Of a stretch of DNA of 36,370 nucleotides, positions 1-36,370 are shown one piece after another. This DNA comes from a virus. Location of the stretch: positions 1 to 36,370 of the IMG/VR virus record IMGVR_UViG_3300006802_000244; one strand, written 5' to 3'. The notes beneath the pieces were generated by a model. The model worked only from the letters and a program-made list of their open reading frames with translations. It had not been told where the DNA came from and did no database searches. Within the stretch, counting starts at the first letter, position 1. Every line of letters begins with the position of its first letter. The position numbers were made by a program, and so were the translations under genes.

Positions 1-259
1 CATTCATTTCTTCTTGGGTATGTTCACCTGATTCTTCTTCTGTTGATTCTGAACCTAACTCTTGTTTTTTATCCATACAATATTGGATAATGTCTTCTAA
101 ATATTCTAATGACTCTTGATTTGACATCTCCATTAAATCACTTTCAATATCACCAATGATAGATGGTTGTTGCATATGATTATCGTATTCCTCTTTAATA
201 ATCTTATTAACCAAGTTCTCGATATCTGATTCTGTTAGTTTAATTACTTTCTTTTTCAT
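1..259 (-). CDS. Small head-region protein, N-terminal part (3' end outside window)
   Basis: Only the first 86 codons are in the window; the gene continues past base 1. It starts 1 nt after the stop of the upstream gene, so it is co-transcribed with the prohead protease. The protein opens with a basic, amphipathic stretch MKKKVIKLTESDIENL, then a Glu/Ser-rich acidic region. I do not recognise a family. In T4-like head operons the position after gp21 belongs to the scaffold core (gp22) and then the major capsid protein, so a scaffold or core role is possible but unproven. The L8-T9-E10-S11 order matches both the sequence and the position of the T4 capsid-targeting leader cleavage site (IAE|A at residues 8-11). 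Confidence 0.75.
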   Translation of the reverse strand, partial: MKKKVIKLTESDIENLVNKIIKEEYDNHMQQPSIIGDIESDLMEMSNQESLEYLEDIIQYCMDKKQELGSESTEEESGEHTQEEMN

Positions 260-260
260 A

Positions 261-548
261 TTACTCTTCTTCCAATTCACCTTCAACATTACCTAATTCA
301 TCAAATAATCTACCCAATAAATTATTTACCTTACCAACAGCTTGATTTCCGGGTTGTTGAAAAAACTTACCCAACATCTCAACTGCTTTCATAAAAACTT
401 CTCTTTCTTTTGGTGATAATCCAGACTGTAATTCTTTAGCTTTAGCCATCATATCTCTTTTAACATCAGCACCACTAATTGAAGCCTCTTCAGACAAGAG
501 TCTTTTATTTAACTCTTCAATGTGTTTTAATTTGTTTAATCTATTCAT
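261..548 (-). CDS. Small head-region protein downstream of prohead protease
   Basis: A 95-aa protein with no family I recognise. It is mostly charged and predicted helical, with a hydrophobic middle (EVFMKAVEMLGKFF) and a very acidic C-terminus (ELEEE). It starts 1 nt after the protease stop codon and ends 1 nt before the next start, so it belongs to a tight head operon. Small acidic helical proteins in this position in T4-like phages are prohead core components (gp67 and gp68 beside gp21 in T4), which is a reasonable guess from context only. It carries LLSEEAS near residues 17-23, which is close to but not a strict prohead protease site. Confidence 0.8.
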   Translation of the reverse strand: MNRLNKLKHIEELNKRLLSEEASISGADVKRDMMAKAKELQSGLSPKEREVFMKAVEMLGKFFQQPGNQAVGKVNNLLGRLFDELGNVEGELEEE

Positions 549-549
549 T

Positions 550-1290
550 TTATAATATATTTTTTAAATTTTTAATTAACTCTTGGTCCTCATTTAATAT
601 AGAACCGATTTTATTACTTAATTTTGATTCAGTAAAAGTATTTAAATCTTTTTCATTGGTAGAAATCCAAGCCCCAGGTGTTGACGGTGTGGTAACAATA
701 TCCCAACAAATAATTTCAAAATCGTCTTGTACTATATTTTTACCGTTTTCAGTTTTAAGGGAACCAACTCCTCTAGATGAAATACCAACAGTCCAACCTT
801 TTCTTAACATGTTAGCCACTTTATCACCTAATGTAGAAACTATACCCATTTTATGATAACCAGGTGTTGTGTCCAATTCAATTTCACCCATCAGGGTTCT
901 ACCCTCCCACCAAGTTTTAGTAATAATATGAGATACTCTTTCACCATCAATAATAGAAGACTCTGGGTGGTTTAATTCACCTAAAGCAGTCCCCATTTTA
1001 ATGTATTCTTGGTAAACATCGTTTTGTTTCTCTAGTACTTCTTTAGGGTAAATCCTACCGTTTTTATTCTCAACACCGTATTTTTGTAATACAGCGTATA
1101 ATTTAACTGTTTCAGGTAAAATACCGTCTTCACTATATAGTTCTTGAGAATTACGACTAGAGTCAAATTCTTTTAACATAGCCGCGTTAGAACAAGTACC
1201 GTCTTTACATGTTAATTCAGGTTTTATATATCCCGAATCATACTCTACTAAGTACCCAGTCCCTGTTTCTCCTGGTTGTAATATTTTCAT
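550..1290 (-). CDS. 21: Prohead core protein protease (T4 gp21-like)
   Basis: A 246-aa serine protease of the T4 gp21 / herpesvirus assemblin type, which matures the prohead by cleaving scaffold, capsid and internal proteins. The region GELNHPES (residues 104-111) holds the expected catalytic His108 and GISSRGVG (169-176) holds the catalytic Ser (171 or 172). The TPSTPGAW segment (201-208) is also typical of the family. About 70 residues precede the conserved core. The C-terminal SILNEDQE (230-237) resembles an (I/L)xE self-processing site, as T4 gp21 is known to cut itself. It is preceded by the proposed late motif at 1311-1320 and heads an operon with the next two genes. The family assignment is strong; the self-cleavage site is inferred. 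Confidence 0.93.
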   Translation of the reverse strand: MKILQPGETGTGYLVEYDSGYIKPELTCKDGTCSNAAMLKEFDSSRNSQELYSEDGILPETVKLYAVLQKYGVENKNGRIYPKEVLEKQNDVYQEYIKMGTALGELNHPESSIIDGERVSHIITKTWWEGRTLMGEIELDTTPGYHKMGIVSTLGDKVANMLRKGWTVGISSRGVGSLKTENGKNIVQDDFEIICWDIVTTPSTPGAWISTNEKDLNTFTESKLSNKIGSILNEDQELIKNLKNIL

Positions 1291-1310
1291 AATATCTTTT
1301 TCTTATTTCT

Positions 1311-1320
1311 ATATAAATAT
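1311..1320 (-). promoter_or_regulatory. Proposed late motif for prohead protease
   Basis: The coding strand reads ATATTTATAT, ending 20 nt before the protease ATG. It is one of 13 copies in the window, all oriented toward the gene they precede. It lies back to back with the host-like promoter at 1322-1329 that faces the other way. Confidence 0.55.
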
Positions 1321-1321
1321 G

Positions 1322-1329
1322 TATATTTG
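1322..1329 (+). promoter_or_regulatory. Host-like (Bacteroidota) -7 box for CCA-adding enzyme
   Basis: TATATTTG fits the Bacteroidota -7 consensus TAnnTTTG exactly and lies 36 nt before the ATG at 1366. I do not see a clear TTG at the -33 position, so this promoter rests on the -7 box only. Confidence 0.5.
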
Positions 1330-1365
1330 TTACTATATTTAGTTTTTAAAATAAATTTCACTAAG

Positions 1366-2475
1366 ATGCGTATAAAAAAATCTATAACAGTACCAAAATC
1401 TATTGAAAATATTCATAATATTTTCAAAGAAAATGAATTTAAGTTGTTTTTGGTTGGTGGTGCGGTTAGAGATTCACTTATGAACATAAACCCCAAAGAC
1501 TTTGATTTAGCCACTGACGCGATACCTGATAAAGTAAAAGAATTGTTACCTATGTATGAAACTATTGAGTCGGGTGAACAATTCGCTGTTGTTAATGTTG
1601 TTACGGATGAAGGTACTTATGAGATTGCCACTTTTCGTGAGGATATTGGTAAAGGACGTAGACCTGATGAGGTTAAATTCTCGACTATAGAAAAAGATGT
1701 ATTAAGACGTGATTTAACGATTAACGCTTTATTCTACGATTTAGATACAAATGAGGTTGTCGACCTTGTTGGTGGTATTGAAGATTTAAAGAACGGTGTT
1801 GTTAGAACTGTTGGTAAGGCTACGGACAGATTTAATGAGGATAAATTACGAATTATGAGAGCTATTAGATTTACATCTCGTGTTGGTTCTACCCTTCATA
1901 AAGACGTTTTTGACGCTATAATGTTAGATAAAACCATCATTAGTGGTGACGGTAAACCATTATCACAAGAAAGAATACAAGATGAATTTGTTAAAGGCAT
2001 CAACCAATCAATAAGTGTTGTTGATTTTCTTAATATGTTAGATGATTGTGGTTTATTTAATTGGGTTTTCCACGATTTAAAAACCGATGGGATTAAGGTT
2101 GAATCTAAAGATTTAATAGTGGTGTTATCAACTTTATTGGTGAACAACGATAACTTGGATAAGGTTTTGGTAAATGATTTAAAGTTTAATAAGTCGGTTG
2201 GTAAACAAGTTAAATTTTTAGTTGAGTTTAGTAAAAAAATCTCAGTAAAAACTGCTTTCAACTTTAAAACTAAGTTTAAAGATTTAAACATAACAGATAA
2301 AACTATTTTAGATTTTAGTGTAATTATAGGTATGGATATGTCATTAGTTAAATCCTTTATTAAGTACGAAATAACAACAAAAGGTGAGGATTTAATAAAC
2401 CTAGGGTTTAAGGGTAAATCCTTGGGTGTTGAAAAAGAAAGATTAGAAACTGAAAAATTTAAAACTCTATTATGA
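1366..2475 (+). CDS. cca: CCA tRNA nucleotidyltransferase / poly(A) polymerase family
   Basis: A 369-aa class II nucleotidyltransferase that would add or repair the CCA 3' end of tRNAs; poly(A) polymerase activity is the alternative within the family. Visible motifs are LVGGAVRD (residues 29-36), the metal-binding DFD (45-47), RRDLTINAL (motif B, about 120) and EDKLRIMRAIRF (motif D, about 165), followed by a helical tail. The frame is open upstream to a TTG at 1327, but the ATG at 1366 gives the normal family N-terminus and clears the promoter box at 1322-1329, so I chose it. The last codon overlaps the next gene by 4 nt (ATGA), which implies coupled translation with a 2H phosphoesterase and a joint tRNA-maintenance role. 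Confidence 0.92.
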   Translation: MRIKKSITVPKSIENIHNIFKENEFKLFLVGGAVRDSLMNINPKDFDLATDAIPDKVKELLPMYETIESGEQFAVVNVVTDEGTYEIATFREDIGKGRRPDEVKFSTIEKDVLRRDLTINALFYDLDTNEVVDLVGGIEDLKNGVVRTVGKATDRFNEDKLRIMRAIRFTSRVGSTLHKDVFDAIMLDKTIISGDGKPLSQERIQDEFVKGINQSISVVDFLNMLDDCGLFNWVFHDLKTDGIKVESKDLIVVLSTLLVNNDNLDKVLVNDLKFNKSVGKQVKFLVEFSKKISVKTAFNFKTKFKDLNITDKTILDFSVIIGMDMSLVKSFIKYEITTKGEDLINLGFKGKSLGVEKERLETEKFKTLL

Positions 2476-2858
2476 AAAATAAAAGAATATCATACACGGC
2501 TGTTGTATTAGACAAAAACTCACACTTAAAATTAGTTGAGTTATTAAAAGAACGTTTCGGTGATTTAACGGATTGGAAAATATTTGCTCACCACATGACC
2601 ATCAAAATGGGTGGTTTACCTGATGAACGTAAATCTTTATTGGGTCAAGAAATTGATTTGGCTATTGATGGTTTTGGTTATACTGATGATGTTGTAGCTG
2701 TTAGAGTGGATACAAATCTACAAACTAAGAATGATACACCACACATAACTTTAGCCGTTGGACCGAAGGGTAAGCCTGTAATGAGTAATTTGATTACTAA
2801 TTGGGAATATTTACAACCATTCCATGTTTACGGTACTGTAGAAGAAATCCCATTTTAA
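2472..2858 (+). CDS. 2H phosphoesterase (LigT / tRNA-ligase CPDase-like)
   Basis: A 128-aa protein with the two HxT signatures of the 2H phosphoesterase superfamily: HMT at 41-43 (AHHMTIKMG) and HIT at 91-93 (TPHITLAVG), about 48 residues apart. Members act on 2',3'-cyclic phosphates or 2'-5' linkages in RNA, as in LigT and the cyclic phosphodiesterase domain of tRNA ligases. It overlaps the CCA-adding enzyme by 4 nt. This pairing suggests end-healing of cleaved tRNAs followed by CCA repair, a counter to host tRNA-cutting defences. The superfamily is well supported by the motifs; the substrate is inferred. A strong hairpin terminator begins inside its last codons. Confidence 0.8.
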   Translation: MKNKRISYTAVVLDKNSHLKLVELLKERFGDLTDWKIFAHHMTIKMGGLPDERKSLLGQEIDLAIDGFGYTDDVVAVRVDTNLQTKNDTPHITLAVGPKGKPVMSNLITNWEYLQPFHVYGTVEEIPF

Positions 2859-2870
2859 TGGGATTTTTTT
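2845..2870 (+). terminator. Intrinsic terminator after 2H phosphoesterase
   Basis: AAATCCCAT (2845-2853) pairs with ATGGGATTT (2858-2866) across a 4-nt loop and runs into T's up to 2870. The stem includes the stop codon region, and the T-tract forms part of the -33 element of the next promoter. Confidence 0.85.
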
Positions 2871-2898
2871 GTTAATTAAAAAAATATTCGTATATTGT
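2868..2898 (+). promoter_or_regulatory. Host-like promoter for secreted CAP-domain protein
   Basis: TTTG at 2868-2871, then 19 nt, then TATATTGT at 2891-2898, close to the Bacteroidota pattern. The ATG at 2903 is only 4 nt beyond the -7 box, so the transcript would be leaderless or nearly so. Confidence 0.6.
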
Positions 2899-2902
2899 AA
2901 GT

Positions 2903-3544
2903 ATGAGAACATTTATAACAATATTATTAGTATTTTTAAACTCTTACATTTTTTGTCAAACAGAAAAAGAGTTACAAATGATTTATGAGATAAATCAAAT
3001 TAGAAGTAATCCTAAATCTTATATACCAAAGGTTGGACAATATATTAATACCCAAAAATGGATTTTAAAAAAATACAGTGACCCTAAATTTAATATAAAA
3101 TCAACTTCATATAGTGGTAACTCTAATAGTGATAATGATATGGTCAACGTTAAAAAAACCACCGGTAAAGATGTACATATTCAAAACATTAAAGCCGCTG
3201 AAGATTTAATCAATGTTTTAGACACGATAACACCTATGGATACTTTAATATTTGATTCTTTAATGTATAAAATTACAAAATCACACGGCGAATACCTTAA
3301 AAGTGTTGATAAAACAGGTCACTACGGTCCAAAAGGCCAAAAAGTTTTTGATAGATTTAATTCTTATGAGGTATCAGAGAATTGTGGTACCAGTTTGATT
3401 GGTTTAATGGTTGATTCGGGTATACCCGGTTTCGGTCATAGATATAACATATTAAACCCTAAATGGAATTACATATCAATTTATTATATAATTGACCATC
3501 CCTCTTGGGGTGATTCTTATATGATACAAAACTTTAAACAATAA
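2903..3544 (+). CDS. Secreted CAP (SCP/PR-1-like) domain protein
   Basis: A 213-aa protein with an N-terminal hydrophobic signal peptide (residues 1-18, ITILLVFLNSYIF core) that ends at CQ, as is common in Bacteroidota exported proteins. The body matches the CAP superfamily: EINQIRSNPKSYIP (29-42), the His in GHYGPKGQ (His140), the Glu in SENCG (Glu159), and GFGHRYNILNPKWN (His179). These three are the usual cavity residues. CAP proteins are extracytoplasmic, with varied roles and no single reaction. Here it would act in the periplasm or outside the infected cell. It has its own host-like promoter and terminator, so it is probably expressed early. I cannot say whether it acts on the envelope, on lysis or in superinfection exclusion. 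Confidence 0.78.
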   Translation: MRTFITILLVFLNSYIFCQTEKELQMIYEINQIRSNPKSYIPKVGQYINTQKWILKKYSDPKFNIKSTSYSGNSNSDNDMVNVKKTTGKDVHIQNIKAAEDLINVLDTITPMDTLIFDSLMYKITKSHGEYLKSVDKTGHYGPKGQKVFDRFNSYEVSENCGTSLIGLMVDSGIPGFGHRYNILNPKWNYISIYYIIDHPSWGDSYMIQNFKQ

Positions 3545-3576
3545 AAAAAAGGTGGTTATAACCACCTTTTTTTTTT
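3543..3576. terminator. Bidirectional terminator between convergent genes
   Basis: A perfect palindrome GGTGGTTATAACCACC (3551-3566) flanked by eight A's on the left and ten T's on the right. It serves both the CAP gene and the OmpA-like gene, which converge here. Confidence 0.92.
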
Positions 3577-4654
3577 AATATTGAAATGAACAATCTAATA
3601 TTGGTCCTTTGCTTTTTTTAACTTTAAGACATTTATTTTTTTTATGTTTTGATTTACCTCCTCTATAAGATTTAAATTTTTTACCACCCTTACTTGGCTT
3701 ATAAACATTGGTTCTAACCAACTCAACCTCAATCCTTTCATCAACCCTATAAAGTGGTTCACTAACTTCAACAGGTTCAGCAATAACCACAACAAAACTA
3801 ATGTTAACGTATCTATATTCAGCAGTTTCTTTTCTAGCTTGTTCTCTTTCTTGAGATGACATTGTTTTTGTATAAATATCAGGACCTTGGTTTGGTAAAG
3901 CATTAACATTCGTTTGACTGTCAACACCTAAAGATTTTAAAACCTCAACAACACTATTAGCTCTATTATTAGCTAACTGTTCATTACCTATTTTAATAGG
4001 TTCTTTATCTGTTGAAGACTCAATATTTACTCTAACAATCTTACCATTCATACTTTTTATAGCTTGTATAGTTTGTGTTATTGAGTCTATAACTTCAGGT
4101 TTTAATTTATAACTACCTGAAATAAACATATCACCACTAGAAAAATCAATATCAACAGTTCTTTGTGCGTAAACAACATCACCAGGTTCTACGATTGTAT
4201 CCCTGTGTACTACGATATCCGATACAGCATAACCATATTTTAATTTAGAAGTTATGTTAGACCTTTGGTTTTTAACATCTTTAAGTCTTAAACTAAGTTT
4301 CATATTCTTTTTTCTAGCCGCCAAATCAAAATCACTCTCAACCTTATCAGCGTTCTTTTCTAAATAACCGTTTAATTGTTCGGGTGACATTTTAAGGAAC
4401 TTAGCTAACTCAGCTTTACCCTCTTCATTTTCTAAAGTCGATTTTATCTGTGTCAAAACCTCAGTTTTGTTTATAGCGTCATTAGCTTTTTGTGCCATTA
4501 ACTGATTACCACCAAAAGTGGCTCCCAATAACATAGCAGCGCCCAAAGCAACCTCTTTAAAACCTTCTTCTATTATTTCAGGTTTATTATCTTTACTAAT
4601 TTGAGAGACAATCTTTTTCATCTGTGTCTCTGTTATGTGATATTTTTTAGCCAT
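3575..4654 (-). CDS. OmpA-like domain protein with capsid-leader-like N-terminus
   Basis: A 359-aa protein. Residues about 165-290 form an OmpA C-terminal-like domain, the fold that binds peptidoglycan; the signature helix is NEQLANNRANSVVEVL (about 228-243). The N-terminus is not a signal peptide. It is a short helix MAKKYHITETQMKKIV followed by EIIEEGFKE (26-34), where I28-E29-E30|G31 fits the T4 prohead protease consensus. A hydrophobic, Ala/Gly-rich helix follows (35-55). The C-terminus is very Lys-rich (residues 319-350). The gene has the proposed late motif (4667-4676). A virion protein that engages the peptidoglycan during entry is one reading. No export signal is seen, so lysis from the cytoplasm alone seems unlikely. 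Confidence 0.75.
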   Translation of the reverse strand: MAKKYHITETQMKKIVSQISKDNKPEIIEEGFKEVALGAAMLLGATFGGNQLMAQKANDAINKTEVLTQIKSTLENEEGKAELAKFLKMSPEQLNGYLEKNADKVESDFDLAARKKNMKLSLRLKDVKNQRSNITSKLKYGYAVSDIVVHRDTIVEPGDVVYAQRTVDIDFSSGDMFISGSYKLKPEVIDSITQTIQAIKSMNGKIVRVNIESSTDKEPIKIGNEQLANNRANSVVEVLKSLGVDSQTNVNALPNQGPDIYTKTMSSQEREQARKETAEYRYVNISFVVVIAEPVEVSEPLYRVDERIEVELVRTNVYKPSKGGKKFKSYRGGKSKHKKNKCLKVKKSKGPILDCSFQY

Positions 4655-4666
4655 ATTTAACTTTCT

Positions 4667-4676
4667 ATATAAATAT
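4667..4676 (-). promoter_or_regulatory. Proposed late motif for OmpA-like protein
   Basis: Coding strand ATATTTATAT, ending 12 nt before the ATG at 4654. Confidence 0.55.
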
Positions 4677-4701
4677 ACCCAACAAAGTGTTTAAACTAAA
4701 A

Positions 4702-4721
4702 AACCCCTCATATGAGGGGTT
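4702..4721 (-). terminator. Terminator after the 145-aa gene
   Basis: The 20-nt palindrome AACCCCTCATATGAGGGGTT is followed on the minus strand by a T-rich run. It ends the glutamine synthetase / 145-aa gene transcript. Confidence 0.88.
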
Positions 4722-4726
4722 CTAAA

Positions 4727-5164
4727 TCACATCTTTTTTCTGTAAAACCTAAAATCTTCATCCTTTTCAAAAACATCACTAATAATACTACTAGATATTT
4801 TGTTTAATGTGGGTATTAAGTCATCAGAGTTTATAGGTATTAATGGTTCCTTTTGGAATAATGTCATTTCAACCGACATAAAACTTCTTTTACCTAACGA
4901 TATACCAGAAGAAGCCATATTAAAATCCACTATACTTTTATCACGATAAAACTTATCTTCACCTAGAACCTCAAATAATTTTTTCTTAACTCTTTTTGAT
5001 TTTTGTTTTAATATACTATCATACTCACCTTCTCTATCTGTTTTAGGTTTACCCCAAGCTGATATTTGTATATAGATTGATTTAGGGTTTTTATTGTCCA
5101 CTGTTCCTGATATAACATTATACTCATATGGAACATTTAAGGATATTTCCTTACCTCTTTTCAT
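4727..5164 (-). CDS. Unrecognised 145-aa protein downstream of glutamine synthetase
   Basis: I do not recognise this protein. It is rich in beta-prone stretches (YNVISGTV, SIYIQISAWG, MSVEMTLFQK) with a central Lys-rich helix (KQKSKRVKKKLFEVLG, about residues 52-67) and a helical C-terminus. It has no signal peptide or membrane segment. It starts 10 nt after the glutamine synthetase stop and is followed by a strong terminator, so the two genes form a two-gene unit. A functional link to nitrogen metabolism is possible only from this arrangement. Confidence 0.75.
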   Translation of the reverse strand: MKRGKEISLNVPYEYNVISGTVDNKNPKSIYIQISAWGKPKTDREGEYDSILKQKSKRVKKKLFEVLGEDKFYRDKSIVDFNMASSGISLGKRSFMSVEMTLFQKEPLIPINSDDLIPTLNKISSSIISDVFEKDEDFRFYRKKM

Positions 5165-5174
5165 TTGATTTGAT

Positions 5175-6251
5175 TTATATTGTTGTTATTTCAGTTGTTA
5201 AATAAGCTGTCTCAACCATCCTTAATGAAACCTTATATGGGTCACAATTAGACGAAGGTCTTCTATCCTCTAGATAACCTTTACCCTCTAATCTAACGGA
5301 CACAGGTATTCTAATACTTCTACCTCTGTCACTATAACCCCAACTGTACTCTGTAATTTTAGATGTTTCATGGTTCCCAGTCAAACGCTCCTCATTGTGT
5401 TCACCATATGCTTCGATGTGTTCATTACGTAAATCACCCATTCTTTCACACATTTCCTCAATGAATCTTTGACCACCCTCTTCTCTCATTTCAGGTGTAG
5501 AGAAATTAACATGACATCCTGAACCGTTCCAATCCCCCTTCATAGGTTTTGGGTGGTAGGATACGTTTACCCCGTGTTCTTCCGCTACACGATTTAATAT
5601 GTACCTAGAAATCCATAATTGGTCCGACCCATTAACGGGTGTAACAGGTCCTATTTGATATTCCCACTGACCTAACATTACTTCAGCGTTTACACCTGAG
5701 ACATCAAGACCCACTTCAACACACTTTTGTAAATGCTCTTCAGTGATTTTTCTACCTACAACATTATTAGAACCCACACCGCAATAAAACTCTCCTTGTG
5801 CTCTAGGACTTTCATTAGGTCTAAAACCAAGAGGTAAACCTTCACCCTCTTTAAAATTAGGTTTTGTGGTTAAAGTGTATTCCTGTTCCCAACCAAACCA
5901 AGGTAAATCTTCTTTTCTACGGTTAGACTCATTTTTATACCTTTCTTCTAATTCTGTTCTTGTGTTTGTTTCATGAGGTGAACCATCAGCATTTAAAACT
6001 TCACATAACACTAACTTATGTGGATTACCTCTAAAAGGGTCATCCACCATATAAACAGGTTTTAGTAAACAGTCACTATCTGTTCCTTCTGCCTGTTTAG
6101 TCGAACTACCGTCAAACGACCACATGGGTAAACCATCAATTTTATTTGATAATTCTTTTACGTCTTTAGGTAAATCCAAAACTTTCGTTTTACTTCTTAG
6201 GTTAGAGGGTTTATATCCATCTAACCAAACATACTCTAAAAAAATTTTCAT
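5175..6251 (-). CDS. glnA: Glutamine synthetase, type II (GSII)
   Basis: A 358-aa glutamine synthetase that makes glutamine from glutamate, ammonia and ATP. It is the short eukaryote-like type II form, not the 450-aa bacterial type I. Motifs in order: WSFDGSST (44-51), WEQEYTL (121-127), AEVMLGQWEYQIGP (189-202), GDWNGSGCHVNF (239-250), NHETSKITEYSWG (293-305), RGRSIRIP (309-316) and YLEDRRPSSNCDPY (326-339). All expected active-site blocks are present and the length is normal, so it should be active. It lacks the N-terminal leader seen on suspected cargo proteins and probably works in the cytoplasm, supplying amide nitrogen for nucleotide synthesis. A terminator lies upstream, so it needs its own promoter in 6252-6311; I see no convincing one. 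Confidence 0.95.
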   Translation of the reverse strand: MKIFLEYVWLDGYKPSNLRSKTKVLDLPKDVKELSNKIDGLPMWSFDGSSTKQAEGTDSDCLLKPVYMVDDPFRGNPHKLVLCEVLNADGSPHETNTRTELEERYKNESNRRKEDLPWFGWEQEYTLTTKPNFKEGEGLPLGFRPNESPRAQGEFYCGVGSNNVVGRKITEEHLQKCVEVGLDVSGVNAEVMLGQWEYQIGPVTPVNGSDQLWISRYILNRVAEEHGVNVSYHPKPMKGDWNGSGCHVNFSTPEMREEGGQRFIEEMCERMGDLRNEHIEAYGEHNEERLTGNHETSKITEYSWGYSDRGRSIRIPVSVRLEGKGYLEDRRPSSNCDPYKVSLRMVETAYLTTEITTI

Positions 6252-6311
6252 TTAATTGTTTTTAAAACTAAATTATTATTATTAATTTTACACATTTTTG
6301 TGCAATAAAAA

Positions 6312-6334
6312 AAGCCCCACTAAATGTGAGGCTT
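6312..6334 (-). terminator. Terminator after the 101-aa membrane protein gene
   Basis: AAGCCCCAC (6312-6320) and GTGAGGCTT (6326-6334) form a 9-bp stem with one mismatch and a 5-nt loop. On the minus strand it is followed by a run of seven T's. Confidence 0.85.
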
Positions 6335-6350
6335 TTAATTAGGTTTTTAT

Positions 6351-6656
6351 CTAACCTAAATCTTCATTTTCTTTTTCGTTTTTTCTTTTACCAGCGAATA
6401 TTTTTTGAGCTCCATCAATACCAAACGAACCTAATACAATCCAAAGGAAAGAGTTGTATATATACTCATTAATAACCAAGTCTTTCCCAAAATAACCAGT
6501 CGCTAAATCAACCAAAGCGAAAATAACCATAACAGCGAAAGACATAAAACCTACGATTGATTTTTCATTCCAATCATTATTGTCTTTAAAAATTGTGTAA
6601 AATTTTTTCATAGTTAAAATAATTTTTGACATAAAACTTTTTATTTTTAAAAACAT
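6351..6656 (-). CDS. Small two-TM membrane protein (holin candidate)
   Basis: A 101-aa protein with two likely membrane spans: SIVGFMSFAVMVIFALVDLA (about 33-52) and NSFLWIVLGSFGIDGAQ (about 68-84). It has a short loop between them and a charged C-terminal tail (KRKNEKENEDLG). Two-span proteins of this size are common phage holins, but there is no diagnostic motif. The ATG at 6656 is 6 nt after the upstream stop; starts at residue 9 or 16 (6611) are equally possible and would remove an extra amphipathic segment. It lies next to a coiled-coil plus TM protein of haemolysin XhlA-like layout, which fits a lysis pair. This is context only. Confidence 0.7.
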   Translation of the reverse strand: MFLKIKSFMSKIILTMKKFYTIFKDNNDWNEKSIVGFMSFAVMVIFALVDLATGYFGKDLVINEYIYNSFLWIVLGSFGIDGAQKIFAGKRKNEKENEDLG

Positions 6657-6662
6657 TATTTA

Positions 6663-7010
6663 TTAAAACTTATCTTTAAAAGCTAATATAAGTGTGAATA
6701 ATATCTGTAACGCTATGATAATACCAGCAACCTTAGCCCATTGATTCTTTTGTTTGTAAATCTCGTCCTTAGACTGTTTCATTTGTGTTGGGGACCAAAC
6801 TTCAGTTATTTTATCCCTCCAATTTTTAAGTTCTTCTACTTCTTTTTCAGTATTTTTAAAATCAGACATTTTTTCATTAAGTTCAGTAAACTTAGCCTCC
6901 ATATCTTTACGGATATTTTCTTGACCTTCATTTAACCTTTCTAATTCTTTAAGAACTAAACGACCATACTCGGACCAACCATTTACTGAATTGTTTTCAT
7001 CACTACCCAT
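6663..7010 (-). CDS. Coiled-coil protein with C-terminal TM anchor (XhlA-like layout)
   Basis: A 115-aa protein. Residues about 18-62 form a charged heptad-rich coiled coil, and AKVAGIIIALQILFTLILAF (about 92-111) is a single membrane span followed by a short KDKF tail. This architecture resembles XhlA-type lysis accessory proteins and spanin-like proteins, but I see no family signature. It starts 1 nt after the previous stop codon region (7012) and ends 6 nt before the two-TM gene, so the three are translated from one message. Confidence 0.72.
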   Translation of the reverse strand: MGSDENNSVNGWSEYGRLVLKELERLNEGQENIRKDMEAKFTELNEKMSDFKNTEKEVEELKNWRDKITEVWSPTQMKQSKDEIYKQKNQWAKVAGIIIALQILFTLILAFKDKF

Positions 7011-7011
7011 T

Positions 7012-7251
7012 TTATAGTTTTGTTGCTGATATTACAGAAAGTATAGTAGAACAAATAGTTTCGTAATGTTTTATTTTAACATCTGACTTTTTAAGTTTAC
7101 TAATAATTTTCCTTTCTTCATTTATTATACCTTCAATATTGTTAAGTATAATAGTATACTCTTTTGAATCAATTTTTTGAGACTCAAGGGTATTAACTAA
7201 AACACGTAACTTTTCTAGGTTATTGTTATTATCATGTAAACTTTCACTCAT
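7012..7251 (-). CDS. Unrecognised 79-aa helical protein
   Basis: A small, charged, probably helical protein with an internal Ile-rich stretch (EYTIILNNIEGIINEERKII, about 32-51) and a hydrophobic C-terminus (ICSTILSVISATKL). I do not recognise a family. It sits in the portal-downstream operon, 6 nt after the 259-aa gene and 1 nt before the next. Confidence 0.68.
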   Translation of the reverse strand: MSESLHDNNNNLEKLRVLVNTLESQKIDSKEYTIILNNIEGIINEERKIISKLKKSDVKIKHYETICSTILSVISATKL

Positions 7252-7257
7252 TGTATA

Positions 7258-8037
7258 CTATTTAAATATATTTTTTATATCATACAATTTTTTAAAATTA
7301 TATGAAAAATTATCTAAACTAGACTCAGATATGTTATAAATTAAATCTTTTGTTTCTAATAATTTTTCTTTAAGAGTTAAATTAGTTGTAACCAATTTAG
7401 AATTCACCAAATCTAAGGTCTCTTTTACCATAGACTTTAATAAAGTTTCTTTTTCGGTGTCACTACCACTAACAACTACTTTAATCATTTTTTTATCCTC
7501 CTCAGTTAACGTAGAGTATTTTTCGTTATATTTTTGGGTAGCTATATTTAAAAACTTTTTAACGTCAATGTTTTCTCTAACTAAATCATCCTCTTCTTTA
7601 GAATTAGACTTCTCAGTCATTAAATGTTTAATAACGTTTAATTTAGATTCATGAATCACATCAATAACCTCAACACTTTTATTGGTTGTTGTAAGTTTAT
7701 ATAAAGACTCATTTAATTTATTTGGTTTTTCGTTTAATTCAATACTGTACCTGTCAAGTAAATCAACCAATTTTTTACATTCATTAACAATACTCTTTTC
7801 ACCTCTAAATTTATCTAAAACAGAAAGGTTCTCATCAAGGTATTTTCCAGCTTCAAACTCACTTGAAGTGGTCTTGTTTTCTAAATTCTTATAAACAACA
7901 AAAAAAGACTTTAAAGTATCACTTTCCTTAATGATATTTAAAAATTCTTTATATAGTTCTTTACCCTTACTATCTTCGTTTATATGTGAATTTATATATT
8001 CTTGGGTAAATTTATTCTTTAATGTACCAAAATCCAT
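7258..8037 (-). CDS. Unrecognised 259-aa helical protein downstream of portal
   Basis: A Lys/Glu/Leu-rich, almost fully helical protein with no recognised domain, membrane segment or signal peptide. Its low-complexity helical character is like prohead core or scaffold proteins, and its place just after the portal gene corresponds to gp67/gp68 in T4. It includes HINEDSKG (residues 18-25) and ISESSLDN (about 235-242), the second being a possible (I/L)xE|S site. The proposed late motif at 8051-8060 lies 13 nt before the ATG, so it has its own promoter although it is close to portal. Confidence 0.75.
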   Translation of the reverse strand: MDFGTLKNKFTQEYINSHINEDSKGKELYKEFLNIIKESDTLKSFFVVYKNLENKTTSSEFEAGKYLDENLSVLDKFRGEKSIVNECKKLVDLLDRYSIELNEKPNKLNESLYKLTTTNKSVEVIDVIHESKLNVIKHLMTEKSNSKEEDDLVRENIDVKKFLNIATQKYNEKYSTLTEEDKKMIKVVVSGSDTEKETLLKSMVKETLDLVNSKLVTTNLTLKEKLLETKDLIYNISESSLDNFSYNFKKLYDIKNIFK

Positions 8038-8050
8038 GTTCTTTTTTTAT

Positions 8051-8060
8051 ATATAAATAT
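8051..8060 (-). promoter_or_regulatory. Proposed late motif for 259-aa protein
   Basis: Coding strand ATATTTATAT, 13 nt before the ATG at 8037, in the 26-nt gap after the portal gene. Confidence 0.55.
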
Positions 8061-8063
8061 GCC

Positions 8064-9944
8064 TTAATCTTCTAACGATTCTCTCTTATTAGAATTATTG
8101 AGTTTTACCTCCGATTCACGAATTAGTTCATCAACACCATTAAACAACATTCTGATATCTTCGTTCTTACTTTTACCTTCATTTAAAAGTCTATCAATAA
8201 CACCTTCTTGGTTTCTAAAACTCTCACCGAATCCTTCATCACCACCTTCATCACCGAATCCACCTTCGTCACCTCCGAATCCTTCATCTCCACCGAAGTC
8301 ACCTCCTCCGAAGCCTCCTCCACCTTCATCTCCGAATCCACCTTCACCTTCACCACTCTCAGTAGTTTCAGGTTCTGGACCACCTATTTCACCATAAAGT
8401 TTATCCACTCTATCAAAATAACCAGTTTTCTTGATAACATTAGGTGTAGCTTCAAGTTCAGCAGCTGCCGCTCTTTCCATTCTTTGTTGTTCTAAATCAG
8501 TAGTGATTTCATCATTAGAGAAGTTGAATATGTTTTTCTTAGCCCATGTATGTGAAGTAGGAGCTATACCATCAACAGCTGTAACAAGGTCTTTATATAA
8601 TAATACTTTTTCTTTCCATTGCTCAACTTTCAACATCTCACCTTGTGTAGATGGGTTGGTTAAGAATAATTGGAAATTATTAAGTTCTTCCTCAAAACCT
8701 AATATATAAAGGTGTATAATAGCTAATTTATTCAATTCCTGAATCATAGCTTGTTGAATCCTATTAATAGTTCTAGCAAAACGAATATCCATCAAGGCTA
8801 GGTTTTTACCTTCACCAGCAGCCTCCTCAAACCCAAGAATAGGTTTTGGGACTCTAAGAGCTGTAACCATTTTTCTTTGTATATACTGAATATCAGCTAT
8901 TTGGTCTAAGTTTGACGCTCCCGCCAAAGTCTCAATAGGCATTGATGCGTTAGCGTCTCTCACAGGAATAAAGTAATCTTGGTCCACTGCTAATGTATTA
9001 TATCTAAGGTCAACTTGACCCGTTTCTTGGTCAGCTTGTTGTGTTCTTTTAAATTTATTAGCTACTTTTTGTACGTATGCTTCAACATCCGCGTCATCAA
9101 TGTTACCCACATAAACTTTAAATACCCTTCTTTCAGGTGCCCTAACAACACGGTAAACTAACATTGCATCTTCAGCTAACAATAACTGTTTCCAAATACG
9201 TCTAACTTTTTCCAATACAGAAGTTCCGTATGGTAGTTTTCTATCATCACCTAATAAACGGAAGTGTGCTATTTCCCAAGCATTAAAATCTAAATTCTTA
9301 TCTTTCCATTTAAAAGATACTTGTTTTTTCTTTGTTGGGTTAAGTTGGTCGTTAGTAACCGTATTTCTTTGGTTATCATTATGGAATAATCCTGTCTCAG
9401 ACCTTTCAATTTCAATATTCGTAAGTTGTGACGTACCAACAATACCTTTTTCTTTATCTATCTTAAGATAAACAAAGTTATCACCGTACTTACAAGTGTT
9501 TCTAGTCCACATCTGTAAGTTAGTGTTTAAGTCTAAGATATTATCAAATAAATCTTCTAATACATTTTTAATTCTTTTAGAATCTGACATTACCGTTATA
9601 ACCCTACCTTGTTCATTTAAAGTTGTTGATTCTTCAGACATAATGTCTAACGCTGCTGAAATTTCAGGTGTAAACTCCATAGCCTCATAATCCATATATG
9701 AAGCAATTCTAGTAGTCTCATAGTAAACAGCTTTTTGATAAAGTTCGTTATCTACTTTAGCCCATTGTGATTGAATAAAGTTTTGTTGTTGTCCAGTTAA
9801 CTTTTCTTTTTCATAAGCCTCTCTAGACTTAGTTGTTAATAAATCTTTATCCCCAAGTGAGTATCTAGGTGTTTTTGGACCTTCACCCTGACTAAACATT
9901 TGGAATAACTTTTGATATACTGTTAAATTTTTATTATCTGCCAT
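8064..9944 (-). CDS. 20: Portal vertex protein (T4 gp20-like)
   Basis: A 626-aa portal protein that forms the dodecameric DNA gate at one head vertex, seeds prohead assembly and docks the terminase. The body resembles T4 gp20: FTPEISAALDIMSEESTT (about 91-108), the NLQMWTRNTCKYGDNFVYLK region (about 142-161), APERRVFKVYVGN, and IADIQYIQRKMVTALRVPK. T4 gp20 is 524 aa; this one is longer mainly because of a C-terminal tail. The tail has a Gly/Asp/Glu/Phe-rich low-complexity stretch (about 530-585) and then a short helical end containing RLLNEGKS, where L-N-E|G fits the prohead protease consensus. The tail could tether scaffold and be removed on maturation, which is inference. Its own late motif is at 9976-9985. 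Confidence 0.93.
   Translation of the reverse strand: MADNKNLTVYQKLFQMFSQGEGPKTPRYSLGDKDLLTTKSREAYEKEKLTGQQQNFIQSQWAKVDNELYQKAVYYETTRIASYMDYEAMEFTPEISAALDIMSEESTTLNEQGRVITVMSDSKRIKNVLEDLFDNILDLNTNLQMWTRNTCKYGDNFVYLKIDKEKGIVGTSQLTNIEIERSETGLFHNDNQRNTVTNDQLNPTKKKQVSFKWKDKNLDFNAWEIAHFRLLGDDRKLPYGTSVLEKVRRIWKQLLLAEDAMLVYRVVRAPERRVFKVYVGNIDDADVEAYVQKVANKFKRTQQADQETGQVDLRYNTLAVDQDYFIPVRDANASMPIETLAGASNLDQIADIQYIQRKMVTALRVPKPILGFEEAAGEGKNLALMDIRFARTINRIQQAMIQELNKLAIIHLYILGFEEELNNFQLFLTNPSTQGEMLKVEQWKEKVLLYKDLVTAVDGIAPTSHTWAKKNIFNFSNDEITTDLEQQRMERAAAAELEATPNVIKKTGYFDRVDKLYGEIGGPEPETTESGEGEGGFGDEGGGGFGGGDFGGDEGFGGDEGGFGDEGGDEGFGESFRNQEGVIDRLLNEGKSKNEDIRMLFNGVDELIRESEVKLNNSNKRESLED
8215..8350 (-). repeat. 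Gly-rich repeat in portal C-terminal tail
   Basis: Imperfect tandem units encoding GGFGDEGG / GGDEGFG-like peptides, built from repeated tcatcaccgaatccacc-type triplet strings. It is the low-complexity linker between the portal body and a C-terminal helix. Long open frames on the opposite strand here are by-products of this composition. Confidence 0.8.
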
Positions 9945-9975
9945 TAATTTTTAGGTTTATAACCTTGTTATTTAT

Positions 9976-9985
9976 ATATAAATAT
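9976..9985 (-). promoter_or_regulatory. Proposed late motif for portal
   Basis: Coding strand ATATTTATAT, ending 31 nt before the portal ATG at 9944. This is the longest motif-to-start distance of the 13 copies. Confidence 0.55.
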
Positions 9986-10023
9986 TCAATTTAAAAGTAA
10001 TCGTATAAACTATAATGTGAACG

Positions 10024-10035
10024 ATATTTATTTAT
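10024..10035 (+). promoter_or_regulatory. Proposed late motif for plus-strand membrane pair
   Basis: ATATTTATTTAT on the plus strand, 12 nt before the ATG at 10048. It shows that the motif flips with gene orientation. Confidence 0.55.
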
Positions 10036-10047
10036 AAAACAAACACT

Positions 10048-10257
10048 ATGGCATTACCTACAGTATCATTTAAAGAATTCGCTAAAAATCCTATAGTTGC
10101 CTTATTATTTATGGCTATACTAGCTATTGGGTATTTACACAACCAACAAATATCAACATTAGAAGACACAATAGTACAACTAAGAGAAGATGTTGATGAG
10201 TTAAAGAATGAAAATAAAGAATTAAGAAATAAATTATTAGAGATTACAAAAAAATAG
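10048..10257 (+). CDS. Small membrane protein, N-terminal TM plus coiled coil
   Basis: A 69-aa protein. NPIVALLFMAILAIGYL (about 14-30) is one membrane span and residues 33-66 are a strong coiled coil (QISTLEDTIVQLREDVDELK and onward). A single N-terminal anchor and a helical outer domain is the layout of inner-membrane spanins and also of some phage membrane adaptors. No family motif is seen. It is followed 4 nt later by another TM plus coiled-coil gene, and the pair sits alone on the plus strand between portal and PPK2. Confidence 0.75.
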   Translation: MALPTVSFKEFAKNPIVALLFMAILAIGYLHNQQISTLEDTIVQLREDVDELKNENKELRNKLLEITKK

Positions 10258-10261
10258 TTTT

Positions 10262-10819
10262 ATGAAAAATATATTTTTATACGCATTTATTGTTTTAGTT
10301 TGTGGTTATTTCACATACACTTATATTGAAAGTAAACATAGACATGAAGACATGATTTTAAAAACAAATAATGAATTAGACTCAATAGAGTCAAAACAAA
10401 AAACCGTTTTTGATATGGTTGATGAAGCTATGATGTCAAAAGCTAAAAAAGAAGAAAAGATGCGTTTAGGTTTGGATAGTTTAGAGGATGAACTTAAAAG
10501 AAAAATGTACATACTAAGAAAGACTCAATCCAAGTTAGATTCAACAAAAATAGAAATAAGTAAAAATAAAAAATATAACGATAGTTTAATTGAACTTAAT
10601 GAGAGATTAGTTAAAGAAAAATATAAAGCTGAAATATCTTTAGTTGAGTCCAAAATAATAATAAACAACTTAAGTGAGGCGAATAACCTAATGAAGGTTA
10701 AATACGATAGTTTAGAGTGTGAACAAAAAGAAGAACCTTACGTAATGGTTGATACGGTTTATGTTATTGACACGATATTCTACAAAAAAGAGGATATTAA
10801 GAAATTTAAGTTAAAATAA
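10262..10819 (+). CDS. Membrane-anchored long coiled-coil protein
   Basis: A 185-aa protein with an N-terminal signal-anchor (IFLYAFIVLVCGYFTYTYI, about 4-22). Residues about 30-150 form a long, charged coiled coil, and a short non-helical end VMVDTVYVIDTIFYKK follows (about 161-176). That terminal segment resembles the end of Bacteroidota phage proteins proposed as inner-membrane spanins, but I cannot confirm the family. If it crosses the periplasm with the 69-aa partner, a role in disrupting the envelope at lysis is plausible. It shares the late motif upstream of its partner and converges with PPK2, with 1 nt between the two stops. Confidence 0.75.
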   Translation: MKNIFLYAFIVLVCGYFTYTYIESKHRHEDMILKTNNELDSIESKQKTVFDMVDEAMMSKAKKEEKMRLGLDSLEDELKRKMYILRKTQSKLDSTKIEISKNKKYNDSLIELNERLVKEKYKAEISLVESKIIINNLSEANNLMKVKYDSLECEQKEEPYVMVDTVYVIDTIFYKKEDIKKFKLK

Positions 10820-10820
10820 A

Positions 10821-11960
10821 TTATTTTAATGTGGTGATTGTTTCAGGATAATTTACCAACAACGCCCTCTCATCTTTACCTTCATAAGGTACTTGACTTA
10901 TAACATATCTCATCGCATTTAAACCACTAATTCTTTTATCGTTAGCGTCAATAACAGTCCAAGGTGCATAACTTGTTGAGGTAACTTTAAACACCCTTTT
11001 CTTATAGTTAGTGTACTCTTCCCACTTTTCTTGTGCTTTCGCATCATTAGGACTGTACTTCCAATATTTTAAAGGACTGCCTTTTCTTAAATCAAATCGT
11101 TTTTCTTGAGTGTCTTTGGTTATCGAAAACCAAAACTTGATTAGGTAATTACCAGAGGCAACCAAACTTTTTTCAAAACCGTTTACGTTTGCCATAAATT
11201 CTTCGTATTCATCATAAGAAGAGTAACCCATCACAGGTTCAACAATACCTCTGTTATACCAAGACCTGTCAAAGAATATAATTTTACCAGGTTCAATATC
11301 TGATTCATATCTAGCGAACCAATTTTTCTTTTCTTCTTCTGTTGGGATATCTTTAACTACCACCTTATAAAATTTAGGGTCTAGGTATTCAGTAAACTTT
11401 TTAATGGTTGAACCTTTACCAGCAGTATCCCTACCTTCAAATAGAATAATAACCGATGAACCTGTTTTTTTTAACCATTCTTGCATTTTAAGTAATTCTA
11501 TCTGTAATATTGTTTTTTCTTTTTGGAATTGTTTTTTAGGTATTTGTGATTTCTCACCTTCGGTGTCTAAATAATCTTCGTTAGGGTAATTATTGGTATA
11601 CGCGTCTCTACTATTTAAAGAATCTATTATTTTATTTAGGTATTTTTTAACATTTTCACTTTTACTACCTTTCTTAAGTAAAACATTAGACATAGTCCTA
11701 CCCAAAATACCGAAATTTATTTGTTTAGAATTTTCATGTTTCTCTATTTTATTTAGTAACTCAATAACTTCTATAGAATCGATGTTGTTGTTCTTTAACA
11801 ATTTTTCTATCTCATCCAACTCGTATCTTTGCTCCGTAGAAGTTTCAACTTTATTACCGAACAAACTATTTAATAAATCCTTAAAAAAACCTTCAGTTAT
11901 AGTTTTTTTGTTATTTACCATTAGTTCTTTAATTCTATGTGTTTCTGTCAATAATCCCAT
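10821..11960 (-). CDS. ppk2: Polyphosphate kinase 2 (PPK2) with N-terminal extension
   Basis: A 379-aa protein. Residues about 145-375 form a PPK2 kinase domain, which moves phosphate between polyphosphate and nucleotides. Key parts are Walker A FEGRDTAGKGST (174-185) and the Walker B/lid block FFDRSWYNRGIVEPVMGY (229-246). Free-standing PPK2 enzymes are typically around 230-300 aa, so the first 140 residues are extra. They begin MGLLTETHRIKEL and contain TITEGFFKDL (20-29), where I21-T22-E23|G24 fits the T4 prohead protease site. The gene is 20 nt downstream of the terminase and has the late motif 3 nt before the ATG. I infer a late, possibly head-packaged enzyme that could make NTPs from host polyphosphate at the start of infection. 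The kinase identity is firm; packaging is a hypothesis. Confidence 0.92.
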   Translation of the reverse strand: MGLLTETHRIKELMVNNKKTITEGFFKDLLNSLFGNKVETSTEQRYELDEIEKLLKNNNIDSIEVIELLNKIEKHENSKQINFGILGRTMSNVLLKKGSKSENVKKYLNKIIDSLNSRDAYTNNYPNEDYLDTEGEKSQIPKKQFQKEKTILQIELLKMQEWLKKTGSSVIILFEGRDTAGKGSTIKKFTEYLDPKFYKVVVKDIPTEEEKKNWFARYESDIEPGKIIFFDRSWYNRGIVEPVMGYSSYDEYEEFMANVNGFEKSLVASGNYLIKFWFSITKDTQEKRFDLRKGSPLKYWKYSPNDAKAQEKWEEYTNYKKRVFKVTSTSYAPWTVIDANDKRISGLNAMRYVISQVPYEGKDERALLVNYPETITTLK

Positions 11961-11963
11961 AAT

Positions 11964-11972
11964 AATAAATAT
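11964..11972 (-). promoter_or_regulatory. Proposed late motif for PPK2
   Basis: Coding strand ATATTTATT, ending 3 nt before the ATG at 11960, which would give a leaderless transcript if it is a promoter. Confidence 0.5.
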
Positions 11973-11980
11973 ACTCTATT

Positions 11981-13840
11981 TTAACGTTTTGTATGTTTTT
12001 CTCTATCACCTTTCCTAAAACCAAACATACCACCAAAAACCCAATTATGTGGTGAGTCAGCAGCTTGTGTTTTATTTACCTCATTATTGGCCATGAAAAA
12101 ATCTGTTTGTCTAGACAGAGTATCTACTGTATTAGATTCGGTTGTACTGACAACCCAATTTTCAACCATAGCTTTTGCCTGACCCTTGGATTTTTCTAAA
12201 TCTTTAAAAGATGTCATAGCGACGTATAAACACATACCAACAGACATCAATAAATCATCATGATAACCTTTCATGTGGTCTGGTCTACCGTTTATATATA
12301 CGAATGTATCTATTTCAGCTAAAGTTCTTTTAGACCTAATTTTAAAAGTATCCATACGAACACCCTTTTCCAATTCTGATATAATAACATTTCTATTTTT
12401 TTGGAAATTTAATCCCGGTAATTTACCTCTTTCCATGTGTTTTTGTAATGCTTTGTTGTTTTCAACAGCATCAATACCCACAACAGCATCATGATACATT
12501 TTTCTTTTGGGGTAACCTAATTCTATTAGTTTTAATACAGTAGAAGCACCCCAACCTCCTGTAATATCCACAACGATGAAAGCGTCATAAGATTGTCCGT
12601 AGTAATTACAAATCTCACCTAAAACATCTGGAGCAACTTTACCTTGGTATTCAGCAACTTGATTACCTGTTGTATAATCATAAATACAAACACCCGCTGA
12701 GTCATCAGCTGAACCTGATGAAGCGTCTGCAGCTAATATATATTGATGGTCTTTGATAGGGTCTTCCCATATCCACATATTACCATCAACCCATTCTCTT
12801 CTAATTGGGTCCTTTATATTTTGTTTTTCTTGTCTTTGTTTATATTTGTCGTCAATAACACCATCACCTGAACCTAAAAACGAACATAATAACTCCTGTG
12901 CTATTGAACGTGGGTTATGGTTAAGGTCGGCACACATATCTTCAAACCATTTAGAAGTTGGTTCGTAACCCTTCTCAACCATTTCATCCCAAGTACTCTT
13001 AGGTACCGTAGATTTTTCACCAACACCACTATACTTATCAAATACTTCTTCAATAACCTCACCGTTATCGTTTTTCATCAACCAAGTCATACCAGAACCA
13101 TCGTTTTGTCCATTATAACGAGGGTCTTCATACCATTTCATATCGGTAATGTTGTAGTTGTTTTTACCCAACTCAGCCATTTTATATGTTTTATGATATA
13201 ACGGGTCATATCCGTTTGGTGTTGAGATTAGAATAGAACGACCACCTGTTGATAATGAAGGTTGTGCCGCTTCATAGAACTCTTCCCCTCTACTACCCTC
13301 AATAAAGGCTGCCTCATCCACGATGATAATTGATGGTGTATAACCTCTCAAAGCATCTTTTGAGGATGCCACGGCCTTTACTTCAGAACCATTATTAAGT
13401 CTATAGTGTGAGTCTGAATTTTTTTCAGGTGAGAACCAATCTTTACCGTTTGGTGGTCTAAATATATCCATCCAATCAGGTAGTTGTCTTGTGAAATCCT
13501 TAATTTTTTTTAAGAATTCTTTGGCTGTTTCCTGTTTGTTAGCGGCAATTAGGATTTTATGTTTTTTCTTCGGGTTGGCTAAAGCGGTAAGAATAGCACA
13601 ATAAGCGGCTGTAGTTGTTGAAATACCGGCCTGACGAGGTTTCATCACTATATTATGTCTATGGTCAATAAAACCTTGTACAAGTACTTTTTGCCTAGGG
13701 AATAAACGAAAAGGTACTTCACCACCTTGAGTTCTATCCTCAGTACTTAGGTAGTTTTCTATTCCGTATATTGGGTCTTTTAAAGCTCTAGCTATCTCTA
13801 AAAGTTTTTGACCCTTCGTTAACTGTTTAGTAGAATCCAT
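11981..13840 (-). CDS. terL: Terminase large subunit (T4 gp17-like)
   Basis: A 619-aa DNA packaging motor: an ATPase that drives DNA into the prohead joined to a nuclease that cuts the concatemer. Visible are the Walker A-like MKPRQAGISTTTA (66-78), Walker B IIIVDEAAF (171-179) and motif III ISTPNG (205-210). The RNase H-like nuclease has acidic residues in LAADASSGSADD, VVDITGGWG and GYHDDLLMS. T4 gp17 is 610 aa, so the length fits. The frame is open to an ATG at 13855, but that start would lie on the upstream side of the proposed late motif (13844-13852). The ATG at 13840 directly follows the motif and gives MDSTKQLTKG, so I chose it. PPK2 lies downstream. Confidence 0.95.
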   Translation of the reverse strand: MDSTKQLTKGQKLLEIARALKDPIYGIENYLSTEDRTQGGEVPFRLFPRQKVLVQGFIDHRHNIVMKPRQAGISTTTAAYCAILTALANPKKKHKILIAANKQETAKEFLKKIKDFTRQLPDWMDIFRPPNGKDWFSPEKNSDSHYRLNNGSEVKAVASSKDALRGYTPSIIIVDEAAFIEGSRGEEFYEAAQPSLSTGGRSILISTPNGYDPLYHKTYKMAELGKNNYNITDMKWYEDPRYNGQNDGSGMTWLMKNDNGEVIEEVFDKYSGVGEKSTVPKSTWDEMVEKGYEPTSKWFEDMCADLNHNPRSIAQELLCSFLGSGDGVIDDKYKQRQEKQNIKDPIRREWVDGNMWIWEDPIKDHQYILAADASSGSADDSAGVCIYDYTTGNQVAEYQGKVAPDVLGEICNYYGQSYDAFIVVDITGGWGASTVLKLIELGYPKRKMYHDAVVGIDAVENNKALQKHMERGKLPGLNFQKNRNVIISELEKGVRMDTFKIRSKRTLAEIDTFVYINGRPDHMKGYHDDLLMSVGMCLYVAMTSFKDLEKSKGQAKAMVENWVVSTTESNTVDTLSRQTDFFMANNEVNKTQAADSPHNWVFGGMFGFRKGDREKHTKR

Positions 13841-13843
13841 ACC

Positions 13844-13852
13844 TATAAATAT
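13844..13852 (-). promoter_or_regulatory. Proposed late motif for terminase
   Basis: Coding strand ATATTTATA, ending 3 nt before the chosen ATG at 13840. It decides the start over the upstream ATG at 13855. Confidence 0.55.
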
Positions 13853-13865
13853 CATTAAGCATTAA

Positions 13866-13897
13866 AAACCCACCATAGTAGCGAACTTGGTGGGTTT
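13866..13897 (-). terminator. Terminator after the 537-aa gene
   Basis: AAACCCACC (13866-13874) pairs with GGTGGGTTT (13889-13897) around a 14-nt loop, followed on the minus strand by T's. It separates the 537-aa gene from terminase. Confidence 0.85.
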
Positions 13898-13898
13898 A

Positions 13899-13914
13899 AT
13901 CAGTCGTAACTGAT
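13899..13914 (-). other. Small second hairpin next to the terminator
   Basis: ATCAGT (13899-13904) and ACTGAT (13909-13914) form a 6-bp stem with a 4-nt loop, just before the main terminator on the minus strand. No T-tract of its own. It could protect the mRNA 3' end or be incidental. Confidence 0.4.
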
Positions 13915-13936
13915 AACGGTCCTAAATCCGTATATC

Positions 13937-15550
13937 TTAGTTTAAGTATGGTCCTATTTTCCTAGCCAACTCAAAATCACCACTATCTAAAGCGTCATCC
14001 ATTAAACTCTCTAACTCACTTTTAGACATATTAGAGTAATCAGGTTCACCACTAGGTTCTTCAGAACTTGAACCACCTAATAAATCACGTAAAACTGGGT
14101 CCGAGTAGTCACCATCTTCTACATCATCATCATCAGCTGGTGTTGGTTCTTCGTCTTCATCTTCGTATTCACCTATCGCATCCTCATACTCTTCAGCTCT
14201 AAGTTGTTCTGAAGCTTCGTCAGCCATTTCTTGGATTTTTCTAACACTATTTTCGTTTTCCTTAAGTAAACCATTGATAAGTGAATTCATCTCACTAGCT
14301 GGTAAAGAAACTAATTTATGGAATAGTAAGGCCTCATGGTTCGGATTCTCAATATCAATAAACTGTGAAATCTTCTCCCAAATACCAACACCTAATCTAA
14401 TATCATCTTGTTCAGCATCTAAGTTATCTACTTGGTCGTAAACATATCTCTGTACTTCCATATCTTCATGTGTACCGTGTAAAGCAATAAGTTCTTTAGC
14501 TCCTTTCTCTAATTCGTGTAATAATATTGAGAATGTCATACCTTCGGCAACAATTTTAGGTTTTCCTGTACCAGTCTCTTTAGGTAATAAAACCCTAACA
14601 TTACCAGCGTGAACCCCACTTCTACCTTGTTGTCTAATTGTTTCTCTATCTAAAGCCCAATAAACAAAGTCATTAGCTGCCATAAGTTTAGCGTATTCTC
14701 TTTTCATTTCCGCTGGTACTCTAGAATCATCAGCTAAATGATGTAAATTCTGTGTTTTTCTAGCTGACCCCTGAGCCATACCGTTAATCAAACGTCTTTT
14801 AGTTACCTCAGACTTTAACTCATCCTCACTATAACCTTCTGGTGGGGGTGTATTACCTTTTTCGTATCTAATGTTTTGTTTATTTATTGGTCTACCACCC
14901 ATTTGAGGGTGACCTGTGATTGTTGCCTCAATATCAACAACTTCCTCACTTAAACCTGGATGTTTATCTCTAATAAGTCTAATAGCCTCTTGTTCTAATT
15001 GAGGTTTTTTATCCATTTCATATTGAATAACTTTCATTAAAGATTGTGACATAGCATTTGTAGCGGAACTTACATCAGCTCTACCGAATTTTTCTTGTGC
15101 TGCCTGACGTATATCATTATAAATCCTTCTACCTACATCTCTAACCGTATCAGAATCTAAATGTTTTGAATATGGGTTATCTCCAGACTCTAACTCGCCC
15201 TCGTAAGCGTTATCCTCGTTAATTAAACGTGTTCTCATTTCGGATAAAAGTTCGGACTTTGACATAACGGGATTTTGATTTTCTCTAACGATTTCCATTA
15301 TCTCTTCCTCGGTAAGTTCATCGTCTGGACCTACAACAACAGGTTTACCATCAACGTAAGTTTGTACGTCTGTTTTTTCTCTTTTAGCTATGTCTTTAGC
15401 TTTTCTAATATCAATAGGGTCTTTTTCTGAAGACCTAACTGTTTCGTTAAAAACTTTAAACATTTCTTCTTGAGTCATGTTTAATACATCATAACCGTTT
15501 TCCCTAAGAAAACGTCTAACCATTCTTTTATTAATTTGATTTTTACTCAT
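13937..15550 (-). CDS. Unrecognised 537-aa acidic head-region protein
   Basis: I do not recognise a family with confidence. It starts with a basic helix MSKNQINKRMVRRFLRENG, the same kind of short basic leader seen on other genes here. A long mixed alpha/beta middle follows (roughly 130-420), then an acidic low-complexity linker (EDAIGEYEDEDEEPTPADDD, about 448-467), and a helical end MSKSELESLMDDALDSGDF (about 506-524) followed by ELARKIGPYLN. The block LLHELEKGAKELIALHG (about 321-337) looks superficially like a zincin helix but lacks the second His. It lies upstream of terminase in the late region and is followed by a terminator, so a virion or assembly role is likely. Confidence 0.78.
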   Translation of the reverse strand: MSKNQINKRMVRRFLRENGYDVLNMTQEEMFKVFNETVRSSEKDPIDIRKAKDIAKREKTDVQTYVDGKPVVVGPDDELTEEEIMEIVRENQNPVMSKSELLSEMRTRLINEDNAYEGELESGDNPYSKHLDSDTVRDVGRRIYNDIRQAAQEKFGRADVSSATNAMSQSLMKVIQYEMDKKPQLEQEAIRLIRDKHPGLSEEVVDIEATITGHPQMGGRPINKQNIRYEKGNTPPPEGYSEDELKSEVTKRRLINGMAQGSARKTQNLHHLADDSRVPAEMKREYAKLMAANDFVYWALDRETIRQQGRSGVHAGNVRVLLPKETGTGKPKIVAEGMTFSILLHELEKGAKELIALHGTHEDMEVQRYVYDQVDNLDAEQDDIRLGVGIWEKISQFIDIENPNHEALLFHKLVSLPASEMNSLINGLLKENENSVRKIQEMADEASEQLRAEEYEDAIGEYEDEDEEPTPADDDDVEDGDYSDPVLRDLLGGSSSEEPSGEPDYSNMSKSELESLMDDALDSGDFELARKIGPYLN

Positions 15551-15552
15551 TT

Positions 15553-15975
15553 TTATAGTGTTTTTGTTTTGTTCGGTGTGTAATCTAACTCAATATCTAA
15601 AGTTAATAATTTAGCCTCAACTTCAGTTTTATGGTCCCCAAATTTAAAAACTAACCTTTCTATTTCATCATCAATTTCTTCATCTTCATCCCATTTTTCC
15701 CAACCTAAAGCTATAATTCCTTCTACAGCATTATAAACTTGGAACACCCCAGACTCTTGTACGAGTTCCAAATCTAATTCATCAGTTTGTAAAAAACCAA
15801 CCTCTTTTATAAAAGAAGGTGGAGGTGTCAATTCTGAAGTGTCTGTCACAACACTAGATTCATACCACTCTTCTTCCCAATCATGGTCTGTTCTATCCGA
15901 AAAGAGGAACTCAAACATGTGTTCCCCTTTATAGTTAGTACCAATTTTATTTATGTAGATTAATTTTAAATCCAT
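15553..15975 (-). CDS. Unrecognised 140-aa acidic protein
   Basis: An acidic protein with alternating beta-prone segments (LKLIYINKIG, HMFEFLFSD, ERLVFKFGDH, AKLLTLDIELDY). It has no signal peptide, TM segment or known motif. The start shares one base with the upstream stop (TAATG), and the next gene begins 2 nt after its stop, so translation is coupled across three genes. In other T4-like phages small adaptor or completion proteins occur in such positions; I cannot assign it. Confidence 0.75.
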   Translation of the reverse strand: MDLKLIYINKIGTNYKGEHMFEFLFSDRTDHDWEEEWYESSVVTDTSELTPPPSFIKEVGFLQTDELDLELVQESGVFQVYNAVEGIIALGWEKWDEDEEIDDEIERLVFKFGDHKTEVEAKLLTLDIELDYTPNKTKTL

Positions 15976-17771
15976 TATTCAAATGTTACGTCATCATCAT
16001 TTTCAGCTTTTGCTGGAGCTGGTTCCACATCTCTATCTGGTGGAGTAAATGGTGTCGTACTAGGTCTAGTACGTGGTTTTCCAGGTTTAGTACCAGGTCT
16101 AGTTCCAGGTTTAGTACTTGGTCTTTCTTTTGGTCTTGCTGGAGATGGTGACATTGTAGGGTCATCCATATAACTCTCATTTTCAGCTTTTGCTGGAGCT
16201 GGTTCCACATCCCTATCTGGTGGTGTAAATGGAGTTGTTGATGGTCTAGTACGTGGTTTTCCAGGTTTAGTACCAGGTCTAGTTCCAGGTTTAGTACTTG
16301 GTCTTTCTTTTGGTTTTGGACTATTCATACCATAAATATCATCATTATCTACCATATAGTCAACATTTTCAGTTTTCCAACCAATACCCGAACTGTCCTC
16401 AGTTTTCCAACTAGTCATACCCTCATCAACAGGGTTGCCTTCATAGTCACAAGTTTCAAAATCATCATCTGACATATAAACCATAGGTCCTTCTAAATCA
16501 ACATCGTCAAAACTTGTATTATTAGGTAATTTATAACCTCTTTTCATTTCATCAAAAGAAGGTTTGTTGTAATGTGAACTCATATCTTTTTCAGCTTGTC
16601 TTTCAGCTCTTGGGTCATATATGTCGTGGTCGTCATCCATGTAAGATGTTTTATTATCATCACCAGCTAAATAACCTAAATAACCAGCCGGATATTCACT
16701 ACTCATATATGAAGTGTCGTATAATAATTCCTCACCCGCTTCTAATTCAGGTTCACCACCTCTTTCATAATCATCATCCATGAAGTCAACCTCTTCTTTA
16801 GGGTTATCACCAGATTCTATTTTATTTATGATAGAATCTTTATCATTACTATCCAGTCTAGAAAGGTCTAAAGCTGAAAGAACACTGTTTACAACATATT
16901 TTTGCATATCAGAAGATAAATCTTCAGTATCTCTTAATTGTTGTCCTAATTTACCTGTAGTTCTTTGGATATCTTTAATTGGGTCGTCACCTACAACGTC
17001 TTCACCCTCGTCACCAATTTCTTCTTCATCTCCGAAATCAAATTCTTCTTCACCTTCTTCTGTATCAGTTTCTTCTTCATCTCCGAAATCAAATTCTTCC
17101 TCACCAGTATCACCTTCTTCTTCATCTCCGAAGTCAAATTCTTCCTCACCAGTATCACCTTCTTCTTCATCAGAACCAAAGTCAAATTCTTCGTCACCTT
17201 CTTCTTCATCTCCGAAGTCAAATTCTTCCTCACCAGTATCACCTTCTTCTTCATCAGAATCATCACCAAAATCCATAGATGGTTCTTCTTTTTTCTTAGG
17301 TTTAGGTTGTTTTAATACGAACTTTTTTTCTTGTAATTCTTCTTTTTCACCATCCATAAGAATTTCAGAATCATCTTCCTCTTTTTCATCAACATCTTTG
17401 TAGTCACCAGACTCTGTTAAAACATAATCAAAAGTCTTCATATCAACTGACTCTTTTATACCATAATTTCTGTTGATGTCGTTAAAAATTAAGTTTAATT
17501 TAAAAGTGGCATCCTCAAAAGAATGGTAAGAGTGTTTGTTTTTATTTTGTACACCACCAATGTAATTAAAATCACTTTCCTTTAAAGTAGTTTTACTAGT
17601 TGTCGATTTAATATAATAATTTCTATTCTCTCTAACTATAGCATATGTATTACCATCAGAAGCTTTTTTAATAAGTTCGATAGCACCCATATTTCTATTA
17701 GTACTTTCTTTCATAGAAGTACCTTTAATATTAGATAATTCTAAAAGTCTTTTTAGTTGTTTTTGATTCAT
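15975..17771 (-). CDS. Large acidic repeat-containing protein (prohead core candidate)
   Basis: A 598-aa unrecognised protein. Residues 1-22 form a helical leader (MNQKQLKRLLELSN, then GTSMKEST). A compact domain at about 28-105 includes ASDGNTYAIVRENRNYYIKS. Residues 160-255 are acidic tandem repeats of the FDFGDEEEGDTGEEE type. A long disordered acidic stretch has recurring YM(D/S)DD peptides. The C-terminus has two copies of a basic Pro/Arg/Thr/Lys repeat (KERPSTKPGTRPGTKPGKPR). In the first 125 residues, SMKES, TLKES, GIKES and VLTES recur; two of these fit the prohead protease consensus. High acidity and probable protease sites fit a scaffold or core protein, but this is inference. The opposite-strand open frames over the repeats are artefacts. 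Confidence 0.78.
   Translation of the reverse strand: MNQKQLKRLLELSNIKGTSMKESTNRNMGAIELIKKASDGNTYAIVRENRNYYIKSTTSKTTLKESDFNYIGGVQNKNKHSYHSFEDATFKLNLIFNDINRNYGIKESVDMKTFDYVLTESGDYKDVDEKEEDDSEILMDGEKEELQEKKFVLKQPKPKKKEEPSMDFGDDSDEEEGDTGEEEFDFGDEEEGDEEFDFGSDEEEGDTGEEEFDFGDEEEGDTGEEEFDFGDEEETDTEEGEEEFDFGDEEEIGDEGEDVVGDDPIKDIQRTTGKLGQQLRDTEDLSSDMQKYVVNSVLSALDLSRLDSNDKDSIINKIESGDNPKEEVDFMDDDYERGGEPELEAGEELLYDTSYMSSEYPAGYLGYLAGDDNKTSYMDDDHDIYDPRAERQAEKDMSSHYNKPSFDEMKRGYKLPNNTSFDDVDLEGPMVYMSDDDFETCDYEGNPVDEGMTSWKTEDSSGIGWKTENVDYMVDNDDIYGMNSPKPKERPSTKPGTRPGTKPGKPRTRPSTTPFTPPDRDVEPAPAKAENESYMDDPTMSPSPARPKERPSTKPGTRPGTKPGKPRTRPSTTPFTPPDRDVEPAPAKAENDDDVTFE
16000..16314 (-). repeat. Two 135-bp direct repeats, period 180 bp
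   Basis: Copies at 16000-16134 and 16180-16314 are nearly identical and in frame. They encode a Pro/Arg/Lys-rich peptide ending in PPDRDVEPAPAKAEN. The spacing of exactly 180 bp keeps the reading frame. The few differences include substitutions in the TTPFT segment. Confidence 0.92.
17015..17275 (-). repeat. Acidic tandem repeat (FDFGDEEE units)
   Basis: Five to six imperfect copies of a unit around 45-57 bp encoding (E)EEFDFGDEEEGDTG. The DNA shows repeated ttcttcatctccgaagtcaa strings. It is prone to copy-number change by recombination or slippage. Confidence 0.88.
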
Positions 17772-17793
17772 TTTTTATATATTATTTATTTTA

Positions 17794-18045
17794 TTATCTT
17801 ATTGGATAAGTTCCGTCAGCGTTTCTAAAAGCTTCAGGTTTTTTCTTACCAATTAAGAAAAGTGTACCCGTTGCTCCACCAACACCACTACCAGTATTAT
17901 TTACACCAATCGGTAATGTTATACCACTACCTGTTGGTACGGCAACAGTTTCACCACCTAATGTAACTGTTTCACCACCAGGTATATAAACTTCCGAATA
18001 TTGGTAGTTTGTGTAATCCGCGTTTGCTAATGCATGTATTATCAT
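17794..18045 (-). CDS. Small beta-rich, Gly/Thr-rich protein (virion surface candidate)
   Basis: An 83-aa protein with repeated beta strands (YSEVYIPGGETVTLGGETVA and onward), a Gly-rich turn region (NNTGSGVGGATGTLFLIG) and a basic end. There is no signal or membrane segment. Composition resembles small decoration or fibre-associated phage proteins, but I see no diagnostic motif. It has the late motif 13 nt before the ATG and is likely co-transcribed with the 598-aa protein gene 22 nt downstream. Confidence 0.7.
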   Translation of the reverse strand: MIIHALANADYTNYQYSEVYIPGGETVTLGGETVAVPTGSGITLPIGVNNTGSGVGGATGTLFLIGKKKPEAFRNADGTYPIR

Positions 18046-18058
18046 AATTAAGTTTTTA

Positions 18059-18068
18059 ATATAAATAT
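18059..18068 (-). promoter_or_regulatory. Proposed late motif for 83-aa protein
   Basis: Coding strand ATATTTATAT, 13 nt before the ATG at 18045. Confidence 0.55.
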
Positions 18069-18073
18069 GTACG

Positions 18074-19123
18074 TTATTCTTTAGTTTCTTCAGATTTAGT
18101 TATAAAAGATGAAGGTAACATGTATTTTTTTAATTTTGGTGACCGACTTAGTAATATATACACAACACCACCAGGTAAAATAGAAGCTAATGTAAGACCA
18201 GTTGCTTTAAGTACATCACCAATTTGGTTTTTAACAAATAGTCTATCATCGTCGTTTAATTCTTTTTTTTCTTTTATTGATTTAATGACCATATTCCAAG
18301 CCTCTTGTGTTTCTTTACCTTCTGTTTTTAATTTTTCAATAAATTTTTTAAAAGATTCTTTTATTTTATCAATACTACCTTCCATAATAACACCTTCTAA
18401 AGTTAAAGATTTATCGTAAGCTAAATTTTTTATATCGTATAGTCTGTCTAACATACCATTTCTTCTAAGTACTTTAAAAGCCATATTCTCAACAGAAAAC
18501 TCACCCACAGAATCAAGACCACATTGTCTCATCTTTTTTATCTTGTCAGTTAGTTTTTCAGCTCTTTTAACTATGGATTCATAATCTCTATCTTCATCTA
18601 AGTCATCATATAACTCTTCTATTCTATCCATAACTTTATTAGCTTTGTCTCTAACAGATTTTTTATCTATAGTCACCTTTTGTTTTTCAGGTCTAATATT
18701 CCACTCATCATTTAAAACAGAGTAAACACCACTAGATGTATGTTTTTCAGATATATCCTGTACGTATAACTCAACGTCAAAACCATATATTTGAATATCA
18801 TGTTCTTTGTTCCAAGCTGAACTTTTAGATTTTAAAAAATCTAAAACTAAATCCTCATCAACTGGGATATCTCTATAATCCACCAATATATGTAAATCAA
18901 CGTCTGAATATTTGGACCAATTATAGTTAGCCAAACTACCAGTCATAGTGACATCCTCAATATCAACATCAACCAAACCTAAACTCTCAAAATAGTCGTC
19001 AGCTATCTTTAATAAAGTTTTTCTAACCTCAGGTTTCATCTTTTCATTGTCCCAAACCTTAGGGTTCAACTCATCATTCATCTTAAATCCTGATAAATCT
19101 ATTTCTTTGTTTAATTTTTCCAT
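18074..19123 (-). CDS. Nucleotidyltransferase (pol-beta/MNT-like) with C-terminal membrane domain
   Basis: A 349-aa protein. Residues about 45-140 are a minimal nucleotidyltransferase: the GS pair in TGSLANYN (62-63), the DxD in SDVDLHIL (74 and 76), and a third acidic strand FDVELYVQD (about 115-123). Such enzymes transfer a nucleotide to RNA, antibiotic or protein; the target here is unknown. A helical region follows, then GVIMEGSIDKIKES (244-257), where I246-M247-E248|G249 fits the prohead protease consensus. The last 100 residues contain a hydrophobic segment ASILPGGVVYILL and end LPSSFITKSE. So an enzyme and a membrane-type domain are joined by a possible cleavage site. With its late motif, it is a candidate packaged effector, comparable in concept to T4 Alt. 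The transferase fold is well supported; the rest is inference. Confidence 0.82.
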   Translation of the reverse strand: MEKLNKEIDLSGFKMNDELNPKVWDNEKMKPEVRKTLLKIADDYFESLGLVDVDIEDVTMTGSLANYNWSKYSDVDLHILVDYRDIPVDEDLVLDFLKSKSSAWNKEHDIQIYGFDVELYVQDISEKHTSSGVYSVLNDEWNIRPEKQKVTIDKKSVRDKANKVMDRIEELYDDLDEDRDYESIVKRAEKLTDKIKKMRQCGLDSVGEFSVENMAFKVLRRNGMLDRLYDIKNLAYDKSLTLEGVIMEGSIDKIKESFKKFIEKLKTEGKETQEAWNMVIKSIKEKKELNDDDRLFVKNQIGDVLKATGLTLASILPGGVVYILLSRSPKLKKYMLPSSFITKSEETKE

Positions 19124-19129
19124 ATATCT

Positions 19130-19138
19130 TATAAATAT
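19130..19138 (-). promoter_or_regulatory. Proposed late motif for nucleotidyltransferase
   Basis: Coding strand ATATTTATA, 7 nt before the ATG at 19123. It forms a divergent pair with the copy at 19144-19153. Confidence 0.55.
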
Positions 19139-19143
19139 TCATG

Positions 19144-19153
19144 ATATTTATTA
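19144..19153 (+). promoter_or_regulatory. Proposed late motif for 173-aa protein
   Basis: ATATTTATTA on the plus strand, 6 nt before the ATG at 19160. Only 5 nt separate it from the oppositely oriented copy at 19130-19138. Confidence 0.55.
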
Positions 19154-19159
19154 AATGTA

Positions 19160-19681
19160 ATGAAAGAAGTTATTAAGAAAATATTAAAGGAAGATTTTGG
19201 TTGGGCTGAAGATATCAACCCAGTATCAAAAGAAGAAATATCCGAACACCTAACAGGTTTAGCTCAAGATTATGGGTATAACCAATATGACGGTAAACTT
19301 ACAGACGTTATCTACCATTTAGGATTAAATAAAGAAAAGTTAAAAAGTCTTTATGGAGTATTATATGGTTTAGCTGAAGGAACATATCACTACGGTGTTG
19401 AGATTGGTTGGTCTGAAGGTTACTCTTCTGGTGAACAAGAAGGTAGAGTTGGATATGATAATGCCTATAATGACGCGTATGATGACGCTAAACAATCTGT
19501 TTATGATGGGGCGTACGATGAAGGTTATGACGAAGGTTATAATGAAGGTCTTGAAGAAGGATACCGAAAAGGTTATGAGGAAGGGTCTGAAAAAACTTAT
19601 TATAAAGCATTCGAAGAAGGTAGAGCGTATCAGGAAAAACAAAATAAAGGTGAAGTAGATTTTGAATCGTTAGAATATTGA
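19160..19681 (+). CDS. Repeat protein with DFGW junction leader and YDEGY repeats
   Basis: A 173-aa protein of unknown function. It begins MKEVIKKILKEDFGWAEDIN, the same junction (KE-DFGW-xE-DI-x-P) that recurs in the long repeat protein at the right end of the window. Residues about 20-60 form a small helical domain. Residues about 72-160 are Tyr/Gly/Glu-rich with a 4-residue periodicity (AYDEGYDEGYNEGLEEGYRK). This pattern is usually a regular amphipathic helix or a flexible surface. It has a late motif and is followed 3 nt later by another small gene. Confidence 0.75.
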   Translation: MKEVIKKILKEDFGWAEDINPVSKEEISEHLTGLAQDYGYNQYDGKLTDVIYHLGLNKEKLKSLYGVLYGLAEGTYHYGVEIGWSEGYSSGEQEGRVGYDNAYNDAYDDAKQSVYDGAYDEGYDEGYNEGLEEGYRKGYEEGSEKTYYKAFEEGRAYQEKQNKGEVDFESLEY

Positions 19682-19684
19682 TTT

Positions 19685-20029
19685 ATGAAAAAGAAAATTA
19701 TAATTAAAGAATCTCAGTTAAAGAAACTGATAGAAGTTAAACAAGATGAGGTAAATATTGCTATAGTCGGTAAAGAGTTAAAGAACTTACCGTGTAGTGG
19801 TGAAAGTATTAAAACTTTAATAACGAATAAGTTGTTAGATTTAGGTTATAGTGATGTTAAGATAAATTTTATGGGTTACGAAGATGAGACCAACAATTTA
19901 ATGTATTCTATATATACTGAAGGTCCCATGTTTGTAGTTAAAGCTCAAAGTTCTCATTCAGAAAAACCTTGTTTGGATATTTTATATGTACAAGCTTACG
20001 ATAAAATACAATTAGGTATCGAAATTTAA
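19685..20029 (+). CDS. Unrecognised 114-aa protein with leader-like N-terminus
   Basis: It starts MKKKIIIKESQLKKLIEVK, closely like the leader of the gene at 1-259; I7-K8-E9|S10 fits the prohead protease consensus. The rest is a small alpha/beta domain: NIAIVGKEL, a helix with CSGESIKTLITNKLLDLGY, then strands DVKINFMGYE, LMYSIYTEG and MFVVKAQSS. I do not recognise the family. It overlaps the thymidylate synthase gene tail to tail by 4 nt. Confidence 0.75.
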   Translation: MKKKIIIKESQLKKLIEVKQDEVNIAIVGKELKNLPCSGESIKTLITNKLLDLGYSDVKINFMGYEDETNNLMYSIYTEGPMFVVKAQSSHSEKPCLDILYVQAYDKIQLGIEI

Positions 20030-21093
20030 TTACTTAAAGGAAATTTAATTGTTGGGTGTGGCTCATAATCTTTAATCTTAAATGTTACGTCACAATCTAA
20101 ACTATTTACAATATCATCTATATCCAATAAATGCCAATTCTTATTACCAGAACTTATTTCTAACTTAGGTAATTGATATGGTTCTCTTGTGATTTGTTCT
20201 CTAACACCATCAACTTGATTTTGGTAAATATGTGTATCTCCGAGGTTACCAATTAGTTCATCAGGTACCATATTCACAGAACGAGCTATAATTTCCAATA
20301 ATAAAGCATATGACGCAATATTAAATGGAAGACCTAATGGTGTATCTACTGAACGTTGATTCCACATTAGAGAGATTGCTCGTGTTGGTATATTTAGTTT
20401 ATCCACTCTTGCTAAATTATCTTCATGGGTTCTTATTTTTTCTTCACCGATTATTGTACTAACTAAACTCAAGCGTTCTTCCAAACTCAACTCTCTTGTA
20501 TAAACTTGAAATCCATAATGACAAGGTGGAAGTACCATTGAATCCAATTCTCCAACATTCCAAGCGTTGACCATCAAACGTCTTGAATCTGGGTTTGATT
20601 TGAGGTTTTCAATAAGAGATTCTATTTGGTCAATACCATTCCAATTTCTCCACTGTGCTCCATAAATAGGGCCAAGTTCTCCCCATTCATTAACAAATTT
20701 ATCATCAGTTTTAATACGTTCAACAAACTCTTCCTGTGTCATTAAACGAGTGCAGTTTTGATTTGGGTCATCTACATGAATATCGTAATCAGGTTCTTCA
20801 ACAAAACCTGCAATTTTACAGTAATTTTTATAGGCGTCCCCAACCCAAATATTATTACCATTTTTAACTAACCATTTAATATTTGTATCACCACGTAAGA
20901 ACCATAGTAATTCACTTACAATACCTTTCCAATACATTTTTTTAGTAGTAAGTAGTGGAAATCCGTCTTTCATATTGTGACGAATTTGTCTTCCAAAAAT
21001 TGAAATGGTTCCGGTCCCTGTTCGGTCACCTTTTTTTACACCATTATCTAAAATGTCTTTTAATAACTTTAAATATTGTTTTTCTATATTCAT
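20026..21093 (-). CDS. thyA: Thymidylate synthase (ThyA type)
   Basis: A 355-aa folate-dependent thymidylate synthase that makes dTMP from dUMP. Motifs: GDRTGTGTISIFGRQIRHNM (22-41), the PIYGAQWRNW block (142-151), SRRLMVNAWNV (170-180), catalytic Cys191 in LPPCHYGFQVY, LMWNQRSVDTPLGLPFNIAS, and GDTHIYQNQ. It is longer than E. coli ThyA (264 aa), with extra segments around residues 93-135 and 200-240, as in many phage and eukaryotic forms. It overlaps the KTSC gene by 4 nt (ATGA). No capsid-leader-like N-terminus is present, consistent with a cytoplasmic nucleotide-synthesis role. Confidence 0.97.
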   Translation of the reverse strand: MNIEKQYLKLLKDILDNGVKKGDRTGTGTISIFGRQIRHNMKDGFPLLTTKKMYWKGIVSELLWFLRGDTNIKWLVKNGNNIWVGDAYKNYCKIAGFVEEPDYDIHVDDPNQNCTRLMTQEEFVERIKTDDKFVNEWGELGPIYGAQWRNWNGIDQIESLIENLKSNPDSRRLMVNAWNVGELDSMVLPPCHYGFQVYTRELSLEERLSLVSTIIGEEKIRTHEDNLARVDKLNIPTRAISLMWNQRSVDTPLGLPFNIASYALLLEIIARSVNMVPDELIGNLGDTHIYQNQVDGVREQITREPYQLPKLEISSGNKNWHLLDIDDIVNSLDCDVTFKIKDYEPHPTIKFPLSN

Positions 21094-21392
21094 GACCTAC
21101 CTCTACTTAATATCTCAACTAATCTTTCTTTTAATTCATCTACATTTTCTTTACCTAGATTTTCCGTTTTGTAATGTTTAATATGTTTATTAAAAACCTT
21201 ACCTTGTGATTCATCAGCTTCAAACCTTAGATAATCCTTATGGTCAACACTACTGTAAGAGTACTTACCACCGTAATTAAATGTAATTTCCAATAAACTG
21301 TTATTTGGATTCCATTTTGATTTTAGAATATTTGACGATTTATACAAACATTCTATCGTACCGTCTTCATTAAATATTTTATCTACTAACAT
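21090..21392 (-). CDS. KTSC domain protein
   Basis: A 100-aa protein containing a KTSC-like domain: SSNILKSKWNPNNSLLEITF (19-38), then NYGGKYSYSSVDHKDYLRF and the Ser/Gly turn ESQGKVFNKHIKHY. KTSC domains are about 60 residues, often next to nucleic-acid enzymes, and their function is not firmly known. It lies between an 71-aa gene and thymidylate synthase, overlapping the latter by 4 nt, so all three are on one message. Confidence 0.8.
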   Translation of the reverse strand: MLVDKIFNEDGTIECLYKSSNILKSKWNPNNSLLEITFNYGGKYSYSSVDHKDYLRFEADESQGKVFNKHIKHYKTENLGKENVDELKERLVEILSRGRS

Positions 21393-21393
21393 A

Positions 21394-21609
21394 CTATTCT
21401 CTATTTGCTTTATAACTGTGTACTGTGTTAAGTTTAAAAACCTGACCCGTTATGGTGTTACCATCTTCAGAATGTTCCGTAATAACAAGGTGTTCACCTG
21501 TTATCATTAAAACAGCATCATTGAAATCTACTTTGTAGGTACCCCCTTCCAAACCATCCTCACTATTTGGGTTGTTTTTAAATAAAATTGACAAACTTTT
21601 GTATTTCAT
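21394..21609 (-). CDS. Unrecognised 71-aa beta-rich protein
   Basis: A small protein with predicted beta strands (GTYKVDFNDAVLMITGEHLV and ITGQVFKLNTVHSY). I do not recognise it. The frame is open to an ATG at 21651, but that adds a hydrophobic stretch rich in Phe; the start at 21609 (MKYKSLSILF) fits the small soluble domain better, so I chose it. It is the first gene of the thymidylate synthase unit and ends 1 nt before the KTSC gene. Confidence 0.65.
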   Translation of the reverse strand: MKYKSLSILFKNNPNSEDGLEGGTYKVDFNDAVLMITGEHLVITEHSEDGNTITGQVFKLNTVHSYKANRE

Positions 21610-21681
21610 ATTTTTTATTTTAAAACTATTAAATAAGGTAAAAAATATCAATATTTACTAGTATACTTAATTGATTATTTA

Positions 21682-21763
21682 TATATTTGTTTAGGTACAT
21701 TATAATTATCAGACCGTTATTATAGGTAAGACTTGATATAAGATAATATTTTTACTATAATTG
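21682..21763 (+). promoter_or_regulatory. Candidate host-like promoter region for ClpC
   Basis: Two -7-like boxes lie in the 21652-21768 gap. TATATTTG at 21682-21689 is a perfect match but lacks a clear TTG upstream. TATAATTG at 21756-21763 has TTG at 21733-21735 with a 20-nt spacer and ends 5 nt before the ATG. I cannot tell which is used. Confidence 0.45.
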
Positions 21764-21768
21764 TTTTG

Positions 21769-24255
21769 ATGAAAAAAATGGTACCCAAAGTAAAGTTGAT
21801 ACTTAGAGAGGCTTTTAAAACTTCTTCTAGGTTGGGTGATATGAAGATTAAACCTGAACACATAATACTTTCGTTATTAAATGATTATGATAATAAAGTG
21901 TTAGACGTTTTGACGGAGATGGGCACTGACATTGAGGACTTGTCTTCTACACTAGAAGGTTATATACTTTATAAAACAATAAATCCGATGACAGAACTTA
22001 AACTGTTACCACTAAGTGAATCATCTAAAAACGCCATAAGTACGGCGGAATTAGAATCGGATAAATTAAAAGATGAATTTATAAGTACAGAACATCTGTT
22101 CTTAGCTATATTAAAAAATAAAACACTAGAGGGGACTCGTGTTTTGGGTAATAAAGGAATTACCTATAAAACATTTAAAGAAACACTAATACAAATAAAA
22201 ACAGAAAATATGAGCATGACTGGAGATTTTGATGAATTGGATGATGACTTCGGAAAGAAAATGAAGAAGAACACCAAATCCACAACACCCGTACTAGATA
22301 ACTTTGGTAGGGATATAACTAAATTAGCTGAAGAAGGAGCTATTGACCCGATTATTGGTAGGGACGAAGAAATTGAAAGAGTTTCACAAATCTTAAGTAG
22401 ACGTAAAAAGAATAACCCTATTCTTATCGGAGAACCTGGAGTTGGTAAAACAGCTATAGTTGAAGGGTTGGCTTTAAAAATTGTAAACAAAAAGTGTCCT
22501 AGAATCTTATATAACATGAGAGTTGTGTCTTTAGATTTAGGTTCTTTAGTTGCCGGAACAAAGTATAGAGGCCAATTTGAAGAAAGGATGAAAGGTATTA
22601 TGCAAGAACTTGAAAAGGTTGATGATGTAATATTATTCATTGATGAAATCCACACTATGGTTGGTGCTGGTAACGCCGCAGGTTCAATGGATGCTTCTAA
22701 CATGTTAAAACCAGCTTTAGCTAGAGGTGAAATTCAATGTATTGGAGCCACAACTCTTGATGAATTCCGTGAAAACATTGAAAAGGACGGTGCCTTAGCG
22801 AGGAGATTTCAACAAGTTATTGTTGACCCGCCGTCTTTAGAAGATACATTAGTAATCCTTAATAACATTAGAGAAAGATATGAAGACCATCACAAGGTTA
22901 AATACTCTGATGAAGCTATTGAGGCTTGTGCTAAATTAGCTGATAGATATATCACAGATAGAGAACAACCGGATAAGTCAATTGATATTTTGGATGAGGT
23001 GGGTGCTAGAGCACAGGTGAATATAAAACCACCAAAATCTATTTTAGACTTAGAGGGTAAGATTTCTGAAATCGGTATTGAGAAGGTAAATGTTGTTAAA
23101 TCACAAAGATATGAGGAAGCAGCAAGATTACGTGATGAAGAGAGAAAGTTACTAGAAGAGTTGGAAGAGGCTAATCGTAAATGGAATACTGAATCGGATA
23201 AATCTAGAAAACTTATTGAAGCTGAAGAAGTCGCTAAAGTTGTCGCGATGGTTACAGGTATCCCTGTTAGTAAGGTAGGTTCTGATGATTTGAAAAGACT
23301 TGTAAGTATGGATTCTGACCTTAAATCTAAGGTTATTGGACAGGATGAGGCTATTGAACAAATCTCTATGGCAATCAAAAGAAGTAGAATGGGTATTAGA
23401 AGTACCGACAAACCAATGGGGTCATTTATATTCCTAGGACCAACAGGTGTAGGTAAAACACATTTAGCTAAGATGTTAGCTGAAAACGTTTTCGGTACTG
23501 AGGAAGCTTTAATTAGAGTTGATATGTCTGAATACATGGAGAAACACGCTGTATCTAAATTGGTTGGAGCACCTCCAGGATATGTCGGTTATGAAGAGGG
23601 TGGACAACTAACGGAAAAAATTCGTAGAAAACCATACTCAGTGGTGTTGTTGGATGAGATTGAAAAGGCACATCCTGACGTTTTTAACATCCTGTTACAA
23701 TTATTAGATGAAGGTCACTTAACAGATGGTTTAGGTAGAAAAGTGAATTTCAAAAATACCATGATTATTATGACATCTAACGTAGGAGCTAGAAAACTAC
23801 AAGATTTTGGTACAGGTGTTGGTTTTGGAACTAAAACTAAACTTGAAGCTCACGACGAATTAGTTAGTGATGTTATTGAAGACTCGTTAAAGAAAGCATT
23901 CTCACCTGAGTTCTTAAATAGACTAGATGATGTGATTGTATTCAAGAAACTAGATAAAGAGGGTATTGGTAAAATTGTTGAATTACCACTTAAAGACTTA
24001 ACATCTAGAATTAAGGAGATTGGTTATGATGTTAAGGTTTCTAAAAAATTAAAGGACCATTTAGTTGAGGTAGGTTATGACGAAAAATATGGAGCTAGAC
24101 CATTAAATAGAGCTATTCAAAAGTATGTTGAAGACCCAATAGCTGAAGAGTTATTAAAAGGTGAAGCTCAAGAAGGTGACACTATTAAAGTTGGGTACCG
24201 AGACAACGATGTGTTTGTTGAGATAGTTAAACCTAAAAGTGAGACTACCGAGTAA
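21769..24255 (+). CDS. clpC: ClpC-type AAA+ unfoldase
   Basis: An 828-aa full-length Clp/Hsp100 ATPase that unfolds proteins. It has two Clp_N repeats (about 5-140), AAA-1 with Walker A GEPGVGKT (221-228) and ATTLDEFRENIEKDGALARR, a short UVR-containing middle domain (SQRYEEAARLRDEERKLLEE), AAA-2 with Walker A GPTGVGKT (557-564), and a C-terminal D2-small domain. The short middle domain marks it as ClpC rather than ClpB. The segment TGVGFGTK holds VGF (684-686) at the place of the ClpP-binding loop, so it may work with host ClpP. I chose the ATG at 21769; a TTG lies directly before it. It looks like a host-derived gene and has no cargo-like leader. Target proteins are unknown. Confidence 0.95.
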   Translation: MKKMVPKVKLILREAFKTSSRLGDMKIKPEHIILSLLNDYDNKVLDVLTEMGTDIEDLSSTLEGYILYKTINPMTELKLLPLSESSKNAISTAELESDKLKDEFISTEHLFLAILKNKTLEGTRVLGNKGITYKTFKETLIQIKTENMSMTGDFDELDDDFGKKMKKNTKSTTPVLDNFGRDITKLAEEGAIDPIIGRDEEIERVSQILSRRKKNNPILIGEPGVGKTAIVEGLALKIVNKKCPRILYNMRVVSLDLGSLVAGTKYRGQFEERMKGIMQELEKVDDVILFIDEIHTMVGAGNAAGSMDASNMLKPALARGEIQCIGATTLDEFRENIEKDGALARRFQQVIVDPPSLEDTLVILNNIRERYEDHHKVKYSDEAIEACAKLADRYITDREQPDKSIDILDEVGARAQVNIKPPKSILDLEGKISEIGIEKVNVVKSQRYEEAARLRDEERKLLEELEEANRKWNTESDKSRKLIEAEEVAKVVAMVTGIPVSKVGSDDLKRLVSMDSDLKSKVIGQDEAIEQISMAIKRSRMGIRSTDKPMGSFIFLGPTGVGKTHLAKMLAENVFGTEEALIRVDMSEYMEKHAVSKLVGAPPGYVGYEEGGQLTEKIRRKPYSVVLLDEIEKAHPDVFNILLQLLDEGHLTDGLGRKVNFKNTMIIMTSNVGARKLQDFGTGVGFGTKTKLEAHDELVSDVIEDSLKKAFSPEFLNRLDDVIVFKKLDKEGIGKIVELPLKDLTSRIKEIGYDVKVSKKLKDHLVEVGYDEKYGARPLNRAIQKYVEDPIAEELLKGEAQEGDTIKVGYRDNDVFVEIVKPKSETTE

Positions 24256-24260
24256 AAGAA

Positions 24261-24286
24261 AACCCCCTCATTGAGGGGGTTTTTTA
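24261..24286. terminator. Bidirectional terminator between clpC and DHH gene
   Basis: AACCCCCTCA pairs with TGAGGGGGTT over a tiny loop, flanked by A's on one side and T's on the other. It ends clpC on the plus strand and the DHH phosphoesterase on the minus strand. Confidence 0.92.
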
Positions 24287-24288
24287 TT

Positions 24289-25728
24289 TTAATCTTCCGT
24301 GGCTAAATCAACACTCCTATCAGTATCGATTCGTCTTTTTAGTTCTGAGTAAAATTCTCTAGCTATCCTTTTTAACCAATCGACACCATCTTTACCGAAA
24401 TACATTAGTCCTGATATGTTTGTGATACATTTATGACCACCTGAGTTTGCTTGAATCATGTCCCAACCACTAATAGATAACATACTAAGAGCTTTCTTTT
24501 CTTTATCACCTAACCTAGAATATGGTTTAGATAATACATTTTTTATAGCGTTCTGCCACCTTTCAACAGTGTAATCAGGTGAAGAACCTTTAGGTACTGT
24601 ATCTAAACCCCTTATACCACCTTCAGTTTCGTGGAATAAAGCCACCATATCGTTATAAGTGAAACCAACACTGTTGTCTTCATCAAAAGATTTATGTTTT
24701 TCACCAAAATATTTTATCGTATCTAATGTTATAGTGTAATCTTTTAGTTGTGATTCAAATTTAGAAAGTACTTCCTGAGCTATCTCACCTAAATTAACAC
24801 CTTTCAATGACCTAGATGCTTGGAATGGGTTACATGACGATTGCATTAAACCTAAAGGCCATACAATTATTAAGAAATTTGCGTCAGGATTATTTTTAAA
24901 TGGTGTATACCTATCGTATGAACCAGGTTTAATCATAGAACCACCACCATATTGTGTGATAATACCATATTCCTCGTCATATTTAACTTTATCACTTTCT
25001 TTTTGTTTTTGGATATAATCTTCTTGGTGTCCTTTCATTATGTCTGGTGATGCATAACCTTTTTCTTTAGCTATTCTAACAATATCTAAGTATATAGAAA
25101 CTAAACTAGGGTTACTAGTCATAACCAATTCCTCTAAAAACCCAGGTTTATTTTTGTAAGCTAATAATAATTTATTCGCTACAAGACCCATTAACATCCT
25201 ATTACGTGTTATATCCTCTTCTTTGTCTAATTTAAAGATATATCTCATAATGTCTTCAGGTTTAACACCCATCTCTACGAAATTAGCCGAATCAACTGTA
25301 GATATTGTTTTGATATCTTTAGGTGGAAATACGTCTGTAGTCATTATTTGGGATAAAGTCTCAACATTGGACCTAGAATGTCTAAAAGAAGTTGAGGCGT
25401 CTTTCTCAACCCCAACTTGTGTGTCGTGATGGTCGGTGTGAATTACGAACATAGGTTTTCCATGTGCAAAATCAACCAAAACAGGCATCACACTTCCTTT
25501 GGCTTCAGGTTTTTTAACCGCGAACTCTTTGTCACCGTATTGTATAATCTCAGCATCCACTGTTTCAATACCGTACTTCTTAAGGTACTCTCTCATAGCG
25601 ATGGCTGAAGTAACCCCGTCTAAGTCTTGGTGAAAATATATTTTAGCTTTATCGTATCTTTTAGCTATATCACGCATGTTTTGTAAACCAGACTCTAATA
25701 ATATGTTTTTTGGTACTATATAACTCAT
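24289..25728 (-). CDS. DHH-family phosphoesterase
   Basis: A 479-aa protein of the DHH phosphoesterase superfamily (RecJ, nanoRNase and cyclic-dinucleotide phosphodiesterases). Motifs are FHQDLDGVTSA (32-42), VDFAHG (85-90) and HTDHHDT (97-103, DHH at 99-101), then STVDSANF with a further Asp, and a C-terminal SGGHKC segment like the DHHA1 GGHxxA element. The substrate (ssDNA, short RNA or cyclic dinucleotide) cannot be read from sequence. The N-terminus MSYIVPKNILLESGLQ has L10-L11-E12|S13, like the proposed cargo leaders, and the gene carries the late motif (25745-25754), unlike other DNA-metabolism genes here. That makes it a possible packaged nuclease or signal-degrading enzyme, as inference. 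Confidence 0.85.
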   Translation of the reverse strand: MSYIVPKNILLESGLQNMRDIAKRYDKAKIYFHQDLDGVTSAIAMREYLKKYGIETVDAEIIQYGDKEFAVKKPEAKGSVMPVLVDFAHGKPMFVIHTDHHDTQVGVEKDASTSFRHSRSNVETLSQIMTTDVFPPKDIKTISTVDSANFVEMGVKPEDIMRYIFKLDKEEDITRNRMLMGLVANKLLLAYKNKPGFLEELVMTSNPSLVSIYLDIVRIAKEKGYASPDIMKGHQEDYIQKQKESDKVKYDEEYGIITQYGGGSMIKPGSYDRYTPFKNNPDANFLIIVWPLGLMQSSCNPFQASRSLKGVNLGEIAQEVLSKFESQLKDYTITLDTIKYFGEKHKSFDEDNSVGFTYNDMVALFHETEGGIRGLDTVPKGSSPDYTVERWQNAIKNVLSKPYSRLGDKEKKALSMLSISGWDMIQANSGGHKCITNISGLMYFGKDGVDWLKRIAREFYSELKRRIDTDRSVDLATED

Positions 25729-25744
25729 TTATCTTGATTTTTCT

Positions 25745-25754
25745 ATATAAATAT
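25745..25754 (-). promoter_or_regulatory. Proposed late motif for DHH phosphoesterase
   Basis: Coding strand ATATTTATAT, 16 nt before the ATG at 25728. Its first base overlaps the stop codon of the upstream DUF3310 gene. Confidence 0.55.
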
Positions 25755-25972
25755 CAAGAATCTTTAGATTCGGTCAAATCAATTAGTTTGTCTAAGTATT
25801 GTTTAGCCTTTTTTAAGTCTTGGAGTCCGTTTTTATGTCTCCAACGAGTAACGTATTTAACTATATTACCCTCAAAGAAGTCTAAACTCCATGAATGAGC
25901 GTAATCCCACATTTCAATACCCTCATTATAGTGTGAAGGGTGTACAACCTGTTCTTTTTCTTTATTTTCCAT
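25754..25972 (-). CDS. DUF3310 small phage protein
   Basis: A 72-aa protein matching the DUF3310 family found across phages. The pattern is VVHPSHYNEGIEMWDYAHSW (9-28), then EGNIVKYVTRWRHKNGLQDL (34-53) and KKAKQYLDKLI. The family is sometimes annotated as nucleotide kinase-related, but no catalytic motif is visible and the function is unknown. It faces the RecA-like gene across a 140-nt intergenic region. A possible minus-strand -7 box (TATTTTTG on the coding strand) lies at 26005-26012 with no clear -33. Confidence 0.88.
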   Translation of the reverse strand: MENKEKEQVVHPSHYNEGIEMWDYAHSWSLDFFEGNIVKYVTRWRHKNGLQDLKKAKQYLDKLIDLTESKDS

Positions 25973-26052
25973 AATTTTTTACTTATATTTGATTTTCTAT
26001 AACACAAAAATAAACATGTCACATAATAAAGTGAATTTTTTATACTTATTTG

Positions 26053-26082
26053 TTGTAGTTTAAGTAAAAAATTGTATATTTG
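26053..26082 (+). promoter_or_regulatory. Host-like promoter for RecA-like ATPase
   Basis: TTG (26053-26055), 19 nt, TATATTTG (26075-26082). This is the best match in the window to the Bacteroidota consensus. The ATG at 26113 is 30 nt downstream. Confidence 0.75.
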
Positions 26083-26112
26083 TAAGGTAATCACTAAAAA
26101 AACACTAAAAAT

Positions 26113-27048
26113 ATGTCAAAAACAGTTCAAAAAGTTAAAACGGTAAGATTAAGAGATTGTAATTTCCCAGATGAGGTGTTTATACCTTTAAAAACTGGTA
26201 AATTTATAGATAAAGTAACATCTAAAAAAGGTGGTACCATGCCAGCTACAATAACAGTTGTTGTTGGTGAACCTGGTTCAGGTAAGACAACACTTTTAGT
26301 TGATAAATTAGCTTCTATTGAAGAAAATAACCCTAATAAAAAGTGTCTTTATATATCTTCAGAGATGAATCCTATTGATAATATGGAATTGGCTGAAGAA
26401 TTACCACAACTAATGGATATTGAAGGTTTTTATTTAGCTGATTACGAAGACCCAAAGAAAGCTTTGGAGGATATTCTAAAAGAGGGGTGGGATTATGTTA
26501 TTATGGACTCTTTTATGGATGTAAAGGATAAAATAAAAGACTCTGATGGGTGTAAAATGTCATCTACAGCGGTTGAAACTTGGTTGATTGGTCTATTAGT
26601 TAGTCATACTAAAGGTGAAAACGACTTAAACAAATATACAGCCTTTGATGTGATACAACATATCACTAAAGGGGGTACTTACGCTGGGTCAACAAAGTTA
26701 AAACACAACACAACAGCTATGATGTTTGTCAGAATTGACCAACAAACTAATGAAAGATACTTGGTATACACTAAAAATCGTAGAGGAGACATCAATAAAA
26801 AGTTATATATTACATTAGGTGAGGATGGTTTAGACTTCAACTCTAAAAAATACAACGAATTGGAGAAGGCCTTGAGTATTCAGAAAGAAATGGATAAGTT
26901 TCAAGATGAAAACGATGACGCTTTAATGGATTTATTGTCGGATTCTGAGTTCAATGTAGACGAAAAAACTATTATAGAACAAGCTACTAACATAAGTGTA
27001 TCTTCTACAAAAAAAGAAGTAGAAAACTTAGAAGAAATAAACCACTAA
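26113..27048 (+). CDS. RecA/RadA/DnaB-superfamily ATPase
   Basis: A 311-aa P-loop ATPase with a RecA-type core. Walker A is GEPGSGKTT (52-60), a strand-end CLYISSEM (78-85) resembles the second motif of the RadA/DnaB group, and Walker B is YVIMDSFMD (128-136). A Gly-rich loop (KGGTYAGSTKLKHN) and NRRGD follow. It is shorter than the replicative helicase and lacks a DnaB N-terminal domain or zinc finger. It could be a recombinase-like or helicase-like factor in replication. It lies with DUF932, UV endonuclease and ligase under host-like promoters, which fits DNA replication and repair. The ATPase class is firm; the exact role is not. Confidence 0.85.
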   Translation: MSKTVQKVKTVRLRDCNFPDEVFIPLKTGKFIDKVTSKKGGTMPATITVVVGEPGSGKTTLLVDKLASIEENNPNKKCLYISSEMNPIDNMELAEELPQLMDIEGFYLADYEDPKKALEDILKEGWDYVIMDSFMDVKDKIKDSDGCKMSSTAVETWLIGLLVSHTKGENDLNKYTAFDVIQHITKGGTYAGSTKLKHNTTAMMFVRIDQQTNERYLVYTKNRRGDINKKLYITLGEDGLDFNSKKYNELEKALSIQKEMDKFQDENDDALMDLLSDSEFNVDEKTIIEQATNISVSSTKKEVENLEEINH

Positions 27049-27051
27049 ACA

Positions 27052-27081
27052 TTGTTTTTCAATAAAAAAACACTATATTTG
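27052..27081 (+). promoter_or_regulatory. Host-like promoter for DUF932-like protein
   Basis: TTG (27052-27054), 19 nt, TATATTTG (27074-27081), 26 nt before the ATG at 27108. Confidence 0.72.
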
Positions 27082-27107
27082 TCTAATAATCTTTAAAAGT
27101 ATTTAAT

Positions 27108-28217
27108 ATGAATTACGGAAACTACGAACAATTTAAAAAAGAAGTAACAGATAACTACCCAATAAGAAAAAATTTAACTTTTTCTGAGTTAAATATTGAT
27201 TTTGAAGATGAGGATTCAAAATACGGTAACGTCGTTATGAATGGTAGACACCTGAAGTTGACAAGTAAGGCTTTTAAGTCTTTAATGAGAACTTTAGGTA
27301 TTAACGATTCTTTCATTCAGAAGTTTACCAACATCTTTGGTATGAGGTCTAAAAGTCAGTTGGTTAATGTGATTAAAAATAAAATGGCGGCACAGGATAA
27401 TAAAAGGGTTTCTATTTACGTACACCCTAAAAGTTTGAGTGTTGTAGCCATAACACCAACAGATAAACCTTATGTTTCACCAGATTTTTACTTTAATATG
27501 GTAGAAAACGTTATGAGTGATAATAATTTAGATGTTTCTAATATGAATTTAGATTCTGAAGGGAACGTATCAATCTCAACACTTAACACAGGATGGGGAT
27601 TTGATGTGGATGGTCTTAAAGACGAGTCTTTTAATACTGGTGTTATTATGACAGCTGGTCCTACTGAAGAAATAGCTGTTGACCCACATATTCTTAGACT
27701 TATTTGTACTAACGGTATGGTTGGTCCTAGAAGATTAGAAATGGGTCCTAGATTACAATCATCTTCTTTAGAGGACATCAATACTTTTATGGGTGAATTA
27801 AACGGTATTAAAGAACATAACCAACAATTTAAGTCTGTGTTTAAAGACCAAGTTAAGAAAATGAACTCTATCAACGCGTCTTACCACGAAATGGTGACAT
27901 TGAGAGATTTGGTTGAGGCTAAAGTGACTGATATCAATGACTCAAGAACTGAGGCTGTGTTAGATAGATTCTTCCCTATTAAAGAAGTTAGAAAACATTA
28001 CAACGATAAAGGTGTTTACCTTAGTAACTTAACTAAGAGACATCACAAAAATACCAAAACCAATATGACTACATGGGAGTTATTGAACTCTTTGACTGAT
28101 GTAGCGTCTCACGACTATGGGATGGGTATTGGTGAGTTGGCTAAAGCTGAATTAAAAAAACAATCTGGAATATATATGTTCAAAAAAGAGTTTGATACTG
28201 AATTTTTAGTGTCATAG
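27108..28217 (+). CDS. DUF932-like phage/plasmid protein
   Basis: A 369-aa protein that resembles the DUF932 (phage/plasmid-related TIGR03299-like) family. It has an N-terminal region binding LTSKAFKSLMRTLGI-like helices, a central beta-rich part (RVSIYVHPKSLSVVAITPTD), and the family block PHILRLICTNGMVGPRRLEM, followed by long helices and a C-terminal helical domain. The function of this family is not established. No catalytic motif or membrane segment is seen. It has its own promoter and a strong terminator, so it is expressed as a single gene, and its neighbours are replication and repair genes. Confidence 0.72.
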   Translation: MNYGNYEQFKKEVTDNYPIRKNLTFSELNIDFEDEDSKYGNVVMNGRHLKLTSKAFKSLMRTLGINDSFIQKFTNIFGMRSKSQLVNVIKNKMAAQDNKRVSIYVHPKSLSVVAITPTDKPYVSPDFYFNMVENVMSDNNLDVSNMNLDSEGNVSISTLNTGWGFDVDGLKDESFNTGVIMTAGPTEEIAVDPHILRLICTNGMVGPRRLEMGPRLQSSSLEDINTFMGELNGIKEHNQQFKSVFKDQVKKMNSINASYHEMVTLRDLVEAKVTDINDSRTEAVLDRFFPIKEVRKHYNDKGVYLSNLTKRHHKNTKTNMTTWELLNSLTDVASHDYGMGIGELAKAELKKQSGIYMFKKEFDTEFLVS

Positions 28218-28240
28218 TGTTAAATAGTGTGATAAAAAAA

Positions 28241-28272
28241 AACGGGTAGTTATTGTGACTATCCGTTTTTTT
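28241..28272 (+). terminator. Terminator overlapping the next promoter
   Basis: AACGGGTAGT (28241-28250) and ACTATCCGTT (28258-28267) pair with one G-U, around the 7-nt loop TATTGTG, followed by T's. The loop carries the TTG used as the -33 element of the UV endonuclease promoter. Confidence 0.88.
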
Positions 28273-28283
28273 GTTTATATTTG
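28253..28283 (+). promoter_or_regulatory. Host-like promoter for UV endonuclease
   Basis: TTG (28253-28255), 20 nt, TATATTTG (28276-28283). The ATG at 28288 follows after 4 nt, so the mRNA would be leaderless or nearly so. Confidence 0.68.
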
Positions 28284-28287
28284 TAAT

Positions 28288-29199
28288 ATGAAATTAGGAT
28301 ACGCTTGTATAAATATGACCCTTGGTTCACAGAAACCAAAAATCACTACTAATCGTGGGATGATTAGAAAAACTTTTGATTCTAAAGGTTTAACTTATGT
28401 TTCTGAGTTAGCGTTACAAAATGTACGTGACCTTGCAACTGTTGTGTCTTGGAATCACCGTAATGGTATACAGTTCTACCGTATGTCTTCAGATATGTTT
28501 CCTTGGATGTCGGAGTATGAATTTACAGATTTACCCGACCACGACAAAATTTCAAATATATTACGTGGTATTGGTACAATGGCTAACGAATATGGACAAC
28601 GTTTATCTTTCCATCCTGGTCCATTTAACGTCCTCTGTTCACCTAAACAAGACGTTGTAGACAAAACGGTTAGAGAACTTAATAAACACTCTCAAATCAT
28701 GGATATTATGGGTCTATCAACAACACCATACAACAAAATCAATATACATGTTGGTGGTGTTTATGGTGATAAACAATCTGCTTTACAACGTTGGTGTGAC
28801 AACTTCGAGTTACTCGACGACAACACCAAGTCACGACTTACTATTGAGAATGACGACAAGACTTCAGCTTATACTGTTCGTGACCTCATGTATATTCATG
28901 AAAATACTGGTATACCGATTGTTTTTGACTATCACCACCATAGTTGTCACCCTGATGGTATGTCACATAAAGACGCACTTACTTTAGCTGTATCAACATG
29001 GCCAACAGGTATCACACCAGCCGTACACGTATCAGAACCTCGTGACGACAAAAACCCACGTGCTCATCACGACTATATCCGTACTCAAGTTGACACTTAC
29101 GGTTTTGACATTGATATAATGATGGAAGCTAAAGCCAAAGAACAAGCTTTACTTGAGTATCGTACTTCTTTTGAAAATGTTTTAGTTGACTCTAATTAG
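28288..29199 (+). CDS. uvsE: UV damage endonuclease (UVDE/UvsE family)
   Basis: A 303-aa TIM-barrel endonuclease that nicks 5' of UV photoproducts as the first step of an alternative excision repair. Conserved blocks are LGYACINMTLGS (3-14), the LSFHPGPFNVLCSP segment (106-119, metal-binding His), INIHVGGVYGDK (151-162), LTIENDD (184-190) and IVFDYHHHSCH (211-221), then AVHVSEP near the C-terminus. Length is normal and the metal ligands appear complete, so it should be active. The frame is open upstream to 28255, but the ATG at 28288 gives the family N-terminus and lies just past the promoter. It ends in an 18-nt tail-to-tail overlap with the minus-strand 717-aa gene. Confidence 0.93.
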   Translation: MKLGYACINMTLGSQKPKITTNRGMIRKTFDSKGLTYVSELALQNVRDLATVVSWNHRNGIQFYRMSSDMFPWMSEYEFTDLPDHDKISNILRGIGTMANEYGQRLSFHPGPFNVLCSPKQDVVDKTVRELNKHSQIMDIMGLSTTPYNKINIHVGGVYGDKQSALQRWCDNFELLDDNTKSRLTIENDDKTSAYTVRDLMYIHENTGIPIVFDYHHHSCHPDGMSHKDALTLAVSTWPTGITPAVHVSEPRDDKNPRAHHDYIRTQVDTYGFDIDIMMEAKAKEQALLEYRTSFENVLVDSN

Positions 29200-31335
29200 G
29201 ATATACTCGGTCCCATTTACCTCTTCAGTTTGATACCTACCGTCATACCCACTAATTTGACCATAATCTTCGTCTTGGGTTAAATAATCCAGAATACCAT
29301 CACGGTCAACACCAAAACCCATATGTTCTATAACTTCAGAAGAGTCACTAAACCAACCTTTTTCATTAACCAAACAGTAAATAGGGTATTCCATACACCT
29401 TTCACATTCATCTATATAATCTTGTCTAACATATTCTTTTAACTTTTCTATATACTCTTCTTTAGTTTCAGGTATATTTTCCAGTTTCTTCTCAATAACT
29501 ATAAGTACATTAGTCAACTTATCAACCTTATTTTGGAAAACTTCAAACTCTTCTTCAGTGTGTGGTTGTTCTAAATAACCGTATTGTATATAATCTTGGT
29601 TTTGTATTTCCATGGTTTCAAGAGCTTCCCTATATTGATTGATAATCTCTTCAACCTCTTCATACTCTTTTTCCAATTCTTCATATTCCTCATTTAACTC
29701 TTCTATCTCAGCTAAAATATCGTAATCACCATAATATTCTAAATAGTCCTCATTAGACATATCATAAAATTTATTATCAGCCTCATCATCACAAAAACTA
29801 CTCACCCAATACGAACTAACGTCAATATAATCATCAAGGTCAATACCTAAACCCTCATAACCTACATCATCCAATAAATTATCATAGTATTCGTATAAAG
29901 CATTACCCATAGAAGTTGCATCACCAACAACCCATTCTTCACCAGAACTAGTATGTATCACATCAAGGTTACCATACCAATCCGAATGTTGTTCATCAAA
30001 ACCATCACCCAAAACATTATTACTACCCAATAATTTAATTAAAGCTTCTACTTCTGGTTTGTCTGGGATAGATTCTATATGACTTTTTACCCAATCAAAG
30101 TCATTAGATTCCTTAATAAAAGATTCATCTACATATCTATTCAAACTTAAATCACTAGCCCCGTAATATATTATTCTCTTATCATTATTACTAGTGTAAT
30201 CAACTTTTGACATGTAATCACTGTTCGGGTTATATTTGTAACCTAAAACAGTACCGGATTTTAATTTATATCTGATAGATAATCTACGTTGTTTTTGTGG
30301 GTTTGAACGACCAACATTGGACCAATAAAGTTCTATATATTCAGAGGGTATAAATGTGTTTTCTTCATAAAAAACACCAGCAAAATTTTCACTAATATAC
30401 TCTAAAATAGACTCCCCCCACCCACTACTTTTTATATAGGAAAAAAGTAAATCTATTATGTGGTTATACACCTTAATAAAATCATCAGTTTTAACCTCGT
30501 CGGGTAATTGTTCTGGATTTTTATATATGGCAAAAAATTCTGATAAATAACTATCACCCAAAACGTCCATATATTTAACTTCAACAAAGTCATTAACACC
30601 AATCAGTTTTTTATCCGTGTTTTCCACAAAAAGTGGTGATACACATTTTAAATCAGCTTTTATAAATTCTTCTTTACTAACATTTTTAGATAAAACCTCA
30701 ACTAAACTATTGTTTAAAGAATTTATGGTTTTACTACCACTAATAACATCCATTACTAATTCATAAAACTTCTTATCTAAAAATTCATCCGACCTATATT
30801 GCAGTCTTAACCCTGTTGTATGTTTAATGAAGTGCTCACCAACAAAACTATTTTCGTATTCTTGGTATTTTGTGGTTGTGGCTAATTTGATTAGAGCATC
30901 CAACTCCTCATCTGTAGTTGGTACATCCTCATCTTTTAATTTATCTATAATCTTAATGACCTCTTTTTTGTCACTATCTTTTAAGTATTCAGAGAATATT
31001 TTTATAGAATTTAAAGGCATGTTACTATCTAATAACATGTTCATTAGTTTATGAAACCTTCTACGATTATCTAAAAGATTAGGTCTTAGTTTTTGGTATA
31101 TAATGTTTACGTTTTTACCTAAATCTTTGGTCATACCTAAATCTAGTTTAGATACAACCTCCAACTCCTTTAACCTACAATATATATTCTTTGGGTCATC
31201 ATTGTTTTTCTCACAAAGATAGTGAAAATCAATTTCACCTGTCGGTGTGACTGCCTGTGAGTCGTTAACTCCATCAGTATCTTCAATCAATAAACCCCTT
31301 CTTTTTAAAAAATTTATATTCTCATTTACCTTCAT
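29182..31335 (-). CDS. Two-part 717-aa protein joined by ESNDFDW junction (cargo candidate)
   Basis: I do not recognise a family. Residues 1-405 form a mixed helical part with a leader MKVNENINFLKRRGLLIEDT. Then comes SFIKESNDFDWVKSHIESIP (405-424), the same junction as in the long repeat protein at 33751-36370. Residues 425-717 are an acidic second part with a Glu-rich coiled coil (EIEELNEEYEELEKEYEEVE) and a small C-terminal domain including GYGRYQ-like strands ending ILIRVN. A cut at FIKE|SNDF would split it into about 409 and 308 residues. The P3 residue is Ile (I407-K408-E409|S410), which fits the T4 consensus. It has the late motif 3 nt before its ATG. The internal junction is visible; processing is inference. 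Confidence 0.78.
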   Translation of the reverse strand: MKVNENINFLKRRGLLIEDTDGVNDSQAVTPTGEIDFHYLCEKNNDDPKNIYCRLKELEVVSKLDLGMTKDLGKNVNIIYQKLRPNLLDNRRRFHKLMNMLLDSNMPLNSIKIFSEYLKDSDKKEVIKIIDKLKDEDVPTTDEELDALIKLATTTKYQEYENSFVGEHFIKHTTGLRLQYRSDEFLDKKFYELVMDVISGSKTINSLNNSLVEVLSKNVSKEEFIKADLKCVSPLFVENTDKKLIGVNDFVEVKYMDVLGDSYLSEFFAIYKNPEQLPDEVKTDDFIKVYNHIIDLLFSYIKSSGWGESILEYISENFAGVFYEENTFIPSEYIELYWSNVGRSNPQKQRRLSIRYKLKSGTVLGYKYNPNSDYMSKVDYTSNNDKRIIYYGASDLSLNRYVDESFIKESNDFDWVKSHIESIPDKPEVEALIKLLGSNNVLGDGFDEQHSDWYGNLDVIHTSSGEEWVVGDATSMGNALYEYYDNLLDDVGYEGLGIDLDDYIDVSSYWVSSFCDDEADNKFYDMSNEDYLEYYGDYDILAEIEELNEEYEELEKEYEEVEEIINQYREALETMEIQNQDYIQYGYLEQPHTEEEFEVFQNKVDKLTNVLIVIEKKLENIPETKEEYIEKLKEYVRQDYIDECERCMEYPIYCLVNEKGWFSDSSEVIEHMGFGVDRDGILDYLTQDEDYGQISGYDGRYQTEEVNGTEYILIRVN

Positions 31336-31338
31336 GTT

Positions 31339-31348
31339 ATATAAATAT
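31339..31348 (-). promoter_or_regulatory. Proposed late motif for 717-aa protein
   Basis: Coding strand ATATTTATAT, 3 nt before the ATG at 31335. It overlaps by one base the stop of the upstream 81-aa gene. Confidence 0.55.
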
Positions 31349-31593
31349 CAAAAAGGCCCAATAATACCTTCATTATTTATACATTGTTTGTAGGGTAAGA
31401 AAAATAATTCATCGTGTGAAAACACAATCCAAGTAATATTCTTAGGTGGTGTTTTTGGTTGTTTTAGTGTACCTCCAATATCATAACACCATTTAAGTGG
31501 TGAAACTTTTCCTCGGTGGTTATCGTAAAACCAATCAACAAAACCATGTTCCTTCATAACACTGAGAACATCATCATATAATTCATCTATCAT
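31348..31593 (-). CDS. Unrecognised 81-aa protein
   Basis: A small protein with an N-terminal acidic helix (IDELYDDVLSVMKEHGFVDW) and aromatic-rich beta-like strands (NITWIVFSHDELFFLPYK). No membrane segment, signal or known motif. It lies between the 80-aa and 717-aa genes in the same direction. I cannot assign a function. Confidence 0.65.
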   Translation of the reverse strand: MIDELYDDVLSVMKEHGFVDWFYDNHRGKVSPLKWCYDIGGTLKQPKTPPKNITWIVFSHDELFFLPYKQCINNEGIIGPF

Positions 31594-31656
31594 TTTTTTT
31601 ATATTTTAAATAAATTTAATTAAATGATTTGTTTTTATAAACAATACCTTAGTTTG

Positions 31657-31899
31657 TTAAATGTTAAAATTTAATTTTTCTTCAGCTTCGTAACTATCAA
31701 ACTCTTCTTTTGTGATGGCTCTAACGGTAAAACCTTCATCGTGAAAGTCATCCAAAAACTCTACCATATCCCCACCATCAATATTTAATTTAACTTTCAT
31801 AGCTGTTTTACCATCTGGTGTTAAAATCTCTATATACTTTACCTTACTTTGTTTCAAAGATTGTATAATTAAAGAAACTTTTGTTCTATTATCTTTCAT
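31657..31899 (-). CDS. Unrecognised 80-aa protein
   Basis: A small basic-to-acidic protein: a helix TKVSLIIQSLKQSKVKYIEI, then strands LTPDGKTAMKVKLNIDG, and an acidic helix-rich end (KEEFDSYEAEEKLNF). I do not recognise it. It has the late motif 3 nt before its ATG, so it is probably expressed with the virion genes. Confidence 0.65.
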   Translation of the reverse strand: MKDNRTKVSLIIQSLKQSKVKYIEILTPDGKTAMKVKLNIDGGDMVEFLDDFHDEGFTVRAITKEEFDSYEAEEKLNFNI

Positions 31900-31902
31900 A
31901 TT

Positions 31903-31912
31903 ATATAAATAT
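31903..31912 (-). promoter_or_regulatory. Proposed late motif for 80-aa protein
   Basis: Coding strand ATATTTATAT, 3 nt before the ATG at 31899. The host-like ligase promoter faces the opposite way only 12 nt further on. Confidence 0.55.
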
Positions 31913-31923
31913 CTTAATTGGTG

Positions 31924-31953
31924 TTGTTAAATAAAATATTTTTACTATCTTTA
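31924..31953 (+). promoter_or_regulatory. Host-like promoter for DNA ligase
   Basis: TTG (31924-31926), 19 nt, TATCTTTA (31946-31953), one base off the TAnnTTTG box. The ATG is at 31971. Confidence 0.6.
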
Positions 31954-31970
31954 CTTAAAATAGTTTTATT

Positions 31971-33266
31971 ATGTTAGATAAATTTAAAACATTTGTAGAA
32001 GAACTGAATACCACTAACTCTAATAACGATAAGGTGAGTATTATTAAAAACATTAAAGATGATTCTGATATAAAAAAATTATTGTTCTATACCTATAACC
32101 CCTTTTACCAGTTTAATCTTACTTCTAAGAACTGTATTAAGTATAAAAGTAAATTACCTAAGTTAGTTCAAGTGGGTTATACACTATTTGACCTATTGGA
32201 TGATTTAAGATTACGTAATATAACAGGTCATGAGGCCATTTCTAGAGTAAATGGATTCGTATCACTCAATCCTGAGTATGAAGAATTGATTTATCGTATA
32301 ATCGATAAGGATTTAAAGACTCGAACAGGTGGAAAACTAATAAACAAAGCTATACCAAACCTAATACCTAGTTTTAAAGTGGTTTTAGCTGAAAAATATG
32401 AACCAAATATGGTAGACTTCAATAAGGAAAATAATTCTTGGTATGTTTCACGTAAGTTAGATGGAGTTCGTTGTCTGATTGTTGTTGACGAAGATGGTGA
32501 TGTGGTATCATATAGTAGACAAGGCAAAGTTTTTGACACTTTGGGTATAGTTGAACAGGAAATAAAAAGTTTAGGCCTTACAAACGTAGTTTTTGATGGT
32601 GAAGTATGTATGGTAGATTCTGAAGGTAACGAAAGTTTTCAAGATGTGATGAAAGAGATACGTAGAAAAAATCATACAATGAAAAACGTTATGTTTAAAA
32701 TTTTTGATTGTTTATCTTTAACAGAATTTTTAGAAGGGAAAGGCCATCAACCGTTACAATCTAGACTAATACATTTATTAGCTTTTTTATCACCACATGA
32801 GTTAAATAACATTTCTATATTAAAACAAGAAATTATTCGTAGTGAGGAACACCTAAAAGAATGGATAGATGAAGCTTCGGAAAAAAAATGGGAGGGTGTT
32901 ATGGTTCGTAAAAATGTTATGTATGAAGGTAAAAGAACAAAAAATTTACTTAAGGTAAAGACTTTCCATGACGACGAGTATGTTGTTAAAGGTGTTGAAA
33001 GTGGTTCTATTAGACATATCGTTAATGGTAAAGATATTGAAGAGGTTATGTTATCTAAAATAATAATAGAACACAAGGGTAATGATGTTGGTGTTGGTAG
33101 TGGATTTACAATGGAACAAAGACGGGATTATCATAGAAACCCAAAAGAGATAATTGGTAAAACCGTAACCATACAGTATTTTGAGGAGTCAAAAAATCAA
33201 GATGGTGGGTATAGTTTAAGGTTTCCTGTTTTGAAACACGTTTATGAAGAATTAAGAGATTGTTAA
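31971..33266 (+). CDS. lig: ATP-dependent DNA ligase
   Basis: A 431-aa ligase that seals nicks in replicated or repaired DNA. Motif I is SRKLDGVRCL (160-169) with the adenylated Lys162. Motif III is VFDGEVCMVD, MFKIFDCLSL follows it, motif IV is EGVMVRKN, and motif V is LLKVKTFHDDEY. About 130 residues precede the nucleotidyltransferase domain, as in T4 gp30-like enzymes, and an OB-fold domain follows. All catalytic motifs are present. It lies near UV endonuclease and the RecA-like ATPase, with a host-like promoter, in line with an early or middle replication role. Confidence 0.95.
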   Translation: MLDKFKTFVEELNTTNSNNDKVSIIKNIKDDSDIKKLLFYTYNPFYQFNLTSKNCIKYKSKLPKLVQVGYTLFDLLDDLRLRNITGHEAISRVNGFVSLNPEYEELIYRIIDKDLKTRTGGKLINKAIPNLIPSFKVVLAEKYEPNMVDFNKENNSWYVSRKLDGVRCLIVVDEDGDVVSYSRQGKVFDTLGIVEQEIKSLGLTNVVFDGEVCMVDSEGNESFQDVMKEIRRKNHTMKNVMFKIFDCLSLTEFLEGKGHQPLQSRLIHLLAFLSPHELNNISILKQEIIRSEEHLKEWIDEASEKKWEGVMVRKNVMYEGKRTKNLLKVKTFHDDEYVVKGVESGSIRHIVNGKDIEEVMLSKIIIEHKGNDVGVGSGFTMEQRRDYHRNPKEIIGKTVTIQYFEESKNQDGGYSLRFPVLKHVYEELRDC

Positions 33267-33283
33267 AAAATTAAAATTTTATT

Positions 33284-33463
33284 ATGAGTTGGGGATTTAG
33301 TATAACACAAAAACATTTTAGTAAGGATGGTGAATTAATTGGGGTCACCGTTACAGTCGATAACGGTGAATCACAATATATGACTATTGAGTCGTATAAT
33401 AAGTTTTTAAAAAATAGAGAAAAAAATTATGGAAAAAATGAAGAATTTTATAACGAAGATTAA
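33284..33463 (+). CDS. Unrecognised 59-aa protein
   Basis: A short open frame starting 17 nt after the ligase stop: MSWGFSITQKHFSKDGELIG, then VTVTVDNGESQYMTIESYNK, and a charged end. The composition and codon use match neighbouring phage genes, with a beta-rich domain. Its last 35 nt overlap the start of the next gene in another frame (or 26 nt if that gene starts at its second Met, 33438). It fills what would otherwise be a 160-nt gap. Function unknown. Confidence 0.6.
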   Translation: MSWGFSITQKHFSKDGELIGVTVTVDNGESQYMTIESYNKFLKNREKNYGKNEEFYNED

Positions 33464-33722
33464 GAATACAATATTAAAGGATTATTACAATTTAACCATG
33501 TATTACATGGCTATCCATGTGATTATTACTTCAATAGTTGTTTATGGTATAGACTATCTAGTTCACGGACAATTAAATTATGGTAGTGTTAGTAACAGTG
33601 TAGAAGTGGTTGGATTATCCTTATTATTTACAATGGGTAAGATTGTTAAAAAACTTAAAGAAGACATAACATCAAACTATTGGAAACAACAAAGACAAAT
33701 AAACTCAAGACGTAAGAAATAA
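33429..33722 (+). CDS. Small membrane protein with two hydrophobic segments
   Basis: A 97-aa protein with a basic N-terminus, a membrane span MAIHVIITSIVVYGIDYLV (about 27-45), a second shorter hydrophobic stretch VEVVGLSLLFTMGKIV (about 58-73), and a strongly basic C-terminus (KQQRQINSRRKK). I do not recognise the family; size and layout fit small phage membrane proteins such as holins or superinfection-exclusion factors, with nothing to choose between them. It overlaps the 59-aa gene and ends inside a terminator hairpin. Confidence 0.68.
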   Translation: MEKMKNFITKIKNTILKDYYNLTMYYMAIHVIITSIVVYGIDYLVHGQLNYGSVSNSVEVVGLSLLFTMGKIVKKLKEDITSNYWKQQRQINSRRKK

Positions 33723-33737
33723 AATACTTACGTCTTT
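33707..33737. terminator. Bidirectional terminator with perfect 10-bp stem
   Basis: AAGACGTAAG (33707-33716) pairs with CTTACGTCTT (33727-33736) across a 10-nt loop with A's and T's on the flanks. The stem covers the end of the plus-strand gene and lies just before the stop of the convergent repeat protein. Confidence 0.88.
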
Positions 33738-33750
33738 ATAGTACTTAAAT

Positions 33751-36370
33751 TTACCTAAGGTTATACCAATACTTTTCACGACCTTCAGGTACCCAGTTAC
33801 CTGTTTGTAAGTGTCGGTTAATAGTTTCCAAACTTAATTCTTGGAAAGCTGAACCACTATCGGGTTTTGGTCTTATCTTGAACATGAACTTATCACCTTC
33901 TAGTTCTTCAACCACAGTCCATGTATATCTTGTGTTTTTAACTCTGAATATATCCATGACTTGAGGTTTCCCTTGTACCTCATCAGCCCAATCAAACTCA
34001 GTAGACTCGTTAATGAAATCGCCACAGGTATCAGGATAAAAACTCCAACCTTCCCGACAGAATTCTTTCTTAGATAGTTCCATAACATACTCAACGCGTA
34101 CAAACTCACGAGGGTCAAACTTACCATTTTTAACACCCCATTCAATAACTCCAGTACCTTCATCACCAGGTCCACCCATATCACCAACTTCCAAATCCCA
34201 AATCTCTTCAACTTCCTTTTTAGGTATTCTTAAGAAATAAGAACCACCATCTAAACATTCATCTTCACCCGTTTCTTCGTCGTATTGGTTATCACCACAA
34301 GTATACACATCAAAGAATCTATATTCATCCGCTTCTGGTACATCAACAATCCAATCAAAATCATTAGATTCTGTTATATTACTACCTAACTTTAATAATC
34401 TATCATATTCTTCAGGGTTTTTTTGTAGATAACCAGGTACATCAACCCTTTTCCAAAAACCACTATATATGTTTTTTGAAACTTGTGACATCTTAGTTGA
34501 GTTGGCTCCACTATAACCATACTTATCCCAACCCATACTAACAGCTTCACTATTTATTTTATCAATATCGATATAAGTTCCTCTATCCATTGAACCTTTA
34601 TGGTGTGCAAATCTAACCCATTTACCATCAGGTGATATATCAACAATTTCAAAAGTAACCTCAGCATTCAAATCTTTAGGTGTAAAATCAGTCCTAGTGT
34701 GAAATACATCACCTACCGACACAATTGGTTTTACATCTCTAATCCAATCAAAGTCATTAGATTCTGATAAATCTTTCCTATCCCAACCCATTAAAAACCT
34801 ATATTTACGCCAAACTTTATGTATGATATCCTTGTCATCAACACCATACTCTTTGGTTACGTAAGTCGAAAAAGACATTTTCTCACTATCAAACGGAAAA
34901 GCACCTTCAGACTTTCTGTACATATCGTTAGCTATATAGATGTAAGTTATAGGTATATCATTAGCCCACTCAAAGTCACTAGATTCGTTAATTTTATCAT
35001 TTAAATAATCATAACCATTAACAACTACAGCGTTATGGTCTATAACCGTACTTAAATTATATTGTCTACTAAGTTCCTCATCATCTCTAAAAAAATTATC
35101 AGGTTTGTCCTTCACCATCAACATAACACCCCTATCCCTAAAATCAGATGGCATTTGTCTATATCTTTCATTAGAAGTGTCCCAATTATAACACTCAAAT
35201 AAGATTATTCTTTTACCTTCGGTATCTTTTTTGGTTACAGGATTGAATTCGTTTTCTCTACCTGGAAAATGGTACCCCATATCAAACAACCTTTTTTGTA
35301 GTCCAGTTGTTTCATCAATATCCACACCGCTTTCAAAGTAAATAGCGAAATTACGACCATCAATATCATCCAAGGAACCAAAATTTATATCATTTAAAAT
35401 AGACCAATTAGGGTCGTATTCGCGAATTAAATCATTTTCTATTTTATCTATAATACTTTGTTCACTCCACCACTCATTACATTTATCAGAACGTGAATTT
35501 AAATCTCTAAACCTATGGCCCATTATTATTTCACCACTATCTGGGTGGTCTGTTTTACCTTTACCACAATAAACCTTATTGGTCCAAGTACCGCTATGGT
35601 TTTTAACACGGTAAGTTTCACCTGGTGTTAACCCAGGTTTTATATTTTCTGTCCATCCGAAATCACTAGATTCAAGCCAATCAAACTCTTCAGTTATATG
35701 TTCCGATTCATATTGTTGATATATCCAATAAGGTTCTAATTCTTTTTCAGTTACAGACCCATCATCATTGTGTTCGTAAGTTTTTCTAGGTTTTAGTAAC
35801 CTTACAGCCTCATTGTATGTAACATAACCTTTTTCACCAACAGGTTCGTCCTCATCGTTAGATACAATTATCTCGTAATGAACATCTTCATCAACTTTAT
35901 ATACTTTAAGTAACATATGTAAATCCCCACCAATACTTCTATTGGGGTTGATTTTATAGACAGCACCAACATGAATCATATCCTCTAACTTATCAACCTT
36001 TGGTTTTACATCATTAGTCCACTCAAAATCGTTGGATTCGTTTAATGGTTCGTCACCATAAGCCATATGATAAAATTCTTCTAATGAAATCATTTGGTAC
36101 CTACCACCAAAAGTTGGGTCTGTTGCATTTCTTGGGGACCAGTCTAAAGCGTACCCTTCTGGGACTTCATCATTCGGTTCAAAATATACATAACCTACGG
36201 TATTATATTCAACCCCTATTTCAACATCATAATCCATGTTATAAGCAAAATCCCATATATCATCAATAGTTTCTCGTAATTTAACACCACTTAAACTTCT
36301 AATATCTAAAACATAATATTTTTCCTTATCCCATTCAGTTTCAGGTTGAATACCTTTAATCCAATCAAAA
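33751..36370 (-). CDS. Modular repeat protein with ESNDFDW junctions (5' end outside window; polyprotein candidate)
   Basis: The frame stays open through the right edge, so the ATG at 36237 is internal and the gene starts outside the window; 872 residues are visible. It is a chain of modules of about 75-230 residues separated by a junction of the form (I/L)xES-(N/S)DF(D/E/G)W-xx-(D/E)(V/I). Clear examples are LNESNDFEWTNDVKP, LESSDFGWTENIKP, INESSDFEWANDIP, LSESNDFDWIRDVKP, ITESNDFDWIVDVP and INESTEFDWADEV. A partial FDWIKGIQP lies at the very edge. Modules after the junction share a beta-type opening (PGETYRVKN, VGDVFHTRT, VMDIFRVKN, VGAVYKINP), so they look like diverged duplicates. The first residues of the junction fit the T4 prohead protease consensus, so the chain may be cut into several small internal head proteins. 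No known family is recognised. Confidence 0.85.
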   Translation of the reverse strand, partial: FDWIKGIQPETEWDKEKYYVLDIRSLSGVKLRETIDDIWDFAYNMDYDVEIGVEYNTVGYVYFEPNDEVPEGYALDWSPRNATDPTFGGRYQMISLEEFYHMAYGDEPLNESNDFEWTNDVKPKVDKLEDMIHVGAVYKINPNRSIGGDLHMLLKVYKVDEDVHYEIIVSNDEDEPVGEKGYVTYNEAVRLLKPRKTYEHNDDGSVTEKELEPYWIYQQYESEHITEEFDWLESSDFGWTENIKPGLTPGETYRVKNHSGTWTNKVYCGKGKTDHPDSGEIIMGHRFRDLNSRSDKCNEWWSEQSIIDKIENDLIREYDPNWSILNDINFGSLDDIDGRNFAIYFESGVDIDETTGLQKRLFDMGYHFPGRENEFNPVTKKDTEGKRIILFECYNWDTSNERYRQMPSDFRDRGVMLMVKDKPDNFFRDDEELSRQYNLSTVIDHNAVVVNGYDYLNDKINESSDFEWANDIPITYIYIANDMYRKSEGAFPFDSEKMSFSTYVTKEYGVDDKDIIHKVWRKYRFLMGWDRKDLSESNDFDWIRDVKPIVSVGDVFHTRTDFTPKDLNAEVTFEIVDISPDGKWVRFAHHKGSMDRGTYIDIDKINSEAVSMGWDKYGYSGANSTKMSQVSKNIYSGFWKRVDVPGYLQKNPEEYDRLLKLGSNITESNDFDWIVDVPEADEYRFFDVYTCGDNQYDEETGEDECLDGGSYFLRIPKKEVEEIWDLEVGDMGGPGDEGTGVIEWGVKNGKFDPREFVRVEYVMELSKKEFCREGWSFYPDTCGDFINESTEFDWADEVQGKPQVMDIFRVKNTRYTWTVVEELEGDKFMFKIRPKPDSGSAFQELSLETINRHLQTGNWVPEGREKYWYNLR
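33975..36369 (-). repeat. Dispersed junction repeats within the modular protein
   Basis: Copies lie near 36361-36369 (partial), 36001-36045, 35641-35700 (two in tandem, EEFDWLES then SSDFGWTE), 34951-34998, 34726-34775, 34343-34382 and 33975-34018. The DNA also recurs, as variants of ccaatcaaagtcattagatt. Spacing is about 350, 345, 690, 225, 390 and 365 nt. A further copy is at 30091-30120 in the 717-aa gene, and a diverged one at 19181-19220. Confidence 0.88.

Follow-up and report, generated by a model that had tools for sequence, protein, structure and literature searches.

The T4 internal proteins IPI-III and Alt carry a capsid-targeting sequence (CTS) that is cut by the prohead protease gp21. 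The targeting sequence is a 10-residue propeptide and gp21 cleaves after L/I-X-E (PMC9026906). These proteins are diverse accessory proteins that have the tag alone in common, each is encoded by one gene without module chains, and the late head cluster of the phage includes gp20, gp21 and gp23. Three further T4 proteins, gp22, gp67 and gp68, are cut by gp21 several times within the prohead. These are scaffold or core components, and the small peptides to which they are degraded are for the most part lost from the head. Many internal head proteins of phiKZ and SPN3US are trimmed by a gp21-like prohead protease, which recognizes a short motif with a terminal Glu (AxE or SxE) and sometimes cuts one protein at several sites. 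The SPN3US cuts remove propeptides of 20-254 residues and none of them frees repeated modules from one chain.

A second class of related proteins is formed by the polyvalent proteins (Iyer et al. 2017, PMC5512222), which join disparate domains in one virion-linked chain and are characterized by a mosaic domain order, lysozyme and nucleotidyltransferase modules, and solo versions of the same domains. Their authors likened these chains to RNA-virus polyproteins with embedded peptidases (PMC5512222), and their processing, if any, is thought to be due to an in-chain, zincin-like peptidase.

The locus described here belongs to a giant, T4-like phage. As in T4, diverse accessory proteins share only a short, N-terminal propeptide ending in (I/L)xE, and there is a late head cluster with gp20, gp21 and gp23. 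In contrast to T4, the units are fused into a chain, the tag reads MKxLIKKI instead of MKTYQEF, and DF(D/E)W follows the putative cut. The several cuts proposed here resemble those in gp22, gp67 and gp68, which lack the modular, shuffled and independently encoded domains seen in the chain, and the (I/L)xE motif differs from the AxE or SxE of phiKZ and SPN3US. The mosaic domain order, the lysozyme and nucleotidyltransferase-like modules of relatives and the solo domain versions are shared with the polyvalent proteins; unlike these, the modules of this clade are mostly of unknown family and prohead-protease-type sites lie at nearly all joints. On strong but indirect sequence evidence, the reading frame probably encodes a precursor of head-packaged cargo, composed of fused tagged genes and cut by gp21 in the prohead. 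In its favour are the match of the junction core to the capsid-protein site, the targeting-type tags of stand-alone counterparts, the shuffling of modules with breakpoints at the junctions, a late-promoter-like element common to tagged and virion genes, and a lysozyme module in a relative's chain. When compared to the open-licence literature, what appears to be new is that cargo modules are strung together with a site of the prohead-protease type at almost all of their joints.

The multi-module reading frame and the predicted prohead-protease site

The window is the whole stretch of DNA analysed, 36,370 bp, and it corresponds exactly to its IMG/VR record, so that the N-terminus of the multi-module open reading frame (ORF) is missing. 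The ORF's own N-terminus, promoter and first module all lie beyond the contig edge, a point against the head-cargo reading. When the upstream part was sought by exact DNA, the related contig G012 was the sole match, and a copy of the C-terminal 309 residues (99%) is present on contig L002. A whole-ORF AlphaFold prediction (8 rows) had a mean pLDDT of 36 and was set aside as too poor to interpret. Junctions were identified with the strict pattern [IL]xE(0-5)[DE]F[DEGNS]W, and modules were defined by splitting at junctions and then compared all-against-all. The features are listed below, with the arrow marking the putative cut point.

36369..33751 (-): multi-module ORF, 872 residues visible, 5' end beyond the contig
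36361..36369 (-): truncated junction 0 (FDW; FDWIKGI, residue 1) at the contig edge, which breaks at TTTTGATTGG
36037..36369 (-): module 1 (residues 1-111), 95.5% to G012 module 4
36019..36045 (-): junction 1, LNE↓SNDFEW (residues 109-117), strict match
35689..36036 (-): module 2 (residues 112-227), 71.6% to G009 module 5, end to end
35677..35697 (-): junction 2, ITE↓EFDW (residues 225-231), strict match; the G009 counterpart is ITE↓SNDFDW
35653..35676 (-): weak junction 2b, LE↓SSDFGW (residues 232-239), without I/L at P3
35392..35688 (-): module 3 (about residues 228-326), no relative found in the module comparison
35356..35400 (-): degenerate junction 3, ILNDINFGSLDDIDG (residues 324-338; ILNDINFGSLDDI at 324-336), identified by eye, non-strict
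34984..35391 (-): module 4 (about residues 327-462), no relative found in the module comparison
34966..34992 (-): junction 4, INE↓SSDFEW (residues 460-468), strict match
34762..34983 (-): module 5 (residues 463-536), 94.6% to G009 module 3
34744..34770 (-): junction 5, LSE↓SNDFDW (residues 534-542), strict match
34369..34761 (-): module 6 (residues 537-667), 84.7% to G009 module 4; domain family of module 8
34351..34377 (-): junction 6, ITE↓SNDFDW (residues 665-673), strict match
34006..34368 (-): module 7 (residues 668-788), 46.8% to G009 module 6; relatives in G006 and G002
33988..34014 (-): junction 7, INE↓STEFDW (residues 786-794), strict match
33754..34005 (-): module 8 (residues 789-872), predicted small SH3-like beta barrel
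550..1290 (-): gp21-type prohead protease (PF03420), candidate processing enzyme
29182..31335 (-): second fusion protein, 717 residues with one internal junction; its C-terminal module is stand-alone in G006
30091..30117 (-): junction IKE↓SNDFDW (residues 407-415) of the second fusion protein
19160..19681 (+): stand-alone tagged protein, MKEVIKKILKE↓DFGWAEDINP, with GATATTTAT upstream

Six strict junctions are present in the ORF, starting at residues 109, 225, 460, 534, 665 and 786 (LNESNDFEW, ITEEFDW, INESSDFEW, LSESNDFDW, ITESNDFDW and INESTEFDW, respectively), against a mean of 0.008 and a maximum of one in 20,000 residue shuffles. With two weaker copies and the one truncated at the contig edge, the total comes to nine, so that the repeated junctions of the same form reported by the initial annotation (at least seven) are real. 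Junction 0 itself is confirmed by G012, where a 95%-identical module is preceded by INELNEDFDWIKDI (INELNE↓DFDW). The annotation had also counted four junctions of the (I/L)xES form. Here, the form is correct and the number is five, with cuts after residues 111, 462, 536, 667 and 788; the ORF has no [IL][NTS]E[STAG] sites elsewhere. Its proposal that the modules arose by duplication is upheld for modules 6 and 8, members of one domain family, and for the junction cassette. It does not extend to the other window modules, between which no relation is detectable: in the all-against-all comparison most modules are mutually unrelated and only the junction cassette is common to them.

The phage encodes a gp21-like protease, as had been noticed earlier (PF03420, 98.9 bits versus a cut-off of 27, E=4.6e-30, at 652-1101 on the minus strand). 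In the major capsid proteins of about 40 relatives, a Glu is fixed at the cut point. The T4 gp23 cut, E65↓A66, aligns with LINE↓T, LLTE↓S, LLSE↓S, LLNE↓S, LINE↓A or LISE↓T in the clade, and with IVSE↓A in the Flavobacterium phage immuto. From these alignments we infer that the clade's own gp21 site is (I/L)(N/T/S)E↓(T/S/A). The cores of the window junctions (LNE↓S, INE↓S, LSE↓S, ITE↓S, INE↓S and ITE↓E) have the same form as this capsid site, in agreement with the match to the gp21 site that had been proposed. The C-terminus of gp21, which is processed in T4, reads ILNE↓D, LLSE↓E, YLSE↓N or TLNE↓N in the clade and ILNE↓DQELIKNLKNIL in the window.

Internal junctions resemble the capsid site, since N, T or S occupies P2 in 49/86 of them as compared to 4/57 N-terminal tags (p about 2e-10 by Fisher's test, with the qualification that junction copies are related and the counts not independent). 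Points against the head-cargo reading are the degenerate junction between modules 3 and 4 and the E at P1' of the junction at 227. DF(D/E)W is the best-kept part of the junction, yet it is absent from the capsid site and must therefore serve another purpose.

The tag across the clade

The relatives read were G001 (210 kb), G002 (380 kb) and G003 (226 kb), plus pieces of seven smaller contigs; these genomes are metagenomic fragments, and gene starts were taken as the first possible start codon. The signal is present in 143 copies in 85 distinct proteins, with 57 copies N-terminal and 86 internal. N-terminal forms are typically MKxLIKKILKE↓.. or MNIKKIIKEE..DF(D/E)W. Counted from the likely start, their Glu is mostly residue 9-12, a position like that in the N-terminus of T4 ipII/ipIII (MKTYQEFIAE↓A). 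In the 57 proteins of relatives, the helix ahead of the signal is basic and of the same size as the T4 CTS, and the 57 stand-alone or first-module tags have the form of a 10-20-residue propeptide with a gp21-type site at its end; the corresponding end of the window ORF is off the contig. Sequence similarity to the T4 CTS (MKTYQEF..) was not found, agreement being limited to the length, the Lys at position 2 and the I.E end.

Among 725 proteins of G001-G003, [IL]xE is over-represented where its Glu falls on residue 9 (4.9-fold) or residue 11 (4.0-fold). The signal was observed 18 times in G001, 32 times in G002 and 7 times in G003, versus 0.22, 0.32 and 0.17 in shuffled sequences, respectively. 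In four genomes, 74/87 occurrences of DF[DEGNS]W have [ILVM]xE within 9 residues upstream (background, 13-16%). A set of 98 proteins, most with the tag and largely unrelated outside it, aligns to the consensus IKKIIKEExxDFDW, in which E11 is conserved at 90% or more. Within chains, a few internal junctions have an intact targeting helix (SIKNIIREELDDFDW, NLKKIIREEVEDFDW and SIKRIIKEEMDEFEW), as is expected of fused tagged genes, while most have lost the helix and kept (I/L)xE. Relatives of the stand-alone tagged protein at 19160..19681 retain the tag in G001, G002, G003 and G009. Arguing against the head-cargo reading, the G009 polyprotein starts without a DFDW tag, that of G012 has only IYKENDFERC at its start, and tagged genes are located also far from the head cluster.

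Searching the viral collection with tag DNA patterns returned only 9, 10 and 23 stretches. Nearly all of those read code for tagged proteins; where head genes are present, the stretch belongs to the same gp21/capsid clade. Neither the whole window ORF (tblastn) nor the tag had a match in INPHARED, and the search yielded no cultured member; matches of the 19160 gene there, to Gordonia and Streptomyces phages, were short and were rejected as spurious. Junction DNA had 35 matching stretches in 257 Gb of bacterial genomes, which are considered background because merely 4 are in frame and each of these is single. DFDW tags were absent from the stretches read of Lak-B5 and LR745206, megaphages that share the nucleotidyltransferase gene described below, and from those of LR756508, a 484-kb relative by portal.

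Other N-terminal peptides were observed alongside. A second tag class, MKKVIRLTESDLEKLVKKIIKEE, is found on many small proteins whose genes lie between those of the protease and the capsid protein (2-289, minus strand, in the window; between gp21 and gp23 in L020, L017 and L016), and its RLTE↓S is likewise compatible with the gp21 site. CTS-like N-termini without DFDW are present on stand-alone proteins, including a lysozyme and a sigma factor. The latter, a sigma-70 factor of G001 (L119:6505-7047, plus strand), begins with MEKLIKKILKEELLKE and is possibly packaged and ejected. In the window, polyphosphate kinase 2 (10821-11960, minus strand; PF03976, E=1e-71; MGLLTETH..KTITEGF) and an OmpA-domain protein (3575-4654, minus strand; MAKKYHITETQ) have N-terminal (I/L)TE↓(T/G) sites and are perhaps head-targeted too. 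At 1327-2858 (plus strand), CCA-transferase-like and 2H-phosphoesterase-like genes lie on the opposite strand within the head cluster; the window copy of the former lacks the tag-like MKDMIRKILKEN with which its L004 relative begins.

Module content and exchange

Pfam, PHROGs and PADLOC recognized few families in the window ORF and the 98 tagged proteins, and the window ORF contains no known Pfam family. There were 9 Pfam families in the 98-protein set versus 61 from 70 untagged G001 proteins, the latter at a stricter cut-off and including Hsp70, thymidylate synthase, portal and capsid protein. Among relatives, the following chain has a last module that is a T4-type lysozyme (PF00959, E=2.9e-21), located after LSE↓DGKTEPDMEW and with two-module relatives in L016 and G002.

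L140:15525-18068 (+): G010 polyprotein, shortly downstream of the capsid gene

The first module of the G009 polyprotein resembles a nucleotidyltransferase (weak match) and is related to a nucleotidyltransferase-like gene in the window (18074-19123, minus strand; phrog_36119, E=1e-50). This gene is also found in Lak megaphages and cyanophages. A guess from sequence that G012:30337 is a nuclease was unsupported by Pfam or PDB searches. An acidic protein encoded elsewhere in the window (15975-17771, minus strand) contains EEEFDFGDEEEGD repeats and two copies of a RPKERPSTKPGTRPGTKPGKPRTRPSTTPFTPPDRDVEPAPAKAEN stretch.

Module 8, modelled with seven relatives, is predicted to form a small SH3-like barrel (pLDDT 79, pTM 0.65), for which Foldseek returned nothing below 1e-3 in PDB and BFVD. 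The model suggests that module 8 folds on its own. Its junction residues, 1-10, lie outside the predicted fold (pLDDT about 55), a point in indirect support of the precursor reading; their burial inside a single domain is what the initial annotation had named as refuting it. In all four module comparisons dN is below dS, clearly so for modules 1, 2 and 7 and mildly for modules 5-6.

The window ORF consists of several distinct modules of no known family, and it is the relatives with lysozyme or nucleotidyltransferase-like modules that combine disparate domains as polyvalent proteins do. Lysozyme and Pol-beta nucleotidyltransferase domains are known from polyvalent phage proteins, of which some large ones enter the virion unprocessed (PMC5512222). 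With comparable modules in the relatives here, and with DF(D/E)W conserved better than the cut site, the main alternative, conceivable if rather unlikely, is that the ORF encodes an uncut, multi-domain virion or ejected (polyvalent) protein, the junctions being uncleaved flexible linkers or core-binding motifs inherited from the N-terminal tags of the fused genes. However, the internal joints lost the targeting helix, kept (I/L)xE and moved at P2 and P1' towards the capsid site, which goes beyond what linkers alone would need. Furthermore, Pfam recognized no embedded peptidase domain, and neither a zincin-like peptidase nor an ArdC-N domain was found in five polyproteins at E up to 1.

The modules are independent shuffling units bounded by junctions. 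Their order is 1-2-3-4-5-6-7-8 in the window and x-x-5-6-2-7-x-x in G009. Module 5 of G012 occurs as a gene of its own, with tag, in G009 and others (73%), as does the C-terminal module of the second fusion protein in G006 (E=9e-32). Module 1 matches weakly (E=1.7e-6) a stand-alone tagged gene behind the major capsid gene (G001:112369), in an alignment that begins just after the tag. BLASTN homology blocks start and end within about 25 nt of junctions, and the junction DNA is 87-96% identical across 22-40 nt between many unrelated modules; the joints are therefore probably also crossover points. The window (TTTTGATTGG) and the related contig G011 both end inside a junction, as an assembler is expected to break at a short repeat.

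The similar DNA, the block ends and the contig breaks would also fit a junction that is mainly a recombination cassette, that is, short repeated DNA driving module exchange while the encoded peptide has no special role. This is very unlikely, as in G001 and G002 both junction DNA and residues vary, yet (I/L)xE and the aromatic pattern persist, and as the tag is also found on stand-alone genes, which have nothing to exchange.

Genome setting and proposed pathway

In several relatives, tagged genes, the G010 polyprotein among them, lie shortly downstream of the capsid gene; others are located elsewhere. The element [GC]ATATTTAT is found 12-45 nt before the start codon of 40/142 tagged versus 104/1138 untagged genes (odds ratio 3.9, p=2e-9; "tagged" comprises both tag classes). 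The untagged genes with the element include gp21, terminase, portal and tail tube, the last with a gp19 match (E=2e-4) below Pfam's cut-off. It is also present ahead of the G009 and G010 polyproteins and of the window's two other tagged genes. We infer that this element is a late promoter. The T4 late promoter TATAAATA was tried as well and, unlike GATATTTAT, is not enriched before tagged genes. In the window, the element is located as follows.

1313-1321 (-): [GC]ATATTTAT element
19143-19151 (+): [GC]ATATTTAT element
31341-31349 (-): [GC]ATATTTAT element, late-promoter-like GATATTTAT ahead of the second fusion gene, from the element search

The position of the G010 polyprotein behind the capsid gene and the element before the G009 and G010 polyproteins place these chains near late or virion genes, as is the case for polyvalent proteins. 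It is very unlikely that the tag is a localization signal for another destination (for example membrane, phage nucleus or host target) that resembles a gp21 site by chance. Points for such a role are the short, basic N-terminal helix, the spread of tagged genes over several genome regions and a sigma factor with a CTS-like start. Against it, the length and (I/L)xE end of the tag agree with the cleaved CTS of T4, the promoter-like element is common to tagged and virion genes, and the capsid gene is directly followed by several tagged genes.

If the ORF encodes a cargo precursor cut by gp21, genes for small virion-internal proteins, each with a capsid-targeting peptide, would have been fused into one reading frame. 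The ancestral targeting peptide would have ended in a gp21-type site, MK..IIKKI(I/L)KE↓, followed by DF(D/E)W. Within the fusion, most targeting helices would have been lost, with (I/L)(N/T/S)E↓S and DF(D/E)W kept at nearly every joint. The precursor would be made late, together with other virion proteins, and would enter the prohead core via the targeting signal of the first module, with DF(D/E)W perhaps used for core binding. Here, the phage's gp21 protease would cut it into proteins of roughly 75-140 residues, which would remain in the head and be ejected with the DNA. The similar junction DNA would let phages swap modules by recombination. The broader proposal, that of a phage-head polyprotein in which the capsid-maturation protease acts in trans on a chain of many cargo proteins and separates them at a repeated junction, itself also a recombination site, has about an even chance of being correct.

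With the junction as a sequence signature, giant phage genomes can be searched for unknown proteins ejected from the head; the yield here was 85 proteins, nearly all of unknown family. The junction is possibly also usable as a modular tag, by which several proteins could be loaded and released from one precursor in phage heads. If cut at its joints, such a cargo chain would unite the tagging of T4 internal proteins, which uses a 10-residue tag, with the polyvalent or polyprotein idea. Should this polyprotein strategy be true, phages would be able to gain, lose and rearrange the effectors they eject, like beads on a string.
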